Under the pieces are notes generated by a model, which searched no databases, was not told where the DNA came from, and saw only the letters and a program-made list of their open reading frames with translations. The position numbers were made by a program, and so were the translations under genes. Below, piece after piece: positions 1 through 64,000 of a stretch of 64,000 nt of DNA. This DNA comes from Roseicyclus marinus (GTDB lineage Bacteria > Pseudomonadota > Alphaproteobacteria > Rhodobacterales > Rhodobacteraceae), in the NCBI RefSeq assembly GCF_036322625.1, contig NZ_AP027266.1, positions 2,483,001 to 2,547,000 on the forward strand. The letters are read 5' to 3'. Within the stretch, counting starts at the first letter, position 1. Every line of letters starts with the position of its first letter.

Positions 1-338
1 CCCTCGAGCTCGACATGCGCTCGGCGCAGAACGCGATGCGCTTCCTCAAGGCGCTGCGGGGCGAAGGGCTGCCGGTCGAAAAGCTGAATTTCGTGCTGAA
101 CAGGGCACCGGGCCTGACCGATCTGAACGGCAAGAGCCGCGCCCGGAAGCTTGGCGAAAGTCTTGGGGTGAAGATCACCACCTGGCTGCCGGATGGCGGC
201 AAGCAGGTGGCGCAGGCGGGCGACCACGGGCAGCCGCTGGCGCTCAGCGCCAAGCGGAATGCCCTGCGCAAGGAGATCGGGAAACTCGCCAAGGGCCTGC
301 ACAAGGCCATGCTCGGCGGGGCCAAGGTGGGCCGGTAA
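1..338 (+). CDS. cpaE: CpaE/TadZ pilus assembly ATPase, C-terminal part
   Basis: Partial gene whose start lies upstream of the window; the reading frame is open from base 3. The visible 112 residues match the end of CpaE/TadZ, a MinD/ParA-like P-loop protein that positions the Tad (Flp) pilus machine at the pole. The stretch ELDMRSAQNAMRFL resembles the helix following the switch region in MinD-like ATPases, and FVLNRAP is the strand often seen near the nucleotide site. The Walker A motif would be upstream. It ends 17 bases before cpaF and is clearly in the same operon. The assignment rests mainly on this context. Confidence 0.85.
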   Translation, partial: LELDMRSAQNAMRFLKALRGEGLPVEKLNFVLNRAPGLTDLNGKSRARKLGESLGVKITTWLPDGGKQVAQAGDHGQPLALSAKRNALRKEIGKLAKGLHKAMLGGAKVGR

Positions 339-355
339 GGACGGGGGGCTGACAG

Positions 356-1810
356 ATGTTTGCCAAGTACAAGAAAGGCGCGCAATCCGACGCCACGCCC
401 GGCGTGCAGGCCACACGGCCGATCCCGGTCGCCATGCCGACCGCCCCGGCCAGCACCGTGTTGCGCAAGCCCAGCCCCGTGGCCGAGGCCCCGCGCACGC
501 CCGCGCAGGTGAGCGACGGCGACAAGGATTTCAAGCGGCGCAAGCGTCTGGACGAGATCAAGACCGAGATGCATTCGCGGCTTCTGGACAACCTGAACCT
601 GTCGGCGCTTGAAACCGCCAAGGAAGCCGAGCTGCGGGCCGAGATCACCGCCATCGTGTCCGAACAGCTCAACGAGATGGGCGTGGTCCTGAACCGCGAG
701 GACCGCCAGACGCTGAATACCGAATTGTTCGACGAGGTGACGGGTCTGGGGCCGCTGGAGCCGCTGCTGAAGGACCCGGATGTCAACGACATCCTCGTGA
801 ACGGGCCGAACCGGGTCTTCGTGGAACGCGCGGGCAAGCTGTCGCTGAGCGAGGTGCGGTTCAAGGACGAGCGCCACCTGCTCAGGATCATCGACAAGAT
901 CGTGTCGGCCGTGGGCCGCCGGGTGGACGAATCCAACCCCTATGTCGACGCCCGTCTCAAGGACGGGTCGCGGTTCAACGCGATGGTGCCACCCGTGGCC
1001 GTCGACGGGTCGCTGGTGTCGATCCGCAAGTTCAAGAAGGAAAAGCTCGGGATCGACGACCTGGTGCGTTTCGGCGCCTTTTCCGAGGAGATGGCCGCCT
1101 ATCTGCAAGCGGCGGTGGCCACCCGGCTCAACGTGATCGTGTCGGGCGGAACCGGCTCGGGCAAGACCACGACGCTGAACGCGCTGTCGTCTTTCATCGA
1201 CAACCGCGAACGGGTGCTGACGATCGAGGATACGGCCGAATTGCAGCTGCAGCAGCTGCATGTGGGCCGGATGGAAAGCCGCCCCCCCAACGTGGAGGGC
1301 AAGGGCGCCGTGACCCAGCGCGATTGTCTGCGCAACGCGCTGAGGATGCGGCCCGACCGGATCATCGTCGGCGAAACCCGCGGCGAGGAAGTGATCGACA
1401 TGCTGCAGGCCATGAACACGGGCCATGACGGGTCGATGACCACGATCCACGCCAACAATGCCCGCGACGCGGTTTCGCGCCTGGAGAACATGGTCGCCAT
1501 GGCCGGGATCGAGATGCCGCTCAAGGCCGTCCGGTCCCAGATCGCGAGCGCCGTCAACCTGATCGTGCAGGCCAGCCGCCTGCAGGACGGGTCGCGGCGG
1601 ATGGTGTCGATCACCGAGCTGACCGGCATGGAGGGCGAGGTGGTGTCGATGCAGGAGATCTTTCGCTTCCAGCGCACGGGGCTCAAGCCCGATGGCACGA
1701 TCATCGGGCATTTCACGGCCTGCGGTGTGCGGTCCCATTATGCCGAACGGTTCCGGCAATGGGGCTATGACCTGCCCGCGACGATCTACGATCCGAAGAT
1801 GCCGGAGTAG
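356..1810 (+). CDS. cpaF: Tad pilus secretion ATPase CpaF/TadA
   Basis: Hexameric ATPase of the type II/IV secretion superfamily that powers assembly of Flp pili from the cytoplasmic face. It has 484 residues, usual for the family. After a proline-rich tail (about 1-55), the N-terminal domain precedes the ATPase core: Walker A GGTGSGKT at 264-271, the Asp box near 291 ([10 protein letters not shown]), Walker B-like RIIVGE at 335-340, and the His box [13 protein letters not shown] around 356-368. The gene ends 8 bases before tadB. Function is firm from the motifs and from the following T2SF-domain genes. Confidence 0.96.
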
Positions 1811-1818
1811 GCCCCAAG

Positions 1819-2784
1819 ATGCTGTCCCCCGAACCGCTTATCTATATCGGTATCTTCGTCGGCATCGTGATGCTGGTCGAAGGTATCTACCTTGCGATCT
1901 TCGGCAAATCGATCAGCCTGAATGCGCGGGTCAACCGCCGGCTTGCGATGCTGGAAAAGGGATCGTCGCGCGAAGACGTTCTGGCCAAGCTGCGCAAGGA
2001 GCTGGACCTGCACAAGGGCGCATCGCCGATCCCCTTTTACGCCCTCATCGCGGACAAGGCGCAAAAGGCGAATATCGCCTTTTCGCCGGGGCAGCTGATC
2101 CTTGTGATGGTCGCCCTGTCGGTGGCCGCTTTCGTGGGCATGAGCATTCTGACCGCGACCGCGTTGCCCCTGCGGCTTCTGATCTCGGTCGGGATGGGCG
2201 TGGGAGGCGTGTTCTACTGGGTCAATTCCAAGGCCAAGAAACGCCTTGCGATGATCGACGAGCAATTGCCCGATGCCATCGAATTGATGGTGCGCAGCCT
2301 GCGGGTGGGGCATCCGTTCGTGTCGGCGATCAACACCGTCTCGCGCGAAATCGCCGATCCGCTGGCCTCCGAGCTGGGCATCATCGCGGATGAAGCCGCT
2401 TATGGCCGCGACGTGTCGGAATCGATCCGCGCCCTGGCCGAACGGCTCGACAGCCAGGATCTGCGCTTCATGGCCGTCGCCGTGGGCATCCAGCAGACCG
2501 CGGGCGGCAATCTTGCCGAGATCCTTCAGGGTCTGTCCGAGGTGATCCGCGCGCGCTTCAAGCTGATCCGCAAGGTCAAGGCCATCACGGGCGAAGCGAA
2601 ATGGTCCGGCACCTTTCTGTCGGTCTTTCCGCTGCTGGCGCTTGTGGGGATCAACGTGATGCAGCCCGACTATTACGACGACGTGATGGGAACGCCCGTC
2701 TTTCTGCCCGCCTGCATCGTGGTCGGGGTCATGCTTCTGATGAACATGATCTTCATGAAGATGCTCGTGAACATCAAGGTCTGA
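1819..2784 (+). CDS. tadB: Tad pilus inner-membrane platform protein TadB
   Basis: 321-residue polytopic protein with a type II secretion F (T2SF) domain at about 150-277. With TadC it forms the inner-membrane platform on which CpaF acts. Hydrophobic segments lie near 8-27, 92-112, 117-135, 265-281 and 295-316. The cytoplasmic segment LPDAIELMVRSLRVGHPF is the T2SF signature region. The order cpaF-tadB-tadC is diagnostic. It starts 8 bases after cpaF and ends 16 bases before tadC. Confidence 0.95.
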   Translation: MLSPEPLIYIGIFVGIVMLVEGIYLAIFGKSISLNARVNRRLAMLEKGSSREDVLAKLRKELDLHKGASPIPFYALIADKAQKANIAFSPGQLILVMVALSVAAFVGMSILTATALPLRLLISVGMGVGGVFYWVNSKAKKRLAMIDEQLPDAIELMVRSLRVGHPFVSAINTVSREIADPLASELGIIADEAAYGRDVSESIRALAERLDSQDLRFMAVAVGIQQTAGGNLAEILQGLSEVIRARFKLIRKVKAITGEAKWSGTFLSVFPLLALVGINVMQPDYYDDVMGTPVFLPACIVVGVMLLMNMIFMKMLVNIKV

Positions 2785-2800
2785 ACCCGGAGATTGCGCG

Positions 2801-3784
2801 ATGTCCACCATCCAGGCGCTGTTCGACAGCCTCAACGCCTTTCTTGTCGCGCAATTGGGCGATCTGGGACCGCTGATCGCGGCGGGGGCGCTTGGTGTGC
2901 TTCTGGTGCTGATGGCCTTGCCGCCGATGCTGATGAAGCGCAAGGACCCGCTCGACAAGCTCAAGGCGTTGCGGCTGGAGGAGAGCGGCAGCGGGGTCGA
3001 TGCCGCCAGTCTGCGCCGCGCGGGTGGGTCCGATGCCCGGCTCGACCGGTTCGCCCAATATCTCGAACCGCAGGACCAGACGCAGTACAGCGCCATCCGG
3101 CTGCAACTGGTGCGCGCGGGCTACCGGTCCAAGAGCGCGGTGCAGATGCTGCATTTCGCGCAATTCGCGCTTGGCATCGGGGGGCTGTTGCTGGGCACGC
3201 TCGCGATCCTGTTCGGGGGCGGCGAGACGATGCAAAGTCTTGTCCTGACGGTTCTGGTGCCGGGCCTCGTGGGCTATTACGGGCCGAAATACTGGGTGAC
3301 GCGCCGGATTCAGAACCGGGTCGACGAGATCACCACGGGCTTTCCCGACTCGCTCGACCTGATGCTGGTCTGTGTCGAGGCGGGTCAATCGCTGGACCAG
3401 GCGATCATCCGCGTGGCCAAGGAAATGCGCAGCGGCTATCCCGCCCTGTCCGAGGAATTCGAGATCGTCGCCTACGAGATGAAGGCCGGCAAGGACAAGA
3501 CCCGCGTCTTGCGGGACATGGGGGAACGTGTCGGCATCCAGGATGTGAGCAGTTTCGTGACGACGCTGATCCAGTCGGCGACCTTCGGCACCTCGGTCGC
3601 CGAAGCGCTGCGCGTCTATGCCGCCGAAATGCGCGACAAGCGCGTGATGCGGGCCGAAGAGAAAGCCAACAAGCTGCCCACGAAGATCACGCTCGGGACG
3701 ATGTTGTTCTGTCTTCCGCCGCTTCTCATCATCCTGATCGGCCCATCGATCTACGGCATCGCGCAAAGCCTTGGGGGCGGCTGA
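2801..3784 (+). CDS. tadC: Tad pilus inner-membrane platform protein TadC
   Basis: 327-residue T2SF-domain protein, the second half of the Tad platform. One membrane segment sits near 22-43, two around the middle of the protein, and a last one near the C terminus. The stretch GFPDSLDLMLVCVEAGQSLD, at about residue 180, is the conserved T2SF motif. Its partner is TadB, encoded immediately upstream. A 30-base gap leads to the TPR lipoprotein gene. Confidence 0.95.
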   Translation: MSTIQALFDSLNAFLVAQLGDLGPLIAAGALGVLLVLMALPPMLMKRKDPLDKLKALRLEESGSGVDAASLRRAGGSDARLDRFAQYLEPQDQTQYSAIRLQLVRAGYRSKSAVQMLHFAQFALGIGGLLLGTLAILFGGGETMQSLVLTVLVPGLVGYYGPKYWVTRRIQNRVDEITTGFPDSLDLMLVCVEAGQSLDQAIIRVAKEMRSGYPALSEEFEIVAYEMKAGKDKTRVLRDMGERVGIQDVSSFVTTLIQSATFGTSVAEALRVYAAEMRDKRVMRAEEKANKLPTKITLGTMLFCLPPLLIILIGPSIYGIAQSLGGG

Positions 3785-3814
3785 CGGGAACGTGCAGGGA
3801 CAAGGACCATACAC

Positions 3815-4399
3815 ATGACGATGAGGGGGCTCATCATCCTTGCAGGTTTCCTGGCGCTGTCGGCTTGCGTGGAGACGCAGGCCGACGATCTGCTCGATCC
3901 CCTGCCGCAAGAGCTGGAGATTGCCGCCCCGGCCGGCACGGTTGTCTTGCAAGACGGTGTGGACCAGTTGCTGGTCGGCGACCGCTTGATGGATGCGGGC
4001 CAGCACGATCTTGCGCTGCGCGCCTATTACCGGGCGGCGGCCGAACAGGGGCTGGATGCGGGCGTGCTGACCGCGATCGGGTCGGCGAACCTTGCGCTGG
4101 GGCGGATCGGTCAGGCCGAAGACCAGTTCCGGCGGGCCATCGAGCTTGATGACCGCTACGTGCCGGCCTGGAACAATCTCGGCGTGGCCTTGATGGAACA
4201 AGGCGAATACGGCGAGGCAAGGCGCGTTTTCGAAAGTGCTTTTTCTCTCGATAGTGGCAGTTCGGACGCTATTCGCGACAACCTTCGACGCGCTATCGCG
4301 CGAATGGACGAGACGGTCTATACTGGAGCGAATAACCAAGACGGCCTTGGGCTGTTGCGGCGCGGGGGTGGGGTTTTCGAGCTTCGCCCCGATCCGTGA
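3815..4399 (+). CDS. tadD: TadD-like TPR lipoprotein
   Basis: 194 residues with a lipoprotein signal peptide; the lipobox LSAC puts the lipidated Cys at 18. Tetratricopeptide repeats follow (for example ALGRIGQAEDQFRRAIELD and WNNLGVALMEQGEYGEARRV). TadD-type lipoproteins act at the outer membrane as pilotins or scaffolds for the Tad secretin. Start: ATG 3815, with a possible second ATG two codons later. It lies inside the tad operon. A second TPR lipoprotein gene follows, so which of the two is the functional TadD cannot be decided here. Confidence 0.85.
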   Translation: MTMRGLIILAGFLALSACVETQADDLLDPLPQELEIAAPAGTVVLQDGVDQLLVGDRLMDAGQHDLALRAYYRAAAEQGLDAGVLTAIGSANLALGRIGQAEDQFRRAIELDDRYVPAWNNLGVALMEQGEYGEARRVFESAFSLDSGSSDAIRDNLRRAIARMDETVYTGANNQDGLGLLRRGGGVFELRPDP

Positions 4400-4439
4400 C
4401 GGACCCGGGGAACAGAGTTCGAGCAGTAAGAGGTTTCAG

Positions 4440-5297
4440 ATGAGGTTCCACCTCCGGCTTGTACCGGTGGTCGCGGTGACGCTGGCGACAGCGGCGTGCG
4501 ACATGCCCCGTTCCATGGACGTGAACCGTGCGGACGGCCCCCTGAACACGATCGACGAAAGCAACCTCAACGACATCATGTTGACGGCCGCCGCCCCCGA
4601 CGAGGCCGTGGCCTATTTCCGCCGCGCCTATTCGGAAAACCCCGCGCGGGTCGATCTGCGGCGCGGGCTTGCGGCAAGCCTGGTGCGGGCGGGACGGGCG
4701 GACGAGGCGGTCGCGCATTGGCAGGCCATCGTGGAGAGCGACGCGGCCATCGAACAGGACCGCATCGATTATGCCGGCGCCTTGATCCGGACCGGAGCCT
4801 GGGACGAGGCCGAAGCCCAGCTCGACCGGGTGCCCCCCACGCTGGAAAGCTACGAGCGCTACCGTCTGGAGGCGATGGTCGCCGATGCCAACCAGGAATG
4901 GGACCGGGCCGACAGTTTCTACGAAACCGCCGTGGGCCTGACGACGCGACCGGCCAACGTGTTGAACAACTGGGGCTATTCGCGCCTGACACGGGGCGAT
5001 TTCGACAGCGCGGAAAGCCTGTTCCTGCAAGCCATCAGCTATGATCCCGACCTGTTCACCGCCAAGAACAACCTGGTCCTCGCGAGGGCGGCGCAGGGCA
5101 ATTACCAGTTGCCGCTGGTCCAGATGACCGAGATGGAGCGCGCGCAATTGCTGCATACGGCGGCGCTGGCCGCGATCCGGCAGGGCGAGACGGATGTGGG
5201 CCGGGCCCTGTTGGCCGAGGCGATCGAGACCCATCCCCAGCATTTCGAGGCGGCGGTGAGGGCGCTTGCGGCGCTCGATACCGAGGTGCGTGGCTGA
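4440..5297 (+). CDS. second TPR lipoprotein of the tad locus
   Basis: 285 residues. The ATG at 4440 is chosen because the purine-rich AAGAGG lies about 7 bases upstream and the protein then begins with a clean lipoprotein signal (LATAAC, lipid Cys at residue 20). The same frame is open further upstream into tadD, but that part has no sense as protein. Several TPR units follow, including DEAVAHWQAIVESDAAIEQD and NVLNNWGYSRLTRGDFDSAE. It probably helps assemble the Tad outer-membrane channel. It overlaps the prepilin peptidase start by one base (TGATG), implying coupled translation. Confidence 0.85.
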   Translation: MRFHLRLVPVVAVTLATAACDMPRSMDVNRADGPLNTIDESNLNDIMLTAAAPDEAVAYFRRAYSENPARVDLRRGLAASLVRAGRADEAVAHWQAIVESDAAIEQDRIDYAGALIRTGAWDEAEAQLDRVPPTLESYERYRLEAMVADANQEWDRADSFYETAVGLTTRPANVLNNWGYSRLTRGDFDSAESLFLQAISYDPDLFTAKNNLVLARAAQGNYQLPLVQMTEMERAQLLHTAALAAIRQGETDVGRALLAEAIETHPQHFEAAVRALAALDTEVRG

Positions 5298-5818
5298 TGA
5301 TGCTGGCCCTGAGCACCACCGAGGCGCTGTGGTTTTTGCCCTTCGTGCTTCCGATCTGCCTTTGGGTGGCCTGGAGCGACCTGCGCGCGATGCGCATTCC
5401 CAATACTGCCGTTCTGGCCCTGGCGGGGGTGTTCCTTGTCGTCGGGCTTATGCTGGTTCTGGGGATGGGCGTCTGGAGCTTCGAGACCTATCTGTGGCGG
5501 CTTGCGGCGCTGGCCATCGTGCTTGTGATCGGTTTCGTGATCACGTCGCTGGGGCTTGTCGGGGCGGGGGATGCGAAATTCGCCGCCGCCATGGCGCCAT
5601 TCGTGGCACCGGGGGATGGGCTGTTCTTTCTCATGCTTTTCGCGCTGGTCCTGATCGGATCGTGGATCACCCACCGCGTGGCAGGGCGCGTGCCCGCCGT
5701 GCGCCGCGCGACCGCGGGCTGGACATCGTGGGACCAGGGCAAGCTGTTCCCGATGGGCGTGGCGCTGGCAGGCGCGCTGGCGGTCTATCTTGCCCTTGGG
5801 GTGAGCGCGGGGGTGTAA
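5297..5818 (+). CDS. cpaA: prepilin peptidase, CpaA/TadV type
   Basis: Small aspartic prepilin peptidase (173 residues, no methylase domain) that removes the leader from Flp-type prepilins. Both catalytic aspartates are visible: D28 in WSDLRAMRIPN and D92 in the GxGD motif of GLVGAGDAKF. Most of the rest is hydrophobic, with about five or six membrane spans, as expected for peptidase family A24. The ATG overlaps the preceding stop by one base. It closes the tad gene series in this window. Confidence 0.93.
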   Translation: MMLALSTTEALWFLPFVLPICLWVAWSDLRAMRIPNTAVLALAGVFLVVGLMLVLGMGVWSFETYLWRLAALAIVLVIGFVITSLGLVGAGDAKFAAAMAPFVAPGDGLFFLMLFALVLIGSWITHRVAGRVPAVRRATAGWTSWDQGKLFPMGVALAGALAVYLALGVSAGV

Positions 5819-5905
5819 GCGCCCCCGAGCTTTCAAAAGAGCGCCCAAGATAGGCCGCATTCGCCCCCTACCCCGGTCCCGTTCACTCAAACGGGGCATG
5901 ACCAC

Positions 5906-7225
5906 ATGAACGTCCGGGTTTCCGAAAGCGATCTGACCGCACCACCGCCGCTGCGCAAACTGTCCGACACCGGGCTGACGCCGGTGATGATGCGGGACAT
6001 CCTGCTCAAGACGGTCTTTCGCAAGAACGTGGAAAAAGCCTCCGATATCGCGCGGGCCATCGCGCTGCCCCTGCCGCTTGCGCAAGAGCTGATCGACGGG
6101 CTGCGCGACATGGGCCTGATGCAGGCCACGGGCACGCTGCATGCGACCTCGGGTTCGGAGATGGGGTTCCAGCTGACCGACGGCGGCAAGGCGCGCGCGC
6201 TCGATGCGTTGAGCCAGTCGGAATACTACGGCGCGATGCCCGTGCCGCTCGAGGATTACAAGGCACAGGTCAAGCGCCAGTCGATCCGCGACATCCGCCT
6301 CACGCGCGAGATGCTGGAACGCTCCATGGGGCATCTGATCCTGCCCAAGGGTCTGATCGACCAATTGGGCCCGGCGGTGGGCTCGGGGCGGTCGGTGCTG
6401 ATGTACGGCCCGCCCGGCAACGGCAAATCCTCCATCGCCGAGGGCATCCGCAACGCGATGGGCGACACGATCCACGTGCCCCATGCGCTGGCCTATGCCG
6501 GTCAGGTGATCACGCTGTTCGATCCGATCGTCCATACGCCGGTCCCCACGACACCGGAGGCCGAGCTGAGCCCGCTGCGGCGTGCCGCGTCGCGGTCGGA
6601 TACGCGCTACATCCTGTGCACGCGCCCGACGGTCATGACCGGGGGCGAACTGACGCTGTCGATGCTCGATCTGACCTACAATGCGGTCAGCCGCACCTAC
6701 CAGGCGAGCCTGCAGCTCAAGGCGACGGGCGGTGTCTTCATCGTCGACGACCTTGGCCGGCAGGAGGAACCGCCACAGGCGCTGATCAACCGCTGGATCG
6801 TGCCGATGGAAAACGCCTATGACATCCTCGCGCTGCAATCGGGCGAAAAATTCGAAGTGCCCTTCGACACGCTGGTGGTGTTTTCGACCAACTTCCATCC
6901 CAACGAGATCTTTGACCAGGCCGCGCTCAGGCGCATCTTTTTCAAGGTCAAGATCGACGGGCCGACGCAGGAGCAATTCCTGAGGATTTTTGCCCTGGTC
7001 GCCAAGAAAAAGGGCGTGCCGCTGGACGAGGCCTCGCTGATCCACCTGCTCAAGAACAAGTATCCGGCGATCGACAACGCCTATGCCAATTACCACCCGG
7101 TCTTTTTGTGCGACCAGATCAAGGCGATCTGCGAATTCGAGGGCATCCCCTACCAGATGCGGCCCGAATTCATCGACCGGGCCTGGGACAACCTGTTCGT
7201 GAGACACGAAAAGATTGTTCACTGA
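5906..7225 (+). CDS. AAA-family ATPase with N-terminal winged-helix-like domain
   Basis: 439 residues. The first 110 or so look like a winged helix (PVMMRDILLKTVFRKNVEKA, GLRDMGLMQATGTLHATSGS), followed by an AAA module: Walker A GPPGNGKS at 168-175, Walker B VFIVDD at about 277-282, a sensor-1-like VVFSTN, and an arginine-rich RRIFFKVKI region. The physiological substrate is unknown. It lies 87 bases downstream of the tad genes on the same strand, so a role in pilus control is possible but is inference only. A run of perfect palindromes follows the stop codon. Confidence 0.8.
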   Translation: MNVRVSESDLTAPPPLRKLSDTGLTPVMMRDILLKTVFRKNVEKASDIARAIALPLPLAQELIDGLRDMGLMQATGTLHATSGSEMGFQLTDGGKARALDALSQSEYYGAMPVPLEDYKAQVKRQSIRDIRLTREMLERSMGHLILPKGLIDQLGPAVGSGRSVLMYGPPGNGKSSIAEGIRNAMGDTIHVPHALAYAGQVITLFDPIVHTPVPTTPEAELSPLRRAASRSDTRYILCTRPTVMTGGELTLSMLDLTYNAVSRTYQASLQLKATGGVFIVDDLGRQEEPPQALINRWIVPMENAYDILALQSGEKFEVPFDTLVVFSTNFHPNEIFDQAALRRIFFKVKIDGPTQEQFLRIFALVAKKKGVPLDEASLIHLLKNKYPAIDNAYANYHPVFLCDQIKAICEFEGIPYQMRPEFIDRAWDNLFVRHEKIVH

Positions 7226-7232
7226 GGCGCGG

Positions 7233-7297
7233 GCGAAACTGCAGTTTCGCGGCCCGGAAAACGCGCGTTTTCCGGGCCGTTTTGCTGCAGCAAAACG
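7233..7297. repeat. three back-to-back perfect palindromes
   Basis: Three perfect inverted repeats touch one another between the ATPase stop and the helicase start. The first, 7233-7250, has core AACTGCAGTT. The second, 7250-7279, has core AAAACGCGCGTTTT. The third, 7278-7297, has core TTGCTGCAGCAA. The outer two share the centre TGCTGCAG/ACTGCAG and can fold as hairpins with a TGCA loop. Transcribed, this gives three consecutive hairpins. There is no T-run after any of them, so a simple intrinsic terminator is not the obvious reading; a mobile or extragenic palindromic element is an alternative. Confidence 0.85.
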
Positions 7298-7338
7298 CCC
7301 CCATGGCCAAGCGCGCGCAAGCGATTATCTAGGGTGAC

Positions 7339-9762
7339 ATGACGCGCGCCCTGCCCCCTGCCATCACCGGCTGGTTCGCCAGCCGGGGCTGGTCGATCCA
7401 CCCCCATCAGCAAGCCATGCTGGAACGGGCCGATCTGCCCTGCCAATTGCTCATCGCGCCCACGGGCGGGGGCAAGACGATGGCGGGTTTCCTGCCGACG
7501 CTCGCCGATCTGGCCGATGGCAGCCACAAGGGGCTTCACACGCTTTATGTCTCGCCGCTCAAGGCGCTGGCCGCCGACATCAAGCGCAACCTGACCGGCC
7601 CCATCACGGATATGGACCTGCCCATCCGGGTCGAGGATCGGACCGGCGACACATCCTCCCACACCAAGCGCCGCCAACGCGCCGACCCGCCGCATATCTT
7701 GCTGACGACGCCGGAATCGCTGGCGCTGATGGTGTCCTACGAGGATGCGGCGCGCACCTTCGCGGGGCTGAGGCGGATCATCGTCGACGAAATCCACGCG
7801 CTGGCCGAAAGCAAGCGCGGCGATCAGCTGATGCTGGCGCTGTCGCGGCTGTCGGCCCTTGCCCCCGACCTGCGCCGCGTGGGCCTGTCGGCCACGGTCG
7901 AGGACCCCGCCGCCATCGCCCGGATTCTCGCCCGCCACCCCGACCCTTGCGCGATCCTGCAAGCCGATCCCGGACCCGACCCCGATATCGCCATGCTCAC
8001 GACCGAGGCCCCGCCGCCATGGTCGGGCGGTGGCGGCAAATATGCCATTCCGGCGGTGCTGGAAGAGATCAAGCGCCACCGCACCACGCTGATCTTTCAC
8101 AACACCCGCGCGCAGGCGGAATTGTTCTTTCACCACCTGTGGCTGGCCAACGAAGATCAGCTGCCCATCGGCATCCACCATGGCGCGCTGGCCCGCGAAC
8201 AGCGCGAAAAGGTCGAACAGGCGATGGTCGAGGGGCGCTTGCGCGCCATCGTCTGCACCGGGTCGCTCGATCTGGGCATCGATTGGGGCGATGTGGATCT
8301 TGTCATCCAGGTGGGCGCGCCCAAGAACGTGAAGCGCTTGGTGCAGCGGATCGGACGGGCCAACCACCGCTACAACGCGCCCTCCAAGGCGCTGATCGTG
8401 CCCGCCAACCGGTTCGAGGTGATCGAATGCACCGCGGCGCTGGACGCCGTGCGCGCCCACCAGCTGGACGGCGACACCGACCATACCGGCCCGCTTGACG
8501 TGCTGTGCCAGCATATCCTGATCCGCGCCTGTGCAGGCCCGTTTCACGCCGATGACCTCTTCGCGGAAATCCGCAGCGCAGGCGCCTATGCCGATCTGCC
8601 GCGCGAGACATTCGACCGATGCCTCGATTTCGCGGCAACGGGGGGTTATGCGCTGCGCGCCTATGACCAATGGCAACGGCTGATCCAACGCCCAGACGGC
8701 CAATGGCAATTGCGCGACCCGCGCGCCACCACCCGCATCCGCATGAACATCGGGACCATCGTCGATGCCGACAAGATGCAGGTCCGCTACCAGAAAACCC
8801 GGGGCGGCGCGCCACTGGGCGAGGTCGAGGAATATTTCGCCTCGATGCTGCGCAAGGGGGACACGTTCCTGATCGGCGGCCAGATCGTGCGCTACGAGGG
8901 CATGCGCGAAATGGTGGTGGAGGTCAGCCGCACCCCCTATCTCAAGCCCAAGATCGCGACCTTCATGGGCACGAAATTCGCGACCTCGACCCAGCTGTCG
9001 GATCGCATCCTGACCATGTTCCGCGCCGAGGATTGGCCCGATCTGCCCGGTCACACCCGCGACTGGCTGCATCTGCAACGCCGGGTCAGTCGGCTGCCCG
9101 AACGCGACCGGCTGCTGGTCGAAAGCTTTCCCCATGACGGGCGTGAACATGTGGTTGCCTATGGCTTCGCGGGGCGAAACGCGCAGCAGACCCTTGGCCT
9201 GTTGATCACCCAGCGGATGGAGGAGATGGGGCTGAACCCGATGGGCTTCGTCGCCACCGATTATGCAACGCTGATCTGGGGGCTCGACCCGCTGGACGAC
9301 CCCCGCCCGCTCTTCACCCGCGACAAGCTCATCGAGACCATGGAGGCCTGGCTGGCCGAGAATGCCGTGATGAAGCGCACCTTCAAGGCCAGCGCCCTGA
9401 TCGCGGGCCTGATCGAGCGCAACCAGCCCGGCCGGGCGCGCAAGACCGGGCGCCAGGCGACATTCTCGACCGATATCCTCTATGACACGCTGCGCAAATA
9501 CGATCCCGGCCACATCATGCTCGACATCACGCGGGCCGAGGCGATGCGCGGCCTGGTCGATTTCGGCCGGATCGAGGCGATGCTGACCCGGATCGGGGAC
9601 CGGATCGACCATGTGCGCCTGACCCGCGTCACGCCCTTGGCCGCGCCCCTGTTCCTCGAGCCGGGGCGGGTGCCCATCGCGGGGGCGGCCGACCAGCGCC
9701 TGCTGGAGCAGGAGGCGGAGCGGCTGATGACCGCCGCCGGTCTGGTCGAGGTGACGCGCTGA
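7339..9762 (+). CDS. DNA-ligase-associated DEXH-box helicase (Lhr-like)
   Basis: 807-residue superfamily 2 helicase of the Lhr type, in the branch usually encoded beside an ATP-dependent DNA ligase. Motifs in order: Q-like HPHQQAML (21-28), Walker A APTGGGKT (40-47), DEIH (150-153), SAT (184-186), and motif VI QRIGRANHR in the second RecA domain. The long C-terminal region carries the winged-helix and Lhr core domains. The start follows AGGGTGAC. The next gene is the ligase-associated phosphoesterase, supporting the family, but no ligase or exonuclease gene is nearby in this window. Probable role in DNA repair. Confidence 0.9.
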   Translation: MTRALPPAITGWFASRGWSIHPHQQAMLERADLPCQLLIAPTGGGKTMAGFLPTLADLADGSHKGLHTLYVSPLKALAADIKRNLTGPITDMDLPIRVEDRTGDTSSHTKRRQRADPPHILLTTPESLALMVSYEDAARTFAGLRRIIVDEIHALAESKRGDQLMLALSRLSALAPDLRRVGLSATVEDPAAIARILARHPDPCAILQADPGPDPDIAMLTTEAPPPWSGGGGKYAIPAVLEEIKRHRTTLIFHNTRAQAELFFHHLWLANEDQLPIGIHHGALAREQREKVEQAMVEGRLRAIVCTGSLDLGIDWGDVDLVIQVGAPKNVKRLVQRIGRANHRYNAPSKALIVPANRFEVIECTAALDAVRAHQLDGDTDHTGPLDVLCQHILIRACAGPFHADDLFAEIRSAGAYADLPRETFDRCLDFAATGGYALRAYDQWQRLIQRPDGQWQLRDPRATTRIRMNIGTIVDADKMQVRYQKTRGGAPLGEVEEYFASMLRKGDTFLIGGQIVRYEGMREMVVEVSRTPYLKPKIATFMGTKFATSTQLSDRILTMFRAEDWPDLPGHTRDWLHLQRRVSRLPERDRLLVESFPHDGREHVVAYGFAGRNAQQTLGLLITQRMEEMGLNPMGFVATDYATLIWGLDPLDDPRPLFTRDKLIETMEAWLAENAVMKRTFKASALIAGLIERNQPGRARKTGRQATFSTDILYDTLRKYDPGHIMLDITRAEAMRGLVDFGRIEAMLTRIGDRIDHVRLTRVTPLAAPLFLEPGRVPIAGAADQRLLEQEAERLMTAAGLVEVTR

Positions 9763-9802
9763 CCCCTTGCAAGAGCGGTCCGGCGACGATTATGAACAAA
9801 GC

Positions 9803-10507
9803 ATGAACGCCCTGCCCTTCGAGTTTCGCGGCGAAACGCTGCACCTGTTGCCGTCGGGCGCGCTGCATTGGCCCGCGCGGCGGCTGTTGTGCGTGTCGGA
9901 CCTGCATTTCGGCAAAGCCGACAGGTTGGCCCGGTCGGGCGGGCCGATGCTGCCCCCCTATGACACCGAAGAGACGCTGACCCGGCTGGCCCAGGACATC
10001 ACCGAAACCGCCCCCGCCGAGGTGATCTGCCTTGGCGACAGTTTCGACGACCTGGAGGCCGCGCGGGGGCTTGGGGCGGCGCTGGTTGCGCGGTTGACGG
10101 GGTTGATGGCGGGGCTCTCTTGGACATGGATCCTTGGCAATCACGATCCGGGCCCCATCGATCTGGGCGGCTCCTGCCGGTCGGAAAGCCGGATCGGGCC
10201 GTTCGTCTTTCGCCATATCGCCGAGCCGACCGGGACGGGCGAGGTGTCGGGACATTACCACCCCAAGGCGCGCATCACGCTCCGCGGTCGGACCCTGACG
10301 CGGCGCTGCGCGCTGCTTGATGATCGCCGCCTGATCCTGCCCGCCTACGGGGCCTATACCGGCGGGCTGTTCTGCGACCGGCCGGAATTGTCGGGTCTCA
10401 TGGGCGCGGGGGCCGAGATGCTGGTGCTGGGCGCGCGCCCGATCCGCCTGCCGATGCCCCGGCCCCCCGCTTCGAAAAGCCCGGCCCTGCGCAGCTCTTC
10501 CACATAG
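9803..10507 (+). CDS. pdeM: ligase-associated metallophosphoesterase PdeM
   Basis: 234-residue calcineurin-like phosphoesterase. Metal ligands are visible as SDLHFGK (D33, H35), GDSFDD (78-83), GNHD (112-115) and GHYHPK (150-155). I chose ATG 9803; an in-frame TTG at 9767 would add 12 residues without family resemblance. It lies 40 bases after the helicase gene, the usual partner in ligase-associated repair clusters. The last 154 bases run antiparallel to the end of the LytTR gene, so either the end of this protein or the end of the LytTR protein has an unusual tail. Confidence 0.87.
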   Translation: MNALPFEFRGETLHLLPSGALHWPARRLLCVSDLHFGKADRLARSGGPMLPPYDTEETLTRLAQDITETAPAEVICLGDSFDDLEAARGLGAALVARLTGLMAGLSWTWILGNHDPGPIDLGGSCRSESRIGPFVFRHIAEPTGTGEVSGHYHPKARITLRGRTLTRRCALLDDRRLILPAYGAYTGGLFCDRPELSGLMGAGAEMLVLGARPIRLPMPRPPASKSPALRSSST

Positions 10508-11268
10508 GCATCGCTGACCGGCAGCGACCCGCCCGAGCGCAGATAGGCCAGATGCCGTCGCCCATCGGGCCGCACGCCCAGCAATTCGGCCTTGGCCACC
10601 CAATGCGAGCGGTGGATGCGATACCCCGGGATCTGGTCAAGCTCGCTCAGCGCATCGCGAAACCGCATCCGCACGCGGCCCTTTTCCTCGGTGGTCGTGA
10701 CATGCAGGAAATGATCATCGGCGGACACGACCAGAACCTCGCCCGCCAGCGCGGTATCGCCGCGATCCAGAAAGCCCGGCCGCGCCGGACCCTCAGTGGG
10801 CCGCGCTTTCTCGACCATCGCCAGCTGGTCCTGCGCCAGGCGGCGGACCCGTGCCACCTCGTAGCGGACAAGGGCCACGCAAAAGGCGATCAGCCCCATG
10901 ATCACCGTGAATTCCGCCAACCACAGGATGTCCCCCACATCGAACCGGAAAACCACGAGGTTGACGCCCCAGACCAATGGCCCCAGCACCAGCGCCTGAA
11001 CCACGGCCACGCCCATCAGCACGACAAGCGTTTCGCGGCGCAACCAGGCAAGGATCACATGACGCACCAGCGCCGCCACCAGAATGGCCAGGGCATTCAC
11101 GCTCCCCCAATAGACAAGGCGTTGCCCGAAATCATAGGACATGACATCGTTGTAGGGGGCTGCGACAGTCACGGCCAAAGACAGGAAAACCCAAGCCAGG
11201 CCACGATACACCCAGATCGCAAGCCCATTCGCTTTCGATACGGTGTTCATTCCAAAGTCCATCATCAT
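10354..11268 (-). CDS. membrane-bound LytTR-family DNA-binding protein
   Basis: 304 residues. The N-terminal half holds about four hydrophobic spans (near 17-37, 50-70, 80-104 and 110-132). A LytTR DNA-binding domain follows at about 170-270 (LVVSADDHFLHVTT, IHRSHWVAKAELLG, LPVSDAYVEELRRAGLF). Such proteins bind direct repeats in promoters and sense a membrane signal; the target is unknown. Three consecutive ATGs open the gene, and another ATG six codons in is also possible. The last 40 or so residues lie past the LytTR fold and are antisense to pdeM. The upstream 75 bases are unusually AT-rich and shared with the divergent thioesterase gene. Confidence 0.82.
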   Translation of the reverse strand: MMMDFGMNTVSKANGLAIWVYRGLAWVFLSLAVTVAAPYNDVMSYDFGQRLVYWGSVNALAILVAALVRHVILAWLRRETLVVLMGVAVVQALVLGPLVWGVNLVVFRFDVGDILWLAEFTVIMGLIAFCVALVRYEVARVRRLAQDQLAMVEKARPTEGPARPGFLDRGDTALAGEVLVVSADDHFLHVTTTEEKGRVRMRFRDALSELDQIPGYRIHRSHWVAKAELLGVRPDGRRHLAYLRSGGSLPVSDAYVEELRRAGLFEAGGRGIGRRIGRAPSTSISAPAPMRPDNSGRSQNSPPV

Positions 11269-11343
11269 AAACTAAAGTTATATGTAAATACGAGTAATCC
11301 TCTCAGCCGCAGGCATCAACCCCAGCCCGGGAAATATTCTTTC

Positions 11344-11784
11344 GTGCCCTACACCAAGGACCAGGTTCTACCCCCCGCCGTGGAAAGGGCGATCCGCGAC
11401 AGCTTTGCGCGTCAGGGGCTCATGTCCACGATGCAGGCGCAGATCCTGCATGTCGGATTTGGACAGACCGTCTTGCGGATGCCGATCACCGATGCCGTCG
11501 GCCAGCAACACGGCTTTGCCCATGCCGGGGCCAGCTTCGCGCTCGGCGACAGCGCGGCGGGCTATGCCGCCCTCTCGACCATGCCCGAAGGATCCGAGGT
11601 GCTGACCATCGAGATGAAGATCAACCTCATCGCGCCGGCAAGCGGGCGCTTCCTTGTGGCCAGGGGCGAGGTGCTGAAGGCTGGCCGCCGCCTGAGCGTG
11701 GTGCGCGCCACGGTCGAGGCCGAGGCCGCCGACGGAAGCCGCAAACCCGTGGCGCTGTTGCAGGGAACCATGATCCCGAGCTGA
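11344..11784 (+). CDS. PaaI-type hotdog thioesterase
   Basis: 146 residues from a GTG start (VPYTKDQVLPPAVERAIRDS), because the same frame further upstream is antisense to the LytTR gene. The hotdog motif GQQHGFAHAGASFALGDSAA is the active-site helix of the PaaI/YdiI group, followed by the central strand LTIEMKINLIAPASG. The protein should hydrolyse a small acyl-CoA of unknown identity. It is divergent from the LytTR gene across an AT-rich spacer and convergent with folD, whose end lies 8 bases away. Confidence 0.85.
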   Translation: MPYTKDQVLPPAVERAIRDSFARQGLMSTMQAQILHVGFGQTVLRMPITDAVGQQHGFAHAGASFALGDSAAGYAALSTMPEGSEVLTIEMKINLIAPASGRFLVARGEVLKAGRRLSVVRATVEAEAADGSRKPVALLQGTMIPS

Positions 11785-11791
11785 CGATCCC

Positions 11792-12691
11792 TCAGGCCGT
11801 CAATCCCGCAGGCTCCGGCAGGCCGTTGGCACGGCAGCAGGCCGTCAGCGTATTGGCCAGTAGACAGGCGATGGTCATCGGCCCGACCCCGCCCGGGACC
11901 GGCGTGATGGCCCCGGCCACGGCGGCGCAGCTGTCGAAATGGCAATCCCCCACCAGCCGCGTCTTCGACGGATCCTCGGGATGCGGCACGCGGTTGATGC
12001 CCACGTCGATCACCGTCGCCCCCGGCTTGACCCAATCGCCCAGGATCATCTCGGGCCGCCCGACCGCCGCGACAAGGATATCGGCCCTCCGGCACACGGC
12101 GGCCAGATCGCGCGTGCGCGAATGGGCCAGCGTCACCGTGCAGCTGTCACCCAAAAGCAATTGCGCCATGGGCTTGCCCACGATGTTGGAGCGTCCGACC
12201 ACGACCGCCTCGAGCCCCGCAAGCGATCCGTGATGGTCGCGCAGCATCATCAGGCAGCCCAGCGGCGTGCAAGGCACCAGCGCCTTCTGCCCCGTCCCAA
12301 GCAGGCCCACGTTCGAGATATGGAACCCGTCCACATCCTTGGCGGGATCGATGGCATTGATGACCTTGGCGCTGTCGACATGATCCGGCAGCGGCAATTG
12401 CACGAGAATGCCATGGACCGAAGGATCGGCATTCAACCGCGCCACAAGCGCCAGGATCTCGGCCTCGGGCGTCGCGGCATCGAGCTTGTGCTCGAAACTC
12501 GCCATGCCCGCCGCGACCGTCTGGATGCCCTTGTTCTTCACATAGACCTGGCTCGCGGGATCCTCGCCCACCAGCACCACGGCAAGACCCGGCACGATCC
12601 CCGGCCCCGCCTTCAGCGCCGCGACCTGTTCCGCAACCCGTTCCCGCACTTCTGCGGCAAAGGCCTTTCCATCGATGATCTCAGCCGCCAT
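11792..12691 (-). CDS. folD: bifunctional methylene-THF dehydrogenase/cyclohydrolase FolD
   Basis: 299 residues. Interconverts 5,10-methylene-, methenyl- and 10-formyl-tetrahydrofolate using NADP. The catalytic YxxxK motif is Y50-K54 (YVKNK), numbered like E. coli FolD. The substrate loop QLPLPDHVD, the nucleotide motif [10 protein letters not shown] and the C-terminal [10 protein letters not shown] are all intact. I chose ATG 12691; an in-frame ATG at 12706 has GGAAAG directly upstream, but that sequence belongs to a dispersed repeat. It lies downstream of fhs on the same strand, giving a formate-to-methylene-THF pair. Confidence 0.96.
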
Positions 12692-12701
12692 GCCCGTGCC
12701 C

Positions 12702-12799
12702 TTCATCTTTCCAAAAATATGCAATCCCGCCGGTCACGCCCCGCGCGGCCCAAGGGATCGCCCCCGCCGCTGGCAGGCGGCGGTCGCGGCGGCGGGGGC
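12702..12799 (-). repeat. dispersed Rhodobacterales element, copy A (fhs-folD spacer)
   Basis: Read on the minus strand, this spacer carries a GC-rich hairpin (arms 12789-12799 and 12760-12770), then GGCGGGATTGC, a T-run and TTTTTGGAAAGATGAAG ending just before folD. The tail matches other copies at 32203, 43460, 49081, 51113 and 58007. The purine-rich end lies in the folD translation-initiation region, so the element may influence folD expression. This family is common in Rhodobacteraceae intergenic DNA. Confidence 0.75.
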
Positions 12800-12831
12800 T
12801 CGATGCCCCTGCCGCCGCGCCCCCCTTGACC

Positions 12832-14508
12832 TCAGAAGAGCCCCTCGATCAAGCCCGCATCGTTGAGGCGGATCGTCTCGGAGGCGGGCACCTTGGGCAG
12901 GCCCGGCATGGTCATGATCTCGCCGCAGATCGCCACGACAAAGCCCGCCCCCGCCGACAGACGCACCTCTCGCACGGGGATCGTGTGGCCCTCGGGGGCA
13001 CCGCGCAGGTTGGGGTCGGTCGAGAAGGAATACTGCGTCTTGGCCATGCAGACGGGCAGATTGCCATAGCCTGCGTCCTCCCAGGCCTTGAGCTGGGCGC
13101 GCACGCTTGCATCGGCCGTCACGCTGCCCGCGCGGTAGATGCGGGTCGCGATGGTTTCGATCTTGTCCATCAGCCCCATCTCGTCGGGGTAAAGCGTGCG
13201 GAAATCGGCGCTGCCGCCCTCGGCCAGATCGGCGACGCGGCGGGCCAGATCCTCGATCCCGGCCCCGCCCTCGGCCCAGTGGCGGCACAAGATCGCCTCG
13301 GACCCCAGCGCCGCGACATACTCCTTCACCGCGGCGATTTCCGCCTCGGTATCGCCTGCGAAATGGTTGATGCCGACCACGACCGGCACGCCGAAGCCCT
13401 TCACGTTCTCGATGTGGCGGCCAAGGTTGGCACAGCCCTTTTGCACCGCCGCGACATTCTCGGCCCCCAGATCGGCCTTGGCCACGCCGCCATTCATCTT
13501 CATCGCGCGCACGGTGGCCACGATCACCACCGCATCGGGCGCAAGACCCGCCTTGCGGCACTTGATGTTCATGAATTTCTCGGCGCCCAGATCGGCCCCG
13601 AAACCGGCCTCGGTCACCACGAAATCGGCCAGTTTCAGCGCGGTCCTCGTCGCGATCACGCTGTTGCAGCCATGCGCGATATTGGCGAAGGGCCCGCCAT
13701 GGACAAAGGCGGGGTTGTTTTCCAGCGTCTGCACGAGATTGGGCTGCATCGCATCCTTGAGCAGCACAGTCATCGCCCCGTCCGCCTTGATGTCGCGGCA
13801 ATAGATCGGCGTCTTGTCGCGGGTATAGGCCACGATCATGTCGCCCAGCCGGCGTTCCAGATCGGCCAGGTCGCTGGCAAGGCACAAGATCGCCATGACC
13901 TCGGAGGCGACGGTGATGTCGAAACCGGTCTGGCGCGGGAAGCCGTTGGCGACCCCGCCAAGGCTGACGACCATGTCGCGCAGCGCGCGATCGTTCATGT
14001 CCATCACGCGCCGCCAGACGACGCGGCGCTCGTCGATGCCCAGCGCATTGCCCCAGTAGATGTGGTTGTCGATCATCGCCGACAGCAGGTTATGGGCGCT
14101 GGTGATGGCGTGGAAATCGCCGGTGAAATGGAGGTTCATGTCCTCCATCGGCACGACCTGCGCATAGCCGCCGCCCGCGGCCCCGCCCTTCATCCCGAAA
14201 TTGGGGCCGAGGCTGGCTTCGCGGATGCAGATCGCGGCCTTTTTCCCGATCCGGTTCAGCCCGTCGCCCAGGCCCACGGTGGTCGTCGTCTTGCCCTCGC
14301 CCGCGGGTGTGGGGTTGATCGCGGTGACAAGGATCAGCTTGCCGTTTGGCCGGTCCTTGAGGCCGGTGATGAAATCCTGCCCGATCTTGGCCTTGTCATG
14401 GCCGTAGGGCAGCAGGGCCTCGGTGGGGATGCCCAGTTTCGCGCCGATCTCCTGGATCGGTTTCTTCTGTGCGGCGCGGGCGATTTCGATGTCGGTCTTG
14501 AAGGCCAT
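12832..14508 (-). CDS. fhs: formate-tetrahydrofolate ligase
   Basis: 558 residues, the normal length. Makes 10-formyl-THF from formate, THF and ATP. The start [19 protein letters not shown] is typical of the family and the nucleotide loop [11 protein letters not shown] lies at 67-77. AGGGAG lies about 11 bases upstream of the ATG. Together with folD it channels formate carbon into the THF pool, relevant to the methyl-group and glycine-type flavoenzymes encoded at the right end of the window. The 134 bases upstream hold no other gene. Confidence 0.97.
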
Positions 14509-14642
14509 GTCGGCGGGCTCCCTTTCCCTTGCGGGCGTGTCTGTCGGGACATGCTTAGCCGTCGCGCGGGCCGCTGTGAGGCCGAATTACGACACATTCA
14601 CGGGCCTTGTCGTCACGCGGGGTTTCCGATCGGACACAGGCG

Positions 14643-15251
14643 TCACCGGGCGGTGGCGCGCGCGGCCTCCAGATGGGGCCAGGCGGGTTGGTCGGGGATA
14701 TGCAGGCGGAGCGTCGCGCCGAGCGCGATCGTCCCCTCGCGCTCGACCCAGGCCGTGACGCCGCGCCGGTGCAGGGCCGCACGTTTGAAGGCCTTGCCGA
14801 AACCGGGGTGGCGTGCGTCGATGGGCGCGGCAGGCAGATGGCAGGGGCGGTTTTCCATGTCGATGGTGAGCGTCGTGCCGCTGGCCTCGTCTTGCAGGCG
14901 GGACGAGGGCGGGACATGGCTGAAAGCGGGGATGCCCGAGACGACCATCGAGGCCCCGACCAGGGCGGGGTCGAGGGCCGCGAGCCCCATGGCGGCGGCG
15001 ATGGCGGCAAGGTCTTCGGCCGAGACGATCGAGAGCTGGCGGGTGTTGCGGATCGGGGTTCCACGCTTGTATTGCGCGCGCACGCGGCTGTCGGCGGGGC
15101 GCGTCAGCCCGGCATGGCTTTCGCCGCCAAAACCTTGGAAAGTCAGGGACATTTCGGTCAGGGCCTGCGTTTCAAGCGCCGCGTCGCGGTCGGCATTCGC
15201 ACCGAGCCACGTGACTTTCGCGGTGAAGGCGGTGGGGATCAGGGCGGGCAT
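14643..15251 (-). CDS. MOSC-domain protein
   Basis: 202 residues from ATG 15251, which has GGAGAC 8 bases upstream; the longer open frame upstream is not needed. The pattern ALVGASMVVSGIPAFSHVPP, IDMENRPCHLPA and RGVTAWVEREGTIALG is that of MOSC (molybdenum cofactor sulfurase C-terminal) proteins, which bind sulfur or molybdopterin-linked groups around a conserved Cys, here in NRPCHLPA. The exact reaction is unknown. It lies alone between fhs and a divergent coiled-coil gene. A link to the xanthine dehydrogenase genes over 30 kb away would be speculation. Confidence 0.8.
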   Translation of the reverse strand: MPALIPTAFTAKVTWLGANADRDAALETQALTEMSLTFQGFGGESHAGLTRPADSRVRAQYKRGTPIRNTRQLSIVSAEDLAAIAAAMGLAALDPALVGASMVVSGIPAFSHVPPSSRLQDEASGTTLTIDMENRPCHLPAAPIDARHPGFGKAFKRAALHRRGVTAWVEREGTIALGATLRLHIPDQPAWPHLEAARATAR

Positions 15252-15377
15252 TCGCGGGTCTCCATGACGGCGGGGCGATGAGAGGTCGGGGCGCGCGGGG
15301 ATGCAAGCCGAAACCCTGCACAAGCGGGCGGCAATCGTGTTAGGATGGGCATATCACCCTGACCAGAAGGACCGAAA

Positions 15378-15671
15378 ATGGCTGAGAAAACCGATTTCAT
15401 GGCGCAGGCCAAGGCGCAGATGGACGCGTGGAACGCGGAAATGCGCAAGATGCAGGCCAAGATGATGGAAGCGGGTGCCCAGCAGCAGGAGCAGATGCAA
15501 AAGCAGATGGCCTCGCTTCAGGAACAGCGCGACCACATGCAAAAGCACATGGAAGAGCTGGGCCGCGCCAACATGACGGCGGTGAAGGAGATCCAGTCGA
15601 CCATGCAGGATGCGTGGACGGAGATGGAGAAATCGATGGAAGCGGCCCGCAAGAAGTTCATGGGCGGTTAA
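15378..15671 (+). CDS. small Met/Gln-rich coiled-coil protein
   Basis: 97 residues preceded by AGAAGGA at good spacing. Almost the whole protein is a charged amphipathic helix rich in Met, Gln, Lys and Glu (AQAKAQMDAWNAEMRKMQAK, EEMEKS-like heptads), predicting a coiled coil. No signal peptide, membrane span or known domain is evident. It is likely a conserved Rhodobacterales hypothetical. It converges on ftsH across a shared bidirectional terminator. No function is assigned. Confidence 0.75.
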   Translation: MAEKTDFMAQAKAQMDAWNAEMRKMQAKMMEAGAQQQEQMQKQMASLQEQRDHMQKHMEELGRANMTAVKEIQSTMQDAWTEMEKSMEAARKKFMGG

Positions 15672-15792
15672 GATCGGCGGCCATTTCCTGACGAAGGGTA
15701 AAGATTGACCGCCAGATCCTGACGAACCGTGACCGGTTCAGGGCCAAGGCAAGGTTTCGTAAAGATTTCGCGGCAGGACCCGTCGGAAAGGC

Positions 15793-15823
15793 AAAACCCC
15801 CGGTCAGGCGACCGGGGGTTTTT
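15793..15823. terminator. bidirectional intrinsic terminator
   Basis: A perfect 9-bp stem CCCCCGGTC/GACCGGGGG (15797-15805 and 15810-15818) with loop AGGC is flanked by AAAA on the left and TTTTT on the right. It can therefore stop transcription from both the coiled-coil gene (+) and ftsH (-). Confidence 0.92.
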
Positions 15824-15847
15824 CGTTCGGATCGACCATGGCCGGGA

Positions 15848-17761
15848 TCAGGCCGAAGGCTCGGGCTCCATGTCGCCCGAGGGGCGCGACTTGGGCTTGA
15901 GCTTGGGGATCGCGGTGATCGAGGGCGTGCCGCCCGAGGTCGAGGAGGCGTCGTCGTCATCGCCGCGGTTCAGCGCCTCGCCGTTGATGACCTTCTGGAT
16001 CTCGGCCCCGGTCAGGGTCTCGTATTCCAGCAAGCCCTGGGCCAGCCGTTCCAGATCCTCGCGCTTTTCGGTCAGGATGCGTTTGGCGGTCTCGTAGCCT
16101 TCGTCGATGAATTCCTTCACCTTGGCGTCGATCCGTTTCTGCATCTCTTCGGAATGGTTGGTGCCGCCGCCATACGCGCCCAGATAGCTCTGCTGCTCGT
16201 TGGCGTAATCGACATAGCCCAGTTCCTCGGCATAGCCGAATTGGGTGACCATGGCGCGGGCGATCTTGGACACCTGCTGGATGTCGGAAGCCGCGCCCGA
16301 CGTGACCATTTCCTTGCCGAAAACCAGTTCCTCGGCCACGCGGCCGCCCATCGCCATGGCGATCTTGGAGGTATACTTGCGGTAGCTGACCGACAGCTGG
16401 TCGCGTTCCGGCAAGGACATGACCAAGCCCAGCGCGCGGCCGCGCGGGATGATCGTGGCCTTGTGGATCGGGTCATGGTCGGGAACGTTCAGGCCGACGA
16501 TGGCGTGACCGGCTTCGTGATAGGCGGTCAGTTTCTTTTCATCCTCGGACATGACCATGGAGCGGCGTTCCGCGCCCATCATCACCTTGTCCTTGGCGCG
16601 TTCGAAATCGTCCATCGTGACGAAGCGACGGTTCACACGGGCGGCCATCAGCGCCGCCTCGTTCACGAGGTTGGCCAGATCCGCGCCCGAGAACCCGGGC
16701 GTGCCGCGCGCGATGATGCGCAGGTCGACATCGGGCCCCAGAGGCACCTTGCGGGCGTGAACGCCCAGGATGCGCTCGCGGCCCTTGATGTCGGGGTTCG
16801 GGACCTGGACCTGACGGTCGAAACGGCCGGGGCGCAGCAGGGCGGGGTCGAGCACATCGGGGCGGTTGGTGGCCGCGACGATGATGATCCCCTCGTTCGC
16901 CTCGAAGCCGTCCATTTCGACGAGCAGCTGGTTCAGCGTCTGTTCGCGTTCGTCATTGCCGCCGCCATAGCCCACACCACGTGACCGGCCCACGGCGTCG
17001 ATTTCGTCGATGAAGACGATGCAGGGCGCATTCTTTTTCGCCTGTTCGAACATGTCGCGGACGCGGGAGGCGCCCACGCCGACGAACATCTCGACGAAAT
17101 CGGAGCCCGAGATGGTGAAGAAGGGCACGCCCGCCTCGCCCGCGATGGCACGTGCGAGCAGCGTCTTACCGGTGCCGGGCGGGCCGACAAGCAGCGCGCC
17201 CTTGGGGATCTTGCCGCCCAAGCGGCTGAATTTCTGCGGATTGCGCAGGAATTCGACAATCTCCTCGAGCTCTTCCTTGGCCTCGTCGATGCCCGCGACA
17301 TCGTCGAAGGTCACGCGGCCATGTTTCTCGGTCAGGAGTTTCGCCTTGGATTTTCCAAAGCCCATCGCGCCGCCGCGACCGCCGCCCTGCATCCGGTTCA
17401 TGAAGAAGATCCAGATGCCGATCAGCACCAGAACGGGCAACCAGAGCGAGAGAACGGAGAGGAAGCCCGATTGTTCCTGCGGACGCGCCTCGATCCGGAC
17501 GCCGTTGTTGAGGAGCACATCGGTGGTGTTCGCATCCCCCGGCGCGATGGTCGAATAGGTGCCATCGGCGGTGGTGAACTGCACGTTCTCGCCATCGAGC
17601 GTGGCGGAGACAACCTGTCGGTTCTCGACCTGGGTGATGAATTCGGAATAGGCCACGCCACGCTGCGCCACCTGGTTCTGGCCACCCGAGAACAGGTTGA
17701 ACAAGGCCAGGATCAGAAGGAACAGGATGACCCAGAATGCGACGTTTCTCGCGTTGCCCAA
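15848..17761 (-). CDS. ftsH: ATP-dependent zinc metalloprotease FtsH
   Basis: Membrane-anchored AAA protease that degrades misassembled membrane and regulatory proteins. I start it at TTG 17761 (637 residues): GGGAGA lies 6 bases upstream, and the resulting [10 protein letters not shown] is the usual family start. A GTG at 17776 overlaps that ribosome site and would add 5 residues. Two N-terminal spans flank the periplasmic domain. Walker A GPPGTGKT is at 193-200, DEID at 252-255, the second-region-of-homology arginines follow, and zinc motif HEAGH is at 415-419. It lies downstream of tilS, as in many alphaproteobacteria. Confidence 0.97.
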
Positions 17762-17839
17762 GGCAGTCTCCCTCACGGATCGCGCAGGCTGAGTGATCAG
17801 CCCGCCATTCCCGCTAAGATAAGCGCTTGGGCCGGGACT

Positions 17840-19120
17840 TCAACGCAATTGCAGGAATGCGACAAATGACGCCGCCGGGCGCAGAAGCGTGCAGTCATGC
17901 GCAGGGCCGAAGCCAAGGGGCGCGCAGGCGATGAGCGTGTCGCCGTCAAAGACCGCCGGAAGGCCGAGCGCAGCCTCGAAAGGGGGCGCGTTGTCGGGTT
18001 TTTCGGGGAGCTGCGCCCAGCCCGAGGGGCCAAGCGCGCGGATGGCCAGACCCGCGACGGCGGGGCCGTGGAGGCGCCAGCGCCCGTCCCAGAGGTCATC
18101 GGGGCCTGTCGGTGTCACATGGTCGCGGACGGCGGCATGTTCGCGGAACAGGCGCAGGCTTGCGGGGCCTACGGCGACCTGCGTGCCGATGAGCGTGCCG
18201 CCCGCCCCGCCCAGGATGCGGTCGAGCAGGCCGTCGAGTGCTGCAGCGCGCGGGCGGTAGGGCGCACCGCCCACCCATTGCAGCGCGGCGGCAAGGCAGC
18301 GCAATTGCGTGTCGCGTTCCACGGCGGCGAGCCTGTCGCGGTCGAAGACAAGCTGTCCGGTGACGGGATCGTCCTGAAGGACAAGGGTGCGGGCGACGGC
18401 GGCCGCGCGCAGCGCCAAGGCCTCGCGCGCGCGGTCCATCCGCTTTGCGCTTTCGGCCAGCCCCTGGGCGGTCAGGCCGAGATCGGCGAGTGCGGCCAGC
18501 GCGCGGCGGGCGCGCACCCGGTCGAAGCGGGGATCGTCGTTGGAGGGATCGTCGACGAAGGGCAGGCGCAGGGTCCGGGCGTAATGGCGCAGATCGGCGC
18601 GGGAGATGTCGAGAAGCGGGCGCACCTGCCAAAAGCCCATGCCCTGCGGGCGGCGCAGGGGGGCCATGGAAGAGAGCCCCTCCACCCCCGAGCCGCGGAC
18701 AAGGCGCATCAGGAGGGTTTCGGCCTGATCGTCGAGGGTATGGGCGAACAGGACATGTTCGATGCCGCCGCGCCAGTCCTCGATCAGGCGCAGGCGGGCG
18801 GAGCGGGCGGCGTCCTGAAGGTTGCCGGTGCCGTCCCAGTGCCAGCGCAGGGTGGCATGGGGATGGCCAAGGGCCGCGCATTCGGCAGCGACCATCGCGG
18901 CCTCGGCGGCGCTGGCCGCGCGCAGGCCGTGGTCGATGGTGACGACATGAAGGCCGATCCCCATGACGCGGGCCCAACCATGGGCAAGGGCCAGCATCGC
19001 CATGCTGTCGCCCCCGCCCGAGACGGCAAGCGCGAGATGGGGCGGGAAATCGGGGCCAAGGAGCGCCCCCATGCTGGCGGCGAAGCGGGCCTCGAGGCTG
19101 TCTTGGATGTCGGGCGTCAC
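17840..19120 (-). CDS. tilS: tRNA(Ile)-lysidine synthetase TilS
   Basis: 426 residues. Modifies C34 of the CAU-anticodon tRNA-Ile to lysidine, so the tRNA reads AUA; essential in nearly all bacteria. The PP-loop SGGGDS is at 34-39, followed by TIDHGLRAASAAEAAMV and the HTLDDQAETLLMRLVRGSG signature. The C-terminal part is less conserved, as usual. The start is GTG and overlaps the cpoB stop as GTGA, so the two are translationally coupled. Confidence 0.95.
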   Translation of the reverse strand: MTPDIQDSLEARFAASMGALLGPDFPPHLALAVSGGGDSMAMLALAHGWARVMGIGLHVVTIDHGLRAASAAEAAMVAAECAALGHPHATLRWHWDGTGNLQDAARSARLRLIEDWRGGIEHVLFAHTLDDQAETLLMRLVRGSGVEGLSSMAPLRRPQGMGFWQVRPLLDISRADLRHYARTLRLPFVDDPSNDDPRFDRVRARRALAALADLGLTAQGLAESAKRMDRAREALALRAAAVARTLVLQDDPVTGQLVFDRDRLAAVERDTQLRCLAAALQWVGGAPYRPRAAALDGLLDRILGGAGGTLIGTQVAVGPASLRLFREHAAVRDHVTPTGPDDLWDGRWRLHGPAVAGLAIRALGPSGWAQLPEKPDNAPPFEAALGLPAVFDGDTLIACAPLGFGPAHDCTLLRPAASFVAFLQLR

Positions 19121-19956
19121 GAACAGCCGAGACGCAGCCGGGCGGCCTCCGCCTCGGGGATGGCGGGATCGCCGGGGTAGCGCAGGCCGACCTCGCCCAG
19201 GGTCAGGCAGGCCTCGTCCGTCTGGCCAAGTTCACCCAGCGAGATGCCGAGATTGACGAGGGAGGCGGGGGCGCGGGGACCTTCGGGATTGGCGGTGAAG
19301 GCGTCGAGATAGGCACGGGCGGCGCGGCTCCAGCTGCCTTGTTCGGCTTCGGCCCGGCCGCGCAGGAAATGCGCCTCGGCACTCAAGGGGCCGCCGGGAT
19401 AGGTCTGGGTGAAGGCTTCGAACAATTGGGCGGCGGCGGCGTAATCGCCGCTTTCATAGGCCGCGAGCGCGCGTTCGTAATCGCCGCGTTCGGCCACGGC
19501 GAGATTGGCGCCGCCGGTGGGCTGGCTGGGCGTGATGGGGGCGGCGGGCGCGGCATCGGCGGTGCCGCCGCCAAGGCGGGGCGTATCCCCGAGGCTGGAG
19601 ATGTCGCAGTCGGTTTCCAGCTCGCAGAGGCGGAATTCGAGATCGCCCACGCGGTTGGTGCCGTCGGTGACGATGCGGTCGACGCGGATCTGGAGATCTT
19701 CGGTCAGGCTGGTGAGGCGGCGCAATTCGGCCTCGATCGCGTCGACGCGCGACAGGAGGGTGCCGCCGCCCGAGGGGGCCGTGGCCCCGCCGGTCGTGTT
19801 CAATTCGCCGCGCAGGCGCTGGATCTCGACGAAGAGGACCGAAAGCTCCTGACGGATGTCGGCGAGCGTCTGCGCGCGGTCCTGCGCCCAGGCGGGGGGC
19901 GCGGCAAGACCGAGGCAGAGGGCAAGGACCGGGCCGAGAGCCAGCGCGCGGCGCAT
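19117..19956 (-). CDS. cpoB: cell-division coordinator CpoB (YbgF)
   Basis: 279-residue periplasmic protein that links the Tol-Pal machine with septal peptidoglycan synthesis. The signal peptide ends near A24 (PAWA/Q). A short coiled coil follows (IRQELSVLFVEIQRLRGELN and VDAIEAELRRLTSLTEDLQI), then a low-complexity linker and C-terminal TPR units (ALAAYESGDYAAAAQLFEAF, AEQGSWSRAARAYLDAF). It sits at its conserved place after pal, 4 bases away. Confidence 0.93.
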   Translation of the reverse strand: MRRALALGPVLALCLGLAAPPAWAQDRAQTLADIRQELSVLFVEIQRLRGELNTTGGATAPSGGGTLLSRVDAIEAELRRLTSLTEDLQIRVDRIVTDGTNRVGDLEFRLCELETDCDISSLGDTPRLGGGTADAAPAAPITPSQPTGGANLAVAERGDYERALAAYESGDYAAAAQLFEAFTQTYPGGPLSAEAHFLRGRAEAEQGSWSRAARAYLDAFTANPEGPRAPASLVNLGISLGELGQTDEACLTLGEVGLRYPGDPAIPEAEAARLRLGCS

Positions 19957-19960
19957 GGGA

Positions 19961-20464
19961 TCAGACCCCGGCGCCGGCCGAAAGCACCGTCACGGCGCGG
20001 CGGTTCTGCTGGTAGCAGCTTTCGTTCGAGCAGATCTCGATCGGGCGTTCCTTGCCGTAGCTGACGGTGGACAGGCGACTGTCGGGCACGCCCTGCGACA
20101 CGAGGTAGTCGCGCACGGCCGAGGCGCGGCGCGCCCCGAGGGCGAGGTTGTATTCGCGGGTGCCCTGTTCGTCGGCATGCCCTTCGATCAGGGCGCGGTA
20201 TTCGGTGTTGGCCAGAAGCCACTGGGCCTGGGCCGAGAGGATCGACTGCGCCTCGATGCTGAGGGTGGATTGGTCCACGGCAAAGAGCACGCGGTCACCC
20301 ACGGATTGGTTGAAGAAGGCGATGGAGGTCGGGTCGGAGGCGGTGCCCGCCCCGCCCTGGCCGTTGAAGCCGCCCGCGCCGTCATTCAGCCCGCCACGGG
20401 CACAGGCCGAGACGGAAAGGGCGACAATGAGAAGGAGGGCGGCGCTGCGCAGGGAAAAGGTCAT
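19961..20464 (-). CDS. pal: peptidoglycan-associated lipoprotein Pal
   Basis: 167-residue outer-membrane lipoprotein of the Tol-Pal system. The lipobox VSAC puts the lipidated Cys at 21. The OmpA-like domain binds meso-diaminopimelate in peptidoglycan; YRALIEGHADEQGTREYN and LGARRASAVRDYLVSQGV are its hallmark segments. A promoter-like site lies upstream, so pal-cpoB-tilS-ftsH may also be transcribed apart from tolQRAB. Confidence 0.96.
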   Translation of the reverse strand: MTFSLRSAALLLIVALSVSACARGGLNDGAGGFNGQGGAGTASDPTSIAFFNQSVGDRVLFAVDQSTLSIEAQSILSAQAQWLLANTEYRALIEGHADEQGTREYNLALGARRASAVRDYLVSQGVPDSRLSTVSYGKERPIEICSNESCYQQNRRAVTVLSAGAGV

Positions 20465-20493
20465 GATGCTCGGGTCCTGTTGTTCTTTGGGTC

Positions 20494-20523
20494 AGTGTAG
20501 CATGGGCCGGGAGGCGCAGTCCA
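20494..20523 (-). promoter_or_regulatory. candidate promoter of pal
   Basis: Minus strand: TGGACT, 18-base spacer, TACACT. Transcription would start about 25 bases upstream of the pal ATG. Seen by eye only; the -35 match is moderate. Confidence 0.4.
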
Positions 20524-20543
20524 TGCGGGGTTGGGGGCGAAAC

Positions 20544-21881
20544 TCAGGGAAGGCGGGGCGACCAGGACGGGTCCGACGCCATGCCGGGCGTGGCCACGCG
20601 TTGCAGGTTGCGGCCCGAGATGTCGACGGAATAGACGGCGGGCGCGCCATCGGTCCCGGCGGTTTCGCGGGTGAACATCAACACGCGCCCGTTGGGGGCC
20701 CAGGTCGGGCCCTCGTCGAGGAAGGAGGCGGTCAGGAGCCGTTCCTCGGAGCCGTCGGTGCGCATGACGCCGATGTGGAAGCGCCCGGCCTCTTGCTTGG
20801 TGAAGGCGATGTAATCGCCACGCGGCGACCAGACGGGCGTGCCGTAGCGGCCCGTGCCGCGGCTGATGCGGGCAGGCTCGCCGCCGGCTGCGGGCATGAC
20901 GTAGATCTGCTGCCCGCCGGTGCGGTCGCTCTCGAAAACCATCCGGCTGCCATCGGGCGAGAAGGAGGGCGCGGTTTCGATGGAGGGGGCGTTGGTCAGC
21001 TGGGTGCGCGCGCCGCCGCCCACCGCGACACGGTAGATGTCGGAATTGCCGCCCTGTTCCATCGAGAACACGACCGAGCCGCCATCCGGGGTGAAACGGG
21101 GCGAGAAGGTCATGTTGCCCGCCGACACGGCCTCGAGCGGGCGGGGTTGGAGATTGGCCACATCCATCAGGTAGACGCGGGGTTGGCCGCTTTCGTAGCT
21201 GGTGTAGATGATCCGGTCGCCATTGGGGCTGAAGCGCGGCGCCAGCACGAGGTTGCGGCTGTCGGTCAGGAACTGGACGTTGGCCCCGTCGTAATCCATC
21301 AGCGCGATGCGCTTGAGGCGGGCGTTCTTGGGCCCTTCTTCGTGGACGAAGACGACGCGGGTGTCGAAATAGCCGGTTTCGCCGGTGATCCGTTCATAGA
21401 CCTGATCGGCCACGTTATGGGCCATGCGCCGCCAGCCGTCGCGGGAACCGACGAATTGCAGCCCCTCGCCCAAGGGCTGCTGGCTGAACACGTCGAAGAG
21501 GCGGAATCGCACGATGAGACGGCCGCCCTGTTCCTCGACCTCGCCCACGATGAGGGCCTGCGCGTTGATCGCCTGCCAATCGGGATAGAGGATCGGCGCG
21601 TCGAAGGCGGTGATGGTCGAGATATGCGCGCTTTCGGGGATCTGGCGAAACAGCCCCGTGCCGCGCAGATCGGCGGCGATGACGCGGCTGATGTCGGCGG
21701 CGGCATCGGCGGCCCCGCCATTGCGCGCGATGAAGGTCGGGAGAGCGAAGGGCAAGGGTTCGATCACGCCCTCGGTGATCTCGAGCCGGAGGGGGCCTGC
21801 CTGCGCGCGGGCACGGGCGGGCAGAAGCGGGGTCGCGGCGAGCGCGGAACCGGTGAGAAGGAGCGAACGACGGGTCAACAT
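20544..21881 (-). CDS. tolB: Tol-Pal system protein TolB
   Basis: 445-residue periplasmic beta-propeller that shuttles between Pal and TolA/colicin-binding sites. ATG 21881 has AGGAGA just upstream; the same frame upstream is non-coding spacer. The twin-arginine start [11 protein letters not shown] with [11 protein letters not shown] suggests a signal peptide, possibly Tat-compatible. The C-terminal half contains propeller blades with repeating SPDG motifs ([52 protein letters not shown]). Gene order tolQ-tolR-tolA-tolB-pal is intact. Confidence 0.96.
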
Positions 21882-22020
21882 GGCAACATCTCCTGCCGCG
21901 TGGGGCGGCCTTGGGACGGAAGGATAAGGGCAAAGCGGGATCGGGTCACGGTCCGGGGGGCCATGATGGACCAAACGTGATCCGGGGCGGGCCGGGATGG
22001 CCGGAGGGGGGCGCGCAGGA

Positions 22021-23100
22021 TCATCTGAGCCGCATCCCTTCGGGGTTGAAGACAAGCTCCACCTGCCGCCAGTGGTCATAGCTTTCGGCAGGCAGGCCAT
22101 AGCCGTTCGCACCGCAGCGCAGGATGGCGCGGCGCGCGGCCTCGTAGGCCTGCTGGGCGGCGGCGGCACTTCCCCCTTCGGAGGAGACAAGGCGCAGCGT
22201 GCCATCGACCGGGCGGGCATCGGGCGTCATGTCGAAGCCGACGACAACGGTCGTGCCCTGCGCCTCGGTCGAGAGCGAGCCGATGTTCCAGCAGGCCGAG
22301 ACCGCCACGCGGAACCCGTCGCGCGCGCCAGCACTGAGGGGCGGGCCGGAGGGCTGGGCGGGCGTGCTGACCGCATCGGCCACGGCGGAGGCGATGGCGG
22401 AGGCGAGCGGATCGGCCTGCGGTTCCGGCTCGGGTTCGGGGGTGGGGTCGGGTTCTGGCGCGGGGGCTGCGGCCTGTTGCGGTTCGGGGCGCGCGGGGCG
22501 CGCGGGCGGCCGGATCGAGGCGGTGGGGCCAAGGGGGCCGCCGGAGGGCGTTTCGGCCTCGGTCACGATTTCGGTCGTGGCTTCCTCGGGCGCGGCTTCG
22601 GGCTGGGCCTCGGTCACGGTTTCGGTCGGCGCAGGCTCGCTGGCCTCGGGCGTCGCTTCGGGGGCTACGGCGACATCTTCTTCGGGCGCGGGCGAGGGCA
22701 AGGGGGCGACACGGTCGGCGGCGCGGGGTGTCGGCCTGCCATCGGGCGGCAGATCGGGCGCACCCGACAGGGGCGCGGGCGGCGCGATCGTATCGGTCAC
22801 CTCGCCCGGCGGGGTCGGTTCGGGCTGGGGGTCTGGTTCGGGCGGCCGCGCCTCGACCACAGGTTCGGGGTCGGGTTCGGTGGGCGGCGTGGGGCGCGGG
22901 GGCGGCGGCGTGGTCTGGACGGCCACGGGCGTCGGTTCGACGGCTTCGGTCAGCGCCTCGAATTCGGCGGTGGACAGGATGGTGACACCGGTGATCTCGA
23001 AGGGGACCGGATCGCTTTCGCGGAACAGCGAATCGCCGAAGGCGACCCACAGAAGGATCGCCGCGTGGATCGCTGTCGAAGCGTAAAGGGACCGGCGCAT
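22021..23100 (-). CDS. tolA: TolA, cell-envelope energy-transducing protein
   Basis: 359 residues from ATG 23100, which has AGGGGG upstream. A single N-terminal membrane span (about residues 8-24) is followed by a very long Pro/Glu-rich segment (about 60-250; [17 protein letters not shown]-like) in place of the long Ala/Lys helix of E. coli TolA. A C-terminal globular domain follows, with ISTEAQ-like and SVSACWN segments. It transmits proton-motive energy from TolQR to TolB-Pal. TonB-like proline richness is usual in this order. It lies 16 bases after tolR. Confidence 0.9.
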
Positions 23101-23116
23101 TCCGATTGCCCCCTGT

Positions 23117-23590
23117 CTACTGTCCCGTGCCGTCGAGACGCGGACCACCCGCATCGGTCACCAGCCCGATCTCGCGGAAGCCGCCGGCATTGAGCGCGCC
23201 CATGACGCGCATCACGTCCTCATACGGGATGGTGCCGTCGGCGCGCAGGAAGACGCGGGTCGACTCGCGCTCGGCGGCGATGGCCTGAAGGCGCGGGATC
23301 AGGTCGCCCATGGGCACGGCGGTGGTCTGGATCATCACCTCGCCCTCGGGGGTGAGGGTGATGGTCAGCGGTTCCTCTTCCTCGGAGGGGAGCGCCTCGG
23401 CCGAGGTGTCGGGCAGGTCGATGGGCACGCCCACGGTCATCAGGGGGGCTGCGACCATGAAGATGATCAAAAGGCACAGCATGACGTCCACGAAGGGCGT
23501 CACGTTGATTTCCGACATGGGGCGCAGGTTGGCGCGGCGGCCCCTGCCCCGGCGGCGCGATCCGCTGTTGGTGGCGAGCGAGACCCCCAT
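23117..23590 (-). CDS. tolR: TolR, ExbD-family proton-channel subunit
   Basis: 157 residues. After an Arg-rich cytoplasmic start, the single span NVTPFVDVMLCLLIIFMV (about 29-48) contains the essential proton-path Asp, D35. The periplasmic ExbD fold follows (VPIDLPDTSAEAL, FLRADGTIPYEDVMRVMGAL). It overlaps the tolQ stop by one base (TGATG). Confidence 0.96.
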   Translation of the reverse strand: MGVSLATNSGSRRRGRGRRANLRPMSEINVTPFVDVMLCLLIIFMVAAPLMTVGVPIDLPDTSAEALPSEEEEPLTITLTPEGEVMIQTTAVPMGDLIPRLQAIAAERESTRVFLRADGTIPYEDVMRVMGALNAGGFREIGLVTDAGGPRLDGTGQ

Positions 23591-24282
23591 CAGTCGAGCT
23601 GCCGCGACAGGAGGGTGGAAAACTCATCCGCGAAACCTTCGAGGCCCGTCACGAGGCTGTCGGCATCGGCGCTGAGCTTGTTGTAGAGGATCACGGCGGG
23701 AATGGCGGCCAGAAGGCCGAGACCCGTGGCCAGAAGCGCCTCGGCGATCCCCGGTGCCACGACGGCGAGCGAGGTGTTGCCCGAGATGGCGATTTCCTGG
23801 AACGAGCGCATGATGCCCCAGACGGTGCCGAAGAGACCCACGAAGGGTGCCGCCGAGCCTGTCGTGGCCAGGAAGTTGAGGCCATGGGTCCAGCGTTCGC
23901 TTTCGCGGGCGATGGCCACGTCCATGGAGCGGTCGACGCGCTGCTGCACGCCGGGGATCAGCCCGCCATCGTCGCGCAAGGAGCGCCGCCATTCGGTCAT
24001 GCCCGCGACGAAGACGCGTTCATAGGCGCTGGAGGGGTTTTCGGCCATCTGGTCGTAAAGCTCGTCCAGCGGTTCGCCCGACCAGAAGGCGGCATCGAAG
24101 GCGGTCGCGTTGGCGCGCGCGCGGCGATACATCCTGGCCTTGGTGAAGGTGACGGCCCAGACCCAGATCGAGGCGGCGATCAGGCCGAGCATCACGAGCT
24201 GCACGATGAAGGTCGCGCGGAAGAAGAGCGCAATCAGCGTATAATCCGCCTCTTGCGCCAGAGCGAGCGTTTGGGTTTCCAT
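23590..24282 (-). CDS. tolQ: TolQ, MotA/ExbB-family proton-channel subunit
   Basis: 230 residues with three spans (about 15-40, 135-157 and 170-192). The conserved region FVGLFGTVWGIMRSFQEIA and the GIAEALLATGLGLLAAIPA span are typical of TolQ/ExbB. With TolR it forms the proton channel that energises TolA. First gene of tolQRAB; the 109 bases upstream contain a candidate promoter. Confidence 0.97.
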   Translation of the reverse strand: METQTLALAQEADYTLIALFFRATFIVQLVMLGLIAASIWVWAVTFTKARMYRRARANATAFDAAFWSGEPLDELYDQMAENPSSAYERVFVAGMTEWRRSLRDDGGLIPGVQQRVDRSMDVAIARESERWTHGLNFLATTGSAAPFVGLFGTVWGIMRSFQEIAISGNTSLAVVAPGIAEALLATGLGLLAAIPAVILYNKLSADADSLVTGLEGFADEFSTLLSRQLD

Positions 24283-24352
24283 GTCTGTGTCGGGTTCCTT
24301 TGCCCCAGCCTCAAGCGGTCACGGGCGCTTTGCACGCCTCATTTGCGACGCA

Positions 24353-24381
24353 ATTTAACAGGTTGTCAGGGGGAATGCGAA
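24353..24381 (-). promoter_or_regulatory. candidate promoter of tolQRAB
   Basis: Minus strand: TTCGCA, 17-base spacer, TTAAAT, about 65 bases before the tolQ ATG. Spacing is ideal and the -10 fair; identified by eye. Confidence 0.35.
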
Positions 24382-24391
24382 CACTTCCGCG

Positions 24392-24802
24392 TCAGTGGCC
24401 TGCTTCCGCCGCAAGGGAGGCCACGCGTGCGCGGATATCTGCCGGAAGACGGCCGGGGCGGCCGGTTTCGGTCAGGATCACGAGGGTGACATCGGCGCGG
24501 AAGAGGAGGGTGTCGTCGCGCCAGATCTCTTGCGCCATGGTGAAGCTTGCGCCCTTGAGCGCGGTCAGGGTCGTGCGCACCTCGATCACATCGTCGAAAC
24601 GGGCGGGGCTGAGGTAATCGGCCTCAACCCTGCGGACGGCAAAGACGAGGCCCGCGGATTTGAGCGCTGTCTGGTCGATGCCCGCGGCGCGGACCATTTC
24701 GGAGCGGGCGCGTTCGATGAAGCGCAGGTAATTGGCGTAATAGACGATGCCCGCGAGGTCGGTGTCCTCGTAATAGACGCGGATTTGCAAGCTGTGGGTC
24801 AT
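24392..24802 (-). CDS. ybgC: acyl-CoA thioesterase YbgC
   Basis: 136-residue hotdog thioesterase of the 4-hydroxybenzoyl-CoA thioesterase family, regularly encoded with tol-pal. The active-site segment YYEDTDLAGIVYYANYLRF holds the catalytic Asp at 15. The start overlaps the preceding gene as ATGA, so ybgC is coupled to the ruvCAB-side genes rather than to tolQ, which starts 109 bases downstream. The frame continues upstream of ATG 24802, but only as a shadow of the preceding gene. Confidence 0.94.
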   Translation of the reverse strand: MTHSLQIRVYYEDTDLAGIVYYANYLRFIERARSEMVRAAGIDQTALKSAGLVFAVRRVEADYLSPARFDDVIEVRTTLTALKGASFTMAQEIWRDDTLLFRADVTLVILTETGRPGRLPADIRARVASLAAEAGH

Positions 24803-25470
24803 TGCGGCCTCGGCAGGCGGGCGGCCAGACGCAGCGCATGGGCGGGATCGGTGGCCTGCGCGGGCAGGACGGGATCGTAGGCGGCGCGGATCAGGTCGGC
24901 GATGGCGGGTTTGAGGATGGCGGGGCCACCCGGCTGGAGAATAGCAAGGGGCGAGGTCCCGAGAAAGGCCGTGTCGGACCACAGGAGGATCGTCTGCACG
25001 ATCTGGCTGAGCGCGATGGTTTCGGCGGGCGCTTGCGACAGGGCGTCATCCATGCGGAGGAAGACGAAGGCCGCCTTGATCGCGCCGGTCTGGTCGAAGC
25101 GGAAGGCGCGGTATTGGTTGGCATCGGCCTGTTGCAGGCGGGCGACGAGGGGCGCGAGGTCGGGGATCAGGCGGTCGAGATTGGGGGTTTCGGTCAGCTC
25201 GTCCCAATCGCGGAGGAAGAAGACCATGAGGTTCGCGCCAAGCTCGGGGTCGGTTTCGGCCATCTTGTGACCGGCCAGCGCCACCACGGCCTCGATCGCG
25301 CCCTTGAGGATGGAGACGGTGCCATCCTCCACCCCGAAGACGACGGGGACGATGGGCCGGCCCCAGCGGGCAAAGAGATACTGGCCATCGGCGCGGGTGA
25401 AGAGCGCGGTGATGGCCTCGGGCGTCAGGGGGGCAAGGGAGGTGTCGGTCATGGGATCGTTTCTGGTCAT
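24799..25470 (-). CDS. conserved hypothetical protein
   Basis: 223 residues if started at ATG 25470, which overlaps the preceding stop as ATGA; MTDTSLAPL, 6 codons later, is an alternative. It is a soluble alpha/beta protein with no signal peptide (ITALFTRADGQYLFARWGRP, VVFGVEDGTVSILKGAIEA, MAETDPELGANLMVFFLRDW). No known domain is recognised. Its first 25 codons are repeated, diverged, in the chimeric gene at 26329-26592. The family appears limited to Rhodobacterales, judging from context only. Confidence 0.75.
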   Translation of the reverse strand: MTRNDPMTDTSLAPLTPEAITALFTRADGQYLFARWGRPIVPVVFGVEDGTVSILKGAIEAVVALAGHKMAETDPELGANLMVFFLRDWDELTETPNLDRLIPDLAPLVARLQQADANQYRAFRFDQTGAIKAAFVFLRMDDALSQAPAETIALSQIVQTILLWSDTAFLGTSPLAILQPGGPAILKPAIADLIRAAYDPVLPAQATDPAHALRLAARLPRPQ

Positions 25471-26318
25471 TGCGGGCGATGGGCGGCGATGGCCGCGCGC
25501 AGGGTCGGGTCGGTTGCGGCAGGGCCGAAGAGGCGCGCGCCGCCGTCGCGGCTGAGAAAGGCGGCCGCCGGTGCCCCGTCGCTGATGCGCAAGGCCCAAA
25601 GGCCGCGTTCAAGGTTGCAGCGATGCGGGAAACAGCCCTGCCCGATCACCCAGTCACCCGAACGTGTCACGGTATTGGCGACACTGACGGCGGTCGAGAG
25701 TGTCTGGATCTGGTCGGGGGAGAGGATCGCGGCGAAACGGGCGCGCTCGCCCGCATCCTCGAAGATGCGGGAGGGATGCGTGCCGATCCAGCGGGTGACA
25801 TCGGGCCCCGGTCCGGCGGGGACCTGCGCGGCGGGTTGCCGGGTGAGGCTGCTGGTCAGGGTCTGCCCATCCCAGGTGAAGGTTTCGCGCGCGACATTCA
25901 GGTCGCGGTGCGGCAGGTCGAGCGCGATCCGCCCCGGTTCGACGCGCAGGTCGAGAAGCGGCCAGACACAGCCGCCGATGGGAGGGCTGCGGCGCAGGCC
26001 CGTGGCCGAGACCTGCAGCACGATGAAGGGCGGGTCGCAGGCATTGCCGCCCGGAAAATGGGTGAGGATGACCCAATCGAAGCTTTCCTCGGCCCGGCCC
26101 CATGCGCCGAGGATCGACAGGAACCCGTCCATCAGCCCCGGCACGATCTGGCCGTTCCAGTAAAGCCGTTCCTGCGCAAAGCCGCCGCGCACCTCGATCA
26201 CGCCATGGCGGGTGGTCAGCGCGGGGTGATCGCCGATTGCCACCTCGGCCCGGGCGGGGGGCGCGGCAAGGAAGGCGGGCAGCAGAAGCGCGAGGCAGGA
26301 GAGGAGGAGGCGACGCAT
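25467..26318 (-). CDS. secreted hypothetical protein
   Basis: 283 residues with a clear Sec signal peptide (MRRLLLSCLALLLPAFLAAP, cleavage after about A24 in PARA/EV). The mature part has several cysteines (near 93, 118 and in GQGCFPHRCNLERG), compatible with disulfides in the periplasm. I recognise no family. It is translationally coupled to the next gene by ATGA and lies 10 bases after the chimeric gene, inside the ruvB-ybgC interval. Confidence 0.75.
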   Translation of the reverse strand: MRRLLLSCLALLLPAFLAAPPARAEVAIGDHPALTTRHGVIEVRGGFAQERLYWNGQIVPGLMDGFLSILGAWGRAEESFDWVILTHFPGGNACDPPFIVLQVSATGLRRSPPIGGCVWPLLDLRVEPGRIALDLPHRDLNVARETFTWDGQTLTSSLTRQPAAQVPAGPGPDVTRWIGTHPSRIFEDAGERARFAAILSPDQIQTLSTAVSVANTVTRSGDWVIGQGCFPHRCNLERGLWALRISDGAPAAAFLSRDGGARLFGPAATDPTLRAAIAAHRPQ

Positions 26319-26328
26319 GGGCGAGCCC

Positions 26329-26592
26329 TCAGGACGGATCGGCCTGTCCAGCCAAGGGCGGACGGGGAAGGGGCGGATGGTCGGGGCCGCGCCGGGTGGC
26401 GGCGATGCGGGGGGCGGTGCGGGTAAGACGCCCGTCGCCCTCGACCAAAGCGACGCCGATCACGCGGCGCAAGAGCCGCCCGAAAATGCGGGGCATGACG
26501 CGCGCGCAGGCAAGGGGATGGGGGCCATCGGCCCGGATGAAGAGCGCCGTGATGTCCTTGGGGTGGAGGGTGGGGAATGGCGTGTCGGTCAT
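26329..26592 (-). CDS. chimeric small gene: neighbour's start joined to a ruvB fragment
   Basis: 87 residues. The first part ([20 protein letters not shown]) copies the start of the hypothetical gene at 24799-25470 (MTDTSLAPLTPEAITALFTR). The next part ([20 protein letters not shown]) copies RuvB ([20 protein letters not shown]). The DNA is also clearly alignable to both. The frame is intact, and the ATG overlaps the preceding stop as ATGA, so it is probably translated. RuvB function is impossible because the ATPase core is absent. Either a decaying recombination product or a new small gene. Confidence 0.65.
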
Positions 26593-26960
26593 GGGGTCGC
26601 CCCCTCCGTCACCCCCGGCGGCAAGGATGGGGGGGCGTATGCGGCTTTGGGCAGGGCGCGGCCCCATATGCGCGCGATGGCATCGGGAGGGTCGATGTCT
26701 TGCCGGCGGGCGAAAAGCGGAAGCTGCGCGACGAGATCGGCGGTTTCATCCGTCAGCGCGCGCCTGCGGTCATCGGCATCGCCCGTGGCGCGGCCCTGCC
26801 CGTTCAGCTTGAGAAAGGCGGCTTGCAGCGCGCCCGGTTCCCCGGACGGCCTGGCCGGATGCCGGACGGCATCGCAGTCGATCCCGGCGCGCGCGGCGCA
26901 GATATCGCCGACCGCCTGCGACCGGTCGCTCAGGCGGTCGAGGCTGCGGCCCTCAGGCAT
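26589..26960 (-). CDS. hypothetical protein following ruvB
   Basis: 123 residues starting 8 bases inside the end of ruvB. Sequence such as [20 protein letters not shown] and [15 protein letters not shown] is balanced in composition, and third codon positions in the part I translated by hand are mostly G or C, as in the neighbours, which supports coding. No domain, signal peptide or membrane span is seen. The stop overlaps the next start as ATGA. Function unknown. Confidence 0.55.
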
Positions 26961-27987
26961 CGAAGAGCCCCCCCTGCCCCTGCCCCGCCACCGGCGGCAC
27001 GGGCAGGCCCAGGTGGGTCCAGCCCTTTTGCGCGAGCATCCGGCCGCGCGGCGTGCGGGCGATGAGGCCCTGTTGCAGGAGATAGGGTTCGATGACCTCT
27101 TCGATCGAGTCGCGGCTTTCGGACAGGGCCGCCGACAGGGTTTCGACGCCCACCGGGCCACCGCCGTAATTCTCGGCCATGAGGCGCAGGTAGCGGCGGT
27201 CGGCCCCGTCAAGGCCCAGATGATCGACGCCAAGCCGGGTGAGCGCCGTATCGGCGATGGCGCGCGTCAGCCGCCCGTCGCCTTCGACGAGAGCGAAATC
27301 GATCACCCGGCGCAGAAGGCGACCGGCGATGCGGGGCGTGCCACGGGCGCGCGCCGCGATCTCGGCCACGCCCTCGGGGTCCGACGAGATGCCCGAGAGC
27401 CGCGCGCCGCGTTCGACGATGCGGGTCAATTCCTCGGTCGTGTAGAAATTGAGGCGGGTGGGAATGCCGAAGCGGTCGCGCAAGGGCGTGGTCAGAAGAC
27501 CCATGCGCGTCGTGGCCCCCACCAGCGTGAAAGGCTGCAATTCGATGCGGACGGTGCGGGCGGCGGGGCCTTCACCGATCACGAGGTCCAGTTCGAAATC
27601 CTCGAGCGCGGGATAGAGCACTTCCTCGACCGCGGGGTTGAGGCGGTGGATCTCGTCGATGAAGAGGACATCGCGCGCCTCGAGGTTCGTCAGGATCGCG
27701 GCGAGGTCACCCGCGCGGGCCAGAACCGGGCCGGAGGTCATGCGGAAATTGACGCCCAGTTCGCGGGCCATGATCTGGGCGAGCGTCGTCTTGCCCAAGC
27801 CCGGGGGCCCGTGGAACAGCACGTGATCCATCGCCTCGGCCCGGCGGCGGGCGCTTTCAATGAAGACGCTGAGGTTCGCCCGCGCCTCGGCCTGACCGAT
27901 GAAATCGGCGAGCGTCTGGGGGCGCAGGGCGCGGTCGGCATCCTCGGGGAGCGGCGCGGGGCGCAGGGTGGGATCGGGTTCGGTCAT
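26953..27987 (-). CDS. ruvB: Holliday junction branch-migration ATPase RuvB
   Basis: 344 residues from ATG 27987 ([10 protein letters not shown] is the usual family start); an ATG three codons earlier is also possible. Hexameric motor that drives Holliday junction migration with RuvA. Walker A GPPGLGKT is at 60-67, DEIH at 111-114, sensor 1 GATTR, and the arginine region [16 protein letters not shown] leads into the C-terminal winged helix ([17 protein letters not shown]). A fragment of this gene reappears in the small gene two places downstream. Confidence 0.97.
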
Positions 27988-28030
27988 CGCGGCCATCTAT
28001 GGCGGAGCAGGGCTGTGCGCGCCACCCCTG

Positions 28031-28696
28031 TCACTCCTTGGGGGCCAGAAGCCGGAGGGCCGCGCGGATGAGCACCGGCGCCTCGGCCCCCGGATCGTTT
28101 CCGGCAGCCTCGGCCACGGCGCGGGCAGCCTCGGACGGGGCATAGCCGAGGTTTGCAAGGGCGGAGAGCGCATCGGCCTGTGCGGCACCGGAGGAAGGTT
28201 TGGGCGGGGCGGCGGGTCTGGGCGCATCGGGTTCGATCAGCGGATCCGGGGCGGTGCCCGCCGCCTGACCCAAGGTGCCGCCCAAGGCCATGATGCCCGG
28301 TGCCTTGTCCTTGAGCTCATTGACCACGCGCTGCGCCAGTTTCGGGCCGACGCCGGGGGCGGCCTTGACCGCGCCCCAATCGCCGATGGCGATGGCGCGC
28401 GCGATGCCGTCCGAGCCCAGCGTGCCGAGAATGGCCATGGAGGCCTTGGACCCCACGCCCTGCACCGAGATCAGGAGCCGGTGCCATTCACGGTCATAGG
28501 GCGTGAGAAAGCCGAAGAGCTGCAGCAGATCCTCGCGCACCAGCAATTCGGTGTAGAGCGCCGCCGCCTGCCCCGGACCGGGCAGCGCGGCCAGCGTGCG
28601 GTCGGAGCAATGGACCGTATAGCCCACGCCGCCCACGTCCAGCAGCACGTGATCGGCGGCCTTGTAATCCACCCGTCCGGTCAGCTTGCCGATCAT
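28031..28696 (-). CDS. ruvA: Holliday junction DNA-binding protein RuvA
   Basis: 221 residues. The tetramer grips the four-way junction and loads RuvB. Start [20 protein letters not shown] with the OB fold, two helix-hairpin-helix units ([19 protein letters not shown] and [19 protein letters not shown]), an Ala/Pro linker, and the C-terminal RuvB-binding three-helix domain ([20 protein letters not shown]). ATG overlaps the ruvC stop as ATGA. A longer upstream frame is only a shadow of ruvC. Confidence 0.96.
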
Positions 28697-29196
28697 GACG
28701 CCACCCCGATGGCCTGCGCGAGCCGCCCTGCGGTCTGCGCGTGAAAGGCGTGGCAGATGGCGATGGCCAGCGCATCGGCGGCATCGGGACCCGCCGGGTC
28801 GCAGCCGGGAAGCTGCATGCGGACCATGTGATCGACCTGCTGTTTCTCGGCATGGCCCACGCCCACCACGGTCTTTTTCACCGCATTGGGGGCGTATTCG
28901 GCGACGGGCAGCCCGGCCTGGGCGGGCACCAGCATGGCGATGCCGCGCGCCTGGCCCAGTTTCAGCGTCCCCGCCCCGTCGCGGTTGACGAAGGTCTGTT
29001 CGACGGCGGCCCGGTCGGGGGCGTGGCGGGCGATGACCTCGGTCAGCTGGACATGCAGCGCCAGAAGCCGTGTCGCCAGATCGCCCGCGCCGCTCAGGAT
29101 CTGGCCATTGGCGATGTGGCGCAGACGCGGGCCATCGGCCTCGATCACGCCCCAGCCGAGGCACCGTAGCCCCGGATCGATCCCGATGATGCGCAT
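28693..29196 (-). CDS. ruvC: Holliday junction resolvase RuvC
   Basis: 167 residues from ATG 29196 with AGGCGG upstream; the frame before it reads into the promoter region. The four catalytic acids sit at D7 (GIDPG), E66 (AVEQTF), D138 and D141 ([11 protein letters not shown]), the same numbering as E. coli RuvC. It heads the run ruvC-ruvA-ruvB and several small genes down to ybgC, all with overlapping or nearly touching ends. Confidence 0.97.
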
Positions 29197-29580
29197 CCGC
29201 CTGTTCCCCGCCTGCCCGTGCCCTGACACGGCCGCTTGTTGCGACCTTTCTGCATCACTAGCACGAAAGGCGAACATTGCCTAGGGCGGGGTCCGTTTCG
29301 GCGCGGGAAATGTCGGTTTTGGCGGGTGTCGGAAAACCGGCATCCAAATGCGGCATGCCCGCGCATGAAAACGACAGGCGTCGGCGGGTTTTTGCCAGGA
29401 TTTACGGGGCTTTAGGCGGGTTTCGCTGCCATGCAGAAATCGCATGCGACCCATGCGAAAATCGCGGCTTGCGTGACGCTTTCGCACTCTCTAGATGCCG
29501 CGTGTTCTCAAACCGCCCAAGGCTTGGGCAGCGCCACCCCCGGCCCCGCCGGGCACAGCGACCCGCAAAAGGATACGACC
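29197..29580. other. 384-base divergent intergenic region, ruvC / DUF1127
   Basis: No gene is supported here. It must hold the promoters of ruvC (minus) and the DUF1127 gene (plus). The sequence has several short GC-skewed patches (GGCGGGTTTTTGCC, GGCGGGTTTCGCTGCC) and the word GCATGC/CATGCG several times, but I see no long repeat or convincing operator other than the promoter candidate at 29469. Confidence 0.6.
29469..29497 (+). promoter_or_regulatory. candidate promoter of the DUF1127 gene
   Basis: TTGCGT, 17-base spacer, TAGATG, about 85 bases before the ATG at 29581. Weak match judged by eye. Confidence 0.3.
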
Positions 29581-29787
29581 ATGGCCATCATGACCAACCG
29601 CCCCCTCGGTGCCGGCTTTGGCGCCAGCCGTCTTCTGGCCGATCTGGTCGGCCGGATCGCCGCATGGAACGATGCGCGGATCACCCGCAAGAGCCTGTCG
29701 GCGCTGACCGACCGGGAGCTGGACGATCTGGGCCTCGTGCGCGGGGATATCGAGGATATCGCACAGGGCACCTATCGCCGCGACTAG
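29581..29787 (+). CDS. DUF1127 small protein
   Basis: 68 residues from ATG 29581 with AAGGAT at good spacing. The C-terminal part (WNDARITRKSLSALTDRELD and LGLVRGDIEDIAQGTYRRD) is the YjiS-like DUF1127 domain. In related bacteria such small Arg-rich proteins act in stress, phosphate or RNA-linked regulation; the role here is unknown. Its TAG stop codon is the first triplet of the 105-bp repeat that follows. Confidence 0.88.
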   Translation: MAIMTNRPLGAGFGASRLLADLVGRIAAWNDARITRKSLSALTDRELDDLGLVRGDIEDIAQGTYRRD

Positions 29788-29891
29788 AGCATGTCGCGCA
29801 AAAGTGGGAACCGGTTTTGCGCTCCCCGGACATGCGACATCAAAGGGTCAGAGAGCGGCGCGTGACTGCGAATGAACGCGATGCGCTCTAA
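29785..29891 (+). repeat. about 105-bp alphaproteobacterial intergenic element, copy 1
   Basis: Begins TAGAGCATGTCGCG and ends CGCGATGCGCTCTA, an imperfect terminal inverted repeat. The core GCAAAAGTGGGAACCGG folds with the following TTTTGC. Nearly the same sequence, reversed, lies at 39698-39804, and the core alone at 34475-34499. The left end supplies the DUF1127 stop codon. No open frame is evident inside. This kind of element is widespread in alphaproteobacterial spacers. Confidence 0.88.
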
Positions 29892-29917
29892 GCCGGAGGC
29901 GGTGAGAGGACCTTGCC

Positions 29918-30781
29918 TCAGGCGGTGAGCGTCAGGGTGGTCCATTCCCCGATCACCCGCCGGTCCGCCAGTGCCATGCCCACAGCCTCGTAAGCGGCGA
30001 TCACGGCATCGGCCTGTTCGTTCAGGATCCCCGACAAGATCACATGCCCGCCGGGTGCGGCATGGGCGGCCATGTCGGGGGCCAGGTCGATCAGCGGCCC
30101 CTTCAGGATATTGGCAAAGACGAGGTCATAGGGCGCGCGCGCGGCCAGATCGGGATGGTCAAAGCCCGCCGCCTCGACGCAGGCCAGATCGGTCACGCCA
30201 TTGGCCGCCGCATTGGCCAGCGCCACATCCACCGCGACAGGATCGATGTCGGAGGCGATGACGCGGGCGGAGGGCATCTTGGCCGCGGCGATGGCAAGCA
30301 CGGCGGTGCCGCAACCGATATCGGCGACATTCGTCGGGGCGACGCCCGCCGACAGCAAGCGGTCGAAGGCTTCGAGACAGCCCTTGGTCGTGCCATGGTG
30401 GCCGGTGCCGAAGGCCATCGCGGCCTCGATCAGAAGGCCCACGCGCCCCTCGGGCAGGGCATCGGCATCATGCGACCCGTAGAGAAAGAAGCGACCGGCC
30501 TCGACCGGGTGCAATTCGCGGCGCACATGAGCGACCCAGTCGGTCTCGGGGACTTCGGAGACGGCGAAGGGGCGCGCGCCATGGGCGGCAGCCAAGAGCG
30601 CCAGCGCGATATCGTCGGGTTCCTCGAGGAAATAGCCGCCGACCTCCCACAGGCCCGATCCGTCCTCGAGTTCAAAGACGCCGACGCCGGTCGGTTCGGG
30701 CTCCAGATCCTCGAGCGCGGCCCCCAGCGCTTCGGCCTGATCCTTGTCGGAAAGCGTGGTGAGGGCGGTCCAGGTGGGCAT
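29918..30781 (-). CDS. prmA: ribosomal protein L11 methyltransferase PrmA
   Basis: 287 residues. Trimethylates ribosomal protein L11 with S-adenosylmethionine. The N-terminal L11-binding domain is followed by FGTGHHGTTKGCLEAFDRLL, the SAM motif VADIGCGTAVLAIAAAKM, the acidic loop IASDIDPVAVDVA, and FANILKGPLIDLAP. Length is typical. A promoter candidate lies about 30 bases upstream. It converges on DUF1127 across the 105-bp repeat. Confidence 0.94.
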   Translation of the reverse strand: MPTWTALTTLSDKDQAEALGAALEDLEPEPTGVGVFELEDGSGLWEVGGYFLEEPDDIALALLAAAHGARPFAVSEVPETDWVAHVRRELHPVEAGRFFLYGSHDADALPEGRVGLLIEAAMAFGTGHHGTTKGCLEAFDRLLSAGVAPTNVADIGCGTAVLAIAAAKMPSARVIASDIDPVAVDVALANAAANGVTDLACVEAAGFDHPDLAARAPYDLVFANILKGPLIDLAPDMAAHAAPGGHVILSGILNEQADAVIAAYEAVGMALADRRVIGEWTTLTLTA

Positions 30782-30810
30782 GGGGTGGCTCCGGTCAGGT
30801 CAGGTGCCTT

Positions 30811-30839
30811 GGCCTACGCGGATCGGGCGTGTTTGGCAA
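30811..30839 (-). promoter_or_regulatory. candidate promoter of prmA
   Basis: Minus strand: TTGCCA, 17-base spacer, TAGGCC, about 30 bases before the prmA ATG. Spacing is ideal; -10 match is partial. Confidence 0.4.
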
Positions 30840-30885
30840 CGCCGCCCAAAGGGCGGGACCCAAGACGGTCGCCGACAGGGCGCGA

Positions 30886-32133
30886 TCACTCCGCCGGGGC
30901 GGGCATCGGGCGGGCGAGGATCGTCTCGTGCCCCGGCTCGGGATGGCGCGGCACCAGAAGCGACAAAAGAAGCGAGACAAGGGCCATGCCGGCAGCCAGG
31001 AAGAACACGCTCGTGGGCGAGGTCAGCCACAGGTAGCCAAGGGCTGCAGGCAGGAACACGGCCGCGATATGGTTGATGGTAAAAGCCACGGCCGCCGTGG
31101 GGGCGATATCCCCGGGATCGGCGATCTTCTGGAAATAGGTCTTGATGGCCAGCGCCAGCGCGAAGAACAGGTGGTTCAACACGTAAAGCGCCCCCGCCAT
31201 CCACGGGCCCCAGTCAAAGATGTAGAGCGCGGCATAAAGCAGGAAGATCGCCCCCAGCCCCGCATATTCCACAACGAGCGCCAACCTTTCGCCAAACCGC
31301 GCGACGATCCCGCCCAGAAGCGGGGCCGCGATCATGTTGGCAAGCAACGTGCCCATGAACAGCGCCGTGATCTGGTGCACGTCGAAGCCGTAGCGCTCGA
31401 CCATCATGAAGGCGGCGAAAACGACGAAGATCTGCCGCCGCGCGCCCGACATGAATTGCAGCGCGTAATAGAGCCAGTAGCGGCGGCGCAGCACCATCTT
31501 CTTGGTCTGGGGATTGGGGCTTTCGAATTGCGGAAAGGCGAAAAACGCCACCAGCGCGATCAGCACCGTGGTGCCGCCCGCGACCCAGTAGACAAGGTCA
31601 TAGCTCAGATCATAGGCGCGCCATGTGACCACGATGAGCCCATAGGCCAGAAGCGTCGCCCCCGAGCCGATGGACAAAAGCCAGCCCAGCGTCTGGGGCG
31701 CCTTTTTCTTGTCGATCCACTGCAATTGCAGCGACTGGTTGACCGTCTCGTAATAGTGAAAGCCGATCGAGCTGATCAGCGTGACGAACAACAGCCCGCC
31801 GAGGCTCGGGAATTGCGCGGTGAGCGCGGTGGCCACCCCCAGCATCACCAGCGAGACCAGCGCCAGAACCTGTTCGCGGACAAAGAGGATGATGGCGATC
31901 ACGCCGATGGCAAGAAAGCCGGGGATCTCGCGCACGGTATGCAGCCAGCCGATATCGGCTCCGTCAAAGCCCGCCATCTCGATGACGAAATTGTTCAAGA
32001 GCGCCGACCAGGTCGCAAAGGCGATGGGCATGCCGAAGGCCATGAGGGCCAGAAGCGCCACGGGCCGCCGCCAGATCGGCCAGCGCTCCGCCTCGGCCAG
32101 CGGAACGGTTCTGAGATGATCGCCAAGTGCCAT
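30886..32133 (-). CDS. MFS-type transporter of unknown substrate
   Basis: 415 residues with about 12 hydrophobic spans; the N and C termini are cytoplasmic by charge. The central loop (FPQFESPNPQTKKMVLRRRY) separates two six-span halves, as in the major facilitator superfamily. The segment IGFHYYETVNQSLQLQWIDK, with a charged turn, is distinctive but does not point to a substrate. It lies downstream of the homospermidine synthase gene on the same strand, separated by a dispersed repeat. Polyamine export would be a guess from proximity only. Confidence 0.8.
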   Translation of the reverse strand: MALGDHLRTVPLAEAERWPIWRRPVALLALMAFGMPIAFATWSALLNNFVIEMAGFDGADIGWLHTVREIPGFLAIGVIAIILFVREQVLALVSLVMLGVATALTAQFPSLGGLLFVTLISSIGFHYYETVNQSLQLQWIDKKKAPQTLGWLLSIGSGATLLAYGLIVVTWRAYDLSYDLVYWVAGGTTVLIALVAFFAFPQFESPNPQTKKMVLRRRYWLYYALQFMSGARRQIFVVFAAFMMVERYGFDVHQITALFMGTLLANMIAAPLLGGIVARFGERLALVVEYAGLGAIFLLYAALYIFDWGPWMAGALYVLNHLFFALALAIKTYFQKIADPGDIAPTAAVAFTINHIAAVFLPAALGYLWLTSPTSVFFLAAGMALVSLLLSLLVPRHPEPGHETILARPMPAPAE

Positions 32134-32202
32134 GTGCTTGGCCTTACGCCCGTTTCCCGTCCCCGTCCATCACCCGCAGCCCTGCAAAAGCGCACAGATG
32201 CC

Positions 32203-32280
32203 GCTTCATCTTTCCGAAAATATGCCGGGGGAGACAGCCAAAGGCTGTCGGGGGCAGAGCCCCCTGCCCGGCCTCCGCCC
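32203..32280 (-). repeat. dispersed Rhodobacterales element, copy B
   Basis: Fills the spacer between homospermidine synthase and the MFS gene. On the minus strand it reads GC-rich start, hairpin GGGGGC-TCT-GCCCCC (32250-32264), hairpin GACAGCC-TTT-GGCTGTC (32233-32249), then a short T-run and CGGAAAGATGAAGC. The 15-base hairpin is identical to the one in copy C at 43460-43474. Longest copy in the window. Confidence 0.85.
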
Positions 32281-32282
32281 GC

Positions 32283-33704
32283 TCAGCTGGCCAGAACGTT
32301 GCGAAAGGCCCAGGGCTCCTCGGGGTCGATATCCTCGGGGAACAATTCCCAACGGTCCTGAAGGGGCGTCCAGTCGGTGTAATGCGCCTCGACCGGACCG
32401 AGATAGGGGCGTTGCACCTCGAGGCAGCGGGCATGGTCCATCTCGTCGGCCTCGACGATGCCTGCGCCGGGATTTTCCAGCGCCCAGACCATGCCGGCCA
32501 GAACGGCCGACGTCACCTGCAGCCCCGTGGCATTCTGGTAGGGGGCCAGATCGCGCGCCGCCTCGTTCGACAGCCGCGAGCCATACCAGAGCGCGTTCTT
32601 CTCATGGCCGTACAAGAGCACGCCCAGCTCGTCGATGCCTTCGACGATCTCGTCCTCAGCGAGGATGTGGTGCTTGTCCTGCGCCCGGCCCGAGCCGAAC
32701 ATCTCGTGCAGCGACAGGACCGCATCGTCGCAGGGGTGGTAGGCGTAATGGCAGGTCGGGCGATAGGCGGGCGCGTCGCCCGATCCGACCGTGTAATAGT
32801 CGGAGATCGAAATCGCCTCGTTATGGGTCACCAGAAAGCCGAATTGCGGGCCCGGCGTCGGGCACCAGGTGTGGACGCGGGTGATCGCGCCGGGGCGTTC
32901 CAGCCAGATCGCGGCCTGGCAGCCGGTGTCGTGGCGGTGGCCGTTCTCGGGGAACCAGGGCTCATGCGTGCCCCAGCCGAGTTCCGCGGGCTGGAACCCT
33001 TCGGCGATGAAACCTTCGACGGACCATGTGTTGACGAAGACGCCGCGGGGCCGCGGCACGCGGCGGGCCTGCGTGTCGCGCTCGGCGATATGGATGCCCT
33101 GCACGCCCAGCCCCTGCATCAGCCGCGCCCAGCCTGCGCGGTCGGCGGGTGGCGTGGCGTCCCGGCCCGTGTCGCGGGCGAGCGTCAGAAGCGCCTCCTT
33201 GACGAACCAGGAGACCATGCCGGGATTGGCCCCGCAGCAGGAGATCGCGGTGGAGCCGCCGGGATGGGCGGCTTTCTCGTCGCGGACGGCCTGTCGCAGC
33301 GCGTAATTGGTGCGGGCGGCATTGTCGGTGGTGTTGAAGTAATAGCCCGCCCAGGGTTCGACGACCGTGTCGATATAGGGCACGCCCAATTCGCGGCAGA
33401 AGCGGATCAGGTCGAGCGAGGAGACATCGACGCTGAGGTTGACGCAAAACCCCTTGCCGGGTTCCAGAAGCCGCCCCAGCACCTCGCGGTAGTTTTCGGG
33501 GGTCAGCGCGGTATCGACGAAATTCAGCCGGTGCTGGCGCAGGAAATTGTGCTGGCCGGGATCGGGTTCGATGATCGTGAGCTTGTCGGCGTCATAGTCG
33601 AAATGGCGTTCGATGAGCGGCCATGTTCCCTTGCCGATCGAGCCGAAGCCGATGATCACGATGGGGCCGTCGATGCGACCGTAGACGGGATAGGCTTGGG
33701 TCAT
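32283..33704 (-). CDS. hss: homospermidine synthase
   Basis: 473 residues. NAD-dependent enzyme that joins two putrescines, or spermidine and putrescine, into homospermidine, a polyamine common in alphaproteobacteria. The Rossmann motif GFGSIGKG is at 19-26; the C-terminal half carries NPGMVSWFVKEALL, WSVEGFIAEGFQPAELGWGT and HDTGCQAAIWLERPG, typical of the Hss family. It lies downstream of rpsD, beyond an intrinsic terminator, and upstream of an MFS transporter. Confidence 0.93.
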   Translation of the reverse strand: MTQAYPVYGRIDGPIVIIGFGSIGKGTWPLIERHFDYDADKLTIIEPDPGQHNFLRQHRLNFVDTALTPENYREVLGRLLEPGKGFCVNLSVDVSSLDLIRFCRELGVPYIDTVVEPWAGYYFNTTDNAARTNYALRQAVRDEKAAHPGGSTAISCCGANPGMVSWFVKEALLTLARDTGRDATPPADRAGWARLMQGLGVQGIHIAERDTQARRVPRPRGVFVNTWSVEGFIAEGFQPAELGWGTHEPWFPENGHRHDTGCQAAIWLERPGAITRVHTWCPTPGPQFGFLVTHNEAISISDYYTVGSGDAPAYRPTCHYAYHPCDDAVLSLHEMFGSGRAQDKHHILAEDEIVEGIDELGVLLYGHEKNALWYGSRLSNEAARDLAPYQNATGLQVTSAVLAGMVWALENPGAGIVEADEMDHARCLEVQRPYLGPVEAHYTDWTPLQDRWELFPEDIDPEEPWAFRNVLAS

Positions 33705-33759
33705 GGCGGGCTCCGACCGGGAACGGGACGGGGGGATCGTAGAGGGACCGTCCGGAAAC

Positions 33760-33790
33760 GAAAAGGGCCGCGCCAGATCGGCACGGCCCC
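33760..33790 (-). terminator. intrinsic terminator of rpsD
   Basis: On the minus strand a 10-bp stem GGGCCGTGCC/GGCGCGGCCC (one G-T pair) with a 5-base loop is followed by TTTTCGTTT. It lies 24 bases after the rpsD stop and before hss. Confidence 0.88.
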
Positions 33791-33813
33791 ATGACAGTCA
33801 CGTGCAGGGGAAA

Positions 33814-34434
33814 TCAGTTCTGCGCGTAATATTCGATGACGAGGTTGGGTTCCATCATGACCGGGTAGGGCACATCGCCCAGACCCGGGGTCCGCACGAA
33901 GGTGGCGGTCATCTTGGAATGGTCGGCCTCGATGTAATCGGGAACGTCACGCTCGGCCAGCTGGACGGCTTCGAGCAGGACGGCCAGCTGCTTGGACTTC
34001 TGGCGCACCTCGATCACGTCGCCTTCCTTGACGCGGTAGGAGGGGATGTTCACGCGCTGGCCGTTCACGAGCACGTGGCCGTGGTTCACGAACTGGCGGG
34101 CGGCGAAGATGGTCGCCACGAACTTGGCGCGGTAGACGACCGCATCCAGGCGGCGCTCCAGCAGGCCGATGAGGTTTTCACCGGTGTCGCCGCGCACACG
34201 CTCGGCTTCGGCGTAGATGCGACGGAACTGCTTTTCCGTCATGTCGCCGTAATAGCCCTTGAGCTTTTGCTTGGCGCGCAGCTGCAGACCGAAGTCCGAC
34301 ATCTTGCCCTTGCGGCGCTGGCCGTGCTGGCCGGGACCGTAGTCGCGCTTGTTCACCGGGGATTTGGGGCGGCCCCAGATGTTTTCGCCCATCCGGCGGT
34401 CGATCTTGTACTTGGCAGAGGTGCGTTTGGTCAC
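33814..34434 (-). CDS. rpsD: 30S ribosomal protein S4
   Basis: 206 residues, the usual alphaproteobacterial length. Primary 16S rRNA binder and small-subunit assembly protein, often a translational autoregulator. The start is GTG 34434 ([20 protein letters not shown]) with GGAGAT 9 bases upstream; an in-frame ATG 11 codons earlier would add residues absent from the family. The S4 RNA-binding domain ([40 protein letters not shown]) is intact. It is monocistronic, with its own promoter and terminator. The leader of about 180 bases carries a repeat-derived hairpin. Confidence 0.97.
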
Positions 34435-34474
34435 CGTCTGATCTCCTTCAGTTCTTTGGGCTTCCACACCTGAT

Positions 34475-34499
34475 CCGAAAACCGGTTCCCACTTTTCGG
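34475..34499 (-). repeat. core of the 105-bp element in the rpsD leader, copy 3
   Basis: Only the central hairpin is present: CCGAAAA, the shared GTGGGAACCGG, TTTTCGG. It lies about 40 bases before the rpsD start codon and would be transcribed with it. The flanks of the full element are missing. Confidence 0.75.
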
Positions 34500-34620
34500 G
34501 GCGTGGACAGCAGTGAAGGGCGTTGTCCTTTGCCCGAAGGCCGACAGGTCATCCCTTGCGGGAGCCACCAACACCAAAAATATCGAAACCCGGCCCTTGC
34601 GGACCGGGAAACGTGGGCGG

Positions 34621-34649
34621 CTGATATGCGCTGGCGCGCGGGGTGTCAA
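34621..34649 (-). promoter_or_regulatory. strong promoter candidate of rpsD
   Basis: Minus strand: TTGACA (34649-34644), 17-base spacer, TATCAG (34626-34621). The -35 is a perfect sigma-70 consensus and overlaps the stop of the Hint gene. The start site near 34613 gives a leader of about 180 bases with two hairpins, which could host S4 autoregulation (inference). Confidence 0.7.
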
Positions 34650-35725
34650 TGCCGTGCGGTCACCGACAGAGACGGCACCCCGCCCAGAAGGATCGCGGCC
34701 TCGGCGCGGGAGACCATGCGGCGCACCGGCGGGCCGTAGAGATCGGGATTGGCGGCCAGTTCGGGGCGCAGGTCGAACATCAGGTCGCGCTGCAGGCCGG
34801 TCAGGTTTTCCAGCCCCATGAAGCCGGGGTGGAAGGTTTCGACCTCGAGCCCGTTGGCCCAGATGACCTCGTGGCGTTCGAGCATGAGGTGGATGTACCA
34901 GGTCTCGCGCAGGGAATGGTCGATGGTGATGAAGCGGTCGCCCACCAGATCGGCGGCGCGCACCAGCACCTCGGGTTCGCCCCAGAGATCGCGGGCGGCG
35001 CGGCCGCGCACCAGCACGCGGTGTTCGGGGCTGACAATCAGGTCATCCTCGGGGCGATCGACGCCCAGCGCGCCGCGCCGGATGCGGACGGGCCGGGTTT
35101 CGGGCATGGCGAAAAGCCGCGCGCCCGACATGCGGCGGTGGCCGGTCCAGAGCACGGATTGGGGGCCGCTGTCGCGGGTGAGCAGCCGATCCTCGGGGCC
35201 CAGATCCTCGATCGCGACCTCGCCCTTTTCGGTGCGCAGCCGCGTGCCGGGGGTGAAACAGATGACCGAGGGGCGTTCGGTGGGCGTGGGCCGCAGCATC
35301 CGGTCGGAGCATTGCACCACGACAAGGTCGCGCTCGGGCGGGGGCACGTCATCGGCGAACATCAGGAGCGGGGTTGCGCCATCCTCGATCAGGATCGGGA
35401 CCAGCGTGAAGAAGCGCACGCCGTCGGAGACCACGAAAGCCCCCCGCAAGAGCGGATCGCTGTCATCGAGTGCCAGGTCGGCGGGACCGGGTGCGGGGCG
35501 TTGCAAGAGCTTGCGCACGACGCGCGCGGCGCGGGTGCGGATCTCGGCATGGTCGCGACTGGAGGGCAACGCCAATGCTGCGCCATCCCCTTCGAGAGGA
35601 AGCGCCTGTCCGTGCCAGCTCCATGTCATGCCCGCGACCAGATCTGCCTGGTCATCGGCTGGATATCCTTCCAGCCGGGTCTGCGCCCATGAGATCACGA
35701 ACGCGCCCCGAAAGCCCGTGCCCAT
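34646..35725 (-). CDS. Hint-domain (intein/hedgehog-like) protein
   Basis: 359 residues, no signal peptide. A Rhodobacterales-type N-terminal domain (about 1-150) precedes a Hint domain: the nucleophile block CFTPGTRLRTEKGEVAIEDL begins at C156, and VSPEHRVLVRGRAA supplies the conserved His (H235). Hint domains can self-cleave or splice; this one looks like a stand-alone member with no matching extein after it (HEVIWANGLEVETFHPGFMG closes the domain). The start is supported by GAGGCAGGGAA upstream. Function in the cell unknown. Confidence 0.85.
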   Translation of the reverse strand: MGTGFRGAFVISWAQTRLEGYPADDQADLVAGMTWSWHGQALPLEGDGAALALPSSRDHAEIRTRAARVVRKLLQRPAPGPADLALDDSDPLLRGAFVVSDGVRFFTLVPILIEDGATPLLMFADDVPPPERDLVVVQCSDRMLRPTPTERPSVICFTPGTRLRTEKGEVAIEDLGPEDRLLTRDSGPQSVLWTGHRRMSGARLFAMPETRPVRIRRGALGVDRPEDDLIVSPEHRVLVRGRAARDLWGEPEVLVRAADLVGDRFITIDHSLRETWYIHLMLERHEVIWANGLEVETFHPGFMGLENLTGLQRDLMFDLRPELAANPDLYGPPVRRMVSRAEAAILLGGVPSLSVTARH

Positions 35726-35839
35726 TTCCCTGCCTCATCAGGTTATGTCCGCCAGCCGTTGATCGGCCGTGCTGTCCGGCAACCATATCAGAGGTGATTC
35801 GCTGTGTATAGCGTCCGCAGGGCGCGCGACCCCAAAATA

Positions 35840-36778
35840 TCAGAAGCGGATGTCGAAGCTGAGCGAGCCTATGGCCTGGCTTTCGGGCTGGCCCACGAAT
35901 TCCTCGGAGGTCCAGGTGACGCCGTAGAAGATGTTGGTCAGGCCCAGCCCGTAATTCACGCCGAAGCGGGCGCGGTGGCGGTCTTCCTCGGCGCGGAAGC
36001 CGCGATCCTCGGGCAGGAAGATCGAGCTTTCGACATAGGCGGTATCGGCCCCCAGAAGGAAGGACCAGCCGCCCTGATCCTCGATGCCGGTCACCGCGCC
36101 GATGCGCTGGCCGGTGATCGGGTCGCGGGTGCGTAGGCCGCTTTGCCCCAGCGAGCCGAAGGTCAGGTCAAAGCCTGCGCGCGCCAAGGTCTCGACCCCG
36201 CCCTGCAGCTCGACGAAGGGACGGAATTCGCCGTTCTGCCAGCTGAGGGGGCGGGCGATTTCGAGCGTGCCATGAAGATAGACGCCATCCTCGACCTGGT
36301 AATTCTCGAGGCCCACGCGGGACATCGAAAAGAGATCATGGAGGCCGGCCTGAAAGCGGCGGACGCCCGATTGCTCGCCGGTCACGGCGATATCGGCGCC
36401 TGCGGTGATGTCATAGCCCGTGAGGTTGTAATGGGTATGCGCGCCGACCCAGAGCGTGCCGGCATAAAGCCTGTCGCCGCGCGCGGGATTGCGGGTGTTG
36501 TCGGGCGAGATGGCTTCACCGCGAAAGCGGTATTCCATGACAGAGAAGGGCGTGGAGGGCAGCGCGCCATCCCAGCCGGGGGCCCGGATGACGCTGTAGG
36601 AAAAGGCGCCCGTGCGCCAACGGTCCTGCCGGTCGCCGAGCGTGTCATTGGTGAAGAGCGCCATGGTCCCGATGGTTTCGCGCGGGGTTTCGGCCAGGGC
36701 CTGTGTCGCGGACCCGAAGGACGCCGTCGCGGCCAGCCAAAGACAGGCCGCCCGAAGGGGGAAATTGAACTGCACCAT
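35840..36778 (-). CDS. outer-membrane lipid A deacylase-like protein (LpxR/DUF2219)
   Basis: 312 residues with a signal peptide ending near A29 (TQALA/ET). Beta-barrel of alternating aromatic strands ending in aromatic FDIRF, as outer-membrane proteins do. It belongs to the LpxR (DUF2219) family: NDTLGDRQDRWRTGAFSYS carries the N-D pair (N44, D45) of the active site, and a His occurs in GAHTHYNLTG. LpxR removes 3'-acyl chains from lipid A. Whether this member is active on the native lipid A is not known. It has its own promoter candidate. Confidence 0.85.
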   Translation of the reverse strand: MVQFNFPLRAACLWLAATASFGSATQALAETPRETIGTMALFTNDTLGDRQDRWRTGAFSYSVIRAPGWDGALPSTPFSVMEYRFRGEAISPDNTRNPARGDRLYAGTLWVGAHTHYNLTGYDITAGADIAVTGEQSGVRRFQAGLHDLFSMSRVGLENYQVEDGVYLHGTLEIARPLSWQNGEFRPFVELQGGVETLARAGFDLTFGSLGQSGLRTRDPITGQRIGAVTGIEDQGGWSFLLGADTAYVESSIFLPEDRGFRAEEDRHRARFGVNYGLGLTNIFYGVTWTSEEFVGQPESQAIGSLSFDIRF

Positions 36779-36828
36779 ATCGCTGCCTCATCTTCGAGGA
36801 CGGTTTGGCCCGCCCATTGTTGGGCGTG

Positions 36829-36857
36829 ACCTTAGCGATGGTTGGCGATCAATCCAA
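36829..36857 (-). promoter_or_regulatory. candidate promoter of the LpxR-like gene
   Basis: Minus strand: TTGGAT, 17-base spacer, TAAGGT, about 50 bases before the ATG. Visual match only. Confidence 0.4.
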
Positions 36858-36869
36858 AGTGCTATCCCC

Positions 36870-39143
36870 TCAGGCGCATTTCGAATGGCCGCAACTGTTG
36901 CAGGTGAGGCACCCTTCGGCCATGCGCATGTCGTATTGCCCGCAGGACGGGCAGGCAGGCCCCGGCTTGTGGCCGAGGTTGACGACCTGCGCCTGCGGAT
37001 CGGATTTGAGGCCCATCCCCTCGCCCGCAAGGAAGCCCGTGGCGACCATGTGCCGTTCGATCACGCCGCCGATGGCCGCAAGGATCGAAGGCACGTATTT
37101 GCCGTTCATCCAGGCGCCCCCGCGCGGGTCGAAGACGGCCTTGAGCTCTTCGACCACGAAGGAGACATCGCCGCCGCGCCGGAACACCGCCGAGATCATC
37201 CGCGTCAGCGCGACGGTCCAGGCGAAATGTTCCATGTTCTTGGAATTGATGAAGACCTCGAAGGGGCGGCGGTGACCGGCCAGCACGATGTCGTTGATCG
37301 TGATGTAGAGCGCGTGTTCGCTGTCGGGCCATTTGACCTTGTAGGTATTGCCCTCGAGCGCCGCGGGCCGGTCGAGCGGCTCGGACATGTAGATGATCTC
37401 GCCGCCCGCCGCCTCGGTCGCGGTCTGGCCTTCGGGCTTGTCCTGCGCCTCGGAGACGGTGAGGACGGAGCCTGTCACGTCATTGGGGCGGTAGGTCGTG
37501 CAGCCCTTGCAGCCGGTGGCATAGGCTTGGGTGTAGACATCCTTGAACGCCTCGAAGGAGATGTCGGCGGGCACGTTGATGGTTTTCGAGATGGAACTGT
37601 CGATCCAGGGCTGGGCCGCGGCCTGCATCCGCACGTGATCCATCGGCGCGAGCGTCTGGGCGGTGACGAAATGATCGGGCAGGGGCGCATCGCCCATGCG
37701 GTCGCGCCAGGCGGCGACGGCGTAATCCACCACCTCTTCCTCGGTGCGGGTGCCATCGGGTTGCAGCACCTTGCGGGTGTAGGAATTGGCGAAGATCGGT
37801 TCGATCCCCGACGACACATTGCCCGCGAAGAGCGAGATGGTGCCGGTGGGCGCGATGGAGGTCAGAAGCGCGTTCCTGAGCCCGTGTTCGGCGATGAGCG
37901 CCTGCACCTCGGGCGCAAGGCGCAAGATCATCGGGGCCTTGGCATAGGCCGCCGCATCATAGAGGGGGAAGGCCCCCTTTTCCTTGGCCAGAAGCGCGGA
38001 GGCGCGGTAGCTCGCGTTGGCGATGGCCTCCATCCATGCGCCTGTCTGCGCCACGCCCTCGTCCGAGCCGTAGCGCAGGCCGATCATGGCGAGCGCATCG
38101 GCCAGACCCGTGACGCCCAGACCGATCCGGCGCTTGGCCTGCGCCTCTTGCGCCTGCGCCTCGAGCGGGAAGCGGGAGGCGTCGACGACATTGTCCATCA
38201 TGCGCACGGAGGTGGCGACAAGATCGGTGAGCCGCGCGGGGTCGATGCGGGCTTTGGCGGTGAACGGCTCCTCGACCAGGCGGGCGAGGTTGATCGAGCC
38301 GAGCAGGCAGGCGCCATAGGGCGGCAGGGGCTGTTCGCCGCAAGGATTGGTCGCGGCGATGGTTTCGGCGTAGTTCAGGTTGTTCTCGGCATTGATGCGG
38401 TCGATGAAGATCACGCCGGGTTCGGCGTAATCATAGGTCGCGCGCATGATCTTGTTCCACAGGTCGCGGGCCTGCACCGTGCGGTAGACGCGGCCGCCGA
38501 AGGTCAGCTCCCACGGGCCGTCCTTGTCCACGGCGTCCATGAACGGATCGGTGACGAGGACCGAGACATTGAACATCCTGAGGCGCGCGGGGTCGGATTT
38601 GGCGTCGATGAAGGCCTCGATATCGGGGTGATCGCAGCGCAGCGTCGCCATCATCGCGCCGCGGCGCGAGCCCGCCGACATGATGGTGCGGCACATCGCA
38701 TCCCAGACATCCATGAAGGACAGCGGCCCCGAGGCATCGGCGGCCACCCCGTGCACCTCGGCCCCCTTGGGGCGGATGGTGGAGAAATCATAGCCGATCC
38801 CCCCGCCCTGCTGCATGGTCAGCGCGGCCTCTTTGAGATTGTCGAAGATGCCGCCCATGCTGTCGGGCACCGTGCCCATGACGAAGCAGTTGAAGAGCGT
38901 GACCGACCGCCCCGTGCCCGCGCCCGCCACGATGCGCCCCGCAGGCAGGTATTTGAAATCCTCGAGCGCGGTGTAGAAGCGATCTTCCCAGCCTTCCTTG
39001 TCCTGTTCGACGGAGGCCAGCGCCCGGGCGATGCGGCGCCAGGTATCCTCGACCGATTGGTCGATGGGCGCGCCGCCCGCTTCCTTGAGACGGTATTTCA
39101 TGTCCCAGATCTGTTCGGCGATGGGGGCGGCGAAGCGGGTCAT
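36870..39143 (-). CDS. nrdJ: adenosylcobalamin-dependent ribonucleotide reductase (class II)
   Basis: 757 residues. Reduces ribonucleotides with a B12-derived thiyl radical and needs no oxygen. The finger-loop motif NPCGE is at 266-270 (N266, C268, E270). The redox Cys lies in TLFNCFVMG (C86), probably with a partner in YGACLLGSINLARL. Allosteric-type segments GSRRGAMMATLRCDHPDI follow the family. The C-terminal tail has a CxxC pair set (CPSCGQYDMR, CLTCNSCGHSKC) for thioredoxin-like reduction. It is divergent from the DUF1489 gene. Confidence 0.95.
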   Translation of the reverse strand: MTRFAAPIAEQIWDMKYRLKEAGGAPIDQSVEDTWRRIARALASVEQDKEGWEDRFYTALEDFKYLPAGRIVAGAGTGRSVTLFNCFVMGTVPDSMGGIFDNLKEAALTMQQGGGIGYDFSTIRPKGAEVHGVAADASGPLSFMDVWDAMCRTIMSAGSRRGAMMATLRCDHPDIEAFIDAKSDPARLRMFNVSVLVTDPFMDAVDKDGPWELTFGGRVYRTVQARDLWNKIMRATYDYAEPGVIFIDRINAENNLNYAETIAATNPCGEQPLPPYGACLLGSINLARLVEEPFTAKARIDPARLTDLVATSVRMMDNVVDASRFPLEAQAQEAQAKRRIGLGVTGLADALAMIGLRYGSDEGVAQTGAWMEAIANASYRASALLAKEKGAFPLYDAAAYAKAPMILRLAPEVQALIAEHGLRNALLTSIAPTGTISLFAGNVSSGIEPIFANSYTRKVLQPDGTRTEEEVVDYAVAAWRDRMGDAPLPDHFVTAQTLAPMDHVRMQAAAQPWIDSSISKTINVPADISFEAFKDVYTQAYATGCKGCTTYRPNDVTGSVLTVSEAQDKPEGQTATEAAGGEIIYMSEPLDRPAALEGNTYKVKWPDSEHALYITINDIVLAGHRRPFEVFINSKNMEHFAWTVALTRMISAVFRRGGDVSFVVEELKAVFDPRGGAWMNGKYVPSILAAIGGVIERHMVATGFLAGEGMGLKSDPQAQVVNLGHKPGPACPSCGQYDMRMAEGCLTCNSCGHSKCA

Positions 39144-39262
39144 GGCGGCTCTCCTTTGGGCAGGCGGTGAAGGTAGCGCGCCAGGCGCGGCGGATCAACA
39201 GATTGCACATCCCAATGACAGCACTACGATATGGAGTGGCACGGGATTCTGTGGAGAGAATT

Positions 39263-39700
39263 GTGGGAAAACCGGGGACAACCCATATCATCAAGCTCTG
39301 CGTTGGCGCGGAGGCGGTGGAGGACCTGCTCGACTGGCAGCGCAATCCGCGCGCCAAGGGGCCGGACGGGCTCCCGCGCCATGTCACGCGGATGTTCCCC
39401 AAACGGGTGGAGGAGGTGCTGAACGGCGGCTCGCTCTACTGGGTGTTCAAGGGCGTGGTGCTATGCCGTCAGCGCATCTTGCGGCTGGACGAGGTGACGG
39501 GGGGCGACGGCATCCTGCGCTGCGGGATCGTTCTGGACCCCGAAGCGGTGCGGGTGGCGGCGACCCCCAGACGCCCGTTCCAGGGATGGCGCTACCTGTC
39601 GCCCGAGGATGCGCCGCGCGACCTGCCCAAGGGCCGCGAGAGCGAAGAGGCGCTGCCGCAATCCTTGCAGAATGCGTTGGCCGAGATCGGGGTTCTTTAG
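39263..39700 (+). CDS. DUF1489 protein
   Basis: 145 residues if started at GTG 39263, where GGAGAGA lies at good spacing and the protein begins just before THIIKLCVGAEAVEDLLDWQ, the normal DUF1489 start. Upstream in-frame ATGs (39167 and 39215) would add residues without family support. The conserved block GGSLYWVFKGVVLCRQRILR and the end FQGWRYLSPEDAPRDLP are typical. Function unknown. The stop TAG is provided by the second copy of the 105-bp repeat. Confidence 0.82.
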   Translation: MGKPGTTHIIKLCVGAEAVEDLLDWQRNPRAKGPDGLPRHVTRMFPKRVEEVLNGGSLYWVFKGVVLCRQRILRLDEVTGGDGILRCGIVLDPEAVRVAATPRRPFQGWRYLSPEDAPRDLPKGRESEEALPQSLQNALAEIGVL

Positions 39701-39804
39701 AGCGCGCCCGCGTTCCTTTGCAATCAGGCGTCGCGCGTCTCACCTTGTGATGTCGCATGTCCGGGGAGCGCAAAACCGGTTCCCACTTTTGCGCGACATG
39801 CTCC
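39698..39804 (-). repeat. about 105-bp alphaproteobacterial intergenic element, copy 2
   Basis: Reverse-oriented relative to copy 1 at 29785. The central block of about 50 bases (AAAACCGGTTCCCACTTTTG and the flanking CATGTCCGGGGAGCG) is identical; the other half is diverged, but the ends TAGAGCG and GACATGCTC match. It gives the DUF1489 gene its TAG stop and ends 6 bases before the hisG stop codon. Confidence 0.88.
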
Positions 39805-39809
39805 AGGCC

Positions 39810-40502
39810 TCAGGCCAGCCCGATGCGCGCCACCAGATCGGCAAGCGCCGCGCGTTCGGCATCGCCCCAATCGGCCCCGCGCGCACGGAACAGCGTCGCC
39901 TCGGACGGATGGATCAACCCGTCGTCGAGGATACGCAGGTGGTTGGCGCGCAGGGTCTCGCCGGTGGAGGTGATATCGGCGATGGCCTCGGCGGTGCCAT
40001 GGGCGACGGTCCCTTCGGTCGCGCCCTGGCTGTCGACGAGCTGGTAATCGGCGACGCCTGCATCGCGCAGGAAGTCGCGGACAAGCCGGTGGTATTTCGT
40101 GGCGATCCTGAGACGGAAGCCGTGCCGCGCGCGAAACGCGGCGGCGGCGGCATCGAGATCGTCGAGCGTCGTCACATCGACCCAACATTTGGGAACGGCG
40201 ATGACCAGATCGGCATGGCCAAAGCCCATCGGGGCCACGACCTCGACCGCCTGGTCCCAGGCGGGGATGCGTTCCTGCACCAGGTCGGAGCCGGTGACGC
40301 CGAGATGGATGCGCCCTGCGGCCAGTTCGCGCGGGATTTCGCCCGCCGAGAGCAGCATCAGTTCGACATCGGCCCCCGCGACCTCGGCGGCATATTCGCG
40401 GTCGGACCCGCTGCGCCGCATGTCGATGCCGCGATCGGCGAACCAGCCGAAGGTCTTTTCCATCAACCGCCCCTTGGAGGGCACGCCCAAACGGATCGTC
40501 AT
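39810..40502 (-). CDS. hisG: ATP phosphoribosyltransferase HisG, short form
   Basis: 230 residues. First committed step of histidine synthesis (ATP + PRPP). It lacks the C-terminal regulatory domain of long HisG, so it needs HisZ, encoded directly upstream. Start [20 protein letters not shown] and the PRPP loop DITSTGETLRANHLRIL are diagnostic. The ATG overlaps the hisZ stop as ATGA. Confidence 0.96.
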   Translation of the reverse strand: MTIRLGVPSKGRLMEKTFGWFADRGIDMRRSGSDREYAAEVAGADVELMLLSAGEIPRELAAGRIHLGVTGSDLVQERIPAWDQAVEVVAPMGFGHADLVIAVPKCWVDVTTLDDLDAAAAAFRARHGFRLRIATKYHRLVRDFLRDAGVADYQLVDSQGATEGTVAHGTAEAIADITSTGETLRANHLRILDDGLIHPSEATLFRARGADWGDAERAALADLVARIGLA

Positions 40503-41653
40503 GGCCGACCCTCCGCGCCCGCCTGCGCCAGAACGCCGGGGCGGATCACGCCGCCCACCGCCGGAATTTCGCGGCCCGCGCCAAGAATGCGGGTCAGCGC
40601 ATCATAGCGCCCGCCGGTCGCCGCGGGCGGTAAATCGGGGCGCGCGGGCACGAGGAAGCCGAAGACGAAACCGTCGTAATATTCCATCGTCGTGCGCCCG
40701 TAGCTGGCCTCGAAAGGTGTCGTCTCGACCGCGACACCGGCATGGGCGAGCGCATCGATCCGCGCGGCGAAGCGGTCGACGGCGGGGCCAAGGCCCGGCA
40801 TGTCGACGCACAGATCGCGCAGATGTTCGCAAGCCTCGGGCAGGTTCGCTTTCAGCGACAGGATCGTGGCCAGAACCTCGGCCTCGGGGGCGGGGATCGG
40901 GGGGGCTGCGGCATCGGCGATCAGCGTGTCGATGCGGGCCGCGATCTCGGTGGCCGAGCGCAGGCCGATCTCGGGCCCTGCTTCGGCGATGAGGGATTGC
41001 GCCCCCTGCCCTTTTGCTGCGGCGATCAGGCTGGCGCGCGCGGGCGATGGCGCGGTGCGGTTCGTGAAGCGGTCGATCAGGGCGCGGAAGCGGCGGGGCC
41101 GCCAGATATGGCGGCGCAGCGCCGCCTTGCGCGGGGCGGTGGTCGTCAGCGTGTCGATGGCGGCAAGGAGCAGGCCGATATCGCCCGTGACCGCGCGCAG
41201 GCCGTGGGGGGCCAGAAGGCGGGAGAAGAGGGCGAAAACCTCGGCATCGGCGCCGACCGGATCGGCGCGGTCAAAGACCTCGTAGCCGACCTGAAGATAT
41301 TCGGAGGGGCGGCGCGAGCCTGCGGGCTGGGTGCGGAAGACCTCGCCCAGATAGGCGTAGCGCGCGGGGTCGGCCCCGTTCGCCATGTGGCGCTGCACCA
41401 CGGGGACGGTGAAATCGGGGCGCAACATCATCTCGCCCCGGTCGGGGTCATGGGTGACATAGGCGCGCGCGCGGATATCCTCGCCATAGAGGTCGAGGAG
41501 CGTTCCGGCGGGTTGCAAGAGGTCGGTTTCGACGGGAAAGGCCCCCGCCGCCTCGAAGGCCGCGAGAAAGCGCGCGGCCTCGGCCCGGATGCTGGCCTTG
41601 TCCGTCTTGGCCGTGTCCGTCTTGGCCGTGTGCATGGTCCCGGTGTCGGTCAC
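40499..41653 (-). CDS. hisZ: ATP phosphoribosyltransferase regulatory subunit HisZ
   Basis: 384 residues from GTG 41653, whose codon overlaps the hisS stop as GTGA. HisZ is a HisS-like catalytic-fold protein that activates short HisG and carries the histidine feedback site. HisS-family motifs remain ([40 protein letters not shown]), but tRNA-charging residues are not expected. The N terminus holds a short duplication, [13 protein letters not shown]. Confidence 0.92.
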
Positions 41654-43128
41654 TGGTGGCGGTCCAGAAGCTTGCGGGTTTCTTCTACAAGATCCGTCAG
41701 CGGCACCTCGATCTGGGCGGGCTGGGATTTCCATTCCTCGAGCGTCGCTTCCTCGGCCAGTTTCGCGCCGAGGATCAGGTCCTTGAGCTGCACGACACCG
41801 CGCGCGGCCTCGTCGCCGCCTTGGATGACGGCGACGGGGGACCTTCGCTTGTCGGCATATTTGAGCTGGTTGCCGAAGTTTTTCGGATTGCCCAGATAGA
41901 CCTCGGCCCGGATGCCCGCCTGGCGGAGCGTTGCGGCCATGGCCTGGTAATCGGCCATGCGGTCGCGGTCCATGACGGTGACGATGACAGGGCCCTGGGT
42001 TTCGCCGGTGAGCCGCCCCTTGGCGCGCAGCGCGGCCAGCAGGCGGTCGACGCCGATGGAAACGCCCGTGGCCGGAACCTCTTGGCCCGTGAAGCGCTTG
42101 ACCAGATCGTCATAGCGCCCGCCGCCCGCCACCGAGCCGAATTGGCGGGGACGGCCCTTTTCGTCGAGGATTTCGAAGGTCAGTTCGGCCTCGAACACGG
42201 GGCCGGTGTAATAGCCAAGGCCCCGGACGACGGAGGGGTCGATGACGATGCGGTCGGGGCCGTAGCCCTGGGCGGCGAGGAGGGAGGCGATGGTTTCAAG
42301 CTCGGTCACGCCGTCGAGACCGATGGCGGAGCCGGTCACCAATTCCCGCAGGCGGGCCACGGTCGCGGGTCCATCGGCGCGTTTGGCATCCATGAAGCCC
42401 ATGATCACATCGGCCTGCGCGTCACCCAGCCCCGCGCCCTTGGTGAAGTCACCGCTTTCATCCTCGCGGCCCTTGCCGAGCAGCGCGCGCACGCCCGCCT
42501 CGCCCAGCCGGTCCAGCTTGTCGATGGCGCGGAGCACGATGCCGCGTTCGGCGTCCTTGTCCTCGCCCGCAAGGCCCGCGACCTCGAGCACGCCGTTCAG
42601 GACCTTGCGGTTGTTCACCCGCACGATGTAATCGCCGCGGGGGATGCCCACGGCCTCGAGCGTGTCGGCGAGCATCCCGCAGATCTCGGCGTCCGCCGCG
42701 ACCGACGGCGCACCGACCGTATCGGCATCGCATTGATAGAATTGGCGGAACCGGCCCGGACCCGGTTTCTCGTTCCGCCAGACCGGGCCCATCGCGTAGC
42801 GGCGGTAGGGGAAGGGCAGATCGTTGCGGTATTGGGCTGCGACACGCGCCAAGGGGGCCGTCAGGTCATAGCGGAGCGCGAGCCAGGTGTCGTCCTCTTC
42901 GAAGGCGAAGACGCCTTCGTTCGGGCGGTCGACATCGGGGAGGAATTTGCCCAGAGCCTCGACCGTTTCGACGGCGGAGGTCTCCAGCGGGTCGAAGCCG
43001 TGCAGGCGATAGACCTCGGCGATCTTTTCCAGCATGTGCTGGCGTTCCGTCACCTCGGCGCCGAAATAATCGCGGAAGCCTTTGGGCGGCTCTGCCTTGG
43101 GGCGGGGGTGTTTTTTCTCTTTGGCCAT
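41650..43128 (-). CDS. hisS: histidine-tRNA ligase
   Basis: 492 residues from ATG 43128 ([20 protein letters not shown]). Class II synthetase: motif 2 around [20 protein letters not shown], the histidine pocket [14 protein letters not shown], motif 3 [15 protein letters not shown], and the anticodon domain ([40 protein letters not shown]). It is the first gene of hisS-hisZ-hisG, an arrangement that couples histidine charging with histidine synthesis. No clear Shine-Dalgarno precedes the ATG. Confidence 0.96.
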
Positions 43129-43242
43129 GGCTGCGGGCAAGCCTCTGATCGGGGTCGCGCCCCCTCTAGCCCGTGGGGGCGTTGACGGCAAGGCGGCGAG
43201 CGGGCAAGCCCTGTCGGGAATTGGGTGCAAAGGGGATCGGCG

Positions 43243-43446
43243 ATGAGCGATGCGACAAGGCTGGAAGAGCGGATGGCGCATCTGGAGCGGGTGGCCGAGG
43301 ATCTGTCGGAGGTGGTCGCGCGGCAAGATGCCGAGATCGCGCGGCTGACGCGGCGGGTCGAGATGCTGATGATGCGGGAGGCCGAGCGCGAGGTGGACCA
43401 GGGCGGGACCATTCCGCTGGCCGACCAGAAGCCGCCGCATTGGTGA
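43243..43446 (+). CDS. slyX: SlyX-family small coiled-coil protein
   Basis: 67 residues from ATG 43243 with AAGGGGAT upstream; an in-frame ATG at 43225 lacks this. Nearly all one amphipathic helix ([37 protein letters not shown]), ending in the SlyX hallmark KPPHW. Function of SlyX is not established. The gene stands alone between the hisS start and the end of the MFS gene. Confidence 0.88.
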
Positions 43447-43459
43447 GGGCGGTGGTGTT

Positions 43460-43513
43460 GGGGGCTCTGCCCCCGGCCTGCGGCCTCCCCGGAGTTTTTT
43501 TGTCAAGATGAAG
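43460..43513 (+). repeat. dispersed Rhodobacterales element, copy C
   Basis: Hairpin GGGGGC-TCT-GCCCCC (43460-43474), then GGCCTGCGGCCTCCCCGGAG, a run of seven T and GTCAAGATGAAG. It lies just after the slyX stop and could also stop transcription of slyX, since the T-run follows GC-rich hairpins. A further imperfect palindrome (43518-43549) spans the end of the convergent MFS gene. Confidence 0.85.
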
Positions 43514-43538
43514 GGGGGCCGTTAACCTTGATGAACGG

Positions 43539-44777
43539 TTAAGCGGCCTGGGCCAGGCGGGGGCTCCGCGGGCGGGAGCGCATCAGGATCATCAGCATGA
43601 TGCCCACGTTCAGCGCGTTGAAGGCGATGCCGTTGAGAAACGCCCAGCGGTAGGAGCCGGTGAGGTCGTAGATCAGCCCCGAAAGCCAGCCGCCCAGCGC
43701 CATGCCGAGGATCGTCGCCATGATGACGAAGCCCACGCGCGCCCCGGCCTCGCGCGCAGGCAGGTATTCGCGGACGATGATCGCATAGCTCGGCACGATG
43801 CCGCCCTGGCTCAGGCCGAAGATGAGCGAGACGATGTAGAGCGGTGTCAGGCCCGTCGTGGGCAGGTAGAGGACGAGCGCGAGCATCTGGAGCGTCGAGC
43901 CGATGAGGAGTGTCATCACGCCCCCGAGCCGGTCGGCCAGAACCCCCGAGACAAGGCGCGAGGCGACGCCGCCCAGAAGCATGAGGGACAGCATCTCGGC
44001 CCCCACGGCGGGGCCATAGCCGAGGTCCGTGCAATAGGCGACGATATGGACCTGCGGCATGGACATGGCGACACAGCAGCCGATGCCTGCGGCCGCCAGA
44101 AGCCATGTCAGCGCGCGGGGGCTGAGGCCCGTGTCACGGGCGCGGGCGGCGGCGGCGGTCTCGGAAGCGGCCAGCGCGCCTTCGGGCAGGGGTTTGCGCA
44201 GGAGCCATGTGGCGGGCAGCATGAGCGCGAGCGTGGCTGCCGCGATCAGCAGGTACGCCGTGCGCCAGCCGGGCCCTGCAAGGATATCGGCAAGGATGAG
44301 CGGCCAGATCGCCCCCGAGAGGTAATTGCCCGAGGCGATGATCGCCACCGCGATGCCCCGGCGTTTCAGGAACCATTGGCTCACATCGGCGATGAGCGGG
44401 CCGAAGCTGGTGGCGGTGCCGAAGCCGATCAGGAATTGCAGCGCGGAGAGCGTGGCGATGTTGGGCGCAAGCGCGGCTGCGGCATAGGCCGCCGCCATCA
44501 GGAGCGCGGAGGCGGCAAGGCAGCGGGCGACGCCGTAGCGGTCGACGGCCCGACCGATCACGAAATTGCCCAAGGCAAAGCCCAGCATCGTGAGCGTATA
44601 GGGGATGGAGGCCGCCGCCCGTTCGGTGCCGAATTCGGCCTGGACCGCGGGCAGGATCACGATGATCGCCCACATGCCGACATTGCCGACGAGCGAGACC
44701 ATCAGCGAGAGGCCGAGGCGCGTCCAGGAGGCGCGGCTGTCCAAAGGTGACATGGCGGGCGAGAGGACGGGTGACAT
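43539..44777 (-). CDS. MFS transporter, monocarboxylate/oxalate-type
   Basis: 412 residues from ATG 44777 (MSPVLSPAMSPLDSRAS); a second ATG 8 codons later is possible. Twelve predicted spans with the MFS A-loop motif GRAVDRYGVARCLAA after span 2 and the repeat-like RLVSGVLADRLGGVMT after span 8. The overall pattern (FGTATSFGPLIADVSQWFLK, RRGIAVAIIASGNYLSGAIW) resembles monocarboxylate/oxalate carriers; the substrate is not certain. It lies 59 bases downstream of dnaE on the same strand. Confidence 0.85.
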   Translation of the reverse strand: MSPVLSPAMSPLDSRASWTRLGLSLMVSLVGNVGMWAIIVILPAVQAEFGTERAAASIPYTLTMLGFALGNFVIGRAVDRYGVARCLAASALLMAAAYAAAALAPNIATLSALQFLIGFGTATSFGPLIADVSQWFLKRRGIAVAIIASGNYLSGAIWPLILADILAGPGWRTAYLLIAAATLALMLPATWLLRKPLPEGALAASETAAAARARDTGLSPRALTWLLAAAGIGCCVAMSMPQVHIVAYCTDLGYGPAVGAEMLSLMLLGGVASRLVSGVLADRLGGVMTLLIGSTLQMLALVLYLPTTGLTPLYIVSLIFGLSQGGIVPSYAIIVREYLPAREAGARVGFVIMATILGMALGGWLSGLIYDLTGSYRWAFLNGIAFNALNVGIMLMILMRSRPRSPRLAQAA

Positions 44778-44836
44778 GGCCGCGACGCTAGGGCCGAAGC
44801 GGTGCCGAGGGAAGCGGAAAACCCCGGGCTTTCGCC

Positions 44837-47800
44837 CTAGACCTCCTCGACCGTCACCACGCCTTCCATGGAGCGCAGCGCGCCCTTGATCTGGGGGGAG
44901 ACGGGGAAGGCATCGCCCAGCACCATCTCGACCTCGCCGGGCAGGTCGGGATGCAGGAGGCACAGGTGGATCGGGCCCCGCGCGCTTTTCGCCGCCTCGT
45001 CGGCCATGCGGGTCAGAAGCGACCGGACCGAGGCGATGCCGGTTTCCCCCTCGACGAAGACGCGCAGGCCCGTGGCCTCGGAGGCGACGGCGCGGTCGAT
45101 CGGTTCGACCCGGCGGCAGAGGAGTTTCAGCTGGTCGGCCTCGAAGGTGGCTTCGACCTGCAAGATCACGTTCATCCCCGTCTCGAGATGGGGGCGGGCC
45201 ACGTCGAGCACGTCGGAAAAGAGCGTGACCTCGTAAAGCCCCGTGGGATCGGAGAGCGAGACGAAGGCGAAGCGGTTGCCCTTTTGGCTCTTGCGTTCCT
45301 GTTTGGCGGAGACGGCCCCGGCCATCTTGGCGACGAAGGCCCCGCCCTGCACCTTTTGTTCGACCTCGGCGAGCGTCTGGACGCCCTTGCGTTTCAGCGC
45401 GGGCAGGTAATCGTCGAGCGGGTGGCCCGAGAGGTAGAAGCCGATGGCCTGGTGTTCGCCGGCCAGACGCTCGGCGGGCAGCCAATCGTCAGGATCGGGC
45501 AGGCGCGGTTCGGGCAGATCTTCGCCCGCTGCACCGAAGAGGCTGACCTGGTTCGAGGCGGCGGCATCATGGACGGCGGCCGACCAGGCCGTGAGCGCAT
45601 CGAGCGCGGCAAAGACGCGGGCGCGGTTGCGGTCGAGCGTGTCGAAAGCGCCCGCGCGCGCCAGCATCTCCAGGCTGCGCTTGCCCACCCGCTTGAGATC
45701 GACGCGGCGGGCGAAATCGAAGAGCGAGACGAAGGGTTTTTCCCCTCTTGCCTCATGGATCAGCCGCATCGCATCGACACCCACGTTCTTGAGCGCGCCC
45801 AGCGCATAGAGGATCTTGCCGTTCTCGACGGTGAAGGTGGGGGCGGAGCGGTTGACGCAAGGGGGGATGATCTCGATCCCCAGCCGCGCGACCTCCTGGC
45901 GGTAGACGCCCAGCTTGTCGGTGAGGTGGATGTCGCAATTCATCACGGCGGCCATGAATTCGACCGGGTGGTTCGCTTTCAGCCATGCCGTCTGGTAGCT
46001 GACGACCGCATAGGCTGCGGCGTGGGATTTATTGAAACCGTAATTGGCGAATTTTTCGAGCAGGTCGAACACCTCGCCCGCCTTTTCGTGGCTCACGCCA
46101 TTGGCGGTCGCGCCTTCGATGAATTTCGGGCGCTCCTTGGCCATTTCCTCGGCGATCTTCTTGCCCATGGCGCGGCGCAGAAGGTCGGCGCCGCCGAGCG
46201 AGTAGCCGGCCATGACCTGGGCGATTTCCATCACCTGTTCCTGGTAGACGATGATGCCCTGGGTTTCCTTGAGGATATGGTCGATCGAGGGGTGGATGGA
46301 TTCGAGCGGGCGCAGCCCGTTCTTGACCTCGCAATAGGTCGGGATGTTCTCCATCGGGCCCGGACGGTAGAGCGCCACAAGCGCCACGATATCCTCGATG
46401 CAGGTGGGTTTCATGCGCCTGAGCGCATCCATCATGCCCGAACTTTCCACCTGGAAGACCGCGACCGTCTTGGCGGAGGCGTAAAGCTCGTAGGTTTTCG
46501 CATCGTCCAAGGGGATCGCGTTGATCTGGTTTTCCGCTCCCGGCGCGGGCTCGTAAAGCCGCGTGCCATCGGGGGCTTCGTGCAATTGCCGCCCGCTTGC
46601 ATGGATGAGGTCGATGGCGTTTTGCACCACCGTCAGGGTTTTCAGGCCGAGAAAGTCGAATTTCACCAGACCGGCGGGTTCCACCCATTTCATGTTGAAC
46701 TGGGTCGCGGGCATGTCCGAGCGCGGATCGCGGTAGATCGGCACCAGCTCGTCGAGCGGCCTGTCCCCGATCACCACGCCCGCGGCATGGGTCGAGGCGT
46801 TTCTAAGCAAACCTTCGATCTTTTCGGCATAGTCGAAGAGGCGGCGAACGGGGTTGGTGCGCCCCTCGCGCTTGTCCTGCTCGCTTTCGCGCATCTCGTC
46901 GCGGATGCGTTCCTCCTGGGCTACGGCCTGGGTGATCGAGACGGGTTTGACGCCCTCGACCGGGATCATCTTGGACAGGCGGTCGACCTGGCCGAAAGGC
47001 ATCTGAAGGACGCGGCCCACGTCACGCACCGCCGCCTTGGACAAAAGCGCGCCGAAGGTGATGATCTGGCCCACCCGGTCGCGGCCATATTTCTCCTGCA
47101 CGTAGCGGATCACCTCTTCGCGGCGGTCCATGCAGAAGTCGATGTCGAAGTCGGGCATGGACACCCGCTCGGGGTTGAGGAACCGCTCGAACAGGAGCGA
47201 GTAGCGCAACGGGTCGAGGTCGGTGATCGTCAGCGCATAGGCGACAAGACTGCCCGCGCCCGAGCCGCGACCGGGGCCCACGGGAATATCCTGATCCTTG
47301 GCCCATTTGATGAAATCGGCCACGATCAGGAAATAGCCCGGAAAGCCCATCCGCTCGATGATGCCCAGCTCGAAATCGAGACGCTTGTGATACTCCTCGA
47401 CCGGGGCGGCATGGGGGATGACGGCCAGACGCGCCTCGAGCCCCTCGCGGGCCTGGCGGCGCAATTCCTCGACCTCGTCATCGGCGAAACGCGGCAGGAT
47501 CGGGGGATGGGTGCGCGCGCGAAAGGCGCAGCGGCGCGCGATCTCGACGGTATTGTCCAGCGCCTCGGGCAGATCGGCGAAAAGCGCCGCCATCTCCTCG
47601 GGCGATTTGAAATGGTGCTGCGGCGTCAGGCGGCGGCGCGGCTCGGATTGATCGACATAGGCGCCCTGCGCGATGCAGATCATCGCGTCATGGGCCTCGA
47701 ACATCGCGGGCTTGGGGAAATGGACATCGTTGGTGGCGACGAGCGGCAGGTCACGGGCATAGGCCAGTTCCACGGTCGGGCGCTCGGTCAGACGCTCGGC

Positions 47801-48355
47801 CTGCGGCAGGCCGCCCTCGCCCGGATGGCGCTGCAGTTCCAGATAGAGCCTGTCGCCATAGATCGCCTGCAACCGGGTCAAAAGCGCCTCGGCCTTGGCG
47901 GTGTTGCCGGTCTGCAAAAGCCGCCCCAGCGCGCCATCGGGCCCACCCGTCAGACAGATCAGCCCCGCGCCATGGGCGGCCAATTCATCGAGCGTGACAT
48001 GGGGCAGGCTGCCATCGCCGCGCAGGTAGAGCGCGGAGTTGAGCTTCATCAGGTTCTCGTAGCCTTGCCGGTTCTGCACCAAAAGCACGAGGGCCGCGGG
48101 CGGCACGGGGCGTTCACCGGGACGGACCGGGTCATAATCGACATCGATCTGGCAGCCGAGGATGGGCTGCACGCCCGCCTTGGCGGCGGTTTCCGAAAAC
48201 TCGAGCGCGCAGAACATGTTGTTCGTGTCGGTCACGGCGACGGCCGGCATGCCCGCCTCGGCCACGAGCCCCGGCAGTTTCTTCACGCGCATCGCGCCCT
48301 CGAGCAGCGAATACTCGGTATGAAGACGAAGATGGATGAATCGCGGTGCGGCCAT
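44837..48355 (-). CDS. dnaE: DNA polymerase III alpha subunit
   Basis: 1172 residues, the normal length. Replicative polymerase catalytic chain. The N-terminal PHP domain (FIHLRLHTEYSLLEGAMRVK, AVTDTNNMFCALEF) is followed by the polymerase core with the metal-binding PDFDIDFCMDRREEVIRYVQ, the fingers GINPxx-like FNKSHAAAYAVVSYQTAW, a helix-hairpin-helix region, and the C-terminal OB fold (FVAKMAGAVSAKQERKSQKG). The start is ATG 48355. It is divergent from xdhA across 217 bases. Confidence 0.97.
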   Translation of the reverse strand: MAAPRFIHLRLHTEYSLLEGAMRVKKLPGLVAEAGMPAVAVTDTNNMFCALEFSETAAKAGVQPILGCQIDVDYDPVRPGERPVPPAALVLLVQNRQGYENLMKLNSALYLRGDGSLPHVTLDELAAHGAGLICLTGGPDGALGRLLQTGNTAKAEALLTRLQAIYGDRLYLELQRHPGEGGLPQAERLTERPTVELAYARDLPLVATNDVHFPKPAMFEAHDAMICIAQGAYVDQSEPRRRLTPQHHFKSPEEMAALFADLPEALDNTVEIARRCAFRARTHPPILPRFADDEVEELRRQAREGLEARLAVIPHAAPVEEYHKRLDFELGIIERMGFPGYFLIVADFIKWAKDQDIPVGPGRGSGAGSLVAYALTITDLDPLRYSLLFERFLNPERVSMPDFDIDFCMDRREEVIRYVQEKYGRDRVGQIITFGALLSKAAVRDVGRVLQMPFGQVDRLSKMIPVEGVKPVSITQAVAQEERIRDEMRESEQDKREGRTNPVRRLFDYAEKIEGLLRNASTHAAGVVIGDRPLDELVPIYRDPRSDMPATQFNMKWVEPAGLVKFDFLGLKTLTVVQNAIDLIHASGRQLHEAPDGTRLYEPAPGAENQINAIPLDDAKTYELYASAKTVAVFQVESSGMMDALRRMKPTCIEDIVALVALYRPGPMENIPTYCEVKNGLRPLESIHPSIDHILKETQGIIVYQEQVMEIAQVMAGYSLGGADLLRRAMGKKIAEEMAKERPKFIEGATANGVSHEKAGEVFDLLEKFANYGFNKSHAAAYAVVSYQTAWLKANHPVEFMAAVMNCDIHLTDKLGVYRQEVARLGIEIIPPCVNRSAPTFTVENGKILYALGALKNVGVDAMRLIHEARGEKPFVSLFDFARRVDLKRVGKRSLEMLARAGAFDTLDRNRARVFAALDALTAWSAAVHDAAASNQVSLFGAAGEDLPEPRLPDPDDWLPAERLAGEHQAIGFYLSGHPLDDYLPALKRKGVQTLAEVEQKVQGGAFVAKMAGAVSAKQERKSQKGNRFAFVSLSDPTGLYEVTLFSDVLDVARPHLETGMNVILQVEATFEADQLKLLCRRVEPIDRAVASEATGLRVFVEGETGIASVRSLLTRMADEAAKSARGPIHLCLLHPDLPGEVEMVLGDAFPVSPQIKGALRSMEGVVTVEEV

Positions 48356-48572
48356 GGGCAGAGGCTAGCGCAAGGGATCGCGGCGATCCAGCCACCCGCC
48401 CCGATATCTTGTGGATCGTCGCCGCAATCCGGCGGCACATGCGGCAAGGCTTGCAATATGGGCCAAGGCCGGGTTTCCTGTCATCCGGTCGAACAGGAAA
48501 ACGGGGCCGCGCTCTACGCCGCATCGAGCGCGGGATGACCACCCCGGACAGGTACCGCGGCGGGCAAATCAC

Positions 48573-49973
48573 ATGGAAACCAGGTTTCTTCTGAACGGGG
48601 AACCTCAGGTCGCGGATACGGGCGCGACCACGACGCTGCTCGACTGGCTGCGCGAGCATCAGCGGCTGACGGGCACCAAGGAAGGGTGCAACGAGGGCGA
48701 CTGCGGGGCCTGCACGGTCATGGTGACCGACCCCGACGGCACGGCGCGCGCGCTCAATGCCTGCATCCTGTTCCTGCCGCAGCTCGCGGGGCGCGCAGTG
48801 CGCACAATCGAAGGGATCGCGGGGCCGGACGGCAGGCTGCACCCCGTCCAGCAGGCGATGATCGACCACCATGGCTCGCAATGCGGCTTCTGCACGCCGG
48901 GCTTCGTCGTGTCGATGGCGGTGGCGCATCTGACCGGGCGGCAGGATCACGACGACCAGCTGGCGGGTAACCTGTGCCGCTGCACGGGCTATGCGCCCAT
49001 CATCCGCGCCGCCCAGGCGGCAAGCACGGCCCCCATCCCCGACTGGATGCGAAAGGATGCCGAAACGCTCCGCGATCCCGGCTTCACCTTTCCAGAAATA
49101 TGCTCTTCGGGGGGCTTGCCCCCCGCCTGCCCCACCACGGCCGACGACCTGGCCGATTGGTACGAGGCAAATCCAGACGCCACGCTCATCGCGGGGGCGA
49201 CCGATGTGGGGCTTTGGGTGACCAAGGGCTTGCGCGATCTTGCGCCTGTCGCCTTCCTGAACCAATGCGCCGATCTGCGCGGGATTGTTGCGGATGATGA
49301 GACGATCCGCATCGGGGCCATGACCAGCATCGCCGAACTGGGCGCCTTCATGGCCGACCGGCACCCGTCCTTCGCCGAACTGATCCGGCGCTATGGCTCG
49401 GTGCAGGTCCGCAATGCCGCGACGATCGGGGGCAATATCGCCAATGGCTCGCCCATCGGCGACAGCCCGCCCGCGCTGATCGCATTGGGGGCGCGCCTGC
49501 ATCTGCGCAAGGGCGCGGGGCGCCGGGTGATCGCGCTGGAGGATTTCTTTCTCGACTACGGCAAGCAGGACCGCGCGCCCGGCGAATTCGTCGAGGCCGT
49601 GTCGATCCCGGTCCAACCCGACCGGCTGGCCTGCTACAAGCTCTCCAAACGGTTCGACCAGGACATTTCCGCCGTCTGCGGGGCCTTCACCATCACGGTG
49701 ACGGAGGGAAGGGTCGCCGCCGCGCGCATCGCCTTCGGCGGCATGGCGGGCGTGCCCAAGCGCGCCGCCCATGTGGAGGCGGCCCTTCTGGGCCAGCCTT
49801 GGGAGGAGGCGACGATCCGCGAAGCACAGGAAGCTTTCGCGCAGGATTTCACACCGCTCTCCGACATGCGCGCCTCGGCCGGCTACAGGCTCCGGGCGAC
49901 ACAGGGGATGCTGATGCGCTATTTCCTCGAGACGCGAGGGGACGCGGTGGATGTGCTGGAGGTGCGGGCATGA
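48573..49973 (+). CDS. xdhA: xanthine dehydrogenase small subunit XdhA (2Fe-2S, FAD)
   Basis: 466 residues from ATG 48573. Electron-transfer chain of xanthine dehydrogenase. The two 2Fe-2S clusters are bound by C39, C44, C47, C64 and by C104, C107, C135, C137. The FAD domain follows from about 190 ([37 protein letters not shown]). Residues about 170-188 in the inter-domain linker are encoded by an in-frame copy of a dispersed repeat (49081-49136). No clear Shine-Dalgarno is visible. ATGA overlap with xdhB. First gene of the xdh-nup operon. Confidence 0.95.
49081..49136 (-). repeat. dispersed element copy D, inside xdhA
   Basis: On the minus strand: GGCAGGCGGGGGGCAAGCC hairpin, then GAGCATATTTCTGGAAAGGTGAAGC. 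It matches copies A and B, with TTTCTGGAAAGGTGAAG against TTTTTGGAAAGATGAAG. In the xdhA frame it encodes [18 protein letters not shown] with no stop. The hairpin arms are GGGGGGC and GCCCCCC. Confidence 0.82.
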
Positions 49974-52423
49974 GTGTCGCCAAACCGCTGCCGCACGATG
50001 CGGCCCCGCTCCATGTCACGGGACAGGCGCGCTATATCGACGACATCCCCGTGCCTGCGGGCTGTCTGCACCTGGCCTTCGGGCTGTCGCCCATCGCCAG
50101 GGGGCGGATTAGGGACCTCGACCTCTCCGCCGCCCGGTCGGCACCGGGCGTTGTCGAGGTGATCGCGGGTGCCGATCTCGATCCGATCCCCGATTGTTCG
50201 CCCTCGGCCCATGACGAGCCGCTCCTGTCGGACGGGACGATCCATTACGCGGGCCAGCCCCTGTTTCTCGTGGCCGCGACAAGCCATCTGGCCGCGCGCC
50301 GCGCCGTGCGCCTCGCAAGCCTCGATCTGGCCGAGGAGACGCCGATCCTCGGCGTCGACGAGGCGCTCGCGGCCAATTCCCGCTTCGAGGATGGGCCGCG
50401 CATCTATGCCAAGGGCGATGTGGAGGCCACGCTGGCCCGCGCCCCCCGTATTCTCGAGGGCCGGATCGAGGTCGGCGGGCAGGAACATTTCTACCTCGAA
50501 GGGCAAGCCGCCCTCGCCCTGCCGCAAGAAGGGGGCGACATGATCGTCCATGCCTCGACCCAGCACCCGACCGAGATCCAGCACAAGGTCGCCGATGCGC
50601 TGGGCCTGCCCATGCATGCCGTCCGCGTCGAGGTGCGGCGCATGGGCGGCGGGTTCGGCGGCAAGGAAAGCCAGGGCAATGCGCTGGCCATCGCCTGCGC
50701 GCTCATCGCAGCGCGCACCGGGCGGCCCGCCGCAATGCGCTATGACCGCGACGACGATTTCACCATCACCGGCAAACGCCATGACATCCGCGTCGATTAC
50801 CGGGTGGGCTTCGACGAGACGGGGCGGGTTCTGGGGGTGGATTTCACCCATGCGCTGCGCTGCGGCTGGTCGATGGACCTGTCGCTGCCGGTGGCCGACC
50901 GGGCCATGCTGCATGCCGACAATGCCTATGACCTGCCCGCCTGCCGCATCACCTCGCACCGGCTGAAGACCAACCACCAGAGCGCCACCGCCTTTCGCGG
51001 GTTTGGCGGGCCGCAGGGCATGGTGGGGATCGAGCGGGTGATGGACCATGTCGCCCATGCGCTCGGCCGCGACCCGCTGGAGGTGCGGCGGGTGAATTAT
51101 TATGCCGAGGCGCAGGCGGAGCCTGCGGGAGCCTCCGGCGGGAGTTTTCCTGCAAAGATGAAGCAAGGCGTGCGCCTCGAGACTGCCGATCTGGCGGGGC
51201 GGGGGGCCGTGGCCGTGCCGCAGAGCGCGGGGGGCAGCCAGCGCTACGGTGGTGCGCATTCGCCGGTGCCGGTGCCGGGCCGGGACGGGCTGACACCCTA
51301 CGGGATGAAGGTCGAGGATTTCATCTTGCACGGGCTGACCGAAAGGCTGGCGGAGAGCTGCGATTATGCCGGGCGGCGGGCGGCCATCGCACAGTGGAAT
51401 GCCGCCAATCGCGTGCTCAAGCGCGGCATCGCGCTGACGCCGGTGAAATTCGGCATCTCCTTCACCCTTACGCATCTGAACCAGGCCGGTGCGCTGGTGC
51501 ATGTCTACCAGGACGGGTCGATCCAGATGAACCATGGCGGGACCGAGATGGGACAGGGTCTGTTCCAGAAAGTGGCGCAGGTGGCAGCACAGCGCTTCGG
51601 CCTCGGCATGGACCGGGTGAAGATCACCGCGACCGATACGGGCAAGGTGCCCAACACCTCCGCCACGGCGGCCAGTTCCGGCAGCGATCTGAACGGGATG
51701 GCCGTCCGGGCCGCCTGTGACGAGATCCGCGCGCGCATCGCCGCCGTGGTCGCGCCCGACTTGCAGGCCGCGCCGACCGAGATCCTCTTCGAGGAGGGCA
51801 TGGTCCGGGCCGGGGGCGCCGAGATGTCCTTCGAGGAGGCGGTGAAACGAGCCTACATGGCGCGCGTCAGCCTGTCGGCGACGGGGTTCTACCGCACGCC
51901 CGACCTGCAATGGGACCGGATCGCGGGACAGGGGCGGCCGTTTTTCTATTTCGCCTATGGCGCGGCCTGTTCGGAGGTGGTGATCGACACCCTGACGGGC
52001 GAGAACCGCATCCTGCGCACCGATATCGTGCATGATGCGGGCGCCAGCCTGAACCCCGCGCTCGACATCGGGCAGGTGGAGGGGGGCTTTGTCCAGGGCG
52101 CGGGCTGGCTCACCACCGAGGAGCTGGTCTGGGACGGCCAGGGGCGGCTCAGGACGCATGCGCCATCGACCTACAAGGTCCCGGCCTGTTCGGACCGGCC
52201 ACCGGTGTTCAACGTGGCGCTCTGGGACCAGCCGAACCGGGCCGAGACGATCTATCGCTCCAAGGCGGTGGGCGAGCCGCCCTTCATGCTGGGCATCTCG
52301 GTCCTGATGGCCTTGTCGGACGCCTGTGCCGCCTGTGGCCCGCACTATCCCGACCTTCAGGCCCCGGCGACGGCAGAGGCGGTTCTGGCCGCCGTCGACC
52401 GGGCGCGGGGGGCTCTGCCATGA
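49970..52423 (+). CDS. xdhB: xanthine dehydrogenase large subunit XdhB (molybdopterin)
   Basis: 817 residues. Binds the molybdenum cofactor and oxidises hypoxanthine and xanthine. Conserved blocks: [11 protein letters not shown] (E233), [12 protein letters not shown] (R343), [20 protein letters not shown], and the late Glu in [12 protein letters not shown] that acts as base. About 55 residues (roughly 380-437) are inserted compared with the usual join NYY-x-TPYGMKV. The first 18 come from a translated repeat (51113-51163). It overlaps xdhA and xdhC as ATGA. Confidence 0.95.
51113..51163 (+). repeat. dispersed element copy E, inside xdhB
   Basis: Sense-strand copy: imperfect inverted repeat around CGCAGGC, GGAGCCTCCGGCGGGAG, then TTTTCCTGCAAAGATGAAG. 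It is open in the xdhB frame and encodes [17 protein letters not shown]. It is the opposite orientation to the copy in xdhA. It keeps the element's right-end word AAAGATGAAG exactly as in copies A and B. Confidence 0.85.
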
Positions 52424-53193
52424 GCGGCATCCGCGTCACGATTGCCGCCGTGCAGGGATCGGCCCCGCGCGAGGAAGGGGCGGCGATGCTGGTCCGCGGC
52501 GACGGGATCGAGGGGACGATCGGCGGCGGCGCGCTGGAATGGGAGGCGATGCGGATCGCGCGCCAGATGCTGGCCGATGGGCGCGCGCGGGCCGAGCACC
52601 GCTTCCCGCTGGGCCCCGCGCTCGGGCAATGCTGCGGCGGGGCGGTCACGCTCAGCTTCGAGGCAGTCGCGGGGCTGGAACGGGCGCGGGGTGCGGATCT
52701 CTGGATCTGGGGGGCGGGCCATGTGGGCCGGGCCATCGTGGGGGTCATGGCCCCCCTGCCCCATGTCACGATCACCTGGGCCGATACCGGACCTGCGCGC
52801 TTTCCCGACCCACCGCCCGAGGGGGTGGAGATCATCGCCGCAGCCGATCTGCCGCGCCTGATGGCGCATGCGCCCGTCCATGCCCATCACCTGATCCTGA
52901 CCTACAGCCACGAGATCGACCTTGCGCTCTGCCATGCGGCGCTGACGCGCGGCTTCGCATCCTGCGGGCTGATCGGATCGGCGACGAAATGGGCGCGGTT
53001 CCGGTCGCGGCTTGCGGCATTGGGGCACGGGGATGCCGAAATTTCGCGCATCCTGTGTCCGATCGGGGACCCTGCCCTAGGCAAGCACCCGCAAGCCATT
53101 GCCCTTGGCGTCGCCGGACGGCTAGTGAAAGAGCATCTGCACAAGGAATCGGCATCCAAGCCGATCCACCGGGGGAAAGTGATACGCTCGTGA
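52420..53193 (+). CDS. xdhC: XdhC, molybdenum-cofactor insertion factor
   Basis: 257 residues. Binds sulfurated molybdenum cofactor and delivers it to XdhB. Typical start VTIAAVQGSAPREEGAAMLV with GTIGGGALEWEAM, the Cys pair GQCCGG near 70, then the Rossmann-like WIWGAGHVGRAIVGVMA and the end GLIGSATKWARFRSRLAAL. The last 45 residues, rich in His/Lys, complete the normal end. ATGA overlap with xdhB; its stop overlaps the GTG of the transporter gene, so enzyme and importer are translationally linked. Confidence 0.94.
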   Translation: MSGIRVTIAAVQGSAPREEGAAMLVRGDGIEGTIGGGALEWEAMRIARQMLADGRARAEHRFPLGPALGQCCGGAVTLSFEAVAGLERARGADLWIWGAGHVGRAIVGVMAPLPHVTITWADTGPARFPDPPPEGVEIIAAADLPRLMAHAPVHAHHLILTYSHEIDLALCHAALTRGFASCGLIGSATKWARFRSRLAALGHGDAEISRILCPIGDPALGKHPQAIALGVAGRLVKEHLHKESASKPIHRGKVIRS

Positions 53194-54704
53194 CTGCGCT
53201 GCTCGCCATCGAGGGGCTGACCAAGGCTTATCCGGGCGTCGTGGCCAATGACGACGTGTCCTTTGTCATCCAGCCGGGCGAGGTGCATGCCCTGCTGGGG
53301 GAAAACGGCGCGGGCAAATCGACCCTCGTCAAGATGATCTACGGGCTGGTCAAACCCGACCGGGGTGCGATGCGGCTGAAGGATGCGGCCTATGCGCCGT
53401 CCGAGCCACGCGCCGCGCGGGCGGCGGGTGTGGCCATGGTGTTCCAGCATTTCAGCCTGTTCGAGGCCCTGAGCGTGGCCGAGAACATCGCGCTCGGCAT
53501 GGAAAACCCGCCCAAACCCCGCGATCTGGCCGAACGCATCCGGCACGTGAGCGAGACCTATGGCCTGCCGCTCGACCCGTTCCGACTGGTGGGCGATCTG
53601 TCAGCGGGCGAGAGGCAAAGGGTCGAGATCATCCGCTGCCTGTTGCAGGACCCGGGGCTCTTGATCATGGACGAGCCCACCAGCGTCCTGACCCCGCAGG
53701 AGGTGGAGATCCTGTTCCACACTCTGCGCAAGCTCGCCGCAGAGGGCACCGCGATCCTTTATATCTCGCACAAGCTCGAGGAAATCCGCACGCTTTGCGA
53801 TACGGCCACGATCCTGCGCCTGGGCAAGAAGGTCGCGACCTGCACCCCGCGCGAGGTGACGGCGGCGCATATGGCCGAATTGATGGTGGGCAAATCGCTG
53901 AGCCAACCCGCGCGCGACGCCCATGAGCCGGGCGAGGTGCTGCTCAAGGTCGAGGGATTGAGCCTTGCCGCATCCTCCCCCTTCGGGACCAGCCTGCGCG
54001 ATCTGCGGCTCGAGGTCCGGGCGGGCGAGGTTCTGGGCATCGGCGGGGTTGCAGGCAACGGGCAGGATGAATTGCTGTCGGTCCTGTCGGGCGAGGTGCC
54101 GGTCGCCGCGGGGGCCGTGCAGCTCAAGGGCGCGGATATCGGCGCGCTGGGGCCCAATGCGCGGCGCGACAGGGGGCTGCTGTGCGCGCCCGAAGAACGG
54201 CTGGGCCATGCGGCGGCCCCCGACATGAGCCTGACGGAAAACGCGCTGCTCACGGGGCGCGGGCGCAGGGCGCTGGAGGCGCGGGGTCTTGTCGATTGGG
54301 CGCGCACGCGCGGCTTTGCCGAAGACATCATCGCGCGCTTCGACGTGCGCACGCCGGGGCCGGGGGTGGCCGCCCGCGCGCTGTCGGGCGGCAATCTGCA
54401 GAAATTCGTCATCGGGCGGGAAATCCTGCAAGATCCGGTGGTTCTGGTGGTCAACCAGCCGACATGGGGCGTGGATGCCAGTGCGGCGGCCGCGATCCGG
54501 CAGGCGCTGCTGGATCTCGCGCAAGGGGGGGCTGCGGTCATCGTCATCAGCCAGGATCTCGACGAGCTTCTGGAAATCTCGGATCTCTTTTGCGCGCTCA
54601 ACGAGGGGCGGCTTTCGGCACCCCGGCCTGCGCGCGGCCTGAGCATGGAGGACATCGGCCTGATGCTCGGCGGGGCGCATGACATGCACGAGGTGGCGCT
54701 GTGA
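53190..54704 (+). CDS. nucleoside/BMP-type ABC importer, ATP-binding protein
   Basis: 504 residues from GTG 53190, which overlaps the xdhC stop as GTGA. Two fused ATPase domains of the sugar/nucleoside (Rbs/Nup) type: domain 1 has Walker A GENGAGKST (37-45), signature LSAGERQRVEI and Walker B LLIMDEPTSVLT. Domain 2 has the usual degenerate loop GGVAGNGQDELL, signature LSGGNLQKFVIG and a VVNQPTWGVD Walker B lacking the catalytic Glu. It energises uptake by the two permeases and the BMP binding protein that follow. Confidence 0.93.
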   Translation: MTALLAIEGLTKAYPGVVANDDVSFVIQPGEVHALLGENGAGKSTLVKMIYGLVKPDRGAMRLKDAAYAPSEPRAARAAGVAMVFQHFSLFEALSVAENIALGMENPPKPRDLAERIRHVSETYGLPLDPFRLVGDLSAGERQRVEIIRCLLQDPGLLIMDEPTSVLTPQEVEILFHTLRKLAAEGTAILYISHKLEEIRTLCDTATILRLGKKVATCTPREVTAAHMAELMVGKSLSQPARDAHEPGEVLLKVEGLSLAASSPFGTSLRDLRLEVRAGEVLGIGGVAGNGQDELLSVLSGEVPVAAGAVQLKGADIGALGPNARRDRGLLCAPEERLGHAAAPDMSLTENALLTGRGRRALEARGLVDWARTRGFAEDIIARFDVRTPGPGVAARALSGGNLQKFVIGREILQDPVVLVVNQPTWGVDASAAAAIRQALLDLAQGGAAVIVISQDLDELLEISDLFCALNEGRLSAPRPARGLSMEDIGLMLGGAHDMHEVAL

Positions 54705-55786
54705 TCGTGCTGGAAAAACGGCCCCAGCCCTCGCGGTTCTGGGTGGTGGGCGCGCCGGTTCTGGCCGTTGTCCTGACCATGATCGCAGGCGGCATCATGT
54801 TCGCGGCGCTGGGCAAGAACCCGGTCGAGGCGATCCGGATCATTTTCTGGGATCCGCTTTTTTCCGAACGCTTCGCGGGCTTTTCGCGCCCGCAACTGCT
54901 GGTCAAGGCGGGGCCGCTGATCCTGATCGCCATCGGCCTGTCGCTGGGGTTCCGGGCGGGCATCTGGAACATCGGGGCCGAGGGGCAATATATCGTGGGG
55001 GCGCTGTTCGGGGCGGCCTTTGGCCTCGCCTTCTGGCCGTCGGAACATCCGCTGATCTTTCCGGGCATGATCGCGGCGGGGCTTTTGGGGGGCTTTCTCT
55101 GGGCGATGATCCCCGCGCTGCTCAGGGTCTATGCGCGGACCAATGAAATCCTCGTCTCCCTCCTGTTGGTCTATGTCGCGGAGGCGATGCTGGCCTCGGC
55201 TGCGACCGGCTGGCTGCGCAACCCCGAAGGATCGGGGTTTCCCGGTTCACGCAACCTTGCGCGCAATCCCGGCACCGACAATCCCGAGCTGATCGCGGGC
55301 ACGGGCATGCATTGGGGGGTGCTCGCCGCCTTCATCGCGGTGATCGGAGCTTACGTGATCTTTTCGCGCCATATCCTTGGCTACCAGATCCGGCTGGCGG
55401 GCGAGGCGCCGCGCGCCGCGCGCTTTGCGGGCGTGAATGCGGGGCGGCTTGTCATCTTATGCCTTGGCGTGTCGGGGGCGCTGGCGGGGGCTGCGGGGCT
55501 GTTCGAGGTCGCGGGGCCTGCTGCGCGCATCTCGATCGATTTCAACGTGGGCTACGGGTTCACGGCGATCATCGTGGCCTTTCTCGGGCGGCTCAATCCC
55601 ATCGGCATCCTGCTTGCGGGGCTGTTGATGGCGCTGACCTTCATCGGGGGTGAACTGGCGCAGCTGATGCTGGGCATCCCGGCTGCGGCGATCCAGGCCT
55701 TCCAGGGGATGTTGTTGTTCTTCCTTCTGGCTCTCGACGTGTTGGCCAATTACCGCTTCCGCTGGAAACGGGAGGTTTCGGCATGA
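54701..55786 (+). CDS. nucleoside ABC importer, permease 1 (BPD_transp_2)
   Basis: 361 residues, start GTG overlapping the ATPase stop as GTGA. About ten spans. The segment ARTNEILVSLLLVYVAEAML and the cytoplasmic loop GYQIRLAGEAPRAARFAGVN, which includes the EAA-like AARFAGVN coupling motif, mark the permease subfamily used by ribose and nucleoside importers (NupB/YufP-like). It pairs with the next permease to form a heterodimer. Confidence 0.92.
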   Translation: MIVLEKRPQPSRFWVVGAPVLAVVLTMIAGGIMFAALGKNPVEAIRIIFWDPLFSERFAGFSRPQLLVKAGPLILIAIGLSLGFRAGIWNIGAEGQYIVGALFGAAFGLAFWPSEHPLIFPGMIAAGLLGGFLWAMIPALLRVYARTNEILVSLLLVYVAEAMLASAATGWLRNPEGSGFPGSRNLARNPGTDNPELIAGTGMHWGVLAAFIAVIGAYVIFSRHILGYQIRLAGEAPRAARFAGVNAGRLVILCLGVSGALAGAAGLFEVAGPAARISIDFNVGYGFTAIIVAFLGRLNPIGILLAGLLMALTFIGGELAQLMLGIPAAAIQAFQGMLLFFLLALDVLANYRFRWKREVSA

Positions 55787-56706
55787 TCATCGATCCCGTC
55801 ACGCTCATCGTCGCGCTGATCACGGTGGCCACGCCCGTGCTTTTGGCCGCCATCGGCGAATTGGTGGTCGAGAAATCGGGCGTCCTGAACCTCGGGGTCG
55901 AGGGGATGATGATCATGGGCGCGGTCTGCGGTTTCATCACGGCGCATCAGACCGGATCGGTCGCGCTGGCCTTTGCGGCGGGGATGGCGGGCGCGATGGC
56001 CCTGTCGCTGGTCTTTGCCGTCCTGACGCAGGTGTTGATGGCCAACCAGGTCGCATCTGGGCTGGCGCTGACGCTGTTCGGCCTGGGTCTGGCCGCCCTT
56101 CTGGGGGAGGGCTATTCCGGCCTGCCCGTGCCTGCCGTCACCCGCCCCTTCCCCGAAGCGATGCAGGCGATCCCGGTGCTGGGTCCGATCCTTTTCTCGC
56201 ATTCCGTGCTGGTCTACGTGGCCATCGCCCTTGTCGGTGCGGTCTGGTTCGTGCTGGCGCGCACGCGGACGGGCCTTGTCATCCGGGCCGTGGGCGAGAA
56301 CCATGACGCGGCCCATGCGCTGGGCTACAAGGTGGTGCGCATCCGCTTTGCCACGATCCTGTTCGGCGGAGCCTGCGCGGGTCTGGGCGGGGCCTTCCTG
56401 TCGGTCGTCCGGGTGCAGAACTGGTTCGACGGGATGACGGCGGGCGCAGGCTGGATCGCGCTGGCGCTCGTGGTCTTTGCCTCGTGGAAAGCGGGGCGGG
56501 TTCTTTTGGGCGCATGGCTTTTCGGGGGGATCGCGGCGCTGCAACTGCGGCTTCAGGCGGCCGAAGTGGGGGTGCCGGTGGCGCTTCTGGATGCTTCCCC
56601 CTATCTGGTAACGATCATCGTTCTGGTCATCATCTCGTCCGACCGCAGGCGCGCGGCGCTCAATGCCCCCGCAGCCCTTGGTCGGGCCTTTCATGCGGCA
56701 AGCTGA
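55783..56706 (+). CDS. nucleoside ABC importer, permease 2 (BPD_transp_2)
   Basis: 307 residues with about nine spans, ATGA overlap with permease 1. The first span-and-loop GELVVEKSGVLNLGVEGMMI is the classic NupC/YufQ start. The coupling loop LVIRAVGENHDAAHALGYKV and GACAGLGGAFLSV follow. The C terminus ends in a short Arg-rich tail. 73 bases separate it from the binding-protein gene. Confidence 0.93.
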   Translation: MIIDPVTLIVALITVATPVLLAAIGELVVEKSGVLNLGVEGMMIMGAVCGFITAHQTGSVALAFAAGMAGAMALSLVFAVLTQVLMANQVASGLALTLFGLGLAALLGEGYSGLPVPAVTRPFPEAMQAIPVLGPILFSHSVLVYVAIALVGAVWFVLARTRTGLVIRAVGENHDAAHALGYKVVRIRFATILFGGACAGLGGAFLSVVRVQNWFDGMTAGAGWIALALVVFASWKAGRVLLGAWLFGGIAALQLRLQAAEVGVPVALLDASPYLVTIIVLVIISSDRRRAALNAPAALGRAFHAAS

Positions 56707-56779
56707 GGGCGACGCGGCGCAGGCCCGGACATCAAGACACACACGAACACGCAAACCCATCCAACACGGAGGACATCAC

Positions 56780-57859
56780 ATGACACTGCTTCCCAGATTG
56801 CTCGCCTCGGCGGCGCTCGTCGCAGGGCTCGCCCTGCCGGCCGCGGCACAGGACGACCCGTTCCAGGTCGGCTTCATCTACGTCGGCTCGCCGGGCGATT
56901 ACGGCTGGACCTATGAACACGACCAGGGCCGTCTTGCCGTCGAAGAGCATTTCGGTGACGCCGTCGAAACCGTCTATCTCGAGAACGTGCCCGAAGGTGC
57001 GGATGCCGAGCGCGCGATCACCCAGATGATCCTCGGCGGGGCCGACATGATCTTCACCACCTCCTTCGGCTTCGGCGAAGCGACCAACGCGGTCGCGGCG
57101 CAATTCCCCGATGTCTATTTCGAGCATGCCACGGGCTATCTGCGCGAGCATCCCAATGTCTCGACCTACAACGCCCGCTTCTACGAAGGCCGCGCCGTTC
57201 TGGGCCATATCGCGGGCCACATGACCGAGAGCAACATCATCGGCTATATCGGGTCCTACCCGATCCCCGAGGTGATCCAGGGCATCAACTCGGCCTTCCT
57301 GCATGCGCGTGAGGTCAATCCCGATGTCGAGATCCGCGTGGTCTGGACCTACACCTGGTTCGACCCGGCGGTTGAGGCCGATGCCGCACAGGCGCTGATC
57401 GATGCGGGCGTCGACGTGCTGATGCAGCACACCGATTCGACCGCCCCCCAGACCGTGGCGCAGGAAGCGGGCATCATCAGCTTCGGCCAGGCCTCCGACA
57501 TGATCCAGTTCGCACCGCGTCCGCGCGTCGCCTCGATCATCGACAACTGGGCCCCCTATTACATCCGCCGCGTCGGCGAGGCGATGGAAGGGACCTGGGA
57601 ACAGAGCGCCGTCTGGGAAGGCATCGACACCGGCATGGTCGTGATCGGCGAGATGACCGACGCGATCCCCGAAGACGTGCGTGCCAGCGCGCAGGCCATG
57701 ATCGACGCGATGGCGGCGGGCGAATACCACCCGTTCACCGGCCCGATCAACCGCCAGGACGGCTCGGTCTGGCTTGCTGACGGCGAGGTTGCCGATGACG
57801 GCACGCTGGCCGGTCTCGACTTCTACGTCGAGGGCATCACGGGCGAGATCCCGAACTGA
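56780..57859 (+). CDS. BMP-family nucleoside-binding protein
   Basis: 359 residues from ATG 56780 with GGAGGA upstream. Signal peptide ending in LPAAA/QD, no lipobox, so it is a free periplasmic protein. BMP (Med/PnrA-like) fold: VGFIYVGSPGDYGWTYEHDQ, ITQMILGGADMIFTTSFGFG and YIGSYPIPEVIQGINSAFLH are its hallmark blocks; the Trp/Phe-rich sites suit purine nucleoside binding. The neighbouring xanthine dehydrogenase genes suggest purine nucleosides or bases as cargo (inference). It is the last gene before the operon terminator. Confidence 0.92.
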   Translation: MTLLPRLLASAALVAGLALPAAAQDDPFQVGFIYVGSPGDYGWTYEHDQGRLAVEEHFGDAVETVYLENVPEGADAERAITQMILGGADMIFTTSFGFGEATNAVAAQFPDVYFEHATGYLREHPNVSTYNARFYEGRAVLGHIAGHMTESNIIGYIGSYPIPEVIQGINSAFLHAREVNPDVEIRVVWTYTWFDPAVEADAAQALIDAGVDVLMQHTDSTAPQTVAQEAGIISFGQASDMIQFAPRPRVASIIDNWAPYYIRRVGEAMEGTWEQSAVWEGIDTGMVVIGEMTDAIPEDVRASAQAMIDAMAAGEYHPFTGPINRQDGSVWLADGEVADDGTLAGLDFYVEGITGEIPN

Positions 57860-57879
57860 TCCGGGCAGAGATGCCCGCG

Positions 57880-57907
57880 AAAGGCCCGCCCCCGTGGCGG
57901 GCCTTTT
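57880..57907 (+). terminator. intrinsic terminator of the xdh-BMP operon
   Basis: Perfect 10-bp stem AAGGCCCGCC/GGCGGGCCTT (57881-57890 and 57896-57905) with loop CCCGT, followed by TT. It lies 21 bases after the binding-protein stop. Confidence 0.92.
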
Positions 57908-57919
57908 CGTGGCGGGGCG

Positions 57920-57951
57920 GCCCACGAATTTTCGTACGAAAATTCGTGGGC
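57920..57951. repeat. 32-base perfect palindrome
   Basis: Perfect inverted repeat with centre TTTTCGTACGAAAA and outer arms GCCCACGAA / TTCGTGGGC, directly after the operon terminator. The AT-rich core inside GC-rich DNA and the perfect symmetry suggest a protein-binding or extragenic palindromic element. Confidence 0.88.
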
Positions 57952-58006
57952 ACCCGACCCGGCGCGCTTCATGCCGATGGCCGGCCCGTTGAGGGCGCAT
58001 CGCATC

Positions 58007-58028
58007 GAGTTTTTTTGCCAAGATGAAG
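58007..58028 (+). repeat. dispersed Rhodobacterales element, copy F (right end only)
   Basis: GAG, seven T, GCCAAGATGAAG, then GGGGGGCC as in copy C. Only the T-run end is present. It lies 118 bases before the flavoprotein start codon. Confidence 0.75.
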
Positions 58029-58146
58029 GGGGGCCACGCGCCCTTGTCGCTTTCGCGCGAATTTGCGTCGGGTGGGCGTGGCGCGGCCGAGCCACCTCGG
58101 GCAGGTAGGGTCAGCATTCTTGCGCGTTTCGCCCGAAGGACCGGCC

Positions 58147-60651
58147 ATGAAGACCCATGTCAAAGCTCTTGTCGTCGGCGGCGGCGCCGTCGGCACCTCG
58201 ATCGCCTATCACCTGGCCCGCGCGGGGTGGCAGGATGTGATGCTTCTGGAACGCGACGAGCTGACATCGGGCTCGACCTGGCATGCGGCGGGCCTGCTTC
58301 CGCTGTTCAACATGGGCTATGCGACAAGCCACATCCACGATTACAGCGTGAAGTTCTACAAGACGCTCGAGGAGGAAACCGGGCTCAACGCGGGCTTTTC
58401 GGTCGTGGGCAACCTGCGCATGGCGCAGACGCAGGACCGGATGGACGAATACATGCTCTACGCGGCGACCGCCGAAAGCGTGGGCATCCCGGTCGAGTGG
58501 ATGACGCCCGCCGAGATCAAGGCGCGCTGGCCGCTCGTGCGGACCGAGGATCTGAAGGGCGCGATCTATCACCCCACCGACGGCTACATAAACCCCGCCG
58601 ATGTGACCATGGCCATGGCCAAGGGCGCGCGCCAGCGCGGTGTCGCGATCGAGCGGAAATGGCAGGTCGACGGCTATCACTGGACGGGCTCGGCATGGCA
58701 GGTTTCCGTGACCAAGATGGTGGAACAGGGCGGCAATCTTGTTCCCTCCGACGAGACAGCCGTGATCACCGCCGAACATGTGGTGACCGCGACCGGCAAC
58801 CATGCCCAGCGCACCGCGCGGCTTCTGGGGATCAAGATCCCCGCCATCCCGGTCGAGCACCAGTATATCGTGACCGAACCCGACCCGGCGCTGGTCGACT
58901 GGCGCAAGGCCGGCAACCCCGAGCATCCCGTGCTGCGCGATGCGGACGCCAAATGGTATGTGCGCGAGGAGCGCGGCGGCTGGATTCTCGGCCCCTATGA
59001 GAGGAATGCCCCCGCCCGCTTCCTCTATGACGTGCCCGAAAGCTTCCGCGCCGATCTGTTTCCGCTCGATCTGGAACGGATCGAGGAGGAATACATGAGC
59101 ATGATCCACCGCATTCCGACCTCGGAAACGGTGGGGCTGAAGGACGATTACAACGGCCCGATCTGCTACACGCCCGATGGCAACCCGCTGGTGGGCCCCG
59201 CGCCGGGCCTGCGCAACATGTGGCTGGCCGAAGGTTTCAGCTTCGGCATCACGGCGGCGGGCGGCACCGGCTACTACCTTGCCCAGATGATGGTCGAGGG
59301 CGAGGCCGAGATCGACATGGCCTCTCTCGATCCCAAGCGCTACGGGCCCTGGGTCACCACCGAATATGCCGCGCGCAAGAACGAGGAATGCTACGAGCAT
59401 GTCTTCATCCTGCATCACCCCGATGAAGAGCGCGAAGCCTGCCGCCCCCTGCGCACCGCCCCCGCCTATGACCGCCAGCGCGCGATCGGGGCGCAGTTCG
59501 GCTGCGTGAACGGCTGGGAACGGCCCAATTACTACGGGCCCAAGGACGCGCCCGCAGGCTTCGACCATGACACGCGGTCCTTCCGCCGGGGCGGCTGGTG
59601 GGAGCATGCCCGCGCCGAGGCCGAGGCGATCCGCAATGCCGCGGGCCTGATCGACGCGACGGCCTTTGCCAAGCACCTTGTGCGGGGGCCGGGTGCGACC
59701 GAATTCCTTGACCGCTTCACCACCAACAAGCTGCCCAAGGTCGGGCGGATCAACCTGACCTATGCGCTGACGGGCGCGGGCACGGTGCGAACGGAATACA
59801 CGATCGTGCGGCTGGCCGAGAATGAATATTACCTTGTCTCGGCGGGCGCCTGGGCCGCCTATGACGGCGATCACCTGCTCAAATCGGCCGAGGATTTCAT
59901 GGCCGCGGGCGGCGGCTACATCGACATCCACGACGTGACCACGCAATGGGGCGTCTTTGCCATCGCGGGGCCGAAATCGCGCGACGTGCTCAAAGAGCTC
60001 GTCAAGGATGCCGATCCCGACACGGTTCTGGGCAACAAGCGCTTCCCCTGGCTGTCGATGCGCAACATCGAGCTGGGCATGTGCCCTGTGCGCGCGATCC
60101 GGGTGGCCTATACCGGCGAATTGGGCTGGGAATTGCACCATCCGATCGAGATGCAGACCTATCTCTGGGACCAGCTGATGCGTGCGGGCGAACAGCACGG
60201 GTTGAAACCCGTGGGCGCGCGGGCGCAGAACTGGCTCCGGCAGGAGAAGAGCTATCGCGCCTTCGGCACCGAATTGGGGCGCGACGCGACCCCGCTCGAA
60301 GCCGGGCTCGACCGGTTCGTCGATCTGGACAAGGACTTCACCGGCAAGGACCGGATGCAGGCCACGGGGCTGCGGGCGGCTTGCGTCACGCTTCTGATCG
60401 ACGGGCCCGCCGATGCCGACCCCTGGGGCCGCGAGGCGCTTGTGCTGGACGGGGAAAAGATCGGGCGGCTCACCTCGGGCGGCTATTCCGTCGCCTTCGG
60501 CAAGCAGATCGGCATGGGCTATGTGCGCCCCGATCTGACCGCCGTGGGCACCAGGCTCAAGGTGCGCATGTTCCGCGAGCTGTGGGATGCCGTGGTGGTG
60601 GAGGACAGCCCCCATGACCCGACCAATGCCCGCATCCGGCAAGATGGGTGA
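58147..60651 (+). CDS. dimethylglycine/sarcosine dehydrogenase-like flavoprotein with GcvT domain
   Basis: 834 residues from ATG 58147. The N-terminal DAO domain binds FAD (VVGGGAVGTSIAYHLARAGW, GxGxxG at 11-16); SGSTWHAAGL holds H46, the residue that carries covalent FAD in dimethylglycine dehydrogenase. The C-terminal half is a GcvT/aminomethyltransferase fold (LIDATAFAKHLVRGPGATEF, RVAYTGELGWELHHPIEMQT, PLEAGLDRFVDLDKDFTGKD) that passes the methyl carbon to tetrahydrofolate. The substrate could be dimethylglycine, sarcosine or a related N-methyl compound. Carbon would flow to FolD/Fhs products. Confidence 0.9.
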   Translation: MKTHVKALVVGGGAVGTSIAYHLARAGWQDVMLLERDELTSGSTWHAAGLLPLFNMGYATSHIHDYSVKFYKTLEEETGLNAGFSVVGNLRMAQTQDRMDEYMLYAATAESVGIPVEWMTPAEIKARWPLVRTEDLKGAIYHPTDGYINPADVTMAMAKGARQRGVAIERKWQVDGYHWTGSAWQVSVTKMVEQGGNLVPSDETAVITAEHVVTATGNHAQRTARLLGIKIPAIPVEHQYIVTEPDPALVDWRKAGNPEHPVLRDADAKWYVREERGGWILGPYERNAPARFLYDVPESFRADLFPLDLERIEEEYMSMIHRIPTSETVGLKDDYNGPICYTPDGNPLVGPAPGLRNMWLAEGFSFGITAAGGTGYYLAQMMVEGEAEIDMASLDPKRYGPWVTTEYAARKNEECYEHVFILHHPDEEREACRPLRTAPAYDRQRAIGAQFGCVNGWERPNYYGPKDAPAGFDHDTRSFRRGGWWEHARAEAEAIRNAAGLIDATAFAKHLVRGPGATEFLDRFTTNKLPKVGRINLTYALTGAGTVRTEYTIVRLAENEYYLVSAGAWAAYDGDHLLKSAEDFMAAGGGYIDIHDVTTQWGVFAIAGPKSRDVLKELVKDADPDTVLGNKRFPWLSMRNIELGMCPVRAIRVAYTGELGWELHHPIEMQTYLWDQLMRAGEQHGLKPVGARAQNWLRQEKSYRAFGTELGRDATPLEAGLDRFVDLDKDFTGKDRMQATGLRAACVTLLIDGPADADPWGREALVLDGEKIGRLTSGGYSVAFGKQIGMGYVRPDLTAVGTRLKVRMFRELWDAVVVEDSPHDPTNARIRQDG

Positions 60652-60657
60652 GACGGC

Positions 60658-61311
60658 TCAGGCCGCCCGTTCGAAGACCAGAAGCAGGTTGTTGGCGGGC
60701 ATCGCCACCGTCTCGACATGGCGCAGACCTGCGCGGACCAGCGTCGCGCAGGTGTCGATCACATCCTTGTAGCCGATGGTAGAATCCTGCGCCCTGAGGC
60801 TTGCGTGAAAGGCGGCGTCGCCGTCGCTCGTCGCCTCCCCGTCGCGCAGGAAAGGGCCGTAAAGCGCGAAGATCCCCGATGGCGCAAGGCTTGCCGCAAC
60901 CTCCGTCAGCAGCGTTTCCGCCTCGGGCCCGGAGATCAGGTGCAACAGGTTCACGAGAACCACCAGGTCGGCGGGGCCATGCGCGGCCGCCCAGCCGGGC
61001 CGTGCCGCATCGAGCGGAAGGGGGGGCAGGATGTTGGACAGACCCGCCGCCGCCGTCCAGGCCGCGATGGAGGCGCGGCGCAGAGCATCCGGTTCGGTCG
61101 GCTGCCATGTCAGGCCGGGACAGGCCTCGGCAAAGACCACCACATGTTCCCCCGTGCCCGAGGCGATTTCGAGCGCGCGCCCCCGCGCGGGTGCAAGCCG
61201 CACCAGTTCGGCGGCGATCAGGTCGCGGTTGCGCAGGGCGGACGGGGCCGAAAGCCGCGCATCGCCAAGCCCCTCACCGCCCCCATCGGGAAGATCGAGC
61301 TTGCGGATCAT
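60658..61311 (-). CDS. DUF938 SAM-dependent methyltransferase-like protein
   Basis: 217 residues. Class I methyltransferase fold: SAM motif ALEIASGTGEHVVVFAE, acidic loop WQPTEPDALRRASIAAW, and LVVLVNLLHLISGPEAETLL, which with GIFALYGPFLRDGEATSDGD is typical of DUF938. Substrate unknown. Minus strand, convergent with the flavoprotein gene, 6 bases between stops. The DAO gene lies upstream on the same strand, 41 bases away. Confidence 0.87.
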   Translation of the reverse strand: MIRKLDLPDGGGEGLGDARLSAPSALRNRDLIAAELVRLAPARGRALEIASGTGEHVVVFAEACPGLTWQPTEPDALRRASIAAWTAAAGLSNILPPLPLDAARPGWAAAHGPADLVVLVNLLHLISGPEAETLLTEVAASLAPSGIFALYGPFLRDGEATSDGDAAFHASLRAQDSTIGYKDVIDTCATLVRAGLRHVETVAMPANNLLLVFERAA

Positions 61312-61352
61312 GGCGCGGGCCGTGGGCGGATGCTGCGGGGCATGGCGGCCAT

Positions 61353-62435
61353 CTACCGGAACCGCACGGGCGACAGGGCCGCGACGATGGCTTCGGGCAG
61401 GACCGGCGCGCGCCCCGCGACCAGATCGGCCACCAGACGCGCGGCGGCAGGCGCGGTCTGGAACCCGTAGCCGCCCTGCCCGGCCACCCAGACGAAACCC
61501 GGGCTTTCGGGATCGGGGCCCAGAACCAGCGTGCGGTCGGGGGCGAAGGTCCTGAGGCCCGCCCAGCTTGCTGTCAGGCGCGTCACCTCCTCGGTCACGA
61601 AATGTTGGTAGCTCGCGATCCCTTCGGCCAGGCGCATGTCCTCGGGCCAGGCGTCATGGGGGGCCTCGACCGGGTCTTCGTCGGCGGGGGACACGATCAT
61701 CTGGCCCGCATCGGGTTTGGCATACCAATGTTCGCCCGCGCCCAGCAGCATGGGCCAGCGGGCCACGTCATGGCCCGTGGGCGCGGGCACGCGTGCCACC
61801 GACCGGCGGAGCGGCGTCAGCCCGATGGGCGCGACCCCGGCCATGGCCGCGATGGCATCCGCCCAGGCCCCTGCCGCATTCACGAGGATGCGCGCCTCAT
61901 GCGTCTGTCCGGCGGCAGTGACCTGCCAGCCGGTGGCGTGGCGGGTGATGGCGGTGACGGATGCGCCGGTCTGGACCCTGCCGCCATGGCTGCGGATGAC
62001 CCGCGCGTAATGCTGGATCAGCCGGTCTGTATCGATGTCCCAGGCATCGTCATGGACCGCCGCGCCCGTGATGGCCTGCGGGTTCAGGGCGGGAACCAGC
62101 GCCGCCGCCTCGGCGGGGGAAATCACCTCGAGCCCCATCTGGCCTGCGTCATGGGCAAAAAGATCCTCCTCGCCCGGACCGGCCAGAAGCATCAGGCCCC
62201 GCGGGCTGAGGACCCCGCCATCCAGCGTCTCGTGATCCGCGCGGGAGGCGAGGTTGAGCGCGATGGTGGTGGGTTTTCCGTATTGCGCCTCGTATAGCGC
62301 GGCCGACCGGCCCGAGGCGTGATAGGCGAGCGCGGGTTCCGCCTCCAGCAGCAAAACCTTGCCCAGCGCGGCCAGATGCGCACCCGCCGACAGCCCCGCA
62401 ATGCCACCGCCGATGATGAGAAAGTCATGGGTCAT
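61353..62435 (-). CDS. DAO-family FAD-dependent oxidoreductase
   Basis: 360 residues from ATG 62435. FAD motif FLIIGGGIAGLSAGAHLAAL at the start; the DAO domain continues through ASRADHETLDGGVLSPRGLM, AVHDDAWDIDTDRLIQHYAR and the C-terminal FVWVAGQGGYGFQTAPAAAR. It looks like a D-amino-acid or glycine-oxidase-type enzyme; the true substrate is not known. No Shine-Dalgarno is visible before the ATG, and the upstream bases are a G-rich tandem repeat. Confidence 0.87.
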   Translation of the reverse strand: MTHDFLIIGGGIAGLSAGAHLAALGKVLLLEAEPALAYHASGRSAALYEAQYGKPTTIALNLASRADHETLDGGVLSPRGLMLLAGPGEEDLFAHDAGQMGLEVISPAEAAALVPALNPQAITGAAVHDDAWDIDTDRLIQHYARVIRSHGGRVQTGASVTAITRHATGWQVTAAGQTHEARILVNAAGAWADAIAAMAGVAPIGLTPLRRSVARVPAPTGHDVARWPMLLGAGEHWYAKPDAGQMIVSPADEDPVEAPHDAWPEDMRLAEGIASYQHFVTEEVTRLTASWAGLRTFAPDRTLVLGPDPESPGFVWVAGQGGYGFQTAPAAARLVADLVAGRAPVLPEAIVAALSPVRFR

Positions 62436-62463
62436 GGGGGGATGGGTGGCATGGGGCGGGGGT

Positions 62464-62499
62464 CGTGGCAAGGGGTGGGGATGGTGGCAAGGGGTGGGG
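62464..62499. repeat. G-rich tandem duplication
   Basis: A 17-base unit GTGGCAAGGGGTGGGG occurs twice with a 19-base period, just upstream of the DAO gene. Within about 34 bases there are four runs of four or more G, the arrangement that can form a G-quadruplex. Confidence 0.75.
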
Positions 62500-62711
62500 G
62501 TGGACGAAAGGCACGGACCAGACCACCGGAGGGCGGCGGGTGGCCGCGGACTGCCGCTGCGCCATCAGGGGTCTTCCCTTTATCGCGCCACATCCGGATG
62601 ACCTCGATCCGCGCGCTGGCGTCACCAAAGCGGCTGGCCGGGGGGCGGCCATCCGCTGCCCGGGCCGCTGGCGCGGCTGTTCCGGGCGTGGGACCGTTCA
62701 GCTGTCTGACA

Positions 62712-63344
62712 CTAACCGCGCCCCTGCATGTTCCATTCAGGTTTCAGGAAGGAAATCAGACCAAGTTCGAGCCCCGCTGACGTGTTCACAGGTAAACCGT
62801 TCCAAGTCGACGCTTCAGGTGTAGCGCATAAAAGGCGAAGCCGAACGCCTTTCATAAGTTCCCCTCGCAACTGGGCATTTATTCGGCTGGATGTCCGCTG
62901 CCTTTCGTGACCACGCCGGTAGTCGTTCATGCGGGCTCTCAAGGTTCGGTTGCTTATTCCGATATAGACCACGCTCTGGTCGCGTACGATGGCGTAAACA
63001 CCGGGACGTGAAGGCGGGGTTTCGTCCAATACCGGCTTGCCCTCCTCATCCAACTTGAAATCGCCGACATACTCGAAGCCACGGCGCAGCAAGTATGACC
63101 AGTCTCGATCAGGTCGGATCTGGAGGGAGGATTCGCCGATCAATGCCACGGTCGAGGTTGTGACCTTTCGCAGGTCGGGAAATCGTTTGCGCTTCCAATG
63201 GCCGTATTGCGTGTTGGCCGTCGACTTGTTGATACCCTCAGCCACGCAGGCTGCCACGACATCCGCCCGTGACGCTGGATTTGTTGCTCCCGCCGTCAAA
63301 GCATCCGCAACTTCCCAAATTCGCGCAGTAATCGTTACAGCCAT
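62712..63344 (-). CDS. GIY-YIG domain protein with N-terminal helix-turn-helix-like domain
   Basis: 210 residues. The N-terminal 55 or so (ADALTAGATNPASRADVVAA, NKSTANTQYGHWKRKR) resemble a small winged-helix/HTH unit. The C-terminal half has the GIY-YIG pattern: GVYAIV at 115-120, VVYIGIS at 125-131, catalytic-type R136, E193 and N205 (GLELGLISFLKPEWN), so all key residues are present. Possible DNA nuclease of a defence or mobile type, but this is inference. Its base composition is clearly less GC-rich than the neighbours, suggesting transfer. Confidence 0.8.
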   Translation of the reverse strand: MAVTITARIWEVADALTAGATNPASRADVVAACVAEGINKSTANTQYGHWKRKRFPDLRKVTTSTVALIGESSLQIRPDRDWSYLLRRGFEYVGDFKLDEEGKPVLDETPPSRPGVYAIVRDQSVVYIGISNRTLRARMNDYRRGHERQRTSSRINAQLRGELMKGVRLRLLCATPEASTWNGLPVNTSAGLELGLISFLKPEWNMQGRG

Positions 63345-63350
63345 CCCCCC

Positions 63351-64000
63351 TCACAACATGCTCGGCACCACCAGATCCGGCGGCCTGTGCCCGTCGGCGA
63401 AGGTCTTGATGTTGATGATCACCTTCTCGCCCATCTCGATCCGCCCCTCGCGCGTGGCCGATCCCATATGCGGCAAAAGCACGACGTTGGGCAATTCGCG
63501 CAGGCGCGGGTTCACCTCGCGGCCCTTCTCGAACACGTCGAGCCCCGCCCCCGCGATCTCGCCCGCGCGCAGCATCCGCGTCAGCGCATTCTCGTCGATG
63601 ACCTCCCCGCGCGAGGTGTTCACGATCACCGCCTGCGGCTTCATCAGCTTGAGCCGGCGCGCATTCATCAGGTGAAAGGTCGAGGGCGTGTGCGGACAAT
63701 TCACGCTGATCACATCCATCCGGGAAATCATCTGGTCGAGGCTTTCCCACCACGTCGCCTCCAGCGCCGCTTCGGTATCGGGATGCAGCCTGCGACGGTT
63801 GTGGTAGTGCACCTGCATGCCAAAGGCATGGGCCCGCCGCGCGACCGCCTGACCGATCCGCCCCATCCCCAGGATGCCGAGCCTCTTGCCCGCGACGCGC
63901 CCCCCCATGAAGGCGGTGGGCGCCCAGCCGTCCCAATTGCCCGATTGCATCACCGCCATCCCCTCGGGCAGGCGGCGCAGAACGGCCAGGATCAGCGCCA
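63351..64000 (-). CDS. D-2-hydroxyacid dehydrogenase, C-terminal part
   Basis: The frame is open to the window edge, so the 5' end is missing; about 216 residues are seen. NAD-binding motif LGILGMGRIGQAVARRAHAF, the following VISVNCPHTPSTFHLMNARR with NTSRGEVIDENALTRML, and the catalytic His in LLPHMGSAT are standard. It could be a glyoxylate/hydroxypyruvate reductase or related enzyme; the part that would separate these is outside the window. The stop lies 6 bases from the GIY-YIG start. Confidence 0.88.
   Translation of the reverse strand, partial: ALILAVLRRLPEGMAVMQSGNWDGWAPTAFMGGRVAGKRLGILGMGRIGQAVARRAHAFGMQVHYHNRRRLHPDTEAALEATWWESLDQMISRMDVISVNCPHTPSTFHLMNARRLKLMKPQAVIVNTSRGEVIDENALTRMLRAGEIAGAGLDVFEKGREVNPRLRELPNVVLLPHMGSATREGRIEMGEKVIINIKTFADGHRPPDLVVPSML

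Follow-up and report, generated by a model that had tools for sequence, protein, structure and literature searches.

A bipartite site translated within xdhA of Roseicyclus marinus, one of a dispersed set whose spelling follows the genome

The matS/MatP system of E. coli organises the terminus, and its matS site is palindromic. DNA uptake sequences (DUS) are shorter than about 21 bp. In the Neisseriaceae they form species dialects that vary about a constant core, and one genome can hold two of them; copies occur within genes as well as near terminators, the protein ComP binds them specifically, and the copy numbers cited run from 943 to over 7,000 (PMC3630211). Intragenic REPs of the GTAG and CGTC families are described as lying mostly between unidirectional or convergent genes, with some translated in frame and one site common to recB of two Xanthomonas species (PMC3733652). 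Rickettsia palindromic elements (RPEs) are about 150 bp long, encode a conserved peptide and place extra in-frame residues in unrelated genes (PMC10969869). For ZapT of Caulobacter, the accessible portion of the source says that no consensus site was found (PMC7188993). No description of the site reported here was found in the literature searched, as far as the accessible parts of the sources go, and such a search does not prove that none exists.

The xdhA site and other copies in the window

The window is the whole stretch of DNA analysed, 64,000 nucleotides. Its relevant features are:

12702..12722, plus strand: intergenic copy, arms exact, spacer AA
32205..32225, plus strand: intergenic copy, arms exact, spacer GA, then a G-run hairpin to about 32264
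43485..43512, minus strand: diverged copy of the G-run kind with 3 mismatches against the general pattern; putative hisS lies downstream
48573..49973, plus strand: xdhA, xanthine dehydrogenase small subunit (Fer2, Fer2_2, FAD_binding_5, CO_deh_flav_C)
49083..49103, plus strand: bipartite site in the FeS-FAD linker of xdhA, TTCACCTTTCC-AG-AAATATGC, residues 171-177
49109..49124, plus strand: hairpin GGGGGG-CTTG-CCCCCC adjoining the xdhA site
49970..52423, plus strand: xdhB, large subunit gene, assigned by place and sequence
51131..51162, minus strand: antisense in-gene copy in xdhB, TTCATCTTTGC-AG-GAAAACTCCCGCCGGAGGC, translated within xdhB

The xdhA product scored 588.9 bits against TIGR02963 (cut-off 467). 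The first ATG of the next frame, which we take to be xdhB, overlaps the xdhA stop, and the gene downstream of the diverged copy is presumably hisS. The initial annotation had noticed that 49081-49136 resembles an intergenic element at 12702 and 32203 and is translated in frame inside the FeS-FAD linker of XdhA. Our analysis bore out both observations. The 21-mer TTCATCTTTCCAAAAATATGC, with up to 3 mismatches, had three matches in the window (12702, 32205 and 49083), all on the plus strand, with 0.00 expected from 100 shuffles; the xdhA frame is open across site and hairpin, which together encode residues 171-184. The antisense xdhB copy and the diverged copy at 43485-43512 were absent from that annotation.

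In a predicted structure of XdhA, built on 42 homologues, residues 175-182 form one of two segments that score below 50 in confidence, and the mean over residues 171-180 is 48, as would be expected of a flexible stretch. A search of the PDB with the translated site peptides found nothing, and an Rfam scan of the window gave no family at gathering scores.

Architecture and distribution in the genome

In the whole genome (3.55 Mb) the 21-mer had 53 matches with up to 3 mismatches, and the reversed pattern had none. The constant part was found to be a bipartite site, TTCATCTTTCC-N2-AAATATGC, with 53 copies of this main subfamily at up to one mismatch. With the two spacer bases left free, the arms were exact in 46 of the 53 copies and one letter off in the other 7, while eight different letter pairs occupied the spacer among 54 rows tabulated, in which a few sites are counted twice. 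A second subfamily, TTCTCTGTTTC-N2-AAATATCC, had 26 copies at up to one mismatch.

Contexts were read for 50 of the 53 sites plus xdhA, with genes taken from our own simple codon-bias caller. Of the 50, 2 were in genes and 48 were intergenic. Divergent intergenic regions were avoided: 20 of the 48 sites lay between genes opposite to the site's strand, 12 between genes on its strand, 15 between convergent genes and 1 between divergent genes. The 25 sites read in a second genome gave 6 opposite-strand, 5 same-strand, 10 convergent and 1 divergent, with two called inside reading frames, one of them xdhB, and one without a right neighbour. The co-directional counts, 20 and 12, therefore indicate no strong strand rule. 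A replication-strand rule for orientation was rejected as not convincing (33 versus 20). On annotated plasmids, no gene was annotated under the match in 58 of the 60 records listed of 82 with a match, but many of these plasmids are related and the gene table is incomplete.

These contexts might suggest a site that works in RNA, because its antisense strand reads as a hairpin followed by GCAUAUUU-NN-GGAAAGAUGAA and could be a terminator, a processing site or a protein-binding site near mRNA ends. Consistent with this, copies sit at gene ends and away from divergent regions, the right-hand neighbour was on the minus strand at 35 of 48 intergenic sites, and strong hairpins (z < -1.5) were more frequent on the site's hairpin side than on the other (14 versus 6 of 50; mean z -0.71 versus -0.26). 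The strong hairpins at some sites also count against a pure DNA site, which needs none. However, the paired hairpin difference was not significant (p 0.15), the site is sense in xdhA and antisense in xdhB, and co-directional pairs carry it in both orientations in both genomes. Nor did the sites show the pattern of an intrinsic terminator, with a U run after a stable hairpin oriented with the upstream gene; strong hairpins stood at 14 of 50 sites and both orientations were present. The two orientations favour DNA over RNA, although not decisively, and we regard an RNA-level site as unlikely, if the best placed of the alternatives.

Main-spelling copies lean to the terminus side of the chromosome (Rayleigh p about 3e-4), with 41 of 53 between 0.96 and 2.54 Mb against 23.6 expected in this span, which was chosen after looking. 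The second subfamily is even, with 12 of 26 in the same span against 11.6 expected. The terminus near 1.70 Mb is a rough fit to sampled skew, and the sequence at the contig start is one that we take to be DnaA-like.

Two further arrangements were seen. In the window genome, two divergent sites lie 188 bp apart (G000:C1:1022679 and 1022867), a spacing repeated in G001, G002, G003 and G009 that may enclose a small gene or RNA under conservation. At L346 (G162:C5), two inverted sites flank a palindrome, with both arms running on into a GCCGGAGGC-type stretch; the pair thereby forms one large inverted repeat.

Spelling of the sites between genomes and within genes

The spelling was found to differ between genomes. 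At up to one mismatch, the AAATATGC spelling has 53 copies in the window genome and 55 in G002, and TTCATCTTCCY-N2-AAATACGG has 43 in G001, 44 in G003 and 35 in G009. G001 has in addition 15 copies of TTTCC-N2-AAATACGC, and G004 has AAATACGC in 20 matches listed of 62, one of which is its xdhA. Counted as ATGC versus ACGG spelling at up to one mismatch, the window genome has 53 versus 1 and G003 has 7 versus 44. The second subfamily also varies, reading TTCTCTG in 24 of 26 copies of the window genome and TTCTCCG in 17 of 17 of G001.

G003 is the closest relative compared (XdhA 89%) and has a different spelling. Its sites were chosen by that spelling (43 of its 44 matches), and 12 of the 53 window-genome sites fall outside the comparison. 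Of the 43, 41 share their neighbourhood with a window-genome site, at about 80-93% BLAST identity around them, and the sites were therefore inherited. The pairs were reduced by hand to a single best match for each site, with cross-matches removed. Across these 41 pairs, which include the sites in xdhA and in an RNA methyltransferase gene, positions 1-8, 10, 14-18 and 20 differ in 2 of 615 cells, whereas position 19 (T here, C in G003) and position 21 (C here, G in G003) differ in all 41. The two letters of the spacer are unlike in 28 and 17 pairs, position 9 in 34 and position 11 in 10, and ungapped flank identity is 0.62-0.81. This indicates that the sites stayed in place and were re-spelled, that in xdhA included, where codon 177 is TGC (Cys) in the window and CGG or CGC (Arg) in relatives, CGG in G003. 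When the G003 loci were scanned for any spelling, 43 had the new and 1 the old, but most of these loci were preselected by the new spelling and the whole-genome counts (7 versus 44) are the fairer check. A mutational bias is an unlikely cause, since the same transversion is seen at each of the 41 sites although the bases around it drift.

At 7 of the 41 paired sites of G003 (L405-L409, L411 and L412) position 9 is still T, and 6 of these sites continue with a G-run or a CCGCCGGAGGC stretch; there may be two site classes with two readers.

The copies within genes tend to follow their genomes. The xdhA copies of G001, G002, G003 and G004 have their own genome's spelling exactly, and those of the window genome and G009 have one mismatch to it. 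In G005, G008 and G010 the xdhA copy is of the second subfamily, with 0 or 1 mismatch, and their genomes contain that subfamily too; in G007 it matches its genome in part, and G006 falls outside this comparison. G011 has no recognisable xdhA copy and G012 a decayed one, and the xdhB copy of G006 is the only ACGG match of that genome. For 26 in-gene copies from 21 genomes, the summed distance to copies of the own genome among the matches listed was 56, against 100.9 (sd 7.1) when permuted (p about 5e-5); 20 of these copies were hand-picked (p about 5e-5) and six were added later. The own genome was nearest or tied for 17 of the 26. Taken alone, the 16 xdhA copies gave 28 versus 62.8 permuted (p about 5e-5) and the 10 xdhB copies 28 versus 38.2 (p 0.012), with another genome nearer for 6 of the 10, the window's own included. 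Therefore xdhA tracks the genome spelling closely, weakly in L086, L104 and L229, and xdhB loosely. Shared descent of spelling and gene could explain part of this match.

Our survey of XdhA covered 217 genes (215 distinct proteins) from 13 genus genomes, the window's included, 80 named loci and a one-per-genus family sample of 124, which leaves out L297 and 20 of 145 genomes (best matches 44-54% identical). The XdhA proteins of the same-genus genomes G002 and G009 are identical to ones in records named Roseicyclus. An automatic scan found the site in 55 of 215 linkers in sense orientation at up to 5 mismatches and in none of 215 in antisense; in the one-per-genus sample it was found in 25 of 124 genes. 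A further 9 decayed copies recognised by eye bring the carriers to 64, of which 50 have the site in frame 0, 9 in frame 1 and 5 in frame 2. The initial annotation had suggested aligning XdhA homologues and had put the added residues at about 18. Homologues without the site do have shorter linkers with different residues, and no site-less homologue sharing the linker residues was seen among the 215 proteins read. The figure of 18 is too high as a net gain, because the median linker is 65.5 aa with the site (n=64; 64 aa in the window) versus 55 aa without it (n=151). On a FastTree tree of XdhA with the linker removed, presence of the site changes at least 33 times (mean 55, range 46-61, in 300 shuffles) and the frame among carriers at least 6 times, which indicates that the site came and went, or slid, repeatedly. 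At the linker place, the crystal-structure enzyme of R. capsulatus reads FTLAQLSSGVRGQTAPAF, near the translation of the site-bearing L283 (FTLPEVPSGVRGQTAPAF), and this may be a decayed copy, judging from the sequence. Six linkers (L078, L135, L301, L302, L303 and L306) are long and have another motif, WG-R-P-TGA, and that of L304 is expanded by a tandem repeat of GASSPPGPGTTA.

Of 119 xdhB genes, 115 were usable, and 65 of these have the antisense copy at one fixed place, at up to 3 mismatches; one of the 65 (L121) may be chance. A sense copy was present in 1 of 115, and control windows gave 0 and 2 of 115. A third gene, for an RNA methyltransferase like RlmL (a 200-residue piece scored 151.8 bits, under the curated cut-off), carries a full antisense copy with hairpin in the window genome; in several genus genomes its copies are recognisable or decayed. 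An exact-arm match in argS (L311, G000:C1:1171773) was rejected as an in-gene insertion because 11 relatives show ordinary homologous codons at the same length. In the argS of G005 two letters of the arms are changed synonymously, and the site in the window genome may be new or a coincidence.

The initial annotation had taken the element for a dispersed palindrome inserted into the gene in frame. In-frame translation inside XdhA stands; a mobile palindrome, a REP- or MITE-like element that would have been inserted in frame several times, is improbable. The many presence changes on the XdhA tree agree with it, as do the xdhA and xdhB elements of L070, which are long, nearly identical and have a hairpin in common, and REPs translated in frame are on record from other genera in the consulted part of PMC3733652. 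Against it, the hairpin is inconstant, 41 of 43 sister-genome sites are at orthologous places, and spacer and flanks have drifted around conserved arms, whose spelling changes together. Copying, by transposition or conversion, is disfavoured because the spacer would travel along. In the 60-nt flanks of 50 sites, the GTAG tag was found in 0 on the right and 1 on the left (CTAC 2 and 4), and CGTC in 13 right and 17 left (its complement GACG 21 and 9), counted over the whole flank. No gene for a REP-associated tyrosine transposase was found in the window genome (PF01797 at E 0.001; controls positive in 5 of 14 genomes). Insertion in a looser sense may still have happened in xdhA, given how often the site was gained or lost there.

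Gene conversion among copies, which would keep the arms alike, is less probable still. It would fit the genome-wide homogeneity and the L070 pair, but its tracts must end inside 21 bp, since homogenisation does not extend to spacer and flanks, and in G003 the base at position 9 depends on the site group. That the peptide is selected, as a functional linker motif of xanthine dehydrogenase, is hardly credible: frame 0 is the commonest in xdhA and one frame prevails in xdhB, but the same DNA core, with AAATA kept in all three xdhA frames, gives unrelated peptides, positions 15 and 18, both third in their codons, are conserved in 50 and 48 of the 50 frame-0 copies, most copies are intergenic, and residues 175-182 are predicted with low confidence.

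A putative reader and comparison with known systems

We consider that the xdhA stretch is one of tens of two-part sites selected as nucleic acid and read by a putative sequence-specific factor, with a probability of roughly 0.57. We infer that a trans-acting reader exists and acts on DNA rather than RNA, and it would most likely be a DNA-binding protein. When its specificity shifts, the genome's sites would shift their spelling, in-gene ones too, although not always at once, and the encoded peptides would be a by-product tolerated in loops. By analogy with DUS dialects, a common reader whose specificity has moved would explain the re-spelling. In-gene copies presumably do the same job as the others, and the leading guess for this job, held with low confidence, is that they mark the ends of genes or the chromosome's terminus side. 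The frequent sites in xdhA and xdhB across the family are the most puzzling part. It is a tentative proposal, at somewhat less than even odds, that Rhodobacteraceae mark gene ends and a few in-gene places (xdhA, xdhB) through a fast-evolving DNA-binding reader whose shifts rewrite dozens of sites, even altering enzyme residues.

This would be a clean case of apparent genome-wide co-evolution of a dispersed site and its reader, and since sister species spell the same loci differently, the reader should be findable as a protein that tells the spellings apart. It would also mean that enzyme sequences can be shaped by a signal in the nucleic acid: residues in the linker and loops of xanthine dehydrogenase would be by-products of the signal, and perhaps this holds for the crystallised enzyme of Rhodobacter capsulatus as well.

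Like the RPEs, the site places additional in-frame residues in a protein; unlike them, it occurs in frames 0, 1 and 2 of xdhA and has no fixed frame. The three frames and the opposite orientation in xdhB therefore show that it is not a peptide cassette. It resembles REPs in that 47 of 48 intergenic sites lie between unidirectional or convergent genes by our own simple gene caller, but it differs from them in that the hairpin is not a constant core, being strong at 14 of 50 sites while the arms are exact in 46 of 53, and in that sites are orthologous between sister genomes and have a species spelling. The apparent bias of the main subfamily to the terminus side recalls matS/MatP and ZapT; the palindromic form of matS and the lack of a consensus for ZapT set those systems apart, as does the even spread of the second subfamily. 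Like DUS, it is a short genome-wide site with species dialects round a constant core, more than one dialect in a genome and some copies within genes; unlike DUS, it is about 21 bp long and two-part, and its 53 and 26 copies of two subfamilies are below a density of about a thousand or more.
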